Shown here one piece after another: positions 1 to 64,000 of a stretch of DNA of 64,000 bases (positions are counted from its first letter, which is position 1; each line of letters starts with the position of its first letter). The translations under genes were made by a program, and so were the position numbers. The DNA lies in assembly GCA_947453725.1 (NCBI GenBank), contig CANGHH010000014.1, forward strand, positions 1 to 64,000. Direction: 5' to 3'. This stretch comes from Betaproteobacteria bacterium. GTDB lineage: Bacteria; Pseudomonadota; Gammaproteobacteria; Burkholderiales; Burkholderiaceae_C. Under the pieces are notes generated by a model. The model was not told the DNA's origin. It made no database searches and saw only the letters and a program-made list of their open reading frames with translations.

Positions 1-28
1 CCGAGTCGGCCTGCCTGGACGCTGGCTG

Positions 29-349
29 ATGGCGCTGGCCCGCCTGCTGCTGCCCGAGCGCGTCGCCGTCGGCGACGTGATCACGGTGCGCCTGCTGATC
101 CAGCACCCGATGGAAACCGGCTACCGCCAGGACATGGACGGCCGCGTGATCCCGCGCAACGTCATCCGGCTGCTGCGTTGCGAACTCGGCGGCGTGGAGG
201 TCTTCCGGGCCGAGCCCTCGTCGGGCATCTCGGCCAACCCCTACTTCGAATTTTTCGTGCGCGTCGCGCAGGCCGGCATCTGGGTCGTCAGCTGGGTCGA
301 CGACGCCGGCGTGCAGGGCGAATGGCGCCAGCCGATGCCGGTGGTGTGA
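29..349 (+). CDS. soxZ: Thiosulfate oxidation carrier protein SoxZ
   Basis: ORF 106 aa with SoxZ-like pattern (LIQHPMETGYRQD...IPRNVI...NPYFEFFVRV...VSWVDDAG); overlaps the next gene by ATGA. Confidence 0.9.
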   Translation: MALARLLLPERVAVGDVITVRLLIQHPMETGYRQDMDGRVIPRNVIRLLRCELGGVEVFRAEPSSGISANPYFEFFVRVAQAGIWVVSWVDDAGVQGEWRQPMPVV

Positions 350-1152
350 TGCGGTCGCGCGCGCGGCGCTGGCGCTGCTTGATCGCGCTGACTGGGCTGA
401 CCGGGCTGGGCGCGGCCAGCCTGTGCCAGGCGCAGGACCGCCTGCTGCCGCTGGCCGCCGTTCGCAGCGGCCTCGAATTCGCGGGCCCCGACGTGAAGGC
501 GATGCAGGCCGACGTCCAGGCCAATCCGGCCCAGCTCTGGCTGGCCCAGGGCCGCGCGCTGTGGGACGCTCCGGCCGGTGCCGGCCAGCGCGCCTGCAGC
601 AGCTGCCACGGCGCTGTCACCCGGATGCAGGGCGTGGCCCTGCGCTACCCGCGGCTGCAGGCGAAGACCGGCCGGCTCTTCAACCTGGAAGACCAGGTCC
701 GCCATTGCGTCGCCGAGCAGCAGCAGGCGCCCGCGCCGACCTTCGAGTCCGACGCCTTGCTGGCGCTGACCGCGGTGATCACCCAGGCCTCGGACGGCCT
801 GGCCCTGCGCAGCGATGCCGACCCGGCGCTGCAGCCCCACCTGCAGGCCGGTGCCGAGCTCTACCAACGCCGCCAGGGGCAGTTGAACCTGGCCTGCACG
901 CACTGCCACGACCGCCACTGGGGCCGGCGCTTCTACACCGACCAGCTCAGCCAGGGTCAGCCCAACGGCTACCCGCTGTACCGGCTGGAATGGCAGCAGC
1001 TGGGCTCGCTGGAGCGCCGGCTGCGCAGCTGCTATGTCGGCATTCGCGCCGAGCCGCCCGACTTTGGCGCCATCGAACTGCGCCAGCTCAGCCTGTATCT
1101 GAACTGGCGGGGCGCCGGATTGGCCGTCGAGATGCCCGCCGTGCGCAAATAA
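349..1152 (+). CDS. soxA: Diheme cytochrome SoxA, L-cysteine S-thiosulfotransferase subunit
   Basis: Two CxxCH motifs (CSSCH, CTHCH) plus downstream RSCY; signal peptide; directly after soxZ. ATG at 349 overlaps the soxZ stop, so the upstream in-frame start at 178 is unlikely. Confidence 0.88.
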   Translation: MRSRARRWRCLIALTGLTGLGAASLCQAQDRLLPLAAVRSGLEFAGPDVKAMQADVQANPAQLWLAQGRALWDAPAGAGQRACSSCHGAVTRMQGVALRYPRLQAKTGRLFNLEDQVRHCVAEQQQAPAPTFESDALLALTAVITQASDGLALRSDADPALQPHLQAGAELYQRRQGQLNLACTHCHDRHWGRRFYTDQLSQGQPNGYPLYRLEWQQLGSLERRLRSCYVGIRAEPPDFGAIELRQLSLYLNWRGAGLAVEMPAVRK

Positions 1153-1275
1153 GCCCGCCACGGAACCGCCTGGCGGAACGCTGCGGGACAACGCGCATTG
1201 CCCCGCGGCGCGTCACGCTCTAGCGTGCGCGCACCCGTGATGGAACGGGCGCAACGACAGCCAAGGACAACCATC

Positions 1276-1803
1276 TTGATCAAGCTCACCGTCAACGGAA
1301 AAGACCGCTCGCTGGACATCGAACCCGAGATGCCCGTGCTGTGGGCCATCCGCGAGCAACTGGGCCTGACCGGCACCAAGTTCGGCTGCGGCATCGCGCA
1401 ATGCGGCTCGTGCACCGTGCTGATCGACGGCCAGCCCACCCGTTCGTGTTCCTACCCCGTGGCGGCCGCGCAGGGCCGCCAGATCACCACCATCGAAGGG
1501 CTGTCGCCCGACGCCAGCCACCCGGTGCAGCAGGCCTGGAAAGAACTCGATGTGCCGCAATGCGGCTACTGCCAGAGCGGCCAGATCCTGGCCGCCGTGG
1601 CGCTGCTGCGCGACAAGCCCAAGCCCAGCGACGCGGACATCGACGCGGCCATGACCAACATCTGCCGCTGCGGCACTTACGTGCGGATCCGCGCGGCCAT
1701 CCACCGGGCGGCGGGCGGGCCGAAAGCCAGCGCCTCGGTGATCCACATGGCCGGGCTGCAGCCCGCCTGCGAAGCCGCTGGCTGCGCCGGGGGTGCGGCA
1801 TGA
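1276..1803 (+). CDS. (2Fe-2S)-binding subunit of xanthine-dehydrogenase-family / isoquinoline 1-oxidoreductase-like enzyme
   Basis: [11 protein letters not shown] and CGYCQSGQ...CRCGTY 2Fe-2S motifs; TTG start at 1276 ([13 protein letters not shown]). Confidence 0.88.
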
Positions 1804-3998
1804 AGCGCGCCGCGAAGCAAGACCAACGGGTCAAGCCGCACAGCGCCGCACGGCGGCAGTTCCTGGTGGCCTCGGGCCTGTCGGCCGGTGGCCTGGCGCT
1901 GGGCTTTCACCTGCCGGCGCTGGCCCAGGCCGGCGGCGGCGCCGAGGTCAACGCCTGGGTCGTGATCGAGCCCGACGACAGCGTGGTGGTGCGCGTGGCG
2001 CGGGCCGAGATGGGCCAGGGCACGCACACCGGTCTGGCCATGCTGGTGGCCGAGGAACTGGGCTGCGACTGGGCCCGCGTGCGGGTGCAGCAGGTCACGC
2101 CCGGGCAGAACCTGGCGGCCAAGCGCGTCTGGCGCAACATGGCCACCGGCGGCAGCCGCGGCATCCGCGAGTCGCACGACTACGTGCGCCAGGGCGGCGC
2201 GGCGGCCCGGCTGATGCTGCTGCAGGCGGCGGCTGACGGGTGGCAGGTGCCGGTCGGCGAACTCGGCGTCGACAAGGGGGTGGTCACGCACAAGGCCAGC
2301 GGGCGCCAGCTGCGCTACGGCCAGCTGGCGGCCGCAGCCTCGAAGCTGACGCCGCCCGACCCCAAGACCATCCAGCTGAAGGACCCGCGCAAGTGGACCA
2401 TCGCCGGCCGGCCGACACAGCGGCTGGACACCGCGGTCAAGGTCAACGGCCAGACCAAGTTCGGCATCGACACCGCGCTGCCGGGCATGCTCTACGCCGC
2501 CATCAAGGACTGCCCGGTGTTCGGCGGCAAGCTGGTCAGCTTCGACACCGCCAAGGTCAGCGGCAAACGCGGCGTCAAGGGCGTGGTGCGCGTCGATGCC
2601 AGCACCGTGGCCGTGGTCGCCGACAGCTGGTGGCGGGCGAAGAACGCGCTGGAGGAACTGCCCATCGTTTGGGACGAGGGCGCCAACGCCAGCGAGTCCA
2701 GCGCCCTCATCGCCGAGCGCCTGAAGGCCGGCTTGACGGCCACCCACGAGGTCTTCGCCGACACCAGCCTGGGCCAGGCCCTGCCGGCGCTGGCCGGCGC
2801 GGCCAAACGGGTCGAGGCCGTCTATTCGACGCCCTTCGTCGCGCACGCCTGCATGGAGCCGATGAACTGCACGGCCCTGGTCAGCGCGGAGAAGGCCGAG
2901 GTCTGGGTGTCGACCCAGAACGCCGAAGGCTCGCTGGCCGCGCTGGCCGCCGAGACCGGCCTGCCCCTGGAAAAGTGCGAAGCCTGGAACCCGCCGCTGG
3001 GGGGCGGCTTCGGCCGGCGCGGCGGCCCGCAGGACTATGTGCGCCAGGCCGCGGCGGTGGCCAAGCAGTTCCCGGGCACGCCAGTGAAGCTGATCTGGAG
3101 CCGCGAGGAAGACCTCAGCCACGACTTCTTCAGGCCGATCGGACTGTGCCGGCTGCAGGCCGGGCTGAACGACAAGGGCGAACTCGACAGCCTGGCGCTG
3201 CGCGTCAGCGGCCAGTCGATCAACGCCCTGCTGGCGCCGCACAACATCACGGACGGCAAGGACAGGCGCCAGCTGCAGGGCTATTTCCCCGAGCCCGGCG
3301 ACGCGCAGTTCGGCTACAGCGTGCCGAACCTGCTGATCGAGTACGCGATGCGCAACACCCACGTGCCGGTGGGGCCGTGGCGCGGCGTCAACACCAACCA
3401 GAACGGCATCTACCTCGAGTGCTTCATCGACGAAGTGGCCAAGGCCGCCGGCCGCGACCCGCTGGCCTTCCGCCGTTCGCTGATGAGCCGGCACCCCAAG
3501 CACCTGGCGGTGCTGAACGCTGCGGCCGAGAAGGCCGGCTGGGACCGACCCCTGCCACCCGGCGTGTTCCGCGGCATCGCGCAGTTCATGGGCTACGGCA
3601 GCTACACCGCGGCGGTGGCCGAGATCACGCTGCAAGGCCGGGAGGTCCGCGTCCAGCGCATCGTGCTGGCGACCAATTGCGGCCACGCGCTGAACCCCGA
3701 CCAGATCGCCGCCCAGGTCGAAGGCTCGGTGGCCTACGGCATGGACTCGCTGCTGTGCGAGTCCAGCGTCGCCAAGGGCCGCATCGTCGAGCGCAATTTC
3801 GACACCTACCCGGTGGCCCGCATGAAGCAGATGCCCAAGGTCGAGACCGTCATCGCACCGACCTTCGACTTCTGGGGCGGCGTCGGTGAACCGACGATCT
3901 GCGTGGTGGCGCCGTCGATCCTCAACGCCATCGCCGCGGCCCGTGGCAAGCCGGTGCGCAACCTGCCCTTGAAGAACGAGGGGCTGACGATCGTCTGA
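1800..3998 (+). CDS. Molybdopterin-binding subunit, isoquinoline 1-oxidoreductase beta-like, Tat-type signal
   Basis: ATGA overlap with the 2Fe-2S subunit; N-terminus [18 protein letters not shown]; [13 protein letters not shown] and GVGEPT motifs. Confidence 0.88.
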
Positions 3999-4004
3999 GG
4001 GCCG

Positions 4005-4024
4005 CGGCTGGCTGACGCCAGCCG
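4005..4024. terminator. Hairpin between convergent genes (CGGCTGGC-TGAC-GCCAGCCG)
   Basis: Perfect 8-bp arms with 4-nt loop, between the 3998 stop and the 4030 stop; no clear U tract. Confidence 0.5.
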
Positions 4025-4029
4025 GGCGC

Positions 4030-4650
4030 TCAGGCCTGCGGTGCCGGCAACTGCTGCCGGATCAGGTAGACCGCGATCAGGCGCTGCAGGTGCGACTGGA
4101 GCTGCGGCGGGTTGGCCGGGCGGCTCAGCGCCTGGTAGCAACCGACGACGGCCAGGTAGAACAGGGCCGCCAGCTCGGCGGCGGTCTTGGGGTCACCGGT
4201 CAGCCGCAGGAACTTGTGCTCGAACAGGCGCAGGCGCAAGGCGTCGACCTCGGCCAGCAGCCGCGCCACCGCCGCGTCGCGCCGCCCCAGGCCGCGCAAC
4301 GCCAGCTCGAAGCGCATGTGCTCGAGCTGCGGCCCGATCTGCGCCAAGGCGGTGTCCAGGACCTGCTCCAGGTCCTGCTGCGGGTCGGCCAAAGGCTCGG
4401 CCTGCAGCGCGGCATCGACGGCCAACTGCCGCTGGCGCCAGCGCTCCAGCAGCGCGGTCTGCAGTTCGGCCTGGCCGCTGAAATGCCAGTAGAAGCTGCC
4501 GCGCGAGACGCCCAGCGCCTTGGCAATGGTCAACACCCGCAACTGCTCGAAGCCGCCCTCGACCACCGCCGCCTGGGCGGCGTCGAGCCAGTCTGCCGGG
4601 CTCAGTCGCGGGCCGTCGGGCCGCATCCGTTTTCGCTTCGCTGGCTGCAT
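4030..4650 (-). CDS. TetR/AcrR family transcriptional regulator
   Basis: N-terminal HTH (FEQLRVLTIAKALGVSRGSFYWHFSGQAEL). ORF extends to 4680; MQPAKRK start at 4650 chosen. Confidence 0.88.
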   Translation of the reverse strand: MQPAKRKRMRPDGPRLSPADWLDAAQAAVVEGGFEQLRVLTIAKALGVSRGSFYWHFSGQAELQTALLERWRQRQLAVDAALQAEPLADPQQDLEQVLDTALAQIGPQLEHMRFELALRGLGRRDAAVARLLAEVDALRLRLFEHKFLRLTGDPKTAAELAALFYLAVVGCYQALSRPANPPQLQSHLQRLIAVYLIRQQLPAPQA

Positions 4651-4707
4651 CGCAATCGATCGGAAAACCCGGAGAGACACCCGGGTACGGCGGTGCTAGA
4701 TTCCTCT

Positions 4708-4729
4708 AACAGTACACCAGTGTACTGTT
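4708..4729. promoter_or_regulatory. Perfect palindrome, putative TetR operator (AACAGTACAC-CA-GTGTACTGTT)
   Basis: 10-bp perfect arms with 2-bp spacer, in the divergent region between the TetR gene and the DsbA-like gene. Confidence 0.7.
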
Positions 4730-4785
4730 TGCACCGCGAGCCCCGTCACCAACATGACTGCCCCCTCACCGCCCGGGTCGACCTG

Positions 4786-6114
4786 ATGTCGCTGCGCAGC
4801 CTGCTGATGCCGGCGCTGTCGCAGCGCTGGCTGTCGCGTGAGCGCCTGCTGAAGAGCCGCGCCCGGGTCGAGCGCGTCCGCCTGAGGACCGGCGACGCGC
4901 ACCGGGTCCACTGCTTCCACCAGGTCGACGACCCCTACAGCGCGCTGCTCGCCGCGGGCCTGCCGGCGCTGGCGCAGCGCTACGACATCGAGCTGGTCGC
5001 GCACGTGGTCGGGCCGCCGTCGGACGCCGCCGCACCCGACCGCGACAGGCTGGTGGCCTACAGCCGGCGGGATGCGCAGCGCCTCGCGCAGCACCACGGC
5101 CTGGACTTCACCGATCCGGGCGCCCAGCCGTCGGCCAGCGCCCTGGCCACGGCCACGCAGGCGCTGGTCGCTGCCGCCGAGCAGGGCCGCTTTGTCGATG
5201 CGGCCGGGCCGCTGTCGGCCGCGCTGTGGGCCGGTGCCGCCGCGGGGTCGCCTCAGCCGGCGCCGACCGCGCCGCTGGCCACCCCGGCCCAGACGGCGGC
5301 ACACGGGGCGGCGGCCACGGCACTGCGCCGGCGACTGGGCCACTACCTGGGCGCGACCCTCTTCTACGGCGGCGAGTGGTACTGGGGCATCGACCGCCTG
5401 CACCACCTGGAGCAGCGCCTGCAGGCCCTCGGCGCGCAGCGCGACGGCGTTACCGGCTTGATGTTTCCGCCGGCGGCCGACCTGGCAGCGCCCGTGGCGC
5501 TGACCGGACCGCCGCCGATCGACTTCTACTTCTCCTTGCGCAGCCCCTATTCGGCCATCGTGGCGCCGCGCGTCTTCGAACTCGGCCGACTGACAGGCGC
5601 CGCCGTGCGCCTGCGCTGGGTGCTGCCAATGGTGATGCGCGGGCTGCCGGTGCCGCGCGAGAAGCGCGCCTACATCAGCCTGGACGCGGCCCGCGAGGCC
5701 CACAGCCGCGGCACGCCCTTCGGCCGCCTCAATGACCCGGTGGGCCGGCCGGTCGAGCGCGGCCTGGCGCTGATGCCGCTGGCCGAGCGCCAAGGCCGTG
5801 GCCCGGCCTACCTGCTGGCTTTCATGCACGGCGTCTGGGCCGAGGGCATCGACGCCGGCAGCGATCGCGGCCTGCGCCGCATCGCCGAGCGCGCCGGCCT
5901 GGCCTGGGCCGACGCGCAGGCGGCGCTGCAGGACGAAGCCTGGCGCCTGACCGCTGAGGCCCACCGCGTCGAGATGCTGGGCCTGGGCCTCTGGGGCGTG
6001 CCATCCTTCCGCGTCCGCGACACCGCGGTCTGGGGCCAGGACCGGCTGTGGGCCGTGCAGGCCGCGCTGCTGAACGAGCCAGCATCCACCCACCCCCCAA
6101 CCACCGCCCGATGA
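4786..6114 (+). CDS. Protein with two DsbA/2-hydroxychromene-2-carboxylate isomerase-like thioredoxin-fold domains
   Basis: Two tandem regions: RVHCFHQVDDPYSALLAAGL... and IDFYFSLRSPYSAIVAPRVFEL...LGLWGVPSFRV; no CxxC. Confidence 0.75.
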   Translation: MSLRSLLMPALSQRWLSRERLLKSRARVERVRLRTGDAHRVHCFHQVDDPYSALLAAGLPALAQRYDIELVAHVVGPPSDAAAPDRDRLVAYSRRDAQRLAQHHGLDFTDPGAQPSASALATATQALVAAAEQGRFVDAAGPLSAALWAGAAAGSPQPAPTAPLATPAQTAAHGAAATALRRRLGHYLGATLFYGGEWYWGIDRLHHLEQRLQALGAQRDGVTGLMFPPAADLAAPVALTGPPPIDFYFSLRSPYSAIVAPRVFELGRLTGAAVRLRWVLPMVMRGLPVPREKRAYISLDAAREAHSRGTPFGRLNDPVGRPVERGLALMPLAERQGRGPAYLLAFMHGVWAEGIDAGSDRGLRRIAERAGLAWADAQAALQDEAWRLTAEAHRVEMLGLGLWGVPSFRVRDTAVWGQDRLWAVQAALLNEPASTHPPTTAR

Positions 6115-6395
6115 AACTGACCGTCAACCACCTGCTGCGCGCCCTGTGCCTGCTGGCCTACACGATGGCCATCGCCAAGCTGACCGGCCTGCTGCCGGCT
6201 GGTTCCTTCGAGCACTCGCCGCTGGTGGCCGGCGTCTTGCTGGCCCTGCACAGCGGTGAACTGCTGTTCCTGTTCAGGCACGTGCGCCTGTACAAGGGTC
6301 CGCTGGCGGTCAGCATCGTGCTGACGCTGCTGTTCGGCCTGCTGCACTGGAAGCCGCTGGCCGATCAGCAGGCCCAGGCCGCGAAGCGAGGCTGA
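6111..6395 (+). CDS. Small membrane protein, unknown function
   Basis: 94 aa, about three hydrophobic segments; start overlaps the preceding stop (CGATGA). Confidence 0.65.
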   Translation: MKLTVNHLLRALCLLAYTMAIAKLTGLLPAGSFEHSPLVAGVLLALHSGELLFLFRHVRLYKGPLAVSIVLTLLFGLLHWKPLADQQAQAAKRG

Positions 6396-6398
6396 GCC

Positions 6399-8198
6399 AT
6401 GCAGCCGCTGCGGATCGGGCGCCGGCTGGCGGGCGGCCTGGCTGGCGGACTGGCGATCGGCGTGGCCAGCGTGGCCGCGGCAGCCGAGCCGGCGAGCTCG
6501 CCCGCGCGCCCCAACATCGTCGTGCTGGTCGCCGACGACTGGGGCTTCAGCGACGTCGGCGCCTTCGGGGGCGAGATCGCCACCCCCAACCTCGACGAAC
6601 TGGCGCGGCGCGGCCTGCGCTTTTCGAACTTCCACGTCGCCGCCTCGTGTTCGCCCACCCGATCGATGCTGCTCACCGGCGTCGACAACCACCGCAACGG
6701 CCACGGCAACCTGCGCGAGACCATGCCGGGCGCCCACCTCGGCCAGCCGGGCTACCAGGCCACGCTGACGCCCACGGTGGTGACGGTGGCCACGCTGCTG
6801 CAGGCCGGCGGCTACCGGACCTCGGTGGCCGGCAAGTGGAATGTCGGCAACGAGGCGCGCAACCTGCCCGACCAGCGCGGCTTCGACCGGTCCTTCGTGA
6901 TGGGCGACACCGGCTCGGACAACTGGGAACCCGAGAAGCGCTACCTGCCGCATGCCGCCCGGGTCAACTGGTTCGAGGACGGCAAGCCGCCGACCCTGCC
7001 CAAGCGGTTCTACTCATCGACCTTCTTCGTCGACAAGACCATCGAATACCTGCGCGCCGGCGCGGCCAGCGGCAAGCCCTTCTTCGCCTACGTGGGCTTC
7101 CAGGCCAACCACGTGCCGGTGCAGGCGCCACAGGCCTTCGTCGCCAAGTACAAGGGCCGCTACGACGCCGGCTGGACGGCGCTGCGCGAGGCGCGGCGCG
7201 CCAAGGCCGCCGAGCTCGGCCTGGTGCCGAAAGACGCCCCGATGGTGACGATGGGCACCACCCTCGACTGGGCCGCGCTGAGCGCCGAGGACAGGACCTA
7301 CCAGGCCCGGCTGATGGAGGTCTATGCCGCGATGGCCGACGCGATGGACCATGAGGTCGGCCGGCTGATCGCCCACCTGAAGGCCAGCGGCGAGTACGAC
7401 AACACGGTGTTCGTCTTCCTGTCCGACAACGGCCCCGAGGGCTCGGACTACAAGGAAGCCGACCTGTGGCTGCGCTTCAACTACAGCCGCGACCTCGACC
7501 GCCTGGGCGGCCCCGGTGCCTATGTGGTGCCCGGGCCGTCGTGGTCCAGCGCCTCGGCGTCGCCCCTGAGCACCTTCAAGTTCTATGCCGGTGAAGGCGG
7601 CATCCGTTCGCCGCTGATCATCAGCGGCCCGGCCGTCACCGCAGCCAACCAGGTCCACGCCGGCCTGACCCACGTCACCGACATCGTGCCCACGCTGCTC
7701 GACCTGGCGCAGTTGCCGCGGCCGGGCACCACCTACCAAGGCCGGACCATCGAGGCGCAGACCGGCCGCAGCCTGCTGCCGGTGCTGGCCAACCCGGCCC
7801 TGCGCGTGCGCCATGCCGACGAGCCGCTGGGCTACGAGCTGGCTGGCAACAAGGCGCTGTTCAAGGGCGACCTGAAACTGGTACTGAACAACCCGCCGGT
7901 CGGCGACGGGCAATGGCATCTGTACGACCTGCGCACCGACCCGGGCGAAACCAGGGACCTGCAGCAGACCTTGCCGCAGCCCTTCACCGCGATGCGGGCC
8001 GACTACGCCGCCTGGGCCCAGGCCAACGGCGTGTTGGCTATGCCCGAGGGCTACAGCCCGGTGAAACAGGTCTTCATCAACAGCATCGTCAACTACTGGA
8101 TGCCGACCTACGGGCTGCAGAGCCTGGCGGTGCTGGTGTTGCTGCTGGGCCTGCCGGCGGCGCTCATGCTGCGCGCCAGGCGCCGACGCGCGCGATGA
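6399..8198 (+). CDS. Sulfatase (arylsulfatase-like), exported, formylglycine type
   Basis: PNIVVLVADDWGFSDVG metal site, CSPTRSMLLTG (C-X-P-X-R), GKWNVG; signal peptide and C-terminal hydrophobic helix with Arg-rich tail. Confidence 0.9.
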   Translation: MQPLRIGRRLAGGLAGGLAIGVASVAAAAEPASSPARPNIVVLVADDWGFSDVGAFGGEIATPNLDELARRGLRFSNFHVAASCSPTRSMLLTGVDNHRNGHGNLRETMPGAHLGQPGYQATLTPTVVTVATLLQAGGYRTSVAGKWNVGNEARNLPDQRGFDRSFVMGDTGSDNWEPEKRYLPHAARVNWFEDGKPPTLPKRFYSSTFFVDKTIEYLRAGAASGKPFFAYVGFQANHVPVQAPQAFVAKYKGRYDAGWTALREARRAKAAELGLVPKDAPMVTMGTTLDWAALSAEDRTYQARLMEVYAAMADAMDHEVGRLIAHLKASGEYDNTVFVFLSDNGPEGSDYKEADLWLRFNYSRDLDRLGGPGAYVVPGPSWSSASASPLSTFKFYAGEGGIRSPLIISGPAVTAANQVHAGLTHVTDIVPTLLDLAQLPRPGTTYQGRTIEAQTGRSLLPVLANPALRVRHADEPLGYELAGNKALFKGDLKLVLNNPPVGDGQWHLYDLRTDPGETRDLQQTLPQPFTAMRADYAAWAQANGVLAMPEGYSPVKQVFINSIVNYWMPTYGLQSLAVLVLLLGLPAALMLRARRRRAR

Positions 8199-9448
8199 CG
8201 GCTGCCGGCTACCTGGACAGCCCCTGGCCGGCCGAAGACGGCGGGCCGCGGCGACTGCAGCAGCCGCGCCACGGCGCCGGCCTGGGTCTGCAGGCGGGCG
8301 AGGTCCTGCGCGCCACGACGCGGCGCACGCTGCTGTCGACGATGACCGTGCTGGGCGCGCCCGGCGAGGTCTATCTGCTGACGCACTCGGCCCTGCGCGC
8401 CCGGATCGGCCTGCCGACCACGGCCTGCGTCGAACGCATCGATCCGCTCAGCCTGCAGCCGCTGCAGCGCTCGCCACGGCTGCGCGGCGGCCCGATGTGG
8501 CCCGGCGGCCTGGCCGTCCACCGCAGCGGCGACCTGTTCGTCGTCTATGGCCGCCACGCGCACCGCCTGAACCGGCATTGCGAACCCCTGGCCACGCTGC
8601 GGCTGCCGGTGAACCAGCCCTACAACTCCTTCGCCGTGCTCGACAACGGGCTGATCGTCACCAAGAACCTGTCGGCCTGCACGCCGGCGCGGCTGACGGT
8701 GATCGACCCCGACACGCTGACGCCGGCCTGTGCCGACACCGAAGCGCCCGAACCGTCGATCGCGCGGCTGAGCGCCAGCGGCAACACCGTCTACGTGGTC
8801 GGCGTGCGGTCGATTTTTCGCTACCACTGGGACGCAGCGGCGGGCGCGCTGCAGTTCGATGCCGGCTGGCGCTGCGACTACACCGCCAACACCCGGCAGA
8901 CCCATGGCTGGGACGTGGTGCTCGACGGCCAGCAGGCCTGGTTCATGGACAACGGCGCGCACCGCTACCGCCACCGGATGATCGGCGCTGGCGTCAGCCG
9001 CACCGCCAACCGCCTGATCCGCGTGTCGCTGGCCGACGCCGCCGACCACCAGACGCTCGACGTCAGTGGCCTGGCCGGCGGCAGCATCACCAACCCGCCG
9101 CTGGTCGACCTGCAGCGCGGCATCGTCGTCGGCTACGACTCGGCCAACGCGGTGCTGCAGGCCTGGCGCTTCGACGCGGCACGGCGAACGCTGAACCCGC
9201 TGTGGCGCAAGGCGCCCTTCGGCTGCGCCAGCCACATGATCCTCTACGCCGACAGCGGCGAACTGGTCATCAACGACTACCGGCGCCACGGCGAAGAGGT
9301 CGTGGTGCTGGACATCGCCAGCGGCCAGGAGCGCGGCCGGGTGCGCAGCGGCGGCCTGATGCAGGGGGTGGTCTTCCCCAGCCCGGGCTGGGGGCGGGAC
9401 TTCTATTGGTCGTCGATGGGCCGGCTGGCCCGGGTGTATGTCGCATGA
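8195..9448 (+). CDS. Conserved-looking protein, possible beta-propeller fold, function unknown
   Basis: 417 aa ORF with overlapping starts/stops on both sides; repeated beta-rich segments (LAVHRSGDLFVVYGR, NSFAVLDNGLIVTKN, RIVVGYDSAN-like). Fold is a guess. Confidence 0.55.
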   Translation: MTAAGYLDSPWPAEDGGPRRLQQPRHGAGLGLQAGEVLRATTRRTLLSTMTVLGAPGEVYLLTHSALRARIGLPTTACVERIDPLSLQPLQRSPRLRGGPMWPGGLAVHRSGDLFVVYGRHAHRLNRHCEPLATLRLPVNQPYNSFAVLDNGLIVTKNLSACTPARLTVIDPDTLTPACADTEAPEPSIARLSASGNTVYVVGVRSIFRYHWDAAAGALQFDAGWRCDYTANTRQTHGWDVVLDGQQAWFMDNGAHRYRHRMIGAGVSRTANRLIRVSLADAADHQTLDVSGLAGGSITNPPLVDLQRGIVVGYDSANAVLQAWRFDAARRTLNPLWRKAPFGCASHMILYADSGELVINDYRRHGEEVVVLDIASGQERGRVRSGGLMQGVVFPSPGWGRDFYWSSMGRLARVYVA

Positions 9449-10236
9449 AGAAAACCATCCTGATCACCGGCGCCGGCAGCGGCATCGGCCTGGACACGGC
9501 CTGGGCCCTGGCGGCACGCGGCCACCAGGTCATCGCCACCACCTTCGACCAAGCCCAGGCCGACGCCCTGCGCGTGCAGGCGCAGTCGCGCGGCGTGGCG
9601 TTGCAGGTGTTCAAGCTCGACATCACCTCGGCGGCCGACCGCCAGCAGATCGCGGCGCTGGAGCTCGACGTGCTGATCAACAACGCCGGCATCGGCGAAT
9701 CGGGCTCGCTGGCCGAGGTCGACGTCGACCGCATCCGCCGCGTCTTCGAGGTCAATCTCTTCGCCACGCTGGAACTGACGCAGCTCGCGCTGCGCGGCAT
9801 GATCGAACGCCGCCGCGGCACGGTGCTCTTCGTCAGCTCGGTCGCCGGCCGCGTGCCGGTGCCTTTCCTGATGCCGTATTCGATGAGCAAGTTCGCGCTG
9901 TCGGCGGCTGGCGCCGGCCTGCGCACTGAACTGAAGCAACTGCGCTGCAACGTGCACGCCGCGCTGATCGAGCCCGGCGCCATCCACACCGGCTTCAACC
10001 AATCGATGACCGACAGCAAGTACGCCTGGATGGGGCCACAGTCCTACTTCGCCAGCCAGGTCGCGCGCCTGAAGGCCGAGGAAGCGCGCACCTTCGGCCT
10101 GCTGGAAGCCAGGTCCACGCGCTCGATCGTCGCGCAGATCGTCAAGGCCGCCGAGGCCCGCAAGCCCCGGCTGCGCTACGTGGCACCCTGGATCCAGGGT
10201 TTCGGCGTGCGGCTGGCCCGCATCTTTGGAGTCTGA
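9445..10236 (+). CDS. Short-chain dehydrogenase/reductase
   Basis: TGAGSGIG, NNAG, YSMSK motifs; ATG overlaps the upstream stop. Confidence 0.9.
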   Translation: MKKTILITGAGSGIGLDTAWALAARGHQVIATTFDQAQADALRVQAQSRGVALQVFKLDITSAADRQQIAALELDVLINNAGIGESGSLAEVDVDRIRRVFEVNLFATLELTQLALRGMIERRRGTVLFVSSVAGRVPVPFLMPYSMSKFALSAAGAGLRTELKQLRCNVHAALIEPGAIHTGFNQSMTDSKYAWMGPQSYFASQVARLKAEEARTFGLLEARSTRSIVAQIVKAAEARKPRLRYVAPWIQGFGVRLARIFGV

Positions 10237-10241
10237 TCGAC

Positions 10242-11201
10242 ATGCAGAGCCTGCCCACCGTCACCGACTTCGTCCGCACGGCCGAAGCCCGCTTCGCCGA
10301 ACTGCCCGACTTTCCCTACGCCCCGCATTACACGGTGGTCGGCGGCCTGCGCATCGCGCACATCGACGAAGGCCCGCGCGACGCGCCGGTGGTGCTGCTG
10401 ATGCACGGCGAGCCGGCCTGGTCCTTCCTCTACCGCAAGATGATCCCGGTGCTGCTGCAGGCCGGCTTTCGAGTCGTCGCCCCCGACCTGGTCGGCTTCG
10501 GCCGCTCCGACAAGCCGACCCGCGCCGCCGACTATTCCTACCTGAACCACGTGCGGTGGATGGGCGCCTGGATGGCGGCCCAGGACCTCCAGCACATCAC
10601 GCTGTTCTGCCAGGACTGGGGTTCGCTGATCGGCCTGCGGCTGGCGGCCGAGGCGCCGCAGCGTTTCGACCGCATCGTGCTGGCCAACGGTGGCCTGCCC
10701 ACCGGCGCCATGCCGGTGCCGCGGGCCTTCAAGATCTGGCGCGCCTTCGCCCGCTACAGCCCGTGGTTCCCGATCGGCCGCATCGTCAGGGCCGGCTGCG
10801 TCGACGGCCTGACGCCGCCCGAAGTGGCGGCCTACGACGCGCCCTTCCCGACCCGCCGACACCGCCTCGGCGCGCGGCTGTTCCCGACCTTCGTGCCGAC
10901 CACACCGGACGACCCCGAGCGCGCGCGCAACGAGGCGGCCTGGGCCGTCTTCGAACGCTGGGAGAAGCCCTTCCTGACGCTGTTCAGCAACCGCGACCCG
11001 GTCACCCGCGGCGGCCACCGCGTCTGGCACCAGCGCGTGCCGGGGGCGCAGGGGCAGCCGCACGCCGTCACGCGCGGCGCCGGCCATTTCCTGCAGGAAG
11101 ACCGCGGCCCCGAAGTGGCGCAGGCGATCGTGGCCTTCATCCGGGCCACGCCCGTGGCGCCCGTCAAGGTGCCGGTGTCGCCGTCGCCAGCAGGGCCCTG
11201 A
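10242..11201 (+). CDS. Alpha/beta hydrolase, haloalkane dehalogenase-like
   Basis: HGEPAWSFLYRKMIPVL, CQDWGSLIGLRLA nucleophile elbow, GAGHFLQED His; resembles DhlA-type (HLD-I) motifs. Confidence 0.75.
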   Translation: MQSLPTVTDFVRTAEARFAELPDFPYAPHYTVVGGLRIAHIDEGPRDAPVVLLMHGEPAWSFLYRKMIPVLLQAGFRVVAPDLVGFGRSDKPTRAADYSYLNHVRWMGAWMAAQDLQHITLFCQDWGSLIGLRLAAEAPQRFDRIVLANGGLPTGAMPVPRAFKIWRAFARYSPWFPIGRIVRAGCVDGLTPPEVAAYDAPFPTRRHRLGARLFPTFVPTTPDDPERARNEAAWAVFERWEKPFLTLFSNRDPVTRGGHRVWHQRVPGAQGQPHAVTRGAGHFLQEDRGPEVAQAIVAFIRATPVAPVKVPVSPSPAGP

Positions 11202-11829
11202 CGCCCAGGCGCATGACCTCGCGGGCCGCGCTGGCCGGCAGCCCTTGTTCGCGCCGCAGCCGGATCCAGGCCTCGAAGCTCAGCACCAGGTCCAGCGCAT
11301 CGAGCAAGCGCGCATTGCGCGCCACCGCCTCGGGCAACAGCCGGCGCAGCAGATCACGCTGCAGCGCAGCCGTCTGCATCAGGTTCTGCGCCAGATAGGC
11401 CGACTCATGGCGGTGGACCTGGGCGGCCAGGTGCAGGGCCGCCGTGCGGTCGTAGATGTCGCTGCGCAAGTCGATGCTCTGCAGCACGCGCTCCTGCCAG
11501 GTCGAGGCATGCAGGCGCGACTGCAGCACCGGCTGGATCTGCGCATCGATGTCGATGCTGATCTCGCGGTACAGCGTGTCCATGTCGTCGAAGTGGCGGA
11601 ACACCGTGCGCAGGCCGACGTCCGCGCGCACCGCCACCTGTTCCGCGGTCGGCGTGATGTGACCTTCGAAGACCAGCGCCGTGAAGGCATCGACGATCTT
11701 CTTGCGGGTGACGACGCTGCGCGTCAGGCGGCCGTCCGGCTTCGTCAGATCCACGGTCGGGGCCGCGGCGTCGCCGGCTTGGCCCGCCGCCGCTGCGGGG
11801 CGCCGGGGCGACTTGTGGGTGTCCTGCAT
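11164..11829 (-). CDS. TetR family transcriptional regulator
   Basis: HTH (TAEQVAVRADVGLRTVFRHFDDMDTLYREI); overlaps convergently with the 3' end of the dehalogenase-like gene. Confidence 0.82.
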   Translation of the reverse strand: MQDTHKSPRRPAAAAGQAGDAAAPTVDLTKPDGRLTRSVVTRKKIVDAFTALVFEGHITPTAEQVAVRADVGLRTVFRHFDDMDTLYREISIDIDAQIQPVLQSRLHASTWQERVLQSIDLRSDIYDRTAALHLAAQVHRHESAYLAQNLMQTAALQRDLLRRLLPEAVARNARLLDALDLVLSFEAWIRLRREQGLPASAAREVMRLGVRALLATATPAP

Positions 11830-11938
11830 GACGTGGATTCCTCCGTTCACCCGGCCTGCGCGCGAACCAGCCGGATGGCCCCTGCAGCCAGGCCCGCGCA
11901 GCCCTAGCGTAAGTCCCAGGTCACGCAGCGGGCAGATG

Positions 11939-11959
11939 AATTGACACTATACATGCCAG
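11939..11959. promoter_or_regulatory. Putative operator ATTGACACTATACATGCCAG
   Basis: Near-identical to 30856..30876; lies between a TetR gene and the divergent porin gene. Confidence 0.6.
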
Positions 11960-11993
11960 AACATCAGCAGTCCTTTCCGGAGACCCACCGACC

Positions 11994-13121
11994 ATGCGCC
12001 CCATCAAGTTCCGCCCTGCACTGCTTGCCGTCGCCGTCATCAGCACCCTGGCCACACCGGCGATGGCCGCCGACGGCTTCAAGGTCCGCTTCCCGCTGTC
12101 GGGCACCCTGGGCGGCGAAATCGTGGCGCAGGTCGAGAACCCGGGCTGGTTCGCCAGCGTCTCGCTGACGCAGATCGAGATCGACAAGATCACCGACGAC
12201 ACCGGCAATGCCTTCCAGCAGCTGAAGAGCGGCGCCTTCGCGACGCCGGCGGCGATCGCCGGCGCGGTGCGCACCGCCACCTACAGCGGCACCGTCGGCA
12301 TCGACCTGAAGCAGTCGCAGACCAATGCCAACCTCGTCGTCGGCTACCAGACCGACAAGCGCTATGCCGGCGGCCACATGGTGCTGGCGCTGAACCTGCC
12401 CTACACCGCCCGCCTGAACCGTCTGAGCACCTACAGCGGGTCGACCCCCACGCTGAGCACCCTGGCGCCCGCCCTGACCTCGCCGCCGCTGCCGGCCGGT
12501 ACCGGTGCCGCTGCGCAGGCCGGCGCCCAGTCCGGCTTCAACACGGCCTACCAGGCGCAGCTGGCGGCGCTGTCGACGGCCGGCACGGCGGTGGTGGACG
12601 GCGTCGGCGACGCGGAAATCACCGGCGCCTGGGTCTACAACCAGGACGGTCTGAAGGTCATCACCGGCCTGACCGTGGCCCTGCCGACGGGCCAGTACGA
12701 TGCGAGCAGCCAGATCAACATCGGCTTCGGCAATTTCTACACGCTGCGCCCGGGCGCCGCGGTGGCCTACAGCCCGACCGCCAACTGGACGCTGGGTGCA
12801 CGGGGCAGCCTGGCCTTCAACACCCGCAACAAGGACAACCAGATCAAGAGCGGCGACTACGGCGCGCTCGACCTGGCCGCCGCCTACCGCTCGCCGATCG
12901 GCGTTTTCGGGCCACACGTCCTGCTGATCCGGCAGTACGCCGACGACGACGGCGGCACGCTGGGTGCCAACCGCTTCAGCTCCACCGGCGCTGGCTTCTT
13001 CTACACCACGCTGATCCCGAAGGTCGAGGCCGCGGTCAACCTGTCCTACCTGAAGACACTCAATTCGCGCAACGCGCTGACCGGGTCCTTCTACCAGTTG
13101 CGGGTCTCGAAGGCCTTCTGA
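11994..13121 (+). CDS. Outer-membrane protein, MetA-pathway/SphA-like transporter
   Basis: Signal peptide (LLAVAVISTLATPAMAADG), alternating beta strands, C-terminal Phe (RVSKAF); resembles the MetA-pathway phenol degradation family. Confidence 0.7.
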   Translation: MRPIKFRPALLAVAVISTLATPAMAADGFKVRFPLSGTLGGEIVAQVENPGWFASVSLTQIEIDKITDDTGNAFQQLKSGAFATPAAIAGAVRTATYSGTVGIDLKQSQTNANLVVGYQTDKRYAGGHMVLALNLPYTARLNRLSTYSGSTPTLSTLAPALTSPPLPAGTGAAAQAGAQSGFNTAYQAQLAALSTAGTAVVDGVGDAEITGAWVYNQDGLKVITGLTVALPTGQYDASSQINIGFGNFYTLRPGAAVAYSPTANWTLGARGSLAFNTRNKDNQIKSGDYGALDLAAAYRSPIGVFGPHVLLIRQYADDDGGTLGANRFSSTGAGFFYTTLIPKVEAAVNLSYLKTLNSRNALTGSFYQLRVSKAF

Positions 13122-13140
13122 ACCGGATCGGCCAGCGCCG

Positions 13141-14946
13141 ATGAGGGCCAAAGGCCTTGCGTGCTGGCCGCGCATCGGGCTGGCTGGCCTGCTTGCGGGG
13201 CTGGCACCGGGCTGCGGTGCCGGCGAGCCGCCCGCCCGGCCCGACATCGTCGTGCTCGTCGCCGACGACTGGGGCTACACCGACCTCGGCGCCTATGGCG
13301 GCGAGATCGCCACGCCGAACCTCGATGCCCTGGCCCGACGTGGCGTCAAGTTCAGCAACTTCCATGTCGCGGCCACCTGTTCGCCGACCCGGGCGATGCT
13401 GCTCACCGGCGTCGACCACCACCGCAATGGCGTCGGCAACATGCCCGAGACCATGCCGCCCGAGCACCTGGGCCAGCCGGGCTATGCAGGGGTGCTCGGC
13501 GACCAGGCCGTCACGCTGGCCACGATGCTGCGCGACAGCGGTTACCGCACCGCCATCACCGGCAAGTGGCACCTCGGCAAGACGCCGGACACCTTGCCGG
13601 GCCGGCGCGGCTTCGAACGCTCGTTCATCCAGGCCGACAGCGGCGCCGACAACTGGGAGAACCGGACCTACATGCCGCTGTACGACAAGGCCTACTGGTT
13701 CGAACAGGACCGGGAAGTCGGCCTGCCGGACACCTTCTATTCCTCGACCTTCTTCGTCGACAAGGCCATCGAGTACATCGCGTCGGCCGGCCGAGACGGG
13801 AAACCCTTCTTCGCCTACATCGGCTTTCAGGCCAACCACATCCCGATCCAGGCGCCCCGGGCCTTCGTCGAACGCTACCGCGGCCGCTACGACGGCGGCT
13901 GGACGGCGCTGCGCCAGGCCCGGCAAGCGCGCGCGCAGGCCCTGGGACTGGTGCCTGCGGGTGCCGGCCTCGTGAACCTGCCGAGCACGAAGGACTGGGA
14001 CAGCCTGAGTGCCGAAGAGCGGCGCTGGCAGGCGCACCACATGGAAGCCTACGCCGGCATGGCCGAGGCGATGGATGCGGCGGTGGGCCGCCTCGTCGCC
14101 TCGCTCAAGGCGATGGGGCGCTACGAGAACACCGTGTTCGTCTTCCTGTCGGACAACGGTTCCGATCCCGCCAATCCCCTCGAGATTCCCGTCTCCAAGG
14201 CCTGGGTGCGGATGAACTACGTGACCGATGCCGACCCGCTGGGCGGCAAAGGCACGTTCTCGGCGAACGGACCGCACTGGGCCACCGCCACCAACTCGCC
14301 GCTGAGCGGCTACAAGTACTTCGCCAGCGAAGGCGGCCTGCGCGTGCCGATGATCATCGCCGGCGTGCCCGGCATGGTCAGCAACCAGACGGCGAAGGCG
14401 CTGAGCCACGTCAACGACATCGTGCCGACCTTGCTGGAGGTGGCCGGCATCCCGGCCCACGACGGCCGCTACCGGGGCCGGCCGGTCGAGACGCTGGTCG
14501 GACACAGCCTGGTGCCGCTGCTGACGGGTCGGGCCGATCGGGTCCATGCGGCCGACGAAGCCATCGGTTACGAGCTGGCCGGCTCGGCGGCGCTGTTCAA
14601 GGGCGACTTCAAGCTGGTCAGGAACCTGGCGCCGCTGGGCGACGGGCAATGGCATCTCTTCGACCTGCAGGCTGACCCGGGTGAGGCCCATGATCTGCGC
14701 GAGTCGCAAGCCGATCGCTTCAAGACGCTGCAGGCCGACTATGCCGAGTACGCACGCCGCAACGGCGTGCTGCCGATGCCCGAAGGCTTCGATCTGCAGG
14801 AAACGGCGCTGCGCTACGCGCTCCACCACGGCCTGCTGCCCAAGCTCCGGCAAGCCGCCCCCTGGGGCCTGGGTGGCTTGCTGGCTGCCGTGCTCGGTAT
14901 CTGCTGGCTGCGCCGCCGGCGCACAGACAGCTCGGCGGCCGCCTGA
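13141..14946 (+). CDS. Sulfatase (arylsulfatase-like), exported, formylglycine type
   Basis: PDIVVLVADDWGYTDLG, CSPTRAMLLTG, GKWHLGK; C-terminal TM helix with RRRR; paralog of 6399..8198. Confidence 0.9.
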   Translation: MRAKGLACWPRIGLAGLLAGLAPGCGAGEPPARPDIVVLVADDWGYTDLGAYGGEIATPNLDALARRGVKFSNFHVAATCSPTRAMLLTGVDHHRNGVGNMPETMPPEHLGQPGYAGVLGDQAVTLATMLRDSGYRTAITGKWHLGKTPDTLPGRRGFERSFIQADSGADNWENRTYMPLYDKAYWFEQDREVGLPDTFYSSTFFVDKAIEYIASAGRDGKPFFAYIGFQANHIPIQAPRAFVERYRGRYDGGWTALRQARQARAQALGLVPAGAGLVNLPSTKDWDSLSAEERRWQAHHMEAYAGMAEAMDAAVGRLVASLKAMGRYENTVFVFLSDNGSDPANPLEIPVSKAWVRMNYVTDADPLGGKGTFSANGPHWATATNSPLSGYKYFASEGGLRVPMIIAGVPGMVSNQTAKALSHVNDIVPTLLEVAGIPAHDGRYRGRPVETLVGHSLVPLLTGRADRVHAADEAIGYELAGSAALFKGDFKLVRNLAPLGDGQWHLFDLQADPGEAHDLRESQADRFKTLQADYAEYARRNGVLPMPEGFDLQETALRYALHHGLLPKLRQAAPWGLGGLLAAVLGICWLRRRRTDSSAAA

Positions 14947-15064
14947 TCAGGTGGCCGCCGAAAAGCCTATCCTTCAGGCTGATCCCTCACCACCAAGCCT
15001 GGGCGCGAGCCCTGCCGCCCGACGCGGTCGCGGCGAATCCGAAACCACCCTCCAGGGAGTTGCA

Positions 15065-16024
15065 GTGAACGAATTGCGCAGAACGATCCTGACCGGCATC
15101 GCGGCCAGCGGACTCGGTGCCATGAATCTGGCCGTGGCCCAGCAAAAAGTGCTGCGCATGGTCGTGCCGGTGACGCCCGGCACCACGCCCGACACGATCG
15201 CGCGCGCGCTCGGCCCAGCGATGCAGACGCAGCTGAGCAACGCTTACGTGGTCGACAACCGCGCCGGCGCGTCGGGGATGATCGGCATGAGCTATGTCGC
15301 GAAATCGAGCGACCTGGCCACGCTGATGATCGTGCCGGCGACGACGCTGACGCTGCCGCTGTTCTACAAGCAGGTCGATTTCGACGTCATCGACGGCTTC
15401 TCGCCGATCACCCAGGTGTGCTCGACCTCGTTCGCGCTGGTCGTCAACAAGGACGTGCCCGCCAGCAACGTCAGCGAATTCGTCGCCTGGGCCAAGGCCA
15501 ACAAGGGCCGCTTCTACGCATCGCCGGGCCAGGGCACCCACCACCATCTGTGCATGGAGCTGTTCAAGCAGCAGATGAACATTTCGCTCGAGCACGTCGC
15601 CTACAAGGGTTCGGCCCCGGCAGTCACCGACGTGCTCGGCGGGCAGGTGCCGACGATGTTCATGCCGATACAGACGGCGGTGGCCCAGGTCAAGGCCGGC
15701 CGCGTCAAGATCATCGGCGGTTCGCTGCGCGATCGTCACCCGGACTTCAAGGACGTTCCCAGCCTGCACGAACAGGGCGCCACCCATTACCACGTCGACC
15801 CCTGGTACGCGATCTGGGGCCCGCCCAGGATGCCGGCCCCGCTGGTGCAGCAGTACCGGCAGGCCATCATTGCCGCGCTCAACGATCCCGCGGTCAAGGA
15901 AAGCTTCCAGCAGCAGGGCCTGATTCAGAAGACCGGGACGCCCGCGGAGCTGCTGGCCATGGCCAGGACCGAATCGCAGCTGTGGACGCGCGTGGTGCGC
16001 GAGGCCAACATCAAGCCCGAATGA
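15065..16024 (+). CDS. Bug/TctC-type tripartite tricarboxylate transporter substrate-binding protein
   Basis: GTG start (MNELRRTILTGIAASG); VVPVTPGTTPDTIAR...VVDNRAGASGMIG...YKGSAPAVTDVLGGQV. Confidence 0.88.
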   Translation: MNELRRTILTGIAASGLGAMNLAVAQQKVLRMVVPVTPGTTPDTIARALGPAMQTQLSNAYVVDNRAGASGMIGMSYVAKSSDLATLMIVPATTLTLPLFYKQVDFDVIDGFSPITQVCSTSFALVVNKDVPASNVSEFVAWAKANKGRFYASPGQGTHHHLCMELFKQQMNISLEHVAYKGSAPAVTDVLGGQVPTMFMPIQTAVAQVKAGRVKIIGGSLRDRHPDFKDVPSLHEQGATHYHVDPWYAIWGPPRMPAPLVQQYRQAIIAALNDPAVKESFQQQGLIQKTGTPAELLAMARTESQLWTRVVREANIKPE

Positions 16025-16084
16025 AGAACCGGTAGGCGACCTTCGCGCCCGAGTCGGTTGGCGACCGGCGCGCCCCGCGCGGGC

Positions 16085-16915
16085 TCAGCGCAGCTGCTGC
16101 GGGGGCATGGGCGTGGGGTGTGCGCCGTTCAGCCCCATGGCCATCAGGGCCAGCCACAGCAGGCCGTAGGCCAGCGTGGCGGCATTCAGCAGGCGGCGGG
16201 CGCGGGCGGCCGGCCGACCAGCCAGCGCCAGCCCCAGCAGCGGCAGGAACTGCTGCGCGTGCATGCCCAGGAAGTGCGCCGGCCGCAGGTCGGCCGCGCC
16301 GTGCCAGCCGGTGACGGGCAGGCCGTTTCCGGCCGGCGCCTGGATGCCGCCCAGCACCGCGCCGGCACCGGCGCCCAGCGCCAGGGTCAGCCACAGCCCG
16401 CGCACCACCGCCAGGCGCCAGGCCGGGTCGACATCGCTGCGGCCGTGGCGGCTGATCTGCACCGCCAGCACGCCCTGGGTGGCACACAGCAGCAGCGCCC
16501 CGGCGCCCATCAACTGGTACAGGATCAGGTGGGCCATGTCGCTGAAGTTGTAGTGCGACGCCTGCCCCAGCGCTGCCTGCACGGTGATGTAGCCGACTTC
16601 GAACACGCCCGCGGCGACGATGCTGGCGACGATCAGGCGGACGGCGCGGGTGTGGCGTTTCGCCTCGGGCAGCAGACCGATGAACCAGGCCGTGGACATC
16701 GAGAACAGGGCCAGGGCCGCCATGAATTTCAGCGGCTTGACCCAGACGTTGACGCCGCGGATCAGGCGCTCGTCCAGGCCCAGGGCCAGCGCAGTGGGCA
16801 GCATGGCGGCCAGCATCAGCAGGGCCAGCACCGTGAGCGTGCGCTGGCGCTGCCAGGCTTCTTGCAACACGGCGCCAGGGCCGGTCCAGGGGCGGTTCAG
16901 GGTGAGGGTGTTCAT
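16085..16915 (-). CDS. Multi-pass integral membrane protein, unknown function
   Basis: 276 aa with several hydrophobic segments. Confidence 0.7.
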   Translation of the reverse strand: MNTLTLNRPWTGPGAVLQEAWQRQRTLTVLALLMLAAMLPTALALGLDERLIRGVNVWVKPLKFMAALALFSMSTAWFIGLLPEAKRHTRAVRLIVASIVAAGVFEVGYITVQAALGQASHYNFSDMAHLILYQLMGAGALLLCATQGVLAVQISRHGRSDVDPAWRLAVVRGLWLTLALGAGAGAVLGGIQAPAGNGLPVTGWHGAADLRPAHFLGMHAQQFLPLLGLALAGRPAARARRLLNAATLAYGLLWLALMAMGLNGAHPTPMPPQQLR

Positions 16916-16969
16916 GCGGAGAATTCGGGATTCAGGATCATGGTTGCTGATTCGGGTTGAGGTTGACTA

Positions 16970-17017
16970 GACAGTGTCCAGTCCGGCAGGACCATAATCA
17001 AAGAGATAGACACTGTC
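16970..17017. promoter_or_regulatory. Paired operator-like sites GACAGTGTC (16970-16978) and GACACTGTC (17009-17017) in divergent promoter; minus-strand TTGACA-N17-TATGGT
   Basis: Two 9-mer near-palindromes 39 bp apart upstream of TetR; the second overlaps the -35 of a strong minus-strand promoter. Confidence 0.65.
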
Positions 17018-17046
17018 AAGTTCCTGCGCTTGTAGCGAGGCCAACC

Positions 17047-17679
17047 ATGGTCACCACCCGCCGCCCTACCAGCCGCACCACCGTCGATGAGCCGGTGGCG
17101 CTGCGCCAGCGCATCCTGGAAACGGCCGAGGCGCTGCTGGAAACCGAAGGCCTGCAGGCGCTGAGCCTGCGCGAAGTGGCGCGCCGTGCCGGCGTCACCC
17201 ACCAGGCGCCGTACCACCACTTTGCCGACCGCGAAAGCATCCTGGCCGAACTGGTGACGCAGGGCTTCGACGACCTGGCGCAGCGACTGGCCAAGGCCAA
17301 CGACTCGGCCGCCAGCGCCGGCCCGCGCAAGGCCCTGATGCAGTCCGGCACGGCGTATGTGGGCTACGCCATCGAGCACCCGGGTGTCTTTCGCATCATG
17401 TTCCGCCGCGAGGTCTGCGACGCCAGCCGCTTCCCGGCCGCGCTGGCCGCTTCGGAGCGGGCGCACCGCGAGCTGTTGCGCCTGGTGGCGCTGATGCACG
17501 CCGGCGCGCAGGACGAGGCCCTGACCAGCACCTACTGGTCGCTGGTGCACGGGCTGGCCGGTTTGATCATCGACGGCCCGCTGGCCGAACAGCTGCCGAC
17601 CTTGGCGGCGCGGCGCAGCCACATGCGGGCGACGCTGAAGCAGTTCGCTGACTTCGTGCTGGGGCCTGAAGCGGCCTGA
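17047..17679 (+). CDS. TetR family regulator
   Basis: HTH ALSLREVARRAGVTHQAPYHHFADRESI; C-terminal TetR region GVFRIMFRRE. Confidence 0.88.
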   Translation: MVTTRRPTSRTTVDEPVALRQRILETAEALLETEGLQALSLREVARRAGVTHQAPYHHFADRESILAELVTQGFDDLAQRLAKANDSAASAGPRKALMQSGTAYVGYAIEHPGVFRIMFRREVCDASRFPAALAASERAHRELLRLVALMHAGAQDEALTSTYWSLVHGLAGLIIDGPLAEQLPTLAARRSHMRATLKQFADFVLGPEAA

Positions 17680-17736
17680 AGCAGCACGCCGCTGCCGACA
17701 GGCCGCCATCAGATCCAGCCGGGCACATCCGGCACT

Positions 17737-17768
17737 TCAGGCCCTCAGGCCCTCAGGCCCTCAGGCGG
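17737..17768. repeat. Octamer tandem repeat (TCAGGCCC)x3 + TCAGGCGG
   Basis: Direct reading; spans the stop codon of the GST-like gene. Confidence 0.85.
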
Positions 17769-18896
17769 GGCCGTCGCCTCCAGCAGCCACGCGCACGCCG
17801 TGCAGCCGCAGGCGCGGGATGTCGAGGTCCAGCAGGCGCTCGCCGCCAATGGCCACCAGCCAGGCGCGGACCTGCGCCTTTTCGGGCGGCTGCAGGCCGC
17901 GGTAGACGTCCAGCGTGCGCTGCGCCATCCACAGGGTGTAGGGGATGGCGGCCCGGCGGAAGCGCCCGGCGCCCATCGGCACCTCGACGTCGGCCAGACG
18001 CCGCGGCAAGGACTTGCCCGCCGGCCAGTCCGCCAGCCGGGCCCGGACCTGCCGGTTGATGCCTTCGAGCAGCGGCAGGAACTCGCGGGCGATGGCCTGG
18101 AACACCGGCAGCAGCGTCGGCGGTATCCGGTCATGGTCCAGCAGCGCGGGCGGGCGGACTGCATCGGCCGCGGCGGCCGCCGGCGCCGGTTCGGCCATGC
18201 GGTCTATCCAGGCCCGCAGCTGCGGGCGCGGCGCGATCAGTTCGCGGGCCGGCCAGGGGTCGCGGCCCAGGTGCCCGTAGAAAGTGCCGACCAGGCCGAA
18301 ATCACCCAGCGTCGGGCGGTCGCCGAAGAGGAAGCGGTGCTGCCCGAAGTGGGCGTCCAGCTGGTCGAGCATGTCGGCCATCCAGGCGTCCATCAGCGCG
18401 AATTGGCCGGGCCGCACGCCCACCGCCGGCAGCATGTCGCGCAGCTTGCCGGCCACCGACCGGACCGCGCGCCTTTGAACGAAGCCCGGCAGCCCCGGCA
18501 GCAGCGCGCGGCCGGCTTCGCGTTCGAACAGGGCGTAGTTTTCCGGGTAGGTCCAGCGCGTGTGCATGGCCATCGGCACCCACCACTCGTCACCCCAGGC
18601 TTCCATCAGGTAGGACGCAAAGCGCTGCACCGGTGTCGCCGGGTGGATGGACGGGCCCGGCACCAGCGCTTCGACGTGGTCGATGATCAGGCTGCTGTCG
18701 TTGATCCAGGCGCCTTCGGGCGTGACCAGCACCGGCATCACGGCGGTGCCGGTCTTGCGCTGGATCCGCCACCCTAGCGTGACCATGTCCACGGCCTTGT
18801 GCTGGTGGGGAACCTGCTTGTAGCGCAGGTAGCACAGCGCCTTGCCGGTGAAGTAGGACAGGTGCCAGCCGTACAGCGTGTACACGTCGCTCAAGA
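17761..18896 (-). CDS. Glutathione S-transferase-family protein
   Basis: VYTLYGWHLSYFTGKALCYLRYKQVPHQ N-terminal thioredoxin-like domain, FLFGDRPTLGDFGLVGTFYGHL C-terminal domain; start codon uncertain (TTG/GTG near 18890-18896). Confidence 0.78.
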
Positions 18897-18923
18897 TCGC
18901 CCCGCGCCTGGTTTCACCTGGCT

Positions 18924-20603
18924 TCAGTTGGCGTAGTAGACGTACTCGTCGCCCGCCGTCGTCGGCTGCTTCATCGAATGATCGATCGCGATCGGCCCTG
19001 CACCCAGCGAGGGCCACATCGGCTTGCGCTGGGTCTGGTTCCAGGCCAGCAACTGCGCCTTCAAGGCCGCCAGGCGCTCGGGCTCCTTGCCGGCGAGATT
19101 GATCTTCTCGGTGGGGTCGGTGGCCAGGTTGAACAGCCAGTCCTTCTTCGGCAGTTCGGACACCTGCAGCTTCCAGTCGCCGGCGCGCACCGTGAGGTAG
19201 GTGTCGGTGCGCCAGAACAGCACCTCGTGCGGCCGGCCGGGGGCGGCCCCCTGGATGAAGGGCAGCAGGTCGACGCCGTCGATGATGCGGTCGACCGGTG
19301 CCTTCTGGCCGGCGGCCGCGGCGGCCGTGGCAAAGATGTCGAAATGGCTGACCGGTGCCGTGACACTGGCCCCCTGCGGGATGCGGCCCGGCCAGCGCAT
19401 GAAGTAGGGCACGTGGATGCCACCCTCAAAGAAGGTGGCTTTCCAGCCCCGGTAGGGCGAATTCAGGCCGTCGATGCCGACGTAGTGCGCGCCGCCGTTG
19501 TCGCTGGTGAAGATGACCAGGGTGTTGTCGTCGACGCCCTGGTCCTTCAGCGACTGCAGCACGCGGCCGATGTTGCGGTCCAGCGAACGGATCATCGCGG
19601 CGTAGACGCGCATCGTGTGGTCGGGGATGAAGGCCAGCGCGTCGTAGTCCTCGCGCGTGGCCTGCAGCGGCGTGTGCGGCGCGTTGTAGGCCAGGTACAT
19701 GAAGAAAGGCCGGTTCTTGTTGGCCGCCACCACCTTGACCGCTTCGTCGGTCAGGTAGTCGGTCATGTACCTGGGCGGCTGGAAGGGCTCGCCGTCCTTG
19801 AAGCGCACGCCCCAGGGCTCGGCGGCCCAGAGGAACTTGTCGATCGGGTCGAAGTCCTGCATCGCGTTGACCACCTTCGGGTCCTTCGTCGGCAGGAACA
19901 TCGACGCGCCATGCAGGTGCGACAGCGACTCGTCGAAGCCGTGGTTGTAGGGTCGGAATTGCGGGCTGTCGCCGAGATGCCATTTGCCCAGGTGCACCGT
20001 GTGGTAACCCGCGCCCTGCAGCAGCCGGGCCAGCGTGATCTCGCTGGTCGGCAGACCCATGTCCTCGTAAGGGATCAGGTCGGCCTCGCGCTCGGGGTGG
20101 TAGACCGGCTTGATCAGCTGATCGGCCGGGGCCATGCCGGTGACCGCCTTCATGAACTGCTTGGGCGTCGGCGTGAACTCGAAGCCGAAGCGGGTGGCGT
20201 AGCGCCCGGTCATCATCGCCGCACGCGAAGGCGCACAGGTGGCGTTGCCGGCGTAGCCGTTGCGGAACTCGACGCCCTGCCGGGCGATGCTGTCGATGTT
20301 CGGCGTCGGCACCCGGCCGCCGGCGATGCCACCGCCGTAGCGGGTGATGTCGTTGAAGCCCAGGTCGTCGGCGACGATCAGCACCACGTTCGGGGCACGC
20401 CGCGGTGCGCTGCCGTCGGCGGTGCTGGCCGCCGGCGCGGCCGGGCCGGCCTGCCAGGCCACTTCATGGGTCGGCGCGTAGTCCTGGTGCAACCAGTACT
20501 TCACCGTCAGCAGCAGCAGGCCGGCTCGCCCGCCGACGGCGTAGAAGGCCAGCGCGGCCAGCAGCAGCAGGGCCACCAGGGCCCAGACGAGGCGTCTGAT
20601 CAT
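18924..20603 (-). CDS. Sulfatase, N-terminally membrane-anchored, formylglycine type
   Basis: PNVVLIVADDLGFNDI, CAPSRAAMMTGRY (C-X-P-S-R), LGKWHLGD; N-terminal TM segment. Confidence 0.92.
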   Translation of the reverse strand: MIRRLVWALVALLLLAALAFYAVGGRAGLLLLTVKYWLHQDYAPTHEVAWQAGPAAPAASTADGSAPRRAPNVVLIVADDLGFNDITRYGGGIAGGRVPTPNIDSIARQGVEFRNGYAGNATCAPSRAAMMTGRYATRFGFEFTPTPKQFMKAVTGMAPADQLIKPVYHPEREADLIPYEDMGLPTSEITLARLLQGAGYHTVHLGKWHLGDSPQFRPYNHGFDESLSHLHGASMFLPTKDPKVVNAMQDFDPIDKFLWAAEPWGVRFKDGEPFQPPRYMTDYLTDEAVKVVAANKNRPFFMYLAYNAPHTPLQATREDYDALAFIPDHTMRVYAAMIRSLDRNIGRVLQSLKDQGVDDNTLVIFTSDNGGAHYVGIDGLNSPYRGWKATFFEGGIHVPYFMRWPGRIPQGASVTAPVSHFDIFATAAAAAGQKAPVDRIIDGVDLLPFIQGAAPGRPHEVLFWRTDTYLTVRAGDWKLQVSELPKKDWLFNLATDPTEKINLAGKEPERLAALKAQLLAWNQTQRKPMWPSLGAGPIAIDHSMKQPTTAGDEYVYYAN

Positions 20604-20647
20604 GTTCGGGTCTCCATGGCTGTGCGGCGTCGGCTCGTGGACCGGGT

Positions 20648-21733
20648 TCAGGGCCGCCTGCCCATCGCGACGGCGGCGCTGCCGGCCGGCAGCGTGAACC
20701 AGTCACCGTCGGCACCGATGCGCAGCGGTCCGGCGTAGATCTGGCCCGCGCGCTGCAGGAAGACCGGCTCCAGCCCCGACAGCGGCAAGGGCGGCACGAT
20801 GTGGTTGAAGACCAGCGCCTTGACACCAGCCGCCTGGGCGATCGCAGCCGCCTCTTCCGGCGTGGTGTGGTAATTCAGCACGTCGTGCATGATCTGCGCC
20901 AGGTTCTGCCGGCCGGCCTGGCTGAAACCCTGCTCGAGCAGCCCCAGCAGCTGCGGCGACAAGGCCTCGTGGACCAGCAGGTCAACGCCCTGGGCTTCGC
21001 GCGCCACCGCCGCACTCTTGCTCGTGTCGCCGCTGATCACCAGGCTGCGGTCCTTGTAGCGGATGCGGTAACCGACGGCCGGGTGGATGGGGCCGTGGTC
21101 GACCGCGAAAGCCACGATCTCCAGGTCGGGCTCGGCGACCAGCACCCGGCGCCCGCTGGCCGCGTCGATCTCGAAAGGCCGCGCCTGCCCACCGAAGCCC
21201 GCCGGCGGCGCGACGGCGGCGCCGTGGTGGGCGGTGCGGTAGCCCTTGTCGAGGGCGTAGGCGTCGTTGAAGCCTTGCAGCACCTGCTCCAGGCCCGCCG
21301 GGCCGTAGACCGGCAGCGGCTGCTGCGCCGTGCGCTGTATCCAGCGCTGGAGCATCAGCTCGCCCAGGCCGTCGATGTGGTCGGAGTGGTAATGGGTGAA
21401 GAACAGCGCCTCGATCTGCCCGGCGTTGAGCCGCATGCGGGCGATGTTGCGGCCGGCACCCGAACCCGAGTCGAAGATGAACAGGCGCCGCCCGGCGACC
21501 ACCGCGGTGCAGGGGCCGCTGCGCAGTTCGTCGGGAAACGGTGAACCGGCGCCGCACAGGCCGACGTGCAGGCCGTCGGGCAGCGCCGCCAGCGGGTCGG
21601 CCACGGCCGTCAGCACCTGGACCTGCCGCGCCATCAGGGCCACGGTGATCGGCCCGCGCTGCCACCAGGCCAGCGCGGCGGCCAGCGCCAGTAGGGCGAC
21701 GATCCACAAGGCCACTTTCGCCGCACGCTGCAT
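20648..21733 (-). CDS. MBL-fold metallohydrolase, exported or membrane-anchored
   Basis: THYHSDHIDGLGE (HxHxDH), VISGDTSKS, LVHEA; N-terminal hydrophobic segment. Confidence 0.88.
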   Translation of the reverse strand: MQRAAKVALWIVALLALAAALAWWQRGPITVALMARQVQVLTAVADPLAALPDGLHVGLCGAGSPFPDELRSGPCTAVVAGRRLFIFDSGSGAGRNIARMRLNAGQIEALFFTHYHSDHIDGLGELMLQRWIQRTAQQPLPVYGPAGLEQVLQGFNDAYALDKGYRTAHHGAAVAPPAGFGGQARPFEIDAASGRRVLVAEPDLEIVAFAVDHGPIHPAVGYRIRYKDRSLVISGDTSKSAAVAREAQGVDLLVHEALSPQLLGLLEQGFSQAGRQNLAQIMHDVLNYHTTPEEAAAIAQAAGVKALVFNHIVPPLPLSGLEPVFLQRAGQIYAGPLRIGADGDWFTLPAGSAAVAMGRRP

Positions 21734-21837
21734 TCGGTCTTCCTGTACGGCGCTTCGCCCGCGGACTGGAGCCGCCATCTTCCGACCGCAGCGCGGAATC
21801 GGCCAGTGGGGCTGTCCCGCTTGCGGCTTCGCTCCAG

Positions 21838-21860
21838 TTATGGCATGGTTACTGCCATTA
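21838..21860. promoter_or_regulatory. Inverted repeat TTATGGCA-N7-TGCCATTA, possible operator
   Basis: 8-bp arms (7/8 match) in the divergent region between the MBL hydrolase and acyl-CoA ligase genes. Confidence 0.5.
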
Positions 21861-21891
21861 CATTGCGGTTCGAAGCGGATCCCCAAGGACC

Positions 21892-23562
21892 ATGGAAAAG
21901 ATCTGGCTTCAGGGCTATTCGCCCGGCGTGCCGGCCGAGATCGATGTCGACGCGCTCGGTTCGATTGCCGACTACCTCGAGCGGTCGGTCGCCCGCTACG
22001 CCGATCGGCTGGCCTTCATCAGCGGCTCCACCGGCGTGGCGCTGAGCTACCGCCGACTCGACAGTCTGAGCCGCGACCTGGCGGCCTACTTCCAGAGCGT
22101 GCTGCAACTGCCGCAGGGCACGCGGGTGGCACTGATGATGCCCAACCTGCTGCAGTATCCGGTGTGCCTGTTCGGCCTGCTGCGCGCCGGCTATGTGGTC
22201 GTCAATGTCAACCCGCTGTACACGCCGCGCGAACTCGAGCACCAGCTGAAGGACTCGGGGGCCGAGGCGATGGTCGTCGTGGAGGTCTTCGCGCACACGC
22301 TGGCCAAGGTCATCGCCCGCACGGCGGTCCGGCATGTCGTCGTCACCGGCCTGACCGACCTGCTGCCCTGGGCCCAGCGCACGCTGGGCAACTTCCTGAT
22401 CCGCCAGGTCAGGAAGGCGGTGCCGGCCTACGAGCTGCCCGGCAGCGTCGGTCTGCGCGCGGTGCTGGCGCGCGGCGCGGCAGCCGCCTTCAAGCCGGTC
22501 CGCTTCCAGCCCGACGACCTGGCCTTCCTGCAATACACCGGCGGCACCACCGGCGTGTCCAAGGGCGCGATGCTCACCCACCGCAGCGTGCTGGCCAACG
22601 TGGAACAGGCCCGCGTCTGGTTCGACCCCGTGATCGACAAGCAGGCGGCGATGATCGGCATCACGGCGATTCCGCTGTACCACATCTACGCGCTGGGCAA
22701 CTGCCTGGGCGGCATCGGCACCGGCGGCACCAACGTGCTGATCGCCGACCCGCGCAACATCCCGGCCTTCGTCAAGGTGCTGGCGAAATACAGGTTCGCC
22801 AGCCTGCCGGCCGTCAACACGCTGTTCGTCGGCCTGCTCAACGACCCGGGCTTCGCCAAGCTCGACTTCAGCCAGCTGCTGTTCGGCATCGGCGGTGGCG
22901 CGGCCACGCAGCGCGCGGTGGCTGAGCAATGGCAGCAGCTCACCGGCACGCCGCTGATCGAAGGCTACGGCCTGACCGAATGCTCGCCGACGGTGGCCGT
23001 CAACCCGGTCAACGTCAAGGCCTTCCGCGGTGGCATCGGCCTGCCCTTGCCGTCCACCGAGGTCTCGATCCGCGACGCCGAGGGCCGCGAACTGCCGATC
23101 GGCCAGGCCGGTGAACTCTGTGTGCGCGGCCCGCAGCTGATGAAGGGCTACTGGCAACGGCCCCGCGAGACGGCCGCGGTGATGACAGACGACGGTTTCC
23201 TGCGCACGGGCGACCTGGCCGTGATGGACGAGCAGGGTTTCCTGAAGATCGTCGACCGGTTGAAGGACATGATCCTGGTCTCGGGCTTCAACGTCTACCC
23301 CAACGAGATCGAGGAGGTGGTCATGCTGCATCCCGGCGTGCTCGAGGTGGCAGCGGTGGGCAAACCCAGCGCGGGCACCGGCGAGACGGTGAAGATCTTC
23401 GTCGTGAAGAAGTCACCCGAACTGAGCGAAGCGCAGCTGCTGGCCCACTGCCGCGAGAACCTCACCGGCTACAAGATGCCGAGACTGGTCGAATTCATCG
23501 ATGATCTGCCGAAGAGCAACGTCGGCAAGATCCTGCGCCGCGAACTGCGCGACCGCGCCTGA
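21892..23562 (+). CDS. AMP-binding acyl-CoA synthetase (FadD-like)
   Basis: YTGGTTGVSKGAMLTHR, GYGLTECSP, GDLAVMDEQGF, DRLKDMILVSGFNVYPNEIE, PKSNVGKILRREL. Confidence 0.92.
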   Translation: MEKIWLQGYSPGVPAEIDVDALGSIADYLERSVARYADRLAFISGSTGVALSYRRLDSLSRDLAAYFQSVLQLPQGTRVALMMPNLLQYPVCLFGLLRAGYVVVNVNPLYTPRELEHQLKDSGAEAMVVVEVFAHTLAKVIARTAVRHVVVTGLTDLLPWAQRTLGNFLIRQVRKAVPAYELPGSVGLRAVLARGAAAAFKPVRFQPDDLAFLQYTGGTTGVSKGAMLTHRSVLANVEQARVWFDPVIDKQAAMIGITAIPLYHIYALGNCLGGIGTGGTNVLIADPRNIPAFVKVLAKYRFASLPAVNTLFVGLLNDPGFAKLDFSQLLFGIGGGAATQRAVAEQWQQLTGTPLIEGYGLTECSPTVAVNPVNVKAFRGGIGLPLPSTEVSIRDAEGRELPIGQAGELCVRGPQLMKGYWQRPRETAAVMTDDGFLRTGDLAVMDEQGFLKIVDRLKDMILVSGFNVYPNEIEEVVMLHPGVLEVAAVGKPSAGTGETVKIFVVKKSPELSEAQLLAHCRENLTGYKMPRLVEFIDDLPKSNVGKILRRELRDRA

Positions 23563-23613
23563 GCCCGGGCCCGCGCCTGAACCGATCGAGCAAGGCCTGA
23601 AGGAGAGAACGCC

Positions 23614-24438
23614 ATGACCGAACTCGTCGTCCGCCGCCTGCTGATCGACCTGGAGACGCCCTTCGCCCGCCACTGGAACGGCGGCGACGCCTTCCGCTCG
23701 GCCTTCTTCAACGCGCTGTCGATGAGCTTCCCGCGCGGCGAGCAGTACTTCATCGATTCGGTGCGCACGGGCTGGAAGTCGCTGCCCGAGATCGAACGCG
23801 CAGCCCATGCCGCCGAGGTGCAGGGCTTCATCGGCCAGGAAGCCACGCACCGGCGCATCCACGCGCTGTTCAACGGCCACCTGGACAAGCAGGGCTACAG
23901 CAACCGCATCGAGCAGCGGGCGAAGGCGCGCATCGAGGCCAGCGCCCACGTCGACCTGCGCATCCACCTCGCCGCCACCGCAGCCACCGAACACTTCACG
24001 GCGCTGTTTGCCGACTGGATGCTGCGCCACCCCGAAGCCCTCGAAGGCGCCGAGCCGCGGCTGCAGACCCTGTGGCTGTGGCACGCCGCCGAAGAGTCCG
24101 AGCACCGCTGCACGGCCTTCGACATCTACCGCGCCGCGGGCGGCAACCAGGCCTGGCGCCTGCGCCTGTTCCGCTTGGTGACGATGCTCTTCCTGGGCGA
24201 CCTGCTGCGCCAGACGGTGCGCAACCTGTGGCACGACGGCTGCCTGCTGCAGTGGCGCACCTGGCGCAGCGCGCACCGCCTGCTGTTCGCGCGCGACGGC
24301 CTGATCCGCAGCAACGTCGGCCTGTGGCGCGACTACCTGCGCGAGGACTTCCACCCCAGCCAGCACGACGCCGCACGCTCGCAGCAGTGGCTGCGCGACC
24401 ACCATGCGCAGTTCACGGTGGTCGGGCGGCCGGCCTGA
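23614..24438 (+). CDS. Putative metal-dependent hydrolase (PF10118-like)
   Basis: FIGQEATHRRIHALFN...ATAATEHFTA...WHAAEESEHRCTAFDIY di-metal-like His/Glu pattern. Confidence 0.75.
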   Translation: MTELVVRRLLIDLETPFARHWNGGDAFRSAFFNALSMSFPRGEQYFIDSVRTGWKSLPEIERAAHAAEVQGFIGQEATHRRIHALFNGHLDKQGYSNRIEQRAKARIEASAHVDLRIHLAATAATEHFTALFADWMLRHPEALEGAEPRLQTLWLWHAAEESEHRCTAFDIYRAAGGNQAWRLRLFRLVTMLFLGDLLRQTVRNLWHDGCLLQWRTWRSAHRLLFARDGLIRSNVGLWRDYLREDFHPSQHDAARSQQWLRDHHAQFTVVGRPA

Positions 24439-24456
24439 TCGACGGGTGATGAACCG

Positions 24457-25482
24457 GTGATGAAGCCGCGTCAAGGCTGGCTGGCCCTCGCGCTGGTTCT
24501 CGCCAGCCTGCTTGCAGCGGCCAGCACCTGGTGGCTGCAAGCCGGCCGCCAGGCCGCACCCGCCGCGGTCGAAGGTCGGGGCTGCACCCTCGAACCGCAG
24601 CCCGCGTCGAGCGCGCATCCCGGCATGGTCTGGGTGCCGGCGGGCAGCTTCGACATCGGCGACACGGTCTACCCCGAAGAGCTGCCGCGGCGCCGTCGGC
24701 ACGTCGATGGCTTCTGGATGGACCGCACCGAAGTCACCAACGACGCCTTCGCGGCCTTCGTGCGGGCCACCGGCTACCTGACGGTGGCCGAGCGGCCGGT
24801 CGACAGCGCGAAGCACCCCGGCCTCCCGCCCGAGATGCAGCAGCCCGGCGCCGTGGTCTTCGTCATGCCGCCCGATGTCCGCGGCCGCGCCGACATCAGC
24901 CAGTGGTGGCGTTACGTGCCGGGCGCGGACTGGCGCCATCCGGGCGGACCGGCCACCGGCATCCAGGGCCACGGCGCCTTCCCGGTGGTTGCGGTGACGG
25001 TCGAGGACGCTCAGGCCTATGCGCGCTGGAAAGGCCAGGCCTTGCCCAGCGAAGCGCAGTGGGAATGGGCCGCCCGCGCCGCGCGACCCGCGCCGGCGCC
25101 GGCGCACGAGCAACCCCGCGACGCCAACACCTGGCAGGGCCTGTTTCCAGTGGTGAATTCCGGCGAAGACGGCTATGTCGGGCTGGCCCCGGTGGGCTGC
25201 TACGCGCCGAACGCGCTGGGGCTGCACGACATGATCGGCAACGTCTGGGAACTGACCGCCGACGCCTGGACACCGCAGCATGGCGACGCCCCGCCGCCCG
25301 ACCAGGTGCCGGCGGGGCTGCGCGGCGGCGGCGCGGCGCAGCAGGTCATCAAGGGCGGCTCCTTCCTGTGTGCGCCGAACTACTGCATGCGCTACCGCGC
25401 CGGGGCGCGCGAACCGCAGGACCGCGACCTGGCCGCCAGCCACCTCGGGTTTCGCACCGTCCTGGTCGCGCCCGGACCATGA
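24457..25482 (+). CDS. Formylglycine-generating enzyme-like protein (SUMF1 family), membrane-anchored
   Basis: GMVWVPAGSFDIGD...GFWMDRTEVTNDAFAAFV...LPSEAQWEWAAR...GNVWELTAD...GGSFLCAPNYCMRYR...DRDLAASHLGFR. Retains the two-Cys active-site arrangement (CxxxxC). Confidence 0.88.
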   Translation: MMKPRQGWLALALVLASLLAAASTWWLQAGRQAAPAAVEGRGCTLEPQPASSAHPGMVWVPAGSFDIGDTVYPEELPRRRRHVDGFWMDRTEVTNDAFAAFVRATGYLTVAERPVDSAKHPGLPPEMQQPGAVVFVMPPDVRGRADISQWWRYVPGADWRHPGGPATGIQGHGAFPVVAVTVEDAQAYARWKGQALPSEAQWEWAARAARPAPAPAHEQPRDANTWQGLFPVVNSGEDGYVGLAPVGCYAPNALGLHDMIGNVWELTADAWTPQHGDAPPPDQVPAGLRGGGAAQQVIKGGSFLCAPNYCMRYRAGAREPQDRDLAASHLGFRTVLVAPGP

Positions 25483-26900
25483 GCTCCCCCATCAGAACGA
25501 CCAGCAGCACCGCGGGCCGACGGCTGCATTCCGCCTGGCGGGCCTTGCTGGCGCTGCTGGCCGTGGCGGTGCTGGCGGCCGCCGCGCTGGCCAGCCAGGC
25601 CGACCGCATCCGCGCCGGCGCCGAGGCCTACCTCTACGGCTATCCGCTGCTGATCATGGACCTGACGCGCCGCCAGGCGGCCGCCAGCGGAATCCCCGAG
25701 AACCAGCTGCGCCGCGTGCGCCAGTTCCCCGACGCCCGCTTCAAGGGCGTGGTGCGGCCCAACGTCGACACCCTGTACACGACGGCCTTCATCGACATGG
25801 CCCAGGGCCCCTGGGTCTTCGAGATGGCGCCCAACGACCAGCGCTACGAGGTCATGCCTTTCATGGATGCCTGGACCAACGTCTTCGCGGCACCGGGCAC
25901 GCGCCTCAGCGGCACCGGCGGCGGCCGGTTCCTGCTGGTCGGGCCGGGCTGGCAGGGCGAGCTGCCGGCAGGCATGCAGCTGCTGCGCTCGCCGACGCGC
26001 AGCGTCTGGCTGATCGGCCGCACCCAGACCAACGGCGCCGCGGACTATCCGCTGGTCCACCGCCTGCAGGACGGCCTGCGCCTGCGACCGTTGAATCCGT
26101 CGACAGCCGCGGCGCCGATGACGCCGATGGCGCCCGCGGCGGCGGCCGGGCCGGCCCGCGCCGAACCCTCACGGCCGCCGGTGCAGCAGCTGCAGGCGCT
26201 GAGCACCGAGGCCTGCTTCAGCCGGCTGGCCGCGCTGATGGTCGACAACCCGCCGTCCGCCGCCGACGGCCCGATGCTGACGCGGCTGTCGCACCTGGGC
26301 ATCGCGCCGGGCCAGCCGCTGCGCTGGGGGCTGCTCGACCGCTGGGGCCTCGGCCTGGGCCGCTGGGCCGCTGACTTCCAGGTGGCGCGCGAACTGAAGC
26401 AGCCGCGCCGGCTGGTGCGCGGCTGGTCGACGCCGCCGGCCAACCTGGGCCAGTACGGCACCGACTACGCCACCCGCGCCGCGGTGGCGATGGTCGGCCT
26501 GGGCGCCAACCTGCCGGCCGACGCCAGCTACCCGAACGCCCAGGTCGACGACCAGGGTGCGGCGCTGAACGGCAGCCACCGCTACCGGCTGCACTTCCCG
26601 GCTGGCGGCCTGCCCCCGGTGAAGGCCTTCTGGTCGGTCACCGCCTATGGCGCCGACGACCACCTGATCGACAACCCGCTGCAGCGCCACGCGCTGGGTG
26701 ACCGCGACCCGCTGGTCTTCAACGCCGACGGCTCGCTGGATCTGTGGCTGCAGGCCGACGCGCCGCCGGCCGAACGGCAGGCCAACTGGCTGCCGGTGCA
26801 GGCCGGCGCCGCCTTCCTGCTGAATGCCCGGCTGTACTGGCCGCAGGAGGCCGCCTTGAACGGCGCCTGGGCCATGCCGGCCGTCGAGCGGCTCGACTGA
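25479..26900 (+). CDS. DUF1254/DUF1214-domain protein
   Basis: YLYGYPLLIMDLTRRQ...RPNVDTLYTTAFIDMAQGPWVFEMAP...; C-terminal FWSVTAYGADDHLIDNPLQRHALGDRD; start overlaps the FGE stop. Confidence 0.85.
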   Translation: MSSPIRTTSSTAGRRLHSAWRALLALLAVAVLAAAALASQADRIRAGAEAYLYGYPLLIMDLTRRQAAASGIPENQLRRVRQFPDARFKGVVRPNVDTLYTTAFIDMAQGPWVFEMAPNDQRYEVMPFMDAWTNVFAAPGTRLSGTGGGRFLLVGPGWQGELPAGMQLLRSPTRSVWLIGRTQTNGAADYPLVHRLQDGLRLRPLNPSTAAAPMTPMAPAAAAGPARAEPSRPPVQQLQALSTEACFSRLAALMVDNPPSAADGPMLTRLSHLGIAPGQPLRWGLLDRWGLGLGRWAADFQVARELKQPRRLVRGWSTPPANLGQYGTDYATRAAVAMVGLGANLPADASYPNAQVDDQGAALNGSHRYRLHFPAGGLPPVKAFWSVTAYGADDHLIDNPLQRHALGDRDPLVFNADGSLDLWLQADAPPAERQANWLPVQAGAAFLLNARLYWPQEAALNGAWAMPAVERLD

Positions 26901-26943
26901 GCGCGGCGCCCGGCACCCGTGCCCGGGGGGGCGGCATCGCCAG

Positions 26944-29298
26944 CTAGCGGCGCCGAAAGGCCATCACGCCGTCGGCCACCTTGCGAAAACGCAGCGACAA
27001 CAGGTCCGTCAGGTAGTTCTGGTTCAGGCGCCAGGGGTCGCGGTCGCCCTGCTTGGGCAACAGGGCCGCAGCGCGCTGCACATAGCCCGAGGTGAAGTCG
27101 AGGAAGGGCTCGGGCGCCACCTGGGCGTCGAGGGTCGGCGTGAAGACGGTCTCGCCGTGGCGGTCCATGTGGCGCAGCAGGCGGCAGAAGTAGCGCGCGG
27201 TCAGGTCGGCCTTCAGGGTCCAGCTGGCATTGGTGTAGCCAAAGGTGTTGGCCAGGTTGGGCAGGCCGCCGAACATCATGCCCTTGTAGACCAGCAGGCC
27301 GGCCGGGTCGACCGGCACGCCGTCCAGGCTGAGCTTGGTGTCGCCCAGGATGCTGAGCTGCAGACCCGTGGCGGTGACGATCACGTCGGCCGGCAGCAGT
27401 TGGCCCGAGCGCAGCCGGATGCCTTGCGGCGTGAAGGTCTCGATCTGATCGGTGACCACGGTCGCCCGGCCCTCGCGCAGGGTCTTGAAGAGGTCGCCAT
27501 CGGGCACCAGGCACAGGCGCTGGTCCCAGGGCTTGTAGACCGGCGTGAAGTGCTTCCTGACATCGAAATCGGGGCCCAGCGCCTGGCGCACCATGCGCAC
27601 CAGCCGCGACTTGGCCTGCTGCGGGTATTTGCGCATCAGGCGGTAGAAGTACAGGCCGACCAGGACGTTCTTGGCGCGGATCAGCCGGTAGGCCAGCCCG
27701 GCCGGCAGCCAGTGCTTGAGGGCTTCGGCGATGGGGTCGACAGCGGGCCGGGCCACCACGTAGGTCGGCGAGCGCTGCAGCATCGTCACGTGGGCGGCGG
27801 TGCGCGCCATCTCGGGCACCAGCGTGACGGCCGTGGCGCCGCTGCCGATGACCACCACCTGCTTGCCGGCGTAGTCCAGCCCGGCGGGCCAGAACTGCGG
27901 GTGCACGATGGGGCCGGTGAACTGTTCCTCGCCGGGGAACTGCGGCCGGTGGCCCTGCGCGTAGCTGTAGTAACCGCTGCAGAACAGCAGGCAGCGCGCC
28001 TTCATCTGCAGGCGCTGGCGCTGCGGGCCGCGCTCGACCTGCACCGTCCAGCGGCCCTCGGCCGCCGACCAGTCGGCGCTGAGCAGCCGGTGCTGGGTGC
28101 GGATGTGCGCGCCGATGCCGTGCTCGACGGCGGTCTCGCGGATGTAGTCGCGGATGGCCGGACCGTCGGCGATGGACTTGGCCGCACGCCAGGGCTTGAA
28201 CTGGTAGCCCAGGGTGTACATGTCGGAATCGGAACGGATGCCGGGGTAGCGGAAGAGGTCCCAGGTGCCGCCGATCGCGTCGCGCGCCTCCAGCAGCGCG
28301 AAGGACTTGCCGGGGCATTCGCGCTGCAGGTGGACTGCCGCACCGATGCCCGACAGGCCGGCGCCGACGATCAGCACCTCGAGGTCCTCGGGCTGGCTGC
28401 GACCTTCAGCCGACTGCAGGAAGGCCCCTGCCGCGCGCACCGAGCGCCGCGCTTCCGGCAACTGGCGCAGCAATTGCCAGACATGGGGCACGACGGGAAA
28501 AACCTGCAGCTCGACCACCACGCCGGCTTCGCGCGCCTTCTGCGCCAGCCGGACCGCATCGTCGCGCAGCACCTCCGACTCGCCGACGTGCAGCAGCAGC
28601 GGCGGCAGCCCGGCCATGTCGCCGAACAAGGGCGAGGCCAGCGGCAGCAAGGGGTCGGCGCCGGCCAGGTAGGCCGCTGCCATCTGCGGCAGCTGCGTCG
28701 GGTCGAGCATCGCGTCACGGTGGGCGTTCAGCGTCATCGACGGGCTGGCGCCGGTCAGGTCCAGCACCGGCGAGAACAGCGCGGCCGCAGCCGGCAGCGC
28801 CTCGCCGGCGTCGCGCAGCGTCTGCATCAGACCGAGGGCCAGGTTGCCGCCGGCGCTGTCGCCGGCCACCACCAGGCGCGCCGTCGGGGCCGCGGCGCGC
28901 AGCGCGCGGTAGACCGCCAGCACGTCATGCGGGGCGGCCGGAAACGGCTGCTCGGGCGCCAGGCGGTAGTCGGGCGCGAAGACGCGCAGGCCCTGCAGCG
29001 CCAGCGCCGCGGTCAGCGGCCGGTGGCTGCGCGGCGAGCCGCCGACGAAACCGCCGCCGTGCAGGTAGAGCAGCGTGGTGGTGGTGGCCGGGCCGCCGGC
29101 CGGCGCATCGGCCTCGACCCATTCGCCGGGTACGCCCGCCACGCTGGCCGCCGTGTAGCGCACCCCCTTGGCGGCCGGCAGGCGGGTGCCGAGCGCCGCG
29201 CGCACCCGGGCCAGCTGGCGCAGGTCGGCCAGGGCCGGCTTGATGCGGCGGCGCACCACGAAGGCAGCGATGCGGGCCTGCCAGCTTGCATTCGTCAT
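26944..29298 (-). CDS. Fusion protein: N-terminal alpha/beta hydrolase (HSL-type esterase) + C-terminal FAD-dependent Baeyer-Villiger monooxygenase
   Basis: N-terminal HGGGFVGGSPRSHR...GDSAGGNLALG; C-terminal LIVGAGLSGIGAAVHL, FTGPIVHPQFWP (FxGxxxHxxxWP), VIGSGATAVTL; one uninterrupted frame. Confidence 0.88.
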   Translation of the reverse strand: MTNASWQARIAAFVVRRRIKPALADLRQLARVRAALGTRLPAAKGVRYTAASVAGVPGEWVEADAPAGGPATTTTLLYLHGGGFVGGSPRSHRPLTAALALQGLRVFAPDYRLAPEQPFPAAPHDVLAVYRALRAAAPTARLVVAGDSAGGNLALGLMQTLRDAGEALPAAAALFSPVLDLTGASPSMTLNAHRDAMLDPTQLPQMAAAYLAGADPLLPLASPLFGDMAGLPPLLLHVGESEVLRDDAVRLAQKAREAGVVVELQVFPVVPHVWQLLRQLPEARRSVRAAGAFLQSAEGRSQPEDLEVLIVGAGLSGIGAAVHLQRECPGKSFALLEARDAIGGTWDLFRYPGIRSDSDMYTLGYQFKPWRAAKSIADGPAIRDYIRETAVEHGIGAHIRTQHRLLSADWSAAEGRWTVQVERGPQRQRLQMKARCLLFCSGYYSYAQGHRPQFPGEEQFTGPIVHPQFWPAGLDYAGKQVVVIGSGATAVTLVPEMARTAAHVTMLQRSPTYVVARPAVDPIAEALKHWLPAGLAYRLIRAKNVLVGLYFYRLMRKYPQQAKSRLVRMVRQALGPDFDVRKHFTPVYKPWDQRLCLVPDGDLFKTLREGRATVVTDQIETFTPQGIRLRSGQLLPADVIVTATGLQLSILGDTKLSLDGVPVDPAGLLVYKGMMFGGLPNLANTFGYTNASWTLKADLTARYFCRLLRHMDRHGETVFTPTLDAQVAPEPFLDFTSGYVQRAAALLPKQGDRDPWRLNQNYLTDLLSLRFRKVADGVMAFRRR

Positions 29299-29321
29299 CG
29301 GGGGATCCTTGGGCGGTGGGT

Positions 29322-30182
29322 TCAGGTGGCGCGGATGCCCTGGCGGGCGAGGCCGCGTGCGGCCCATTTCCAGTAGCTGACCGGGAACAGCCGCTGCAAC
29401 CAGGCGGCGGCCACGGCATCGCTGCCGACCAGCACCCGCGGCTCGCGCCGCTCGATGCCGCGCAGGATGCGGGCCGCTGCGGCCTCGGGCGACAGGCGCA
29501 GCGCACGCCGCGCGTTGCGCTGGTGGACCTGGATGTCGGCCGCCGTGGCGCCGGCTGGCAAGCGGGCGTTGTCCGCAATGCCGGTGCGCACGCCACCGGG
29601 ATGGACCAGGGTCAGGCCGACTGCCGAGCGGCTGGTCTCGAGTTCGTGGCGCAGCGATTCGGAGAAGCCGCGCAGCGCGAACTTGGCGGCGCAGTAGGCC
29701 GTCTGCCCGGGCGGCGCGATGATGCCGAAGATGCTGGAAAGGTTGACGATCTGCGCGGCCGGGGCCTGCTCCAGCAGCGGCAGGAAGGCCCGCGTCAGCC
29801 GCACCACGGCGCCGAAGTTGATGGCCATCAGCCAGTCGAAGTCGGCAGCCGCGACCTGCTCGAAGCGGCCGCCCAGCGACACGCCGGCGTTGTTGACCAG
29901 GATCGTGGCGCGTCCGTGGCGGGCCAGCACGTCGGCGAACAGCGCCTCGGCCGACGCCGGCAGGGCCATGTCCAGCACCTGCGTGCTCACCGTGACGCCC
30001 CCGGCGCGGGCCTGCGCGGCGACGGCGTCGAGGCCGGCGGCGTTGACGTCGGCCAGCGCCAGGTGGCAGCCACGCTCGGCCAGCCGCCGTGCCAGCGCCG
30101 CGCCGATGCCACCGGCGGCGCCGGTGATGACGGCCACGCCGCCGCGCGGGTCCAGCGTGGTCGGAGCGCGCGGGCTGGTCAT
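29322..30182 (-). CDS. Short-chain dehydrogenase/reductase
   Basis: VITGAAGGIGAALARRL, NNAGVSLGG, YCAAK; start overlaps the upstream gene stop. Confidence 0.9.
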   Translation of the reverse strand: MTSPRAPTTLDPRGGVAVITGAAGGIGAALARRLAERGCHLALADVNAAGLDAVAAQARAGGVTVSTQVLDMALPASAEALFADVLARHGRATILVNNAGVSLGGRFEQVAAADFDWLMAINFGAVVRLTRAFLPLLEQAPAAQIVNLSSIFGIIAPPGQTAYCAAKFALRGFSESLRHELETSRSAVGLTLVHPGGVRTGIADNARLPAGATAADIQVHQRNARRALRLSPEAAAARILRGIERREPRVLVGSDAVAAAWLQRLFPVSYWKWAARGLARQGIRAT

Positions 30183-30826
30183 GGTGAGGCGACCAGCGCC
30201 AGCAGGCTGCCCAGGTGCACCAGCGCCGCCAGCAGGGCCAGCACCAGCGCCACCGCGACGCGCGGCCCCGGCGCCACGCTGACGATCACCTGGGCCGGAA
30301 AGCTGAAGGTCACGGCCGTGCCGGCCGTCTTCAGCCCATGCACGTCGCGCAAGGCCGGGTTGACGACCAGCGCCATCATGTCGCGCCGGCTGCGGTAGCG
30401 CATCGCGCCGACGACATGCCAGCCGGGGTCGGGCGCGGTGTTCCAGGCGTCGACATAACCGCCGACCTTGCGCATCGCCATCACGGGGTGGCCGCCGTGG
30501 CGCAGCAGCAGCTTCACGAACAGCCGGGCGTAGGACTGGAACAGTGCCAGCCCCGGGGTCGGCTCGCCGCTCACCGGGTGTGGCACCGCCTCCGGGTGCA
30601 GGCGCAGCAGGTTGCTCATGACGAACTCCTTGCCGTCGTCGGCTTCCAGAAAGGCCCGCACCACGGCCGGGTCGCTGTGCTGGTTGAGGCGCGTGCGCGC
30701 CGCCTCGGCCATGTAGGCGTCGATCTCGGCCTTGCTGAGCGGCCCGCGCCAGTTGTCGTACCAGAGCCTGAAGGCGCCGTACAGCGCCAGAGCCAGCAGC
30801 CACACCCACCAAGCGCCAACCATCAT
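30179..30826 (-). CDS. Membrane protein, unknown function, TM segments at both ends
   Basis: MMVGAWWVWLLALALYGAF... and C-terminal ALVLALLAALVHLGSLLALV; first gene after the 30858-30876 operator. Start approximate. Confidence 0.65.
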   Translation of the reverse strand: MMVGAWWVWLLALALYGAFRLWYDNWRGPLSKAEIDAYMAEAARTRLNQHSDPAVVRAFLEADDGKEFVMSNLLRLHPEAVPHPVSGEPTPGLALFQSYARLFVKLLLRHGGHPVMAMRKVGGYVDAWNTAPDPGWHVVGAMRYRSRRDMMALVVNPALRDVHGLKTAGTAVTFSFPAQVIVSVAPGPRVAVALVLALLAALVHLGSLLALVASP

Positions 30827-30855
30827 GCCGTTCCCCGGTGAACCCAGCCTCAAAG

Positions 30856-30876
30856 TATTGACACTATAGGTGCCAA
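30856..30876 (-). promoter_or_regulatory. Putative operator TTGACAC-TATAG-GTGCCAA overlapping a minus-strand promoter (TTGACC-N18-TATAGT)
   Basis: Imperfect palindrome (7-bp arms, 6/7 matching); -10 TATAGT falls inside it; matches 11939-11959. Confidence 0.6.
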
Positions 30877-30946
30877 TAGAGACCAGGGTCAACACCGGGC
30901 ATGCACGGGCGCCGCTGTGCAGGCGCGGCCACCACCCTCACGCCGT

Positions 30947-32224
30947 TCAGATCGAGGTTGGGCCGGCCCCGGCTCGCACCTGCAGCGCACTTTCGAAGGC
31001 TTCGAAACTGAGCTTCGTCGGGCCGACGAACGAGGCCGAGCGCACATGCTGCGCTGCGGGCTCGATGCCGGGGGGCGGCTCGCCGGCGGCCAGCGCCGCC
31101 GCCGCGTCGAGCAAGCGGCGCCGGGCGCGGACGATGGCCACATCGGTGGCGACCAGGAATTCCAGTTCGCGCTCGACGATGGGGCCCATGCTTTCCTGCA
31201 GCGACGCGTCCTGCATCGCGATGCCTTTGACGCCGCTGAAGTAGCGTCCGCTCTTTTGCGCCGCGCGGTCGATCAGGTAGTCGTTGTCCTTGTTGGCGAC
31301 CGAGCGGAAGCTGCCGGGTATCAGCTGCGCGAAAGCGCCTTCCTCCTTGGCCATCGCGTCCACCTCGTCGGCCGTCAGCGGTCGCGCCGGGTGGTGGGCC
31401 CAGTTCCAGGTGGTGCAGTTCTCGTCGTCGATGGGCACCCAGGCATGGCCGCGGATGGCGTTTTCGCCGTAAGGCGGGATGATGGTGTACCAGGGCATCA
31501 GCCATTGCGTGACGCGCCAGTAGCTCTGTGCGGCATCGACCTCGCGCTTGGCGGAAATGGCCAGGCCGGCGGCCGTCTTCTGCAGCTCGAAACTGGGGCG
31601 CTGGTTGGCGATGTGGCGCGCGCCGTCGGTGCCCACATGCAGCTTGTCGGTCTTCAGTTCGCCGCTGTGCAGCCACGACACGTGGCTGGAATCGATGCCG
31701 CCTTCCATCCCCTGCAGGTAGTTGCTTTCCTGGATGCGCTTGCTGATGTAGCGGTGGGCGTCGGGCACCATCGCCCATTCGTATTCGGGCAGCGGCGGCT
31801 GCTGTTCGGGCGGGCCCATGTAGGTCCAGACGATGCCGCCGCGTTCGACGCAGGGGTAGGCCTTCAGCTTGACCTGCAGCCGCAGCGGGCTGTCGTCGGG
31901 TTCCGAGGGCAACTCGGTGCACTGCCCGCTGGCGTCGTACTTCCAGCCGTGGTAGGGGCAGCGGATGCCCGACTGTTCGACACGCCCGAACCACAGCGAC
32001 ACGCGGCGGTGGGCGCAGAACTCGTCGATCAAGGCCAGCTTGCCGTCGCTGTCGCGGAAGGCGAGCAGCTTTTCCGACAGCAACTGCACGCGCACCGGCG
32101 GGCCGTCGGGCTCGGGCAGTTCGCTGCCCATCAGCGCCGGGATCCAGTAGCGACGGAACAGCGTGCCCATGGGCGTGCCGGGGCCGGTTCGGGTGAGGGT
32201 GTGGTTCTGTTCAGCGGTCGTCAT
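30947..32224 (-). CDS. Rieske 2Fe-2S aromatic ring-hydroxylating oxygenase alpha subunit-like
   Basis: CAHRRVSLWFGR...CPYHGWKYDASGQC Rieske motif; phthalate 4,5-dioxygenase-like N-terminus (GTPMGTLFRRYWIPALM). Confidence 0.9.
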   Translation of the reverse strand: MTTAEQNHTLTRTGPGTPMGTLFRRYWIPALMGSELPEPDGPPVRVQLLSEKLLAFRDSDGKLALIDEFCAHRRVSLWFGRVEQSGIRCPYHGWKYDASGQCTELPSEPDDSPLRLQVKLKAYPCVERGGIVWTYMGPPEQQPPLPEYEWAMVPDAHRYISKRIQESNYLQGMEGGIDSSHVSWLHSGELKTDKLHVGTDGARHIANQRPSFELQKTAAGLAISAKREVDAAQSYWRVTQWLMPWYTIIPPYGENAIRGHAWVPIDDENCTTWNWAHHPARPLTADEVDAMAKEEGAFAQLIPGSFRSVANKDNDYLIDRAAQKSGRYFSGVKGIAMQDASLQESMGPIVERELEFLVATDVAIVRARRRLLDAAAALAAGEPPPGIEPAAQHVRSASFVGPTKLSFEAFESALQVRAGAGPTSI

Positions 32225-32261
32225 GTCGGGGCTTGCTTGTGCGCACGAAGGGAAAATGGAA

Positions 32262-33230
32262 TCAGTCGGCGGTGATGTGGCCCGCCTGCACCACCTGCTT
32301 CCACATCACCAGTTCACTGCGAACCAGGCTGTCCAGCCGCCCGGGCTTGCCGCCGGCGACAGTGACGCCCATGCGCGCCATCGCGTCTTTCACCTCGGGC
32401 AGCAGCAGCAGCGCGTTGACCTCGGTGTTCAGCTTTTCCAGCACGGCGGGCGGCGTGCCCGCCGGCGCGCTGATGCCATACCAGGCTTCGCTGACCACAT
32501 TCGGCACACCGGCTTCGCCGAGCGTCGGGACGTTCGGGAACTGCGCTGCGCGCTGCCGCCCGATGTCGGCCAACAGCCTGAATTTGCCGGCCTGCACCAG
32601 GGCCAGTGCGCTTTGCAGCGCCACCACGCCGGCCTGCACGTGGCCGGCCGCCAGGTCGTTCAGCGCACCGGCGGTGCCCTTGTAAGGCACGTGGGTCAGC
32701 GTCAGGCCGGTTTGCTGCTTGAAGAGCTCCATCGTCAGGTGGTGCACGCTGCCGGCGCCGGGCGACGCGTAATTGACGCTGCCAGGCGGCTGCCTCTTCA
32801 CATGCTCGATGAACTCGCGCACGGTGGTGGCCGGCACGCTGTTGGCCACCGCCAGCACCAGCGGGCTGCTGCCCAGCAGCAGCACGGGCGTGAAGTTCTT
32901 CAGCGGGTCGTAGGGCAACTGGGGCTTCAGCGCTGGCAGGGTGCTGAAGGCGGTGGCAGAAAACAGCAGGGTGTGGCCGTCGGGCGCCGCCTTGGCTGCG
33001 GCGTCGATGCCGATCAGGCCGCCGGCGCCAGCCCTGTTGTCCACCATCACCGGCACCTTCCAGCGCTGCGCAAGCAGCGGGCCCAGCAGCCGGGCCAACT
33101 GGTCGCCGGTGGTAGCCGGCGTCGACGGCACGATCAACTGGATGGCACGCGAGGGGTAGTCCTGAGCGGCCACGGGCGCGCCGACGAGGGCGGCCAGCAG
33201 CAGCGTGGCCAGCGGGAATCGGAATCGCAT
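32262..33230 (-). CDS. Bug/TctC-type tripartite tricarboxylate transporter substrate-binding protein
   Basis: Signal peptide; YPSRAIQLIVPSTPATTGDQLARLL...VMVDNRAGAGGLIGIDAAAKA...YKGTAGALNDLAAG. Confidence 0.9.
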   Translation of the reverse strand: MRFRFPLATLLLAALVGAPVAAQDYPSRAIQLIVPSTPATTGDQLARLLGPLLAQRWKVPVMVDNRAGAGGLIGIDAAAKAAPDGHTLLFSATAFSTLPALKPQLPYDPLKNFTPVLLLGSSPLVLAVANSVPATTVREFIEHVKRQPPGSVNYASPGAGSVHHLTMELFKQQTGLTLTHVPYKGTAGALNDLAAGHVQAGVVALQSALALVQAGKFRLLADIGRQRAAQFPNVPTLGEAGVPNVVSEAWYGISAPAGTPPAVLEKLNTEVNALLLLPEVKDAMARMGVTVAGGKPGRLDSLVRSELVMWKQVVQAGHITAD

Positions 33231-33324
33231 CGGTGCCTACCCGGCCTGCACCGGATGGCCGGCCCCGGGGCCCATCTTGCTGTCGTCGAAACAGGTGACC
33301 TTCACATCGAATCCGCTGGTTATC

Positions 33325-33346
33325 TCGGCGCGCATGCTAGCGCCGA
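33325..33346. other. Hairpin TCGGCGC-GCATGCTA-GCGCCGA upstream of the Bug-type gene
   Basis: Perfect 7-bp arms, 8-nt loop; intergenic. Confidence 0.4.
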
Positions 33347-33611
33347 TTCCAGCGCGGCGGCACCGGGGCTTACACGCGTTCCCGGCCGCTCAGACGGGGA
33401 GCGGGAAGGTCGGCGACCCTTTCCAGTCCTGTCAAGTCTGCGCGTCTGCGCCCGGAAGGCAGTCAGCAGAGCAGATGCGGTGAGCCTGGAACCCTGGCCC
33501 TGACCGCATCCGGCGCGATCAGCGTGGGGGAAGTCGCGAGCGCAGCCATGAGGGTCGCCGCCGCCGGCATTGCATCGGGCAGTGTCTGCCCTGTAACGGG
33601 CGACAATTCGT

Positions 33612-34148
33612 GTGTCCGCCACTGCCCAGACCCGTTCCATGCATCGCCATCCCGCCTCTCGACTTGCCTGGTGCGTGTTCGGCGCGGGAGCCGGTATCTC
33701 GTTGGCCTTGTATTTGGTGGGCCCGCCGCACGCCACCTTCGTTCTCGCATCTCTGGGCGGCAGTTCGATCTTTCTGTTTGGACTGACGCGTGCGCCAGCC
33801 GCTCAACTGCGGGCCATCCTGGGCGGCCACCTGGGCGGTGCCTGCATCGGCATTGCGTGCGCGCAGTTCCTGGGTTCGTCGCTGCTGGCCTATGCGCTGG
33901 CTGTGGGCATCTCCCTGGGTTTCATGCTCGCCACGCGGACGGTCCATCCGCCCGCAGGAGCCAACCCGGTCATCATGGTCTACGCACAGGCTCACTGGGG
34001 TGCGTTGCTGAACCCGGTGCTGCTCGGCGTGTTGTGCCTGGTCGGCGTGGCTGTCGTGTGGAGCCGGATTTATCCCGGCCTGGTTCACTATCCCGTGTCA
34101 CCGCTCGAGCCTTCGCCTCCGTCGTTGAACTGGGGTGGGTGGCACTAA
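33612..34148 (+). CDS. HPP family membrane protein
   Basis: GGSSIFLFGLTRAPAAQ, TRTVHPPAGANPVIM; four hydrophobic segments. Start may be 33612 or 33639. Confidence 0.85.
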   Translation: MSATAQTRSMHRHPASRLAWCVFGAGAGISLALYLVGPPHATFVLASLGGSSIFLFGLTRAPAAQLRAILGGHLGGACIGIACAQFLGSSLLAYALAVGISLGFMLATRTVHPPAGANPVIMVYAQAHWGALLNPVLLGVLCLVGVAVVWSRIYPGLVHYPVSPLEPSPPSLNWGGWH

Positions 34149-34198
34149 CTGGCGAAGATCGGCTTGGCGCCACTGCGCAGCCCAGCCCGGATGCCGGC

Positions 34199-34567
34199 TC
34201 ATGCCGCGACGTTTTCATGATGGACATGCATATCGATGTGCACATCGGCATATGGACACAAGACGCCACCAGCGTCATCGCGTTCGACCAGGCCCAGTTC
34301 GGTCAGCACCTGCACATCTTCGTGCACGCGCTTGACATCGCGGCCGACTCGCCGAGCCAGTTCGCGCACCGCCATCGCACCCTGCCCCTGCAATGCAGTC
34401 ACCAACGACCAGCGACGTTCGGTGAGTCTGCCGAAGAACGCACCCGGGCTTTCGAAGTTCAGCGTCTCGCCTTGGTATCTGTGGGCCTGAGCAGCCTTGC
34501 CCGATTTCCGCAAAGCTGCACGCCAGTCGGGAGCCATGGTAATCGTCAGCGTGCGTCGTGTCGTCAT
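34199..34567 (-). CDS. tumA: HTH antitoxin, TumA-like
   Basis: LNFESPGAFFGRLTERRWSLVTALQGQGAMAVRELARRVGRDVKRVHEDVQVLTELGLVER; overlaps the toxin stop by 4 nt. Confidence 0.75.
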   Translation of the reverse strand: MTTRRTLTITMAPDWRAALRKSGKAAQAHRYQGETLNFESPGAFFGRLTERRWSLVTALQGQGAMAVRELARRVGRDVKRVHEDVQVLTELGLVERDDAGGVLCPYADVHIDMHVHHENVAA

Positions 34568-34851
34568 GGCGTTCTCCTTGCCGCATCCACGGCGGCGATG
34601 AAATCTTCGACCAAGGCGTCAACCGTGGTGAAGGTGTACGGCAACTCCCGCCCATTCAGATGGCAGTGGTCGCCCTTGCCGCGTTCGTTGTCGAACCCAA
34701 CCACACGCACGCCATCCACGGCGTAGACCGCGCGGTACTTGTAACCATGGTCTGTAGGTGGCACCGGTCGCGGCACGCGCCAGACCACCAGTTCCATCAC
34801 GCCGCCATCGTCGGCAACGCTCTTGAAGCGGGTGATCAACTCGGCCTTCGT
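34564..34851 (-). CDS. tumE: TumE-like toxin (DUF6516 family)
   Basis: (T)KAELITRFK...GVMELVVWRVPRPVPPTDHGYKYRAVYAVDGVRVVGFDNERGKGDHCHLNGRELPYTFTTVDALVEDFI. Position expected for the start Met is ACG, so the start is uncertain. Confidence 0.72.
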   Translation of the reverse strand, partial: TKAELITRFKSVADDGGVMELVVWRVPRPVPPTDHGYKYRAVYAVDGVRVVGFDNERGKGDHCHLNGRELPYTFTTVDALVEDFIAAVDAARRTP

Positions 34852-34896
34852 GTTGGCAATTGTGCCAACAGATGCCGATATTGGCAAGTTCGCCAA
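34852..34896 (-). promoter_or_regulatory. Twin palindromes TTGGCAATTGTGCCAA (34853-34868) and TTGGCAAGTTCGCCAA (34881-34896) overlapping a minus-strand promoter
   Basis: Two related 16-mers, centres 28 bp apart; TTGCCA (34887-34882) N17 CACAAT (34864-34859) on the minus strand. Confidence 0.65.
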
Positions 34897-34982
34897 GATG
34901 TGCCGGGTCCTGTTTTCAGCGAGCCAGTGACCGCGTGGGTCGGCACCACACCACGAGACCCGAGCCAGCTCGTTTGAACGCT

Positions 34983-35041
34983 GGGGGACTGGCCAGGAAT
35001 TCCATGGAAAACCTTCGCCCTTAGTCCCCGTCCAGTCCCCC
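34983..35041. repeat. Inverted repeat GGGGGACTGG...CCAGTCCCCC with extra AGTCCCC copy
   Basis: Perfect 10-bp arms 34983-34992 and 35032-35041, 39-nt spacer; additional AGTCCCC at 35023-35029. Confidence 0.7.
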
Positions 35042-35227
35042 CGCACTGGCCGATTCGGCACCCTCTTACAACGCGATCAGGTGATCCCAACGCCACAATC
35101 AGCTCCAAGTGACTGTCATCAAATGACTTTTTCTATCGGCATCGAGTCCGAAGTCACCCCACGATAATTTGGAACTACCTGATGTGCGACTTCTTCTCGA
35201 GCGCTGCGAAATCCGGGCAAGTCATTG

Positions 35228-37861
35228 ATGCAAAAAGACAATTCACCAATCATCACGAAGAGCGCTGACCTCTCTGGCCACACGCCCATGATGGCCCAGT
35301 ACCTGGCCATCAAGGCCGACTTCCCCGACACGCTCGTCTTCTACCGGATGGGCGATTTCTACGAGCTGTTCTTCGACGACGCGCGCAAGGCCAACCGGCT
35401 GCTGGACATCACGCTGACGCAGCGCGGCCAGAGCGCCGGCGAGCCGGTGGTGATGGCCGGCGTGCCGGCGCATTCGGTGGAAAGCTACCTGGCGCGGCTG
35501 ATCAAGCTGGGCGAAGCGGTGGCAGTGGCCGAACAGGTCGGCGACGTCGCCACCGCCAAGGGCCCGGTCGAACGCAAGGTGGTGCGCGTCGTCACGCCGG
35601 GCACCGTCACCGACAGCGAGCTGATGGCCGAGCGCAGCGACACCCTGCTGCTGGCGGTCTGCAGGCAGCGCGGCACGCCCCACAAGGCGCAGACCGACGG
35701 CTGCGTCTGGGGCCTGGCCTGGCTGGGCCTGAGCAGCGGCAGCCTGGGCTTGACCGAGTGCGGCGAACGCGATCTGCCCAGCTGGCTGGCACGGCTCGCA
35801 CCGGCCGAGGTGCTGCACGACGGCAGCGAGCTGGCGGCCGCGGTGCTGCAAAGCAAGGCTGCGCGCACCGCGCGGCCGGCCTGGCAATTCGACACCGAAC
35901 TGGGCACGCGCAAGCTGTGCGCGCAACTGCAGGTGGCCAGCCTGGCCGGCTACAACGCGCAGGACCTGCCGCTGGCGCAGGCTGCCGCGGCCGCGCTGCT
36001 GAGCTATGCCGAACACACCCAGGGCCAGGCGCTGGCCCACGTGCGCAGCCTGACGGTGGAACGCGGCGGCGAGCTGCTGGACCTGCCGCCGGCCACCCAC
36101 CGCAACCTGGAACTGGTGCAGACCCTGCGCGGCGAGGACTGCCCGACGCTGCTCAGCCTGCTCGACAGCTGCCGCACCGGCATGGGCAGCCGCCGCCTGC
36201 GGCACTGGCTGACCCACCCGGCGCGCGAACGTGGCGCGGCCGCCGAACGCCACGAGGCCATCGCCCAACTGGTGGCGCAAGGCTTCCAGCCGCTGCGCGA
36301 GGCGCTGCGTGGCGTCAGCGACGTCGAACGCATCGCCTCGCGGGTGGCCCTGCGCCAGGTGCGGCCGCGCGAACTGGCCGGCCTGCGGCTGACGCTGGCC
36401 GGGCTGCCCGCGCTGGCCGCCGCGGCACCCCGCGGCGCGCAGCTGCTGGACAGTCTGCAGCGCCCGCTGCAGCCCGACGGCTTGCTGGCCGAGGTGCTGA
36501 GCGCCATCGCCGCCGAGCCGGCCGTGCTGCTGCGCGACGGCGGCGTCATCGCCGAGGGCGTCGATGCCGACCTCGACGAGCTGCGCGGCATCAACCAGAA
36601 CTGCGACGCCTTCCTGCTCGACCTGGAAGCCCGCGAACGCATGCGCACCGGCATCGCCAACCTGCGCGTGCAGTTCAACAAGGTGCACGGCTTCTACATC
36701 GAGGTCACCGCTTCGGGCCTGGACAAGGTGCCCGCCGACTACCAACGCCGGCAGACGCTGAAGAATGCCGAGCGTTACATCACGCCCGAGCTGAAGTCCT
36801 TCGAGGACAAGGCGCTGTCGGCGCAGGAACGGGCCCTGGCGCGCGAGAAATTCCTGTACGAGCAAGTGCTCGACGGCCTGCAGCAGCACCTGGCCGCGCT
36901 GCAGGCGCTGGCCCGCGCCCTGTCGACGCTGGACGCGCTGGCCGCGCTGGCCGAACGCGCCAGCACGCTCAGCTGGTGCCGGCCCGAATTCGTGCCCTAC
37001 CCCTGCATCGAGATCGAGGCCGGCCGACACCCGGTGGTCGAAGCGCGGCTGGCCGAAACCGGCGCCGGCAACTTCATCCCCAACCACTGCCGGCTCGACG
37101 CCAAGACACGCCTGCTGGTCATCACCGGCCCGAACATGGGCGGCAAGAGCACCTTCATGCGACAGGTCGCGCTGATCGTGCTGCTGGCCGCGATGGGCAG
37201 CTACGTGCCGGCGAGCGCCTGCCGGCTGGGGCCGATCGACGCCATCCACACCCGCATCGGCGCGGCCGACGACCTGGCCAACGCGCAGTCCACCTTCATG
37301 CTGGAGATGACCGAGGGCGCGGCCATCGTGCACGGCGCGACCGAGCACAGCCTGGTGCTGATGGACGAGATCGGCCGCGGCACCAGCACCTTCGACGGCC
37401 TGGCGCTGGCCGGCGCCATCGCCAGCCACCTGCACGACAGGAACCGCAGCTTCACGCTGTTCGCGACCCACTACTTCGAGCTGACCGAGTTCCCGGCGCG
37501 GCACAGCGCGGCGGTGAATGTGCACGTCGGCGCGGTGGAAAGCGGCCACGACATCGTCTTTCTGCACCAGATCGAACCCGGCCCGGCCAGCCGCAGCTAC
37601 GGCGTGCAGGTGGCGCGGCTGGCCGGCATGCCGGCTTCCGTGGTGCGCCAGGCGCGCGCCACGCTGGAAGCGCTGGAAGCCAAGGCCCAGAGTGGGCAGG
37701 CGCAAGTCGACCTTTTTGCGCCACCACCGGCCGCCGCCGTCGCCGAGACTTCGGCCGTGGAGCGCGCGCTGGCGGCCATCGACCCTGATAGCCTCACGCC
37801 CCGCGAGGCGCTGGACGCGCTCTACCGCCTGAAACAGACCCAGATCGAAAGCAAACCATGA
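35228..37861 (+). CDS. mutS: DNA mismatch repair protein MutS
   Basis: [29 protein letters not shown] Walker [21 protein letters not shown]. Confidence 0.97.
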
Positions 37862-38682
37862 CCTACTGCGTCGGCATTCGCCTCAACGCCGGCCTCGTCT
37901 TCCTGTCGGACAGCCGTACCAACGCCGGCCTGGACGCGATCAGCACCTTCCGCAAGATGATGGTCTACGAGAAGGCCGGCGACCGCTTCATGGTCATGCT
38001 GTCGGCCGGCAACCTCAGCATCAGCCAGAGCGTGCGCGAATTGCTGCAGGTCGAAAAGCTCGACAACGGCACCGAGGAAGGCCTGACCATCTGGAACGCC
38101 ACCAGCATGTTCGACGCCACCCGCGTGCTGGGTGCGGCCGTGCGCCGGGTCTGGGAGCAGGACGGCCCGGCGCTGAAGAAGACCGGCGTCGACTTCAACG
38201 CCAGCATGATCTTCGGCGGCCAGATCAAGGGCGAGGCCATGCGCCTGTTCCTGGTCTACAGCGCCGGCAACTTCATCGAAGCGACGCGCGAGACCTGCTT
38301 CTTCCAGGTCGGCGAGAGCAAGTACGGCAAGCCCATCCTGGACCGTGTGCTGACGCCCACGACGCCGCTGGACGAGGCCGCCAAGTGCGCGCTGGTGTCG
38401 ATGGACAGCACGCTGAAGTCGAACCTCAGCGTAGGCCTGCCGCTGGACCTGCTGGTCTACCGCGAAGGCGCGCTGGCCTGCAACCAGATCGTCTGCATCG
38501 ACGAGCAGAACCCCTATTTCAAGATGATCCACAACACCTGGGGCCAGCGCCTGCGCGAAGTCTTCGAAGGCATCGACGAACCGCGCTGGGACGGCAGCGC
38601 CAGCGACCACCCGCTGATGAGCCCGCTGCAGCGCTACGAGCCGATGCGCAAGATCACGGCGCCGGGCGAGCGCATCGTCTGA
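37858..38682 (+). CDS. Proteasome-type protease, Anbu/betaproteobacterial proteasome homologue (BPH)
   Basis: [34 protein letters not shown], processing-type Thr after Met; overlaps the mutS stop (ATGA). Confidence 0.85.
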
Positions 38683-38767
38683 GGCCGTCGGCGCCGAGCC
38701 GCTCAAGGCACCGACGTTCAGGTCGATATCCCTGAGACCAGCCGGGAAGACCTGGCGAGGGGATTCG

Positions 38768-40708
38768 ATGCGTCCAAACCAAGGCCTCAGCCTGGCTCGA
38801 AAATTCAGCTTGATCGGCGCGCTCGCCGTCGGCGTCGTCGCCTTGCCGACCGGCTTGTACATCCGGCAGGCCCTGGGCGACATCCAGCTGGCGCGCAAGG
38901 AAGTGGCCGGCATGGTGCCGGCGATGGGCCTGCAAAAGGTCGTGCAGGCGGTGCAGCAGCACCGCGGCCTGGCTGCCGGCATGCTCGGCGGCAACGCCAC
39001 CCTGGCGGCCAAGCTCCCCGGCCAGCGCGAGGCGGTGGCCCGGGCCATCGCCAGCCTGGACGCCGAGTTCAAGCAGGCCGGCTTCGCCGATGCCAAGCTG
39101 CGCGCCAGCTGGCAGCAGCGCCAGCAGCGGTGGAACGAACTGCAGCAGGCGGTGTCGGACCGCAAGCTGACGCAGGCCGAAAGCATGACCCAGCACACTG
39201 CCTACGTCGCGGAACTGATGGTCCTGCTGGACGACGTGCTGGAGGGCTCGGGCCTGTCGCTGGATCCCGGCGTGGACACCTCGCCGCTGCTCCACGCGAC
39301 GGGCTCGGTGGCGCCCCGCTTGACCGAAAAGCTGGGTCTGCTGCGCGGCCGTGGCACGGGCTTCCTGGCGACCGGATCGCTACCGCCCGAGGCCCGGGCT
39401 GCACTGGCCGGCCTGCACCTGCAAGCCGAAGAACACTTCGCCGACCTGAACCGCAACCTGGCCAGGGCCGGGGCCTCGAACCCCCAGCTGCAGGCGATCC
39501 TGGGCGGCAAGGGCGACGCGCTGCGCCTGCAGATCGAGCAGTCGCTGGCCTTGGCCAACAGCGAGATCCTCAAGGCGCCCGCGTTGACGCTGAAAGCCGA
39601 CGCCTATTTCGACAACCTGACGGCCACCATCAACGCGGCCTACGAATTCAACGGCATGGCCATGGCAGCGCTGAGCGGAGCCCTGCAGGCGCGCGCCGAC
39701 CAGGTCGCGCGCAGCGCGGCGGTGGTGCTCGGCCTGCTGCTGCTGCTGATCGGCGCGGGTGCCGGGCTGGGTTTGGCCTTCGTGCGCGGCATCCTGCGCG
39801 AACTGGGCGGCGAACCGCGGGCGGCCACCGCCCTGGTGGCGGCGTTTGCGCGCGGCGACCTGAGCACGCCGGTGACCCTGCGCCCGGGCGACCAGCACAG
39901 CCTGATGGCGCAATTGCGCGCCACCCAGGCCAGCCTGTCGCAACTGGTGGGCGGGGTTCGGCTGAACGCCGACGGTGTGGCCACCGCCAGCAGCCAGATC
40001 GCATCGGGCAATCTCGACCTCAGCCAGCGCACCGAACAGCAGGCCTCTTCGCTGCAGGAAACAGCATCGACGATGGCCGAACTGAGCGGCGCCGTCCGGC
40101 AAAACGCCGACAGCGCCCAGCAGGCCAACCAGCTGGCGGCGCAGGCCAGCACGGTGGCCGTGCAGGGCGGTGTCGAGGTGGCCCAGGTGGTGGACACCAT
40201 GAAGCGCATCAACGACAGCAGCCAGCGCATCGCCGACATCATCGGCGTCATCGACGGCATTGCATTCCAGACCAACATCCTGGCCCTGAACGCGGCCGTC
40301 GAGGCGGCCCGTGCGGGTGAGCAAGGGCGCGGCTTTGCGGTGGTCGCCACCGAGGTGCGCAGCCTGGCGCAGCGCAGTGCGGCAGCCGCGCGGGAGATCA
40401 AGTCCCTGATCTCGGCCAGCGTGGACTGCGTGGCGCAAGGCGGCGTGCTGGTCAACCGCGCGGGCGCCACGATGCACGACGTGGTCGGCGCCATCCAGCG
40501 CGTCAGCGAGATCATGGCCGAGATCACGGCCGCCAGCAGCGCGCAGAACGCGGGCGTGACCCAGGTCGGCGAAGCCGTGGCCGTGATGGACCGTGCCACC
40601 CAGCAGAACGCGGCGCTGGTCGAGGAAAGCGCCGCCGCTGCCGAGAGCCTGAAGACCCAGGCCGAGCAGCTGGTGCAGTCCGTGGCGGTGTTCAAGCTGG
40701 CGCACTGA
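38768..40708 (+). CDS. Methyl-accepting chemotaxis protein
   Basis: HAMP-like region then [44 protein letters not shown] signalling hairpin. Confidence 0.95.
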
Positions 40709-40758
40709 ATGCAGCGGCAACGCGCAGCGGGCAAACTGCAGCCTTTGCACCGCGCACC

Positions 40759-41619
40759 TTGATGTCCCCTGCCCCTGCTTCGCACGCTGCTTCGCCCCCC
40801 GCTTCGCCGCCGTCCCCGCGGCCCGTCATCGCCTTCAGCCACGCCAATGGCTTCCCGGCCGGCGTCTACCGCAGCCTGTTCGAGACCTGGCGCGCTGCCG
40901 GCTACCGCGTCATCGCGGTCGAACGCTACGGCCACGACCCGGCCTACCCGGTGACCAGCAACTGGCCGCGACTGCGCGACCAACTGATCGACCTGGTGCG
41001 CCGCGAGAGCCCGGGCCAGGCCGTGCACCTGGTCGGCCATTCGCTGGGCGGCTACCTCAGCCTGCTGGCGGCCTGCAAGCGGCCCGAGCTGGCGCGCAGC
41101 CTGGTGCTGATCGACTCGCCGGTGCTGGCCGGCTGGAAGGCCCACAGCGTGCAGGTGATGAAGGTCGGCGGGCTGATCCGCCGCTTCTCGCCGGGGCGGG
41201 TGTCGGTGAAGCGGCGCTGGCAGTGGCCGTCGGCCGACGCTGCCCACGCCCACTTCGCGGCCAAGCACGCCTTCGCGCGCTGGGAACCCGAAGTCCTGCG
41301 CGACTACATCGCCGCCGGCACCGAGCCCGACCCCGAAGCGGCCGACCCGCTGGCCGTGCGCCTGGCCTTTCACCGCGATGTCGAGACGCGCATCTACAAC
41401 ACGCTTTGCCACAACCTGGGCCGCGTGCTGCAGCGCCACCCGCCGCAGTGCCCGGTCACCTACCTGGGCGGCACGCGCTCGCACGAAGGCAGCCAGGTCG
41501 GCCTGGCGGCGACGCGCGCGCTGGTCCAGCAGCGCCTGCAGTGGGTCGAGGGTTCGCACCTGTTCCCGATGGAACGGCCGGCCGAGACGGCCGCGGCGGT
41601 GCTGGCCGCCTTGCGCTGA
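40759..41619 (+). CDS. Alpha/beta hydrolase
   Basis: FSHANGFPAGVYR, VGHSLGGYLSLLAA nucleophile elbow. Confidence 0.85.
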   Translation: MMSPAPASHAASPPASPPSPRPVIAFSHANGFPAGVYRSLFETWRAAGYRVIAVERYGHDPAYPVTSNWPRLRDQLIDLVRRESPGQAVHLVGHSLGGYLSLLAACKRPELARSLVLIDSPVLAGWKAHSVQVMKVGGLIRRFSPGRVSVKRRWQWPSADAAHAHFAAKHAFARWEPEVLRDYIAAGTEPDPEAADPLAVRLAFHRDVETRIYNTLCHNLGRVLQRHPPQCPVTYLGGTRSHEGSQVGLAATRALVQQRLQWVEGSHLFPMERPAETAAAVLAALR

Positions 41620-41722
41620 CCCGGCAGGCCACAGGCAGCCGCCAGGCAGCCGCCCGCCGGCACAATCAGCGCGGCGCCAGCCCGACAGCGGCGGCCCCGA
41701 CAACCACCCGGAGTGAGCAACG

Positions 41723-43129
41723 ATGAAGACGATTTGGCTGGCCGCCTGCGGCCTGGCACTGGGCAGCGCCCTGCCCCCCACCCAAGCCCAGACCAGCCCC
41801 GCCGACCAGCGGCTGCGCAGCATCTACCAGGAACTGGTCGAGATCAACACCACCGATTCGGTCGGCGACTGCACGGCCGCGGCCAGGGCCATGGGCGCGC
41901 GGCTGAAGGCCGGCGGCTACAGCGACGACGAGATGCAGATCCTGATGCCGCCCGGCGCGCCGAAGAAGGGCAACCTCGTGGCCCGGCTGAAGGGCACCGG
42001 CGCGATGAAACCGCTGCTGCTGCTGGCCCACGTCGACGCGGTCGAAGCCAAGCGCGAAGACTGGGAACGCGACCCCTTCAAGCTGGTCGAGGAAGGCGGC
42101 TTCTTCTACGCCCGTGCCAGTTCTGACGACAAGGCCATGGCGGCCATTTACGTGTCGAACATGATCCGCTTCAAGCAGGACCAGCTGCGTCCGGCGCGCG
42201 ACCTGATCCTGGCCCTGACTTGCGATGAAGAACTGGGCATGGTGCCGACCAATGGCGCGGCCTTCCTGCTGAAGAACCACCGCCCGCTGATCGACGCCGA
42301 ACTGGCGCTGAACGAGGGCGGCGGCGGCTCGATGGACAAGGACGGCAAGCCGGTGATGCACGGCATCCAGGCCGGCGAGAAGATCTACCAGAGCTTCCAG
42401 CTCGAGGTGACGAACAAGGGCGGCCACAGTTCGGTGCCGGTGCCCGACAACGCCATCTACCACCTGGCCGGAGGCCTGGCGCGGCTGGGCCAGTTCAGCT
42501 TCCCCTTCAAGCTGTCGGCCACCACCCGCGGCTACTTCGAACGCCGCGCCACGGTCGAGCCGCCGGCCGTCGCCGCCGACATGCGCGCGATCCTGAAAGA
42601 CCCGCCCGACAGCGAAGCCCTGGCCCGCCTGTACACGCTGAGCGCCTTCAACAACTCCAGCGTGCGCACCACCTGCGTGGCCACGATGCTGGACGGCGGC
42701 CACGCCGCCAACGCCCTGCCGCAGCGCGCCAAGGCGGTGGTCAACTGCCGCATCCTGCCCGGCGAGAAGGTGGCCGATGTGCAGGCCACGCTGGTGCGCG
42801 TGGTGGCCGACGCGCAGATCAAGGTCACGCTGATCGGCAGCGATGTCGAATCCCCGGTGCCGCCGCTGACGCCCTCGCTGATGAAGGCCATCGAAGGCGT
42901 GAGCGCCGAGATGTGGCCCGGCGTGCCCGTGGTGCCCACCATGGCCGCCGGCGCCACCGACGGCCGCTTCCTGAGCAACGCCGGCATCTGGACCTATGGC
43001 GTCACCGGCCTGTTCAGCTTCCCCGGCGGCAGCAACGCCCACGGCCTGAATGAACGCCTGCCGGTGAAGTCGCTCTACGAAGGCCACGAGTTCAACCACC
43101 GGCTGATCCAGCGCCTGGCGCTGCCTTGA
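41723..43129 (+). CDS. M20 family metallopeptidase, exported
   Basis: LLLLAHVDAVEAKREDWERDPFKL, CDEELG, signal peptide; C-terminal GSNAHGLNERL. Confidence 0.9.
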   Translation: MKTIWLAACGLALGSALPPTQAQTSPADQRLRSIYQELVEINTTDSVGDCTAAARAMGARLKAGGYSDDEMQILMPPGAPKKGNLVARLKGTGAMKPLLLLAHVDAVEAKREDWERDPFKLVEEGGFFYARASSDDKAMAAIYVSNMIRFKQDQLRPARDLILALTCDEELGMVPTNGAAFLLKNHRPLIDAELALNEGGGGSMDKDGKPVMHGIQAGEKIYQSFQLEVTNKGGHSSVPVPDNAIYHLAGGLARLGQFSFPFKLSATTRGYFERRATVEPPAVAADMRAILKDPPDSEALARLYTLSAFNNSSVRTTCVATMLDGGHAANALPQRAKAVVNCRILPGEKVADVQATLVRVVADAQIKVTLIGSDVESPVPPLTPSLMKAIEGVSAEMWPGVPVVPTMAAGATDGRFLSNAGIWTYGVTGLFSFPGGSNAHGLNERLPVKSLYEGHEFNHRLIQRLALP

Positions 43130-43137
43130 CGCCGGGC

Positions 43138-43159
43138 GCCGCAGCAGGCCGGCTGCGGC
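43138..43159. terminator. Hairpin between convergent genes (GCCGCAGC-AGGCCG-GCTGCGGC)
   Basis: Perfect 8-bp arms, 6-nt loop; between the 43129 and 43160 stops. Confidence 0.5.
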
Positions 43160-44113
43160 CTACTCGAAGCGACCCAGCCGCACCGCCGTGCCGCCGGCCT
43201 TGAGGTTCTTCACGCCGGGCATCACCAGCACCGTCTGGTCGCAGGGCGCGACCCAGACCTGGTCGCCGTCCTGGGCGATCGGCGTGCCGGCCTTCTCGAC
43301 CACGCCGAAAGCCACCGGCGGCACCAGGAAGCGGAAGGCGCTGCTGCGCGCCACCACGGCTTCGGTGACGCGCACCAGGCGCTGGACGGCCGGCAGCGGC
43401 AGCCGCGCGTGGGCCTGGACCCAGGCCGCATCGGCCAGACCGGTCAGGCCGAGGAAGCGCACCAGGCAGGAGAGGGCCACCTCGGCGGCGGCCTTCTCCC
43501 AGTGCTGGCCGCATTCGATGAGCAGCGCCTTCTTCGCCGAGGCCGGGTCGCCGAAGCCGCCGCGCTCGACCATGCGCAGACCGGCCGGGTGGCCGGTGTC
43601 GATCAGCAGGTCAGCGGGCAGGCCCAGTTCACGGGCGTAGGCGGCGTTCTTGTCGACCGTGCCGCAGACCATCAGCGGGCGGCTCGGCTCGCTCATGCTG
43701 TGGATGTCGAGCAGCAGGTCGGCCGCGTCGACATAGGGCCGCAGTTCGCGCGCCCGCCGCAGTTCGACGGAGTCCCGCGGGCCCTGCAGTTCGGCCTCGG
43801 CCCAGACGCGGTTGAAGTCCTCGTCGACGCAGCGCGACGCAAAGGGGTTGGCCGGGTCGAAGCGGGCGTAGGCGGCGACATTGCCGAAAACCAGCGTCAG
43901 GCGGCCGCAAGCCGGCTGGAAACCCGACTTGAACAGCCAGTCCAATGCGATGGCGCCGCAGATTTCGTTGCCGTGGGTCAGGGCCTGGACCATCACGTTC
44001 GGGCCGGGGCGGCCCGAACTCAGCACGTGAACGAAATCGACGCCGGTGTTGCCGGTCCGGTAAGGGCTGATGTCGGGGGCTTGCAGTTCGATCGGGTAGG
44101 CGTTTTCGCTCAT
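43160..44113 (-). CDS. Succinylglutamate desuccinylase/aspartoacylase family protein
   Basis: VQALTHGNEICGAIALDWLF, DEDFNRVW, LLDIHSMSEPSRPL. Confidence 0.88.
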   Translation of the reverse strand: MSENAYPIELQAPDISPYRTGNTGVDFVHVLSSGRPGPNVMVQALTHGNEICGAIALDWLFKSGFQPACGRLTLVFGNVAAYARFDPANPFASRCVDEDFNRVWAEAELQGPRDSVELRRARELRPYVDAADLLLDIHSMSEPSRPLMVCGTVDKNAAYARELGLPADLLIDTGHPAGLRMVERGGFGDPASAKKALLIECGQHWEKAAAEVALSCLVRFLGLTGLADAAWVQAHARLPLPAVQRLVRVTEAVVARSSAFRFLVPPVAFGVVEKAGTPIAQDGDQVWVAPCDQTVLVMPGVKNLKAGGTAVRLGRFE

Positions 44114-44310
44114 GGGACTGGGGGCCGTGGTTGGGATGGCGTCGGCACGGGCCTTGCTGGCCCCCACCACGCAGGGTGTGCCAGTATCACCGGGCTGTTG
44201 CGGGCTGGTGCGGGGGGCGGCGGCCGGGAGAGCCGGTAGCATCGCGGCACGCCGCAGGCTCCGACTGCAGAACAGCTGGCCATCGGGCCGGCGCGACAAG
44301 GTGGAATGCC

Positions 44311-46104
44311 ATGCAAGAAAACGAATTGCGCCAGTTGATCGAACAAGTCCGCAGCGGGGCACTGCCGCGCCGCGGCTTCATGCAGCAGATGGTCGGTCTG
44401 GGCCTGAGCGCGCCGATGGCCGGCATGCTGCTGATGCACGCCGGCGTCGCCCGATCACAAGCCAGCGGGCCGGCCTACAAGCCGACCCAGCGCGGCGGCG
44501 GCGGCGCCTTGAAGACGCTGTGGTGGCAGGGTCCGACGCTGCTGAACCCGCATTTCGCCAGCGGCACCAAGGACCAGGAAGGCTGCCGCGTGTTCTACGA
44601 GCCGCTGGCCGGCTGGGACGCCGACGGCAACCTGGTGCCGATCCTGGCCGCCGAAGTGCCCAGCCGCCAGAACGGCGGCCTGGCCGCCGACGGCAAGAGC
44701 GTGATCTGGAAACTGAAGAAGGGCGTCACCTGGCACGACGGCCAGCCCTTCACCGCCGACGACTGCCTGTTCAACGCGCAGTACGCCACCGACCCCGGCA
44801 CGGCCGCCGTGTCCATCGGCCTGTACAAGGACTGCAAGGTCGAGAAGATCGACAGCCACACCATCAAGGTGCTGTTTGCCAGGCCCACCCCCTTCTGGGC
44901 CCAGGCCTTCGTCGGCACCTTCGGCCAGCAGATACCCAGACACCTGTTCAAGGACTACCTGGGCGCGAAGTCGCGTGATGCGCCGGCCAACCTGAAGCCG
45001 GTCGGCACCGGCCCCTACAAGTTCGCCGAATTCAAGCCGGGCGACATGGTCAAGGGCGTGATCAACACCCAGTACCACGTCGCCAACCAGCCCCATTTCG
45101 ACAGCATCGAGATGAAGGGCGGCGGTGACGCCGTCAGCGCCGCGCGTGCCGTGCTGCAGACCGGCGAATTCGATTACGCCTGGAACCTGCAGGTCGAAGA
45201 CGAGGTGCTCAAGCGCCTGGAGAACGGCGGCAAGGGCCGTGCCGTCATCGTGCCCGGCGGCGACATCGAATTCATCGTGCTGAATTACGCCGACCCGAAC
45301 ACCGAAGTCGACGGCGAACGTGCCAACCCGAAGACGCGCCACCCGATCTGGTCGGAAGAGCCGGTGCGCCGTGCGATGGCGCTGCTGGTCGACCGGCAGG
45401 GGATCCAGGAATTCATCTATGGCCGCTCGGGCGTGGCCACCCCCAACTTCCTGAACAACCCGCCGCGCTACCGCAGCAACAACCTGAAGTTCGAATTCAA
45501 TGTCGACAAGGCCATCGCGCTGCTGGAAGGCGCGGGCTGGAAGAAAGGCCCGGACGGCGTCCGGGAAAAGGGCGGCCGGAAGTTGAAGTTCGTCTACCAG
45601 ACCAGCATCAATGCGCCGCGCCAGAAGACGCAGCAGATCATCAAGCAAGCAGCGCAGAAGGCCGGCGTGCAACTGGAATTGAAGTCGGTGGTGTCCAGCG
45701 TCTATTTCTCGTCGGACGTCGCCAACCCCGACACCTACATCAAGTTCTACGCCGACATGGAGATGTACACCACGACGCAGACCGAGCCCGACCCGGAACG
45801 CTTCATGGACCAGTACGTCAGCAGTGAACTGGCCAGCAAGGCCAACAAATGGGCCGGCCGCAACATCAGCCGCTGGCGCAACGACGAATACGACAAGGTC
45901 TACAAGCAGGTCGAGGTCGAGCTCGACCCGGTCAAGCGCGCCGCGCTGATCATCAAGCTCAACGACCTGGTCTGCAGCGACGGCTACATCATTCCCATCG
46001 TCAACCGCCCGCGCGTCTCGGGCGTGGCCAACAAGCTCGTGGCGCCGCTGTCGGGCTGGGACAACATCCACTGGGCGCTGGGCGCCTGGTACCGGGACGT
46101 CTGA
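44311..46104 (+). CDS. Peptide-type ABC transporter substrate-binding protein 1
   Basis: LPRRGFMQQM Tat-like signal; KGVTWHDGQPFTADD, PVGTGPYKF. Confidence 0.92.
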   Translation: MQENELRQLIEQVRSGALPRRGFMQQMVGLGLSAPMAGMLLMHAGVARSQASGPAYKPTQRGGGGALKTLWWQGPTLLNPHFASGTKDQEGCRVFYEPLAGWDADGNLVPILAAEVPSRQNGGLAADGKSVIWKLKKGVTWHDGQPFTADDCLFNAQYATDPGTAAVSIGLYKDCKVEKIDSHTIKVLFARPTPFWAQAFVGTFGQQIPRHLFKDYLGAKSRDAPANLKPVGTGPYKFAEFKPGDMVKGVINTQYHVANQPHFDSIEMKGGGDAVSAARAVLQTGEFDYAWNLQVEDEVLKRLENGGKGRAVIVPGGDIEFIVLNYADPNTEVDGERANPKTRHPIWSEEPVRRAMALLVDRQGIQEFIYGRSGVATPNFLNNPPRYRSNNLKFEFNVDKAIALLEGAGWKKGPDGVREKGGRKLKFVYQTSINAPRQKTQQIIKQAAQKAGVQLELKSVVSSVYFSSDVANPDTYIKFYADMEMYTTTQTEPDPERFMDQYVSSELASKANKWAGRNISRWRNDEYDKVYKQVEVELDPVKRAALIIKLNDLVCSDGYIIPIVNRPRVSGVANKLVAPLSGWDNIHWALGAWYRDV

Positions 46105-47897
46105 TGCAGGAACATGCCCTCCGGGCCGCCATCGAAGCCGTTCGCCGCGGCGAACTGCCGCGCCGCAGTTTCATCCAGCGCATGCTGGGCCTGGGTCTGA
46201 GCGCGCCGATGGCCGGCTTCATGCTGCTGGAAGCCGGCGTGGCACAGGCCCAGACGGTGAATTACAAGCCCGGCCGACGCGGCGGTGGTGGCGCGCTGAA
46301 GCTGCTGCTCTGGCAGGGTCCGACACTGCTGAACCCGCACTTCGCCACCGGCGTGAAGGACGAAGAAGGCAGCCGCGTGTTCTACGAACCGCTGGCTCGC
46401 TGGGACGCCGAAGCCAACCTGGTCCCGGTGCTGGCCGCCGAGATCCCGAGCCGCGCCAACGGCGGACTCAGCGCCGACGGCAAGACCGTCACCTGGAAGC
46501 TGAAGAAGGGCGTCACCTGGCACGACGGCCAGCCCTTCACCGCTGACGACGTGGTCTTCAACCACCAGTACGCGACCGACCCCGCGGCGGCCGCGGTGAC
46601 GATCGGGCAGTACGAAGGCCTGAAGATCGAGAAGGTCGACGCGCTGACCATCCGCGTCGTCTTCGACAAGCCCCAGCCCTTCTGGCCGGGCGGCTACAGC
46701 CTGGTACGGCTGATCCCCAAGCACATCTTCGCGACCTACGGCGGCGCCAAGTCGCGCGACGCGCCGGCCAACCTGAAGCCGGTCGGCACCGGCCCCTACA
46801 AGTTCGTCGAATTCAAGCCCGGCGACCTGCTGCGCGGCGCGCTCTACGCCGGCTACCACGGACCCAACCGGCCGCACTTCGACAGCATCGAGATCAAGGG
46901 CGGCGGCGACGCGGTCAGCGCCGCGCGTGCGGTGCTGCAGACCGGCGAATACGACTTCGCCTGGAACCTGCTGGTCGAAGACGAAATCCTGAAGCGGCTG
47001 GAAGGCGCTGCGAATGGCGGTGGCAAAGGCCGCGTCGAGTTCTCGCCGGGCGGCGGCACCGAAGGCCTGCACCTGAACTTCAGCGACCCCAACAGCGAAG
47101 TCGACGGCGAGCGCGCCAACGCGAAGACCCGCCACCCGCTGTTCAGCGACCCGGTGCTGCGCAAGGCGATGGGCCTGCTGATCGACCGCAAGGGCGTGCA
47201 GGACTTCATCTTCGGCCGCGGCGGTGTGGCCACGGCAAACTGGATCAACAACCCCGTGCGCTACCGCAGCCCGAACATGAAGTTCGAATTCAACGTCGAC
47301 AAGGCCAATGCCCTGCTCGACGCTGCGGGCTACAAGCGCGGCGCCGACGGCGTGCGCGAGAAGAACGGCCGGAAGCTGAAGTTCCTGTTCCAGACCAGCA
47401 TCAACGCGCCGCGCCAGAAGGTGCAGCAAATCGTCAAGCAGGCGGCGCAGAAGGCCGGCATCGAGATCGAACTGAAGCAGGTCACGGCCAGCGTGTTCTT
47501 CTCGTCGGACGTGGCCAACCCCGACACCTATGGCAAGTTCTACGCCGACATGCAGATGTACCAGGTCTACCAGGGCCGCCCCGACCCGCAGCGCCACCTG
47601 CAGCGCTTCGTCAGCTGGGAGGTTTCGTGCAAGGCCAACAAATGGCTGGGCATCAACCTGACGCGCTGGCAGAACGAAGAATTCGACACGACCTTCAAGG
47701 CCGCCGAAGTCGAGCTCGACGCGACCAAGCGCGCGGCGCTGCTGATCAAGCTGAACGACCTGCTGTGCAGCGACGGCTACGTCATCCCGCTGCTGTTCCG
47801 CCCCTCGGTGGCCGGCCTGGCGAAGAACCTGGTGGCGCCGCTGTCGGGCTGGGACAACGACATGGCCGCCCTCCACGAGTGGTACCGCGAAACCTGA
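46104..47897 (+). CDS. Peptide-type ABC transporter substrate-binding protein 2 (tandem paralog)
   Basis: Same length (597 aa) and strong similarity to 44311..46104; TGATG overlap. Confidence 0.92.
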   Translation: MQEHALRAAIEAVRRGELPRRSFIQRMLGLGLSAPMAGFMLLEAGVAQAQTVNYKPGRRGGGGALKLLLWQGPTLLNPHFATGVKDEEGSRVFYEPLARWDAEANLVPVLAAEIPSRANGGLSADGKTVTWKLKKGVTWHDGQPFTADDVVFNHQYATDPAAAAVTIGQYEGLKIEKVDALTIRVVFDKPQPFWPGGYSLVRLIPKHIFATYGGAKSRDAPANLKPVGTGPYKFVEFKPGDLLRGALYAGYHGPNRPHFDSIEIKGGGDAVSAARAVLQTGEYDFAWNLLVEDEILKRLEGAANGGGKGRVEFSPGGGTEGLHLNFSDPNSEVDGERANAKTRHPLFSDPVLRKAMGLLIDRKGVQDFIFGRGGVATANWINNPVRYRSPNMKFEFNVDKANALLDAAGYKRGADGVREKNGRKLKFLFQTSINAPRQKVQQIVKQAAQKAGIEIELKQVTASVFFSSDVANPDTYGKFYADMQMYQVYQGRPDPQRHLQRFVSWEVSCKANKWLGINLTRWQNEEFDTTFKAAEVELDATKRAALLIKLNDLLCSDGYVIPLLFRPSVAGLAKNLVAPLSGWDNDMAALHEWYRET

Positions 47898-47932
47898 TGG
47901 CGCCTGCGCTGCGCGTGCCTTGAGAAGCCGAT

Positions 47933-48892
47933 TTGGGTCCCTACCTCCTGCGCCGTCTGCTGATTGCCGTACCCAGCCTGCTGGGCATCAGCCTGATCCT
48001 GTTCACCGTGCTGGCCCTGGCGCCCGGCGACCCTTTCGGTGAACTGGCGACCAACCCGAATGTGCCGGCCGAAGTGCGGATGGCGCTGCGTGCCAAGTTC
48101 GGCCTCGACGACCCGGTCTGGCAGCGCTACGTGCGCTGGCTGCTGGCCATGCTGCACGGCGACTGGGGCTTCAGTTTCGTCAGCCGCGTCGATGTCGACA
48201 CGCTGATCTGGCAGCGCGTGCCGGTCACGCTGGCGGTCATCGGGGCCTCGCAACTGCTGGCCATGGCGATCGCGCTGCCGGTCGGCATCTACGCGGCGAC
48301 GAAGCCGTATTCGCTGTTCGACAAGGTGGCCAACACGGTCGCCTTCATGGGCTTCTCGCTGCCCACCTTCTTCACCGGCCTGCTGCTGATCCTGCTGTTT
48401 TCCATCAAGCTGGATTGGCTGCCCTTCGTCTTCCGCGCCGACCTGGCCTCGACAGGCTGGCAGTGGTGGTGGGACAGCTTCAAGCAGGCCATCATGCCGA
48501 TCACCGTGCTGGGGCTGTTCCAGGGCGCCAGCTGGACGCGCTATGTGCGCTCGGCCGTGCTCGACGTGATCCGGCTGGACTACGTCACCACCGCGCGCAG
48601 CAAGGGCCTGTCCGAGCGCGCGGTGATCATGAAGCACGTCGTCCGCAACGCGCTGATCCCGGTGGTCACGCTGGTGGCGCTGACCATGCCGCAGGTCTTT
48701 GGCGGCGCCATCGTCACCGAACAGATCTTCCGCATCCCCGGCATCGGCAGCCTGCTGATCGACGCCATCCTGCGCAACGACACGCCGGTCATCATGGCCG
48801 TGACCTTCGTCTTTTCCTGCCTCGTCATTCTTTTCAATCTGATTGCAGACCTGCTGTATGGCTGGCTCGACCCCCGCATCGCCTTCCGCTGA
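47933..48892 (+). CDS. Peptide-type ABC transporter permease (DppB-like)
   Basis: LLRRLLIAVPSLLGISLILF, APGDPF, RNALIPVVTLV; TTG start. Confidence 0.92.
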   Translation: MGPYLLRRLLIAVPSLLGISLILFTVLALAPGDPFGELATNPNVPAEVRMALRAKFGLDDPVWQRYVRWLLAMLHGDWGFSFVSRVDVDTLIWQRVPVTLAVIGASQLLAMAIALPVGIYAATKPYSLFDKVANTVAFMGFSLPTFFTGLLLILLFSIKLDWLPFVFRADLASTGWQWWWDSFKQAIMPITVLGLFQGASWTRYVRSAVLDVIRLDYVTTARSKGLSERAVIMKHVVRNALIPVVTLVALTMPQVFGGAIVTEQIFRIPGIGSLLIDAILRNDTPVIMAVTFVFSCLVILFNLIADLLYGWLDPRIAFR

Positions 48893-49802
48893 ACCGGCCG
48901 GTGCGCTGGCCGTCGCCCCGCGCGCCATCGTGTCGCCGTGGACCGAGGCCTGGCGGCGCTTTCGCCGCCACCGCATGGCCGTCTTCAGCCTGTTGCTGCT
49001 GACGCTGATGGTGGCCGGCGTCGTGCTGGGCCCGCTGCTGTGGAAGCTGGCGATCAACGACATCGACTTCACGTCACGCCTGGCGATGCCCAGCGGCACC
49101 CACCCGCTGGGCACCGACGACCTCGGGCAGGACCTGCTGGCGCGCATGCTCTACGGCGGACGCATCAGCATCGCGGTGGGCTTGGCGGCGATGCTGATGT
49201 CGATCTTCGTCGGCGTGCTGGTCGGCGCCGTGGCCGGCATCTCGCGCGGCTGGGTCGATGCCGCGCTGATGTGGCTGACCGACCTCTTCCTGTCGCTGCC
49301 CCAGCTGCCACTGTTGCTGCTGGTCATCTACCTCTTCCGCGACCAGCTGAAAAACACCTTCGGGCCCGAGGTCGGCGTGTTCATCCTGATCGTGCTGGTC
49401 ATCGGCGGCTTCCGCTGGATGCCGGTGGCGCGGCTGGTGCGCGCCCAGTTCTTCAGCCTGCGCGAAAAGGAATTCGTCGAAGCCGCGCGGGCGCTGGGCG
49501 CCTCGGTGCCGCGCCAGGTGCTGCGCCACATCCTGCCGAATTCGCTGGGGCCGGTGATCGTGGCCGGCACCATCGACGTCGCCGCGGCGATCATCGCCGA
49601 GAGCACGCTGAGCTTCCTCGGCCTGGGCTTCCCACCCGACATCCCGACCTGGGGCCGCATCCTCTATGACAGCAAGGACTACCTGGACATCGCGCCGCAC
49701 TGGGCCGTCTTCCCCGGCTTCGCGATCTTCCTGACCGTGCTGACGATCAACTTCATCGGCGACGGTTTGCGTGACGCGCTGGATCCCCGTCGGGTTCTGT
49801 GA
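48858..49802 (+). CDS. Peptide-type ABC transporter permease (DppC-like)
   Basis: [52 protein letters not shown]; overlaps the upstream permease. Confidence 0.92.
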
Positions 49803-50797
49803 TGACATTGCTCGAAATCAAGGGCCTGAAAACCCACTTCAAGACCGAGGAAGGCTGGCTGCACGCGGTCGATGGCGTGGACCTGTCGATCGACGCCGGC
49901 GAGACGCTGTGCGTGGTCGGCGAATCGGGCTGCGGCAAGAGTGTCACCGCCAAGACCGTGATGAAGCTGATCGACATGCCGCCGGGCAAGATCGTCGCCG
50001 GCCAGGTGCTGTGGCAAGGCCGCGACCTGGTGCCGCTGGACAACGCGGCAATGCGGCAGATCCGCGCCAAGGAGATCGCGATGATCTTCCAGGAGCCGAT
50101 GACCTCGCTGAACCCGGTCTACACCGTGGGCGAACAGATCGCCGAAAGCGTTCGCCTGCACCAGGGGCTGTCCCGGAAGGACGCGATGGACCGCGCGGTG
50201 GAGATGCTGCGGCTGGTGCGCATCCCGACGCCCGAGCGGCGTGTGCGCGACTACCCGCACCAGTTCTCGGGCGGCATGCGGCAACGTGTGATGATTGCCA
50301 TCTCGCTGGCCTGCGACCCGAAACTGCTGATCGCCGACGAGCCGACGACGGCGCTGGACGTGACCATCCAGGCGCAGATCCTCGACCTGATGGGCGAACT
50401 GAAAGACCGCCTCGGCATGGCCGTGATGCTGATCACCCACGCGATGGGCGTGGTCGCCGAAGTGGCCCAGCGCGTGGTGGTGATGTACGCCGGCCGGGTG
50501 GTCGAAGAAGCGACGGTGGAAGAACTGTTCGCCAACCCGCGCCACCCCTACACGCAGGGGCTGATCCGCAGCATCCCGCGCATCGACATGGACGCCACGC
50601 ACAAGGTCCGGCTGGAAGCCATCGCCGGCACCGTGCCCAAGCTGGTGGCGCCCGCCAGCGGCGGGCTGCCGGTGGGCTGCCGCTTCGCGGCCCGCTGCAG
50701 GCACGTGACGCCGGCCTGCACCACGGCCACGCCGCCCTTGCGGGAAACTTCACCGGGACACAAGGTGGCCTGCATCCTGGATATCGCTGCCCCATGA
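49802..50797 (+). CDS. ABC transporter ATP-binding protein (DppD-like)
   Basis: [48 protein letters not shown] at 49799 is an alternative start. Confidence 0.94.
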
Positions 50798-51768
50798 CCG
50801 AGCCTCTTCTCAAGGTCCAGGACCTCGTCAAGCACTTCCCCATCAGCGGCGGCCTGCTGGGCCGCGAGGTCGACCGCGTGCATGCCGTCGATGGCGTCAG
50901 CTTCGAGCTGCAGGCCGGTGAAACGCTGGGCGTGGTCGGTGAATCGGGCTGCGGCAAGAGCACCACCGGGCGCTGCATCCTGCGGCTGATCGAACCCACG
51001 TCGGGCGAGGTCATCTTCAACGGCCAAAGCGTGACGAAGGCCAGCAAGAGCGAACTGCGTGCGCTGGCACGCGACATGCAGATCATCTTCCAGGACCCCT
51101 ACGCCAGCCTGGACCCGCGGATGACCGTCGCCGCCATCGTCGGCGAGGCGCTGACCATCCACAAGCTGACGAAAACGCCACGCGAATACGACGACCGCGT
51201 CGTCCAGCTGCTGGAAACCGTGGGCCTGAGCGCCGACCACATGCGCCGCTTCCCGCACGAATTCAGCGGCGGCCAGCGCCAGCGCATCGGCATCGCGCGG
51301 GCGCTGGCGGTGAACCCGCAACTGATCGTCTGCGACGAGGCCGTCAGCGCGCTGGACGTGTCGATCCAGGCCCAGGTGATCAACCTGCTGGAAGACCTGC
51401 GCGAGCAGTTCCAGCTGAGCTACATCTTCATCGCCCACGACCTCAGCGTGGTCGAACACATCAGCCACCGCGTGGCCGTGATGTACCTGGGCCGCATCGT
51501 CGAGATGGCGCCGGCCCGGCTGCTGTACACCAACCCGCAGCACCCCTACACCGAGGCGCTGCTGTCGGCCGTGCCCATCCCTGACCCGAAGGTGTCGAGG
51601 AAGCGCATCCCGCTGCAAGGCGATGTGCCCAGCCCCATCCACCCGCCTGCCGGCTGCCATTTCCACACCCGCTGCCCGATTGCCAAAAAGGGGCTGTGCG
51701 ACCGCGAGAAGCCAGCGCTGAAGCAGTCGGCCGAAGGGCATTGGGTGGCCTGCCACCTGCGCGGCTGA
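50794..51768 (+). CDS. ABC transporter ATP-binding protein (DppF-like)
   Basis: [50 protein letters not shown]. Confidence 0.94.
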
Positions 51769-51783
51769 GGGCCGGCGCGCACC

Positions 51784-51803
51784 GGGCTGAGAGACTTCAG
51801 CCC
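51784..51803. terminator. Hairpin GGGCTGA-GAGACT-TCAGCCC between convergent genes
   Basis: Perfect 7-bp arms; overlaps the stop of the 51797 gene. Confidence 0.45.
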
Positions 51804-52018
51804 TGCTTGCGCCCGAAGACCAGCAGCAGCACGCCGCCGGCGATGGCCAGGCCGCCGGCCCATGCCGGCACGTTCACGGTTTCACGTTCCTGCACCGACA
51901 ACTCGATGGGGCCGATCTTGGCTTCGTGGGTGGCCTTGGTGTAGCTGAAGCTGCCGTAGGCCAGGCCCGCCGCGCCGGCCGCGATGAGCAAGGCCCCGAT
52001 GATTTGTGTCGGGTTCAT
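51797..52018 (-). CDS. Small two-TM protein, DUF3185-like
   Basis: MNPTQIIGALLIAAGAAGLAYGSFSYTKATHEAKIGPIELSVQERETVNVP... Confidence 0.75.
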   Translation of the reverse strand: MNPTQIIGALLIAAGAAGLAYGSFSYTKATHEAKIGPIELSVQERETVNVPAWAGGLAIAGGVLLLVFGRKQG

Positions 52019-52024
52019 GGCGGT

Positions 52025-52171
52025 CTACATGCGCCGGCCGCTGATGACGCGGATCAGCACGACCACGATGGCGATGACCAGCAGCACGTGGATCAGGCCG
52101 CCCATGGTGGTCGAGGTGACCAGGCCGACCAGCCACAGCACCACCAGGATGATTGCGATTGTTTCGAGCAT
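52025..52171 (-). CDS. 48-aa membrane protein, lmo0937-family-like
   Basis: Hand translation: MLETIAIILVVLWLVGLVTSTTMGGLIHVLLVIAIVVVLIRVISGRRM; below the length cut-off of the ORF track. Confidence 0.75.
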   Translation of the reverse strand: MLETIAIILVVLWLVGLVTSTTMGGLIHVLLVIAIVVVLIRVISGRRM

Positions 52172-52264
52172 CGAAAACCCCTTTTCCAAGCCACCGTGGC
52201 CTTCGCAAAGTCTGAAAGCGCCGGCCTGGCCCGTCGGTGCGCTGTCGAACGTTGCGGGCCGGCG

Positions 52265-55200
52265 TCAGACGGTGGCGCGTCGCCGCCGCGCCAGGTACCA
52301 GGCCGCCGGCATCACCAGCATGCTGAGCAGCGGCGCCGTGAGCATGCCGCCGACCATCGGCGCGGCGATGCGCGTCATCACCTCGGACCCGGTGCCGCTG
52401 CCCAGCAGGATCGGCAGCAGGCCGGCCATCACCACGGCCACCGTCATCGCCTTGGGCCGCACGCGCAGCACGGCGCCCTCGCGGATGGCCGCCAGCAAGG
52501 TGTCCTTGTTCATCGCCTCGCCCGCTGCCAGGCGGCGCTGCAGCGCGTTTTCCAGGTAGACCAGCATGACCACGCCGAACTCGGCGGCCAGCCCGGCCAG
52601 CGCGATGAAGCCCACCACCGTCGCCACCGACACCGCGTGGCCCAGCAGCCAGACCAGCCAGAAGCCGCCGATCAGCGAAAAGGGTACCGCGGCCATCACC
52701 AGCGCGGCGTCAGGGAGCGACTTGAACAGCCCGTAGAGCAGCACGAAGATGACCACCAGCGTCACCGGCACCACGACCTTCAGCCGCTCGGCCGCGCGCT
52801 CGAGGTATTCGAACTGCCCCGACCACGACAGGGCATAACCGGCCGGTAGCGGCACGGCCTGGGCCACCGCCGCCTGCAGGTCGCTGACCACCGAGCGCAG
52901 GTCCCGCCCGCGGACGTCGACGTAGACCCAGCCCGACAGTCGCGCGTTCTCGCTGCGCAGCATCGGCGGGCCTTCGCTGACGCTGAGGCGCGCCACGTCG
53001 GCCAGGCGCAACTGCGCGCCGCGCGCCGTCACGAAAGGCAGTTCGCGCAGGCGCTGCAGGCTGTCGCGCACCTCGCGCGGGTAGCGCACATTGATCGGGT
53101 AGCGCTCGCGGCCCTGAATGACTTCGCCGACGTTGTCGCCGCCGATGGCCATGGACACGACGGCCTGCACATCGGCCACCGACAGCCCGTAGCGCGCGGC
53201 AGCCAGCCGGTCGACATCGACGTCGATGTAGCGCCCGCCGGTCAGCCGTTCGGCCAGGGCCGAACTCACGCCCGGCACGCCTTTCACCGCGGCTGCGATC
53301 TGCGTCGTCAGCCGGTCGATGGTGGCCAGGTCGGCCCCGCCGACCTTGATGCCGACCGGGCTCTTGATGCCGGTGGCCAGCATGTCGATGCGGTTGCGGA
53401 TCGGCGGCACCCAGACGTTGGCGAGGCCCGGCACCCGCACCGCCTGGTCCAGCGCTTCGACCAGTTTTTCGGGGGTCATGCCGGCCCGCCATTGCGCGCG
53501 CGGCAGGAACTGGATGGTGGTCTCGAACATCTCCAGCGGCGCCGGGTCGGTCGCCGTGTCGGCACGGCCGGCCTTGCCGAAGACGCGAGCCACCTCGGGC
53601 ACGGTCTTGATCAGCCGGTCGGTCTGCTGCAGCAACTCAGTGGCCTTGGACACCGACAGCCCTGGCAGCGCCGACGGCATGTAGAGCAGGTCGCCCTCGT
53701 CCATCGCCGGCATGAATTCGCCACCGAGTTGCAGCAGCGGGACGGCGGTCAGCGCCAGGCACAGTCCGGCCAGGGTCAGCGTGGCCTTGGGGAAACGCAG
53801 CACGGCGTCGAGCAGCGGCCGGTAGGCGGCCATCAGCCAGCGGTTCAGCGGGTTGGCGCTTTCGTGCGGGATGCGGCCGCGGATCAGCCAGCCCATCAGC
53901 ACCGGCACCAGCGTCACCGACAGCCCGGCGGCCGCCGCCATCGCATAGGTCTTGGTGAAGGCCAGCGGCGCGAACAGGCGCCCTTCCTGGGCTTCCAGCG
54001 TGAACACCGGCAGGAAGGACAGCGTGATCACCAGCAGCGAGAAGAACAGTGCCGGGCCGACCTCGACCGACGCGGCCGCGACCTGCGCCCAGCGCTCGGC
54101 GCCGGTCGGCGCGCGGCCCTGCGCGGTCTCGAAGGCTTCGAGATGCTTGTGCACGTTCTCGACCATCACGATGGCGCCGTCGACCATCGCGCCGATGGCA
54201 ATCGCGATGCCGCCCAGCGACATGATGTTGGCATTGACCCCCTGGGCGTGCATCACGGTGAAGGCCGCCAGCACACCGACGGGCAGCGCCACCACGGCCA
54301 CCAGCGCCGAGCGCAGGTGGAACAGGAACACCGCGCAGACCAGTGCCACCACGGTGAATTCTTCAACGAGCTTGTCGCGCAGGTTGTCGACCGCACGATC
54401 GATCAGCAGCGAACGGTCGTAGGTGGTGACGATCTCGACGCCCGCTGGCAGACCGGGCTTCAGCGCATCGAGCTTGGCCTTGACCGCGGCGATGGTGCTG
54501 CGCGCGTTCTTGCCCGAACGCATCACGATGACGCCGCCGGCCACCTCGCCCTCGCCGTCCAGTTCGGCGATGCCGCGCCGCATCTCGGGACCGACCTGCA
54601 CCGTGGCGACGTCGCGCAAGAGCACCGGCGTGGCGCCACTGAGGGCCAGCGGGATGCTGCGGAAGTCGTCCAGCGTGCGCAGGTAGCCGCGTGAACGGAC
54701 CATGTATTCGGCCTCGCCGAGTTCGAGCACCGAGCCGCCGGTCGACTGGTTGGCGGCGCGCAGCGCATCGACCACCGCCGCCGGCGTGACGCCCAGCGCG
54801 CGCAGCCGGTCGGGGTCGAGCAGGACCTGGAACTGGCGCACCATGCCACCAATGGCCGCCACCTCGGCGACGTCGGGCACGGTCTTCAGTTCGAACTTCA
54901 GGAACCAGTCGTTCAGCGCGCGCAGCTGACCCAGGTCGTGGCGGCCGCTGCGGTCGACCAGCGCGTACTCGTAGACCCAGCCGACGCCAGTCGCGTCGGG
55001 CCCCAGCGCCGAGTTGGCGCCGGCCGGCAGGCGGCTCTGCACCTGGCTCAGCACCTCGACGACCCGCGAACGCGCCCAGTAGGGGTCGGTCTTGTCGTCG
55101 AAGAGCACGTAGACGAAGGAATCGCCGAAGAAGGAATAGCCGCGCACCGTGCGCGCACCGGGCACGCCGAGCATGGTCGTCGTCAACGGGTAGGTCACCG

Positions 55201-55390
55201 CGTCCTCGACGACCTGCGGCGCCTTGCCCGGGTAGGGCGTGCGGATGATGACCTGGGTGTCGCTCAGGTCCGGCAGCACGTCCAGCGGCGTCCGCGCCAG
55301 CGACCACAGCCCGGCGGCGACCAGCAAGGCCGTGGCCATCAGCACCAGCAAACGGTTGCCGACCGACCAGCGGATCAGCGCGGCGATCAC
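52265..55390 (-). CDS. cusA: CusA/CzcA-family heavy-metal efflux RND transporter
   Basis: 1041 aa; [64 protein letters not shown]. Confidence 0.93.
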
Positions 55391-56661
55391 CGTACCGCTC
55401 CAGAAGCCGCCGGTGCAGCAGGCGTGGCAGCTTCGGCGCCTGGACCAACCACCGAGCGCAGCCGGGCTTCGCTGTCGATCAGGAACTGCCCGCTGGCCAC
55501 CACCGCTTCGCCCTCGGCCAGGCCTTGCAGCACCTCGAGGTCTTCACCGAGCTCCAGGCCGAGCACCACATCGCGGCTCTCGAAGCGACCGCTGGCGGTG
55601 CGCACCAGCACCACGGCGCGCGGGCCGGTGCGGATGACGGCCTCGGCCGGCACCACCAGGCGCAGCGACTTCGCGCCCAGCACCTGCAGGCGCAGCAGCA
55701 TGCCGGGCACCAGCAGGCCCTGGCGGTTGTCGACCTCGAAGCGCGCCTTCAGCGTGCGCGTGCTGGCGTTGACCTCGGGCAGCAGTTCGGCCAGCTGGCC
55801 CTTGAAGGTCTGCGCGGGGTCGGTCTGCAGGCGCGCTTGCACAGCCTGCCCGCGCTTCAGGCGCAGCGCCTGGGCTTCGGGGATGTCCACCACGGCCCAG
55901 ACCCGGTCCAGACCGGCGATGCGGAACAGCGGCATGCCGGGCGTCACCGCCGCGCCTTCGCGAACGCCGAGCTCGGCGATGACACCGCCCATCGGGGCGG
56001 TCAGCACATAGCGGGCATCGGGTACCTGCCCCGCTTCGACGGCACGCAGCAGTTCGGGCGGGATCGACAGCGCCCGCGTGCGATCGCGCGCCGCCGCCAG
56101 CAGGTCGGCCGACGCACCGGCCCGCTGCAGCGCGGCCAGTTCGTTCAAGGGGCCCAGCCAGTCGGGCGCGTAGACCGTGGCCAGCGCCTGGCCGGCGCTG
56201 ACGCGCGCCATCGTCGCGCGCACGGCCAGGTGCTCGACGTAGCCCGACACGCGGCTTTGCACGGCCACGCTGCGGCGCTCGTCGAACTGCACCGAGCCGA
56301 CGGCGTCGAAGCTCGAAGCGATCTCGGCGCGGCGCACCGCCACCACGCGCAAGCCGAGGTTCTGCTGCACCGTCGCGCTGACCGCCACCCCGGCGTTGCC
56401 GGCATCGCTGCCGCCGGCTTGGTCCGCGTAGACAGGCACCAGCTCCATGTCCATGAAGGGCGACTTGCCGGGCTTGTCGAAGCGCGGACCGGGCGTCATC
56501 GGGTCGTGCCAGTACAGCACCCGGCGCGCGGCCGACGCCGCCAGGGCTGCAGCCGGTGCCGCAGCAACGCCGCCGGGTGACGAACGCCCGACCAGAAAAC
56601 CGGCAGCGGCCAGCGCAGCGCCAGCAGCGACCAGTGCGACGGCGAGCGGGGTGCGCTTCAT
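55387..56661 (-). CDS. cusB: Efflux RND periplasmic adaptor (CusB-like) with N-terminal metal-binding motif
   Basis: [47 protein letters not shown], overlap with cusA. Confidence 0.92.
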
Positions 56662-57917
56662 GGGGCGGCTCCGATCAGAACGGTGGCGGCATCAACCGGC
56701 TTGAAAGCCAGCTGGATGCGGTTGCGGGTGAGTTCACGCTGCAGGCCCAGCAGCTTGCGCTGGGCGTCGATGTCGGCGCGCCGCGCGTCGAAGACGCTGG
56801 CCACCGGCGCCTGGTTGCTGCGGTAGGCGGCCAGCGCGGCGGCGCTGCGCTGCTGTGCCGGCAGCAGCACGCCCAGACGCAGGCTGTCGATGCGTGCCTG
56901 CAGGCTGCTGGCGTCGCTGCGCAGCGTCAGGTAGTCGGCGAGGGCGGCGCGCTCGGCTTCGGCGCGCTCGGCCTCGGCCTTGTCGACGAGCGCCTGCTTG
57001 GCGGCGGTCTCGCGGTCCTGCCGCTGCTCGCGCGCCACCGGCAGCGGGATGCTGACGCCGACCGACAGCATGTCGGCGTAGCCGGTGCGTTGGCCGACCG
57101 AGACCTCCCACATCCAGTTCGGTGCGCGCTCGCTGGCGGCCACCACCGCCGCCTGGCGCGCCACATCGGCATCCCCCTGCAAGGCCCGCACGGCGGGATG
57201 GCTCTGGACAAAGGCCGCTTCGCTGGGCTCGGGCAAGTCAGGCAGCGGCGCCAGGTCGTCAGCCGGCAAGCCCACCCAGCGCTGCAAGGCCAGCGCCGCG
57301 GCGCGCTGCTGCTGGCGCCCTTCGGCGGCATCGTCCTCGGCCAGGCCGCGCGCGGCGCTCAGCGCCAGCACGTCGACGCTGCCGCCGGCGGCGCCGGCCA
57401 GCCGGGCGCGGGCGGCTTCGAGTTCCTGGCGCAGGCTGCGCTCGGTCTGCGCGGTGAGCTGCAGCGTCTGGGCTGCGAACCAGGCGTCGGCGTAGGCCTG
57501 CGCCGCCTGCAGGCGTGCGTCAGCCGCGGCGATGCGCGCCTGCAGCGCCTCACGCGCCACCGCGCGTTCGGCCGCGGCGCGGCGTGCCACGCGCTTGTCG
57601 CCCGACAGCCATTCCTGGCTGATGCCCACCCGCTTCATGGTTTGCGGATCGCGCGCCGTGCTGTAGCGGTCGGCGCCAGCGACCGGCAGGTTCTCGACGC
57701 CCAGTCGCAGCACCGGGTCGGCGAACTGGCCCGCGGCGCCGGCCCGTTCACGGGCACTGGCCAAGCCGGCGCGAGCGGCTTGGGCGGCCGCGGAACGCTG
57801 CTCGGCCAGCGCCAGCGCGGCGTCGAAGGTCAGAGGGCCTGCGCTGGCCCAGACAGGCCACAGGGCGATGAAGAAGGCGGTGACCTGGATGGCCGCGCGC
57901 GGGGCGAATTGGTGCAT
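56658..57917 (-). CDS. cusC: TolC-family outer-membrane efflux protein (CusC-like)
   Basis: TFDAALALAEQRS..., repeated coiled-coil region; 4-nt overlap with cusB. Confidence 0.88.
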   Translation of the reverse strand: MHQFAPRAAIQVTAFFIALWPVWASAGPLTFDAALALAEQRSAAAQAARAGLASARERAGAAGQFADPVLRLGVENLPVAGADRYSTARDPQTMKRVGISQEWLSGDKRVARRAAAERAVAREALQARIAAADARLQAAQAYADAWFAAQTLQLTAQTERSLRQELEAARARLAGAAGGSVDVLALSAARGLAEDDAAEGRQQQRAAALALQRWVGLPADDLAPLPDLPEPSEAAFVQSHPAVRALQGDADVARQAAVVAASERAPNWMWEVSVGQRTGYADMLSVGVSIPLPVAREQRQDRETAAKQALVDKAEAERAEAERAALADYLTLRSDASSLQARIDSLRLGVLLPAQQRSAAALAAYRSNQAPVASVFDARRADIDAQRKLLGLQRELTRNRIQLAFKPVDAATVLIGAAP

Positions 57918-57995
57918 GGAAACTCCATTGACGGTGCAGGCTGCGCGGGCCGGGCGGCAGCAAGCCCGCGCCCACGAAGGACGGTCAAAGGGGGT

Positions 57996-58412
57996 TCAGA
58001 CGCGCAGTCTCGAGGTAGCCAGGAACAGCGGATTCGGCGGCGGTCGTGATGCCGCCGCAGCGCTGCGGCGCGCCGGCAGCGGCGCCGCCAGCGCCAGTCG
58101 CCATGACGGCCAGAGCGCCGGCCAGACCGCCACCAGCGCAGGCAGCGAGGGCCCCGTCGCTGGCGCGGTGTCGGCCGATTGCGGCGCGTCGGCGCAGTGC
58201 TGCAGGCACAGCGCCGGCTGGGCGGCGTCGGCAGCGCCGGTCATGCCGTCGCAAGGCTCGCCCGCCGCCATGCGCTCGGCCATCGTCGATGCGGCGGGTG
58301 CTGGGCCCGTGCCCGGGCAGACATAAGCCGCCAGCGCCAGTTGCGACCACAGCAAGGCCAGCACCGCGAAGAAGGCGGTCCAGCTGCGGTGGGGGGGCGA
58401 CAGGCGGTGCAT
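57996..58412 (-). CDS. Exported Cys/Met-containing protein upstream of cus genes, unknown function
   Basis: Signal peptide; AYVCPGTGP...MAERMAAGEPCDGM...ALCLQHCADAPQ. Confidence 0.6.
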   Translation of the reverse strand: MHRLSPPHRSWTAFFAVLALLWSQLALAAYVCPGTGPAPAASTMAERMAAGEPCDGMTGAADAAQPALCLQHCADAPQSADTAPATGPSLPALVAVWPALWPSWRLALAAPLPARRSAAAASRPPPNPLFLATSRLRV

Positions 58413-58461
58413 GGCGGTGCCCAGTGTATTTCGCCGGCCACCGCAACGGCCTTGATCTGAA

Positions 58462-58656
58462 TCAGCGCCCCCCGCCGAGCAGGCGCGCCGGCAACATCAG
58501 CACCGCGCGCAGCAGCGCGAAGACGGCTTCGAAGCTCAGGCCGATCAGGCGAAACGGCAGCGTGATCAGCCAGACCAGCGGCCACAGCAGCAGCGCCAGC
58601 AAGGCCAGCGGCCAGCACAGCACGAAGAGCAGGCACCAGCCGATGAAGGCCAGCAT
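58462..58656 (-). CDS. Small hydrophobic protein
   Basis: MLAFIGWCLLFVLCWPLALLALLLWPLVWLITLPFRLIGLSFEAVFALLRAVLMLPARLLGGGR. Confidence 0.6.
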   Translation of the reverse strand: MLAFIGWCLLFVLCWPLALLALLLWPLVWLITLPFRLIGLSFEAVFALLRAVLMLPARLLGGGR

Positions 58657-58667
58657 GGCGGCGGCGC

Positions 58668-58823
58668 TCAGGCCCGCGGCGCGGCCGGCGCGCTGCGCTG
58701 CGCCAGATCGGCTTGCTGGGCTTCGACGCCCACGAACAGCTGGCTGATGCTGCCCAGCAGGGCGAGCGTACAGACGCCGGCCAGCGTCAGGGACAGCAGG
58801 CGTTGGGTCAGGGATTGCGTCAT
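58668..58823 (-). CDS. 51-aa exported or membrane small protein
   Basis: Hand translation: MTQSLTQRLLSLTLAGVCTLALLGSISQLFVGVEAQQADLAQRSAPAAPRA; below the ORF-track cut-off. Confidence 0.5.
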   Translation of the reverse strand: MTQSLTQRLLSLTLAGVCTLALLGSISQLFVGVEAQQADLAQRSAPAAPRA

Positions 58824-58991
58824 GGTGAACTCCGTGGAGTGGGCTGCGATGACGTGAATATCGTGATCTGCGGACCGGCTCTCAAGGGGCTTGCGACGAA
58901 GCGCGAGGAAGCCGGTATCAGCCGCACGGCTTCAGGCTGGACGGTGGCGCGGGGGTCTGCCGGCGCCTTCCGGCACCCGCCGGCGCGGCCT

Positions 58992-60464
58992 TCAAGCGCC
59001 GTGCAGCAGGCGCCGCAGCAGCATCGGCTCGAGATGCTCGTCGACCAGGTCGGCCAGCGTCTCGAAGGCGCTGTCCAGCGTCGGCACGGCCACCCCGAAC
59101 AGCGCCCGGATGAAGGCCGGCGACTCGAACAGGCCGTGGGCGTAGACGCCCAGCACCGGCCCGGCCTGCCAGCCGATGGCCTGGCCTTCCTCGTCGCGCA
59201 GCACGGCGTGGCGCTCGTCGGCCCGCGTGTGGCCGCAGCGGATCTCGTAGGCCGGTGCGACCACGTCCTGCAAGGCTGACCAGTCGCCATGCGGCGCCGT
59301 GAAACGCACCGGCGCGGCGCGCAGGCGCTTGCGGGATTCGAAGTGGGTGGCCAGCGGCAGCAGGTTCAGGCCGGCGCAGGCGTCGAAGGCCAGCCCGTCG
59401 CAGCCCTGCGGGTCGTGGAGGCTGCGGCCCAGCATCTGCAGGCCGCCGCAGACGCCCAGCACCGGCCTGCCGGCTGCCGCGTGGCGCTGCACAGCGGCGG
59501 CCAGGCCGGTCTCGAACAGCCAATCCAGGTCGCTGCGCGTCTGCTTGCTGCCGGGCAGCACGATCCAGTCGGCGCCCTCCACCGCCCCCACCTCGCGCGC
59601 CCACACCAGGCGCACGCCCGGCACGCGGGCCAGCGGGCTGAATTCGTCGAGGTTGCTGATCTGCGGTGGCGCCAGCACGGCCACGCGCAGCCGCGCTTGC
59701 GCCCTGCCCTGCGGGCGCTCGTCGAAGACGCCGTCCTCCTCGGGCAGACCGTGGTCGCGCTTCAGCGGCAGCACGCCAGCCAGCGGCAGACCGGTCAGCG
59801 CCTGCAGCTGCGCCGGGCCCGGCGCCAGCAGCGCGGCGTCACCGCGGAAGCGGTTCAGCACATAGCCGGCCAGCAGCGGGCGCAGGTCGTCGGGCAGCAG
59901 GGCCCAGGTGCCGTAGACATGGGCGAAGGAACCGCCGCGGTCGATGTCGCTGACCAGCAGCGCGGCCGCAGGCCCCAGCGCCTGCGCCCAGCGCGCGCTG
60001 CCCAGGTTGACGTAGTCCTGCGGCGCCAGGTTGATCTCGGCCGGCGAACCGGCTCCTTCGATGACGATCAGCGCGTGGCGCGCCGCCAGCCGCTGCAGGC
60101 CGGCTTGCGCGGCGGGTGCCAGCAGGGCACTGCGTTCGCGCCACGGCAGGCGCGACAGCGCGGCGTCGGCCACGCCGTTCAGCACCACCTGGCTGGCCAT
60201 TTCGCCTTCGGGCTTGAGCAGGACCGGGTTCATGTCGGTGTGCGGCGCCACGCCGGCGGCCAGGGCCTGGAAATACTGCGCCGAGCCGATCTCGCCCAGC
60301 CCACCGTCCGGTCGCGGCACGACGCGGGCGTTGTTGCTCATGTTCTGCGCCTTGAACGGCGCCACGCTGATACCCCGCCGCGCCGCACTGCGGCACAGCG
60401 CCGTCGCCAGCCAGCTCTTGCCGGCGCCGCTGCTGGTGCCCCAGACGATGAGAAAGCGCGTCAT
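58992..60464 (-). CDS. cobQ: Cobyric acid synthase
   Basis: VWGTSSGAGKSWLATALCR, FKAQNMSNNARVV, VLLKPEGE, GVCGGLQMLGR, YAHGLFES. Confidence 0.93.
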   Translation of the reverse strand: MTRFLIVWGTSSGAGKSWLATALCRSAARRGISVAPFKAQNMSNNARVVPRPDGGLGEIGSAQYFQALAAGVAPHTDMNPVLLKPEGEMASQVVLNGVADAALSRLPWRERSALLAPAAQAGLQRLAARHALIVIEGAGSPAEINLAPQDYVNLGSARWAQALGPAAALLVSDIDRGGSFAHVYGTWALLPDDLRPLLAGYVLNRFRGDAALLAPGPAQLQALTGLPLAGVLPLKRDHGLPEEDGVFDERPQGRAQARLRVAVLAPPQISNLDEFSPLARVPGVRLVWAREVGAVEGADWIVLPGSKQTRSDLDWLFETGLAAAVQRHAAAGRPVLGVCGGLQMLGRSLHDPQGCDGLAFDACAGLNLLPLATHFESRKRLRAAPVRFTAPHGDWSALQDVVAPAYEIRCGHTRADERHAVLRDEEGQAIGWQAGPVLGVYAHGLFESPAFIRALFGVAVPTLDSAFETLADLVDEHLEPMLLRRLLHGA

Positions 60465-60483
60465 GGTGTTCAGCGGCCCGCGC

Positions 60484-61305
60484 TCACAAGTCCGGCACGG
60501 CAACCCAGCGTGCCCGGCCGGCGACCTGCACCGCTTCGATGCTGAAGGCGTGGTCAAAGACCGCCGTCAGCGCGCCGCGCAGGGCGGCGTCGGCGGGTGC
60601 GCCGTCGGCGGCGATGCGACCTTGCCGCATCACGACGATGCGGTCGGCGGCCAGCGCCAGGTTCAGGTCGTGCAGCACCGTCACCACCGCGACGCCGGCC
60701 GCAGCGCGGGCCTGCAGGCTGCGGCACAGCGCGCGCTGGTGCGGGGCGTCGAGGTGGGTCGTCGGTTCGTCCAGCAGCAGCACAGCGGCTTCGACGGCGA
60801 GCGCTCGGGCCAGCAACACGCGCTGGCGCTCGCCGCCCGACAGCGCGCTGAGCCGGCGCGTCGCGTAGGCCGTGGATTCGGTTTCGGCCAGCGCAGCGTC
60901 GACAGCCATCTCGTCCTGCGCATCCGGCGCACCGAACAAGCCGTGGCGCGGCAGACGGCCCAGGCGAACCACATCGCGCACCGCGATGTCGCCTTCGGCC
61001 TCGCCCTGCTGCGACAGCCAGGCCAGTTGCTGCGCACGGGCCTGCGCCGGCCAGCCGGCCAGCGCGAGGCCCTGCAAGCGCACGCTGCCCGCCTCGGGCT
61101 TCAACAGGCCGGCCAAGACCGACAGCAGCGTGCTCTTGCCGGCGCCGTTGGGGCCGACGATGGCCAGCCATTCGCCGGCCCGCAAGGCCAGGCTCAGGCC
61201 GTCGAGCACGCGCTGCGCGCCGAGGTGCAGCAGCAGGCCGTCGGCCTGCAGCGGCAGGATCGGCGCGTCGGCTTGCCGGCCGGACGCCGGGGTCTCGGCC
61301 TTCAT
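60484..61305 (-). CDS. btuD: Vitamin B12-type ABC transporter ATP-binding protein
   Basis: IVGPNGAGKSTLLSVLAGL, LSGGERQRVLLARAL, LLLDEPTTHLD; between cobQ and a FecCD permease. Confidence 0.88.
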   Translation of the reverse strand: MKAETPASGRQADAPILPLQADGLLLHLGAQRVLDGLSLALRAGEWLAIVGPNGAGKSTLLSVLAGLLKPEAGSVRLQGLALAGWPAQARAQQLAWLSQQGEAEGDIAVRDVVRLGRLPRHGLFGAPDAQDEMAVDAALAETESTAYATRRLSALSGGERQRVLLARALAVEAAVLLLDEPTTHLDAPHQRALCRSLQARAAAGVAVVTVLHDLNLALAADRIVVMRQGRIAADGAPADAALRGALTAVFDHAFSIEAVQVAGRARWVAVPDL

Positions 61306-62291
61306 GGCCGGCCACCCCGCCGAAGCAGGACCAGCAGGTAGACGCCGCCCAGCACCGCGGTCAGCACGCCGACCGGCAATTCCTGCGGCGCCATGACGCT
61401 GCGCGCGGCCACGTCGGCGGCCAGCAGCAGCACGCCGCCAGCCAGCGCCGACAGCGCCAGCAGCGGTCCATGCGTCACGACGGTCAGCCGGCGCACCAGG
61501 TGTGGCGCCACCAGCCCGACGAAAGCCACCAGCCCGGCCTGCGCCACCGCCGTGCCAGTGGCCAGCGCCATCAGCCCGACCAGCAGCAGGCGCACCCGGG
61601 GCAGCGCGATGCCCAGGCTGGCGGCGCTGGCTTCGCCCAGCACCAGGGCGTCCAGCGCGCGGGCGTAACGCAGCGCCAGCGGCAGCAGGGCAGCCAGCAC
61701 CGTCGCCATCACCGCCACCGCGGGCCAGCCGAAGAAGCCGGTGGTGCCGAGCAGGAAGATCTGCTTGCCGCGCAGCGCTTCGGGCGACACCAGCATGACC
61801 CATTCGGCCAGCGCCGAGAGCAGGATGCCGACCACCACGCCAGCCAGCAGCAGCACCGTGGGCCGCGCCGTGCCGCGCGCCAGCAGGAGGGTCAGCGCCA
61901 CGCCGGCCAGGGCCCCGGCGAAAGCGGCACCGACCAGACCCAGGCGAAGCAGCAGACCGGCGCTGGCCAGGCCGATGACGCTGCCGAAAGCGCCGCCGGC
62001 CGCCAGCACCAGCACCACGCCGAGGCCGGCGCCGGCCGCCGTGCCCAGCAGATAGGGGTCGGCCAAGGGGTTGCGGAACAGGCCCTGCGCCAGCGCGCCC
62101 GCCAGCCCGAGCAGGCCGCCGCAGAGCAGCGCGCCGGCGGTGCGCGGGGCGCGGATCTGCGCCAGCAGCGGCCATTCGTCGGCCCAGGCGAAGGACCAGC
62201 CCTCGCCGCCCGCCGCCAGGCCCAGCATGGCCAGCAGGGCGGCGGCCAGCAGCAGCAGGCCGGCAACGCGCAGCGGGGTGGTGGTGCTCAT
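61302..62291 (-). CDS. btuC: FecCD-family permease, vitamin B12-type
   Basis: RAPRTAGALLCGGLLGLAGALAQGLFRNPLADPYLLGTAAGA; HLVRRL. Confidence 0.9.
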   Translation of the reverse strand: MSTTTPLRVAGLLLLAAALLAMLGLAAGGEGWSFAWADEWPLLAQIRAPRTAGALLCGGLLGLAGALAQGLFRNPLADPYLLGTAAGAGLGVVLVLAAGGAFGSVIGLASAGLLLRLGLVGAAFAGALAGVALTLLLARGTARPTVLLLAGVVVGILLSALAEWVMLVSPEALRGKQIFLLGTTGFFGWPAVAVMATVLAALLPLALRYARALDALVLGEASAASLGIALPRVRLLLVGLMALATGTAVAQAGLVAFVGLVAPHLVRRLTVVTHGPLLALSALAGGVLLLAADVAARSVMAPQELPVGVLTAVLGGVYLLVLLRRGGRP

Positions 62292-62298
62292 CGCGGCG

Positions 62299-63207
62299 TC
62301 ACGGCGAGGGCAAGGCGGCCAGGCAGTCGGCCAGGATCTCGGCCGCATCGGCCAGCCGCGGTCCGGGACGCACCAAGGGGTCCCAGCGGTCGGCCGGGAA
62401 GCCGCACGCCATGCGGGTCTGCAGCGCGGTCAGCGCAGCCCAGCCGGGGCGCGACGGCATCTCGGCCAGCGCGCGCGCACTGGCCAACACGATGTCGGGC
62501 TGGGCGCGCACGACGAACTCGGGGTTGAGCTGGGGGAAGGTGCCCAGCGCAACCGGCACCACGTTGCCCAGACCCAGGCGCGCCAGCGTCTCGCCGACGA
62601 AGGAGGCCGCACCCGCCGCATAAGGCGCCGCCGCGACTTCGAAATAGACTTTCTTGCCGCGCAAAGCGGCCGGCACGCGGGCGGCGGCGGTCGTGATGCG
62701 CGCATCGATGCGCTGCCAGGCCGCCAGTCCCGCCGCGCGGTCGCCCAGCGCCTGCGACACCTTGTCCAGCACGCGTTGCGTATCGGCCATGCTTTGCGGA
62801 TCCAGTGCCATCACGGTGATGCCCAGCGCTTCCAGGCGGTCGATGGCGCGCGCTGCGCCGACCGCCAGCACCAGGTCGGGCTTGAGCGCCACCAGGCGCT
62901 CGATCTGCGTGTCTTCCAGCCCGCCCAGCTGCGGCAGCCCCTTCACGCTGGCCGGCCAGTTGCTGTAGCGGTCGACGCCCACCAGGCGCTGGCAGGCGCC
63001 CAAGGCGCACACCGTTTCGGTCAGCGACGGCAGCAGCGACACGACGCGCTGGGCCGGCGCCGCCAGCCGGACATGGCGGCCGCGGTCATCGACGACGTCG
63101 ATGGCGGGCGGCGCGGCCAGCGCGGTGATCGCTGAGCACGCCAGCGCCAAGGCCAGGCCCGCCCCCAGCCGGCGGTTCCAGCGCGTGCCGGTGGACACCT
63201 GGATCAC
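62299..63207 (-). CDS. btuF: Periplasmic cobalamin-binding-like protein
   Basis: GTG start; RVVSLLPSLTETVCALGACQRLVGVDRYSNWPASVKGLPQLGGLEDTQIERLVALKPDLVL. Confidence 0.88.
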   Translation of the reverse strand: MIQVSTGTRWNRRLGAGLALALACSAITALAAPPAIDVVDDRGRHVRLAAPAQRVVSLLPSLTETVCALGACQRLVGVDRYSNWPASVKGLPQLGGLEDTQIERLVALKPDLVLAVGAARAIDRLEALGITVMALDPQSMADTQRVLDKVSQALGDRAAGLAAWQRIDARITTAAARVPAALRGKKVYFEVAAAPYAAGAASFVGETLARLGLGNVVPVALGTFPQLNPEFVVRAQPDIVLASARALAEMPSRPGWAALTALQTRMACGFPADRWDPLVRPGPRLADAAEILADCLAALPSP

Positions 63208-64000
63208 CGCAAGGTGTAGCGCAGGCTCACGAAGACTTCGCGGCCGGGCTGGTCGTAACCCAACGCGGTCTCGTAGCGCTGGTCGGCCAGGTTGTTGAGC
63301 TTGACGCCCAGCTTCAGCTCGCGCGTCAAGGCGACCTCGGCGCGCAGGTCCAGCGTCGCGTAGCCGCCCAGGCGCACGGCGTTGGCGGTGTCGTCGTAGC
63401 GGTGCGAGAAGGCCGCCAGCGTGGCACCGGCGCTGTAGGCGCCGGCGACCCAGTCGGCGCCCAGGCGCGCCGCGTCTCGCGCGCGGCGTTGCAGCAGACG
63501 GCCGTTGTTGGCGTTGCCTTCGGTGGCGTTGCGCGGATCGACATGGTCGACGGACGCGGTCAGCGCCACGTCGCGCCAATGGCCTTCGTAGCCCAGCGTC
63601 AGCCCGTTGATGCGGGCCAGCGGCAGGTTCACCGGCGCCGGCCCGCTGGTGATGTAGCCGACGTAGCGGTTGCGGAAGGTGGCCAGCTTCAGCGCGTGCT
63701 CACCCAGCGTCCAGCGCAGGTTCAGCTCGGCGTGGCGGCCTTCCTCGGGCAGCAGCGTGGGGCTGCCGTAGCCGGGGTAGTAGAGCTGGTTGAAGCTGGG
63801 CGCGACATAGCTCTGCGCCAGGCTGGCGCCCAGGCGCAGCGTGGGCAGCACCGCGTAGCCATAGCCCAAAGCGCCGCTGGTCTTGCCGCCGAACTGCGAA
63901 TTGCGGTCGCGCCGCAGGCTGCCCTGCCAGACATGGCCGGCCGCCGCGCCGTTCAGGCCCAGCGCCAGGCCGTCGATGTGGCGGTCGCTCACGGTGAAGG
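63204..64000 (-). CDS. btuB: TonB-dependent receptor (BtuB-like), C-terminal part, cut by window end
   Basis: SYVAPSFNQLYYPGYGSPTLLPEEGRHAELN..., LKLGVKLNNLADQRYETALGYDQPGREVFVSLRYTLR. Confidence 0.88.
   Translation of the reverse strand, partial: FTVSDRHIDGLALGLNGAAAGHVWQGSLRRDRNSQFGGKTSGALGYGYAVLPTLRLGASLAQSYVAPSFNQLYYPGYGSPTLLPEEGRHAELNLRWTLGEHALKLATFRNRYVGYITSGPAPVNLPLARINGLTLGYEGHWRDVALTASVDHVDPRNATEGNANNGRLLQRRARDAARLGADWVAGAYSAGATLAAFSHRYDDTANAVRLGGYATLDLRAEVALTRELKLGVKLNNLADQRYETALGYDQPGREVFVSLRYTLR

Follow-up and report, generated by a model that had tools for sequence, protein, structure and literature searches.

The 64,000-nucleotide stretch of DNA analyzed here (the window) carries on its minus strand an unbroken reading frame that runs from an ATG at position 29298 to a stop at 26944 and translates into a protein of 784 amino acids (aa). 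A ribosome-binding-like AAGGA lies just 5' of the ATG, and GC content by codon position is of the coding type throughout residues 1 to 784, including the junction between the two halves of the protein. These halves are an N-terminal HSL-type esterase and a C-terminal type I Baeyer-Villiger monooxygenase (BVMO), joined by a linker of about nine residues. A preliminary description of the locus had read the frame as one open reading frame (ORF) encoding an HSL-type hydrolase followed by a BVMO, and Pfam matches together with the HGGG, GDSAGG, GAGLSG, and FTGPIVHPQFWP motifs bear this out; it had put the junction at about 28.35 kb, close to where we find it (about 28381-28407), but it overlooked that the gene lies on the minus strand. 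The features of the gene and its surroundings are listed in Table 1.

Table 1. Coordinates of the fusion gene, its predicted domains and catalytic residues, and neighboring genes in the window
Feature	Position	Strand	Basis or remark
Whole fusion gene	26944..29298	-	Starts with ATG at 29298; 784 codons, then a stop; ORF and translation, 13 full-length homologs at 61-83% identity
HSL-type (Abhydrolase_3) esterase domain, residues 1-297	28408..29298	-	Pfam, solved relatives, fold match
Ser148 codon, predicted nucleophile in GDSAGG	28855..28857	-	Invariant in 14 fusions
Glu242 codon, predicted catalytic acid	28573..28575	-	Invariant in 14 fusions; acid role inferred by alignment to Est8-like esterases
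His272 codon, predicted catalytic histidine	28483..28485	-	Invariant in 14 fusions
Interdomain linker, residues 298-306	28381..28407	-	Length and sequence vary among fusions; fast-evolving
Type I BVMO domain, residues 307-784	26947..28380	-	Two Rossmann motifs, BVMO1 and BVMO2 signatures, PDB relatives, PAMO fold match
Asp357 codon, predicted catalytic Asp at the end of the BVMO1 signature	28228..28230	-	Motif match, invariant; role from PMC9044951
Arg594 codon, predicted catalytic Arg	27517..27519	-	Invariant; aligns with conserved Arg of OTEMO
SDR gene, probable secondary-alcohol dehydrogenase	29322..30182	-	Pfam adh_short, E 5e-46; ends 23 bp upstream of fusion
Operon neighbor, 238 aa, no Pfam family	30179..30895	-	Start overlaps region of SDR start
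Operon neighbor, Rieske oxygenase with LigXa-like C-terminal domain	30947..32224	-	Pfam
Operon neighbor, TctC-type solute-binding protein	32262..33230	-	Pfam
Three sulfatases, formylglycine-generating-enzyme-like protein, metallo-beta-lactamase-fold hydrolase	6396-8198, 13081-14946, 18924-20603, 24460-25482, 20648-21733		Surround fusion

The assignment of the N-terminal half to the HSL family (family IV) of esterases is based on several concordant lines of evidence. Pfam Abhydrolase_3 matches residues 76 to 275 (E 8e-54), the solved esterases Est8, EstD11, and E40 align to residues 17 to 295, and Foldseek matches the fold to 6y9k (TM 0.87 by target). The oxyanion-hole motif HGGG is present at residues 80 to 83, its loop being invariant across the 14 aligned fusions described below, and the nucleophile motif GDSAGG (GxSAGG) is present at residues 146 to 151. 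The acid and histidine expected of an HSL triad, E242 and H272, are likewise invariant and align with those of the solved Est8-like esterases.

In the C-terminal half, NAD_binding_8, FMO-like, and Pyr_redox families of Pfam match residues from about 305 to 517, and the relatives in the PDB are OTEMO and the phenylacetone (PAMO), cyclohexanone, and steroid monooxygenases, with a Foldseek match to PAMO at TM 0.55 by target. All hallmarks of type I BVMOs as defined in PMC9044951, including BVMO1, [GA]GxWx4[FY]P[GM]x3D, were found in the expected order: two Rossmann motifs of the form GxGxx[GA] (GAGLSG at 312-317 and the NADPH-binding GSGATA at 485-490) flank the BVMO1 signature GGTWDLFRYPGIRSD at 343-357 and the BVMO2 signature (FxGx3Hx3W[PD]) at 460-471. 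Both predicted catalytic residues, D357 and R594, are invariant in the 14 fusions, as is His466, and in one homolog (L115) Tyr replaces the Phe of the BVMO2 signature. The length of about 480 residues and the presence of orthologs in actinobacteria suggest that the domain belongs to the EthA-like group of BVMOs, a provisional label for a grouping that the preliminary description had missed. A structural model of the whole chain, predicted with the 14 sequences, reached only moderate confidence (mean pLDDT, 66.6) and says nothing reliable about the relative placement of the two active sites, but in Foldseek the single chain matches both PAMO (TM by target, 0.55) and esterases of the HSL family (up to 0.87).

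The same protein is encoded in one frame, at 61 to 83% identity, by 13 other genomes or metagenome-assembled genomes (MAGs): five belong to the family of the window genome and six to its genus, and two are Burkholderiales MAGs. Together with the window protein they make up a set of 14 fusions, here called type I, on whose alignment all statements of invariance are based. Their distribution is patchy, with type I fusions in 7 of the 81 species of the genus, and in one more member of the genus (G796) the BVMO half runs off the end of the contig. The preliminary description had feared a frameshift or an assembly error near 28.35 kb; because the 13 homologs are in frame and come from separate assemblies, and because the base composition stays of the coding type over the junction, such an artifact is ruled out. 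As a control, we inspected long open frames 5' of unfused BVMO genes in GC-rich genomes; these had a noncoding codon composition and contained no hydrolase, and they were therefore rejected as additional fusions.

Although the 14 proteins differ by up to 39%, none of them departs from the catalytic residues of either domain. Compared with the three nearest homologs, dN/dS was 0.27 to 0.39 for the hydrolase and 0.19 to 0.37 for the BVMO, values that indicate purifying selection on both domains. Comparison with a more distant homolog (L118) gave higher ratios of 0.49 and 0.61; saturation of synonymous sites in this GC-rich genome is the probable cause.

The gene directly 5' of the fusion encodes an SDR, as it does at seven other type I loci, and in these eight loci the SDR and HSL sequences are adjacent and codirected with the BVMO, forming an SDR-HSL-BVMO arrangement of the kind expected for ketone degradation. 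No SDR was seen upstream at the other 6 of the 13 type I loci, one of which (L119) is cut by a contig end, so the link to the SDR is not universal. Orthologs of the 238-aa operon protein occur near a fusion or a sulfatase at three loci (L034, L116, and L204), and genes for the Rieske oxygenase and the TctC-type protein were found near none of the other type I fusions. Also around the fusion are genes for FadD, an alpha/beta hydrolase, and a porin-like MetA protein. The FadD gene is on the strand opposite to the fusion, and the FadD proteins encoded near some other fusions are only 28 to 33% identical to that of the window and hence are not its orthologs.

The sulfatase genes and their companions listed in Table 1 form an island, parts of which recur in four other genomes (G840, G851, G854, and G855). 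Orthologs of the sulfatase nearest to the fusion are present in only 5 of the 81 genomes of the genus, and in two of these five (the window genome and G854) a fusion lies near it. In G855 (L203:1-3738), the sulfatase ortholog (88% identity) adjoins an unfused BVMO-HSL pair of separate ancestry, which looks as though a BVMO and an esterase had been taken up by the island twice; within the regions fetched from G840 and G851 there was neither a BVMO nor an HSL gene. This setting hints, weakly, at sulfated secondary alcohols as the ultimate substrate.

Regarding the descent of the type I fusions, their 14 hydrolase moieties form one clade (support, 100/96), whose sister group consists of unfused hydrolases with 51 to 56% identity from three genomes of another family (f38) in the same phylum (joint support, 100/96). 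The genes for these unfused hydrolases directly precede a gene for a BVMO of a different class, with 28 to 30% identity to the window BVMO, and at two of the three loci they are themselves preceded by an SDR gene whose product is 53 to 56% identical to the window SDR. Since the nearest unfused esterases thus adjoin a BVMO of another class and usually an SDR, the lineage seems to have kept the SDR-HSL unit and gained a new BVMO; the simplest reading is that this unit swapped its partner for an EthA-like BVMO and then fused to it. Unfused BVMOs with up to 67% identity to the window BVMO are found widely across Pseudomonadota as well as in Actinomycetota and other phyla, and two of them (L009 and L019), with no hydrolase nearby, fall among the type I BVMO moieties. 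A single origin of these moieties is not rejected by the AU test (P = 0.23) but is not established by it either. Unfused SDR-HSL-BVMO clusters were found at L106 and L108, and adjacent unfused BVMO and HSL gene pairs also occur, in both orders. Searches across whole phyla evaluated the two or three top candidates of each genome, so further fusions may exist outside the family.

A search for the same architecture, which the preliminary description had proposed, recovered not only the 13 type I homologs but also three further kinds of fusion. Type II comprises 17 fusions (L052-L065 and L123-L125) of about 780 to 825 aa from the same bacterial family and genus as the window. Like type I, they have the HSL domain before the BVMO domain and carry all motifs, but their BVMO is of another class, with 28 to 31% identity to that of the window, and their hydrolases form a separate clade; a single clade of type I and type II hydrolases was rejected (AU test, P = 0.0064). 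Plasmid MP1 of Deinococcus radiodurans R1 encodes an 833-aa fusion (L161:5650-8151; WP_010884002.1), in which an HSL domain likewise precedes an EthA-like BVMO in one protein, but the hydrolase is of another subfamily, with about 30% identity and GESAGG as its nucleophile motif. Grouping of its BVMO with the type I BVMOs was rejected (P = 0.0044), whereas for its hydrolase, which sits on a long branch, grouping with type I (P = 0.11) or type II (P = 0.052) was not significantly rejected. On a plasmid of Burkholderia glumae, an 821-aa fusion (L184:4968-7433; WP_257829991.1) also unites HSL and BVMO domains in one protein, but in reverse order, with the BVMO first and the HSL second; 5' of it lie a GMC oxidoreductase gene and an aldehyde dehydrogenase gene. 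The AU tests support the view that the type II and D. radiodurans fusions arose independently of type I, and the reversed domain order argues for a separate origin of the B. glumae fusion. The preliminary description called adjacent BVMO and esterase genes well known and a fusion less familiar; it did not see that the fusion has equivalents in the type II set, D. radiodurans, and B. glumae.

Annotation conceals such genes behind single-domain names: the D. radiodurans protein is called only "alpha/beta hydrolase fold domain-containing protein," and the database entry for the B. glumae fusion names only its hydrolase half. An older annotation of the D. radiodurans gene may have read "arylesterase/monooxygenase."

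Taking these observations together, we consider it likely that the window protein is a bifunctional catabolic enzyme that converts a ketone via an ester to an alcohol and an acid, with the ketone supplied by the SDR encoded upstream. In the proposed route, the SDR, whose gene ends 23 bp from the fusion, would probably oxidize a secondary alcohol to a ketone; the C-terminal BVMO, using FAD, NADPH, and O2 and the Asp357-Arg594 pair, would insert an oxygen beside the ketone carbonyl to give an ester; and the N-terminal esterase, with the putative triad Ser148-Glu242-His272, would split this ester by hydrolysis into alcohol and acid, so that the last two of the three steps would take place on one polypeptide. 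A dehydrogenase/BVMO/esterase route has been established in the subterminal metabolism of alkanes and in that of ketones (PMC6304351, PMC4192553). That the same two activities have been fused repeatedly and in both orders is strong indirect evidence that they belong to one shared pathway, and the separate, repeated fusion suggests that coupling the two enzymes is useful. The preliminary description had proposed just such consecutive steps; its domain identities and the fusion itself held up, and the intact invariant motifs, purifying selection, upstream SDR, and recurrent fusion make the consecutive steps plausible, while from the sequence we infer enzyme function itself: the catalytic activity, the sequential use of one substrate, and any channeling. 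As EthA-like BVMOs also activate drugs and oxidize other substrates, the physiological product may be something other than an ester. A more far-reaching view is that the fusion is a recurrent solution, with at least four origins, different partners, and both domain orders, because the BVMO site hands the ester straight on to the esterase site, and that in the window it serves a catabolic island for sulfate esters in which a sulfatase would yield the secondary alcohol that is converted to the ketone and then enters the fused step; we regard this as possible but doubtful.

Other explanations of the fusion need to be weighed against the catabolic reading. The fusion might do nothing but keep two active, independently working domains at the same level or let them fold together, with the ester diffusing freely or the esterase taking unrelated esters. 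A short linker of variable sequence and the fact that the same two activities work as separate genes in many relatives would fit this, and HSL-family esterases are commonly of broad specificity; yet the repeated independent fusion of the two activities, in both orders, argues for a shared pathway (though not for channeling), and we think this explanation unlikely. Still less probable is that one domain is noncatalytic, the hydrolase, for instance, being a scaffold or substrate-binding module: with both catalytic sets invariant among proteins so divergent and dN/dS well below 1 in both domains, we give this very little credence, and we give hardly any to an artifact of assembly or frameshift, in view of the 13 in-frame homologs and the composition across the junction.

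A role in modifying cell lipids, like the one put forward for the Mycobacterium tuberculosis mymA operon, with the esterase domain perhaps acting as a transacylase, deserves separate consideration. The EthA-like length of the BVMO and its orthologs in Actinomycetota would be in line with such a role, as would the FadD and SDR genes within the window and the transacylase activity that is described for the esterase Est8, the best fold match; moreover, ethA and mymA mutants point to lipid metabolism (PMC9044951, PMC10272862). However, the surroundings look catabolic (sulfatases, Rieske oxygenase, TctC, and porin-like MetA protein), FadD is encoded on the other strand and is not orthologous to the FadD proteins encoded near some other fusions, and the patchy spread over 7 of 81 species of the genus is unlike that of an envelope function. 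We therefore judge a lipid-modifying role to be quite improbable and favor the bifunctional catabolic enzyme.

If that enzyme is what the gene encodes, then several independently evolved didomain enzymes couple ketone oxidation with ester hydrolysis, with the unfused gene pairs as natural controls, and it becomes testable whether fusion brings channeling, relief of product inhibition, or only coexpression.

Parts of this arrangement have counterparts in known systems. The EthA/MymA-type BVMOs (M. tuberculosis EthA, MymA, and Rv0565c) share with the window protein the type I hallmarks and a length of roughly 480 residues, but they are single-domain enzymes, whereas the window protein adds an N-terminal HSL esterase. 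In the mymA operon, Rv3085 is the SDR. The operon further comprises Rv3083 mymA (BVMO), Rv3084 lipR (esterase), and, farther on, Rv3089 fadD13 (acyl-CoA synthase) (PMC10272862). It resembles the window in encoding a BVMO and an esterase together, along with an acyl-CoA synthase, but the genes are separate, the BVMO precedes the esterase, and the operon is described as having an envelope-lipid function. A codirected set of BVMO, esterase, SDR, and FadD genes as in that operon is not present in the window, where FadD is on the opposite strand and is not conserved with the fusion. Closer in content are the dehydrogenase-BVMO-esterase sets such as that of Pseudomonas fluorescens DSM 50106, in which alcohol dehydrogenase, esterase, and BVMO genes are adjacent. 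Its BVMO acts on C8/C10 open-chain ketones (PMC5407406). These sets have the same three activities as the window, and the clusters at L106 and L108 match them in content, but they encode the BVMO and the esterase as two distinct proteins. A search of the open-access literature found no account of a natural BVMO-esterase fusion; artificial BVMO fusions have been built for biocatalysis. The pathway and its gene clusters are of known kinds, of which the didomain enzyme is a new variation.
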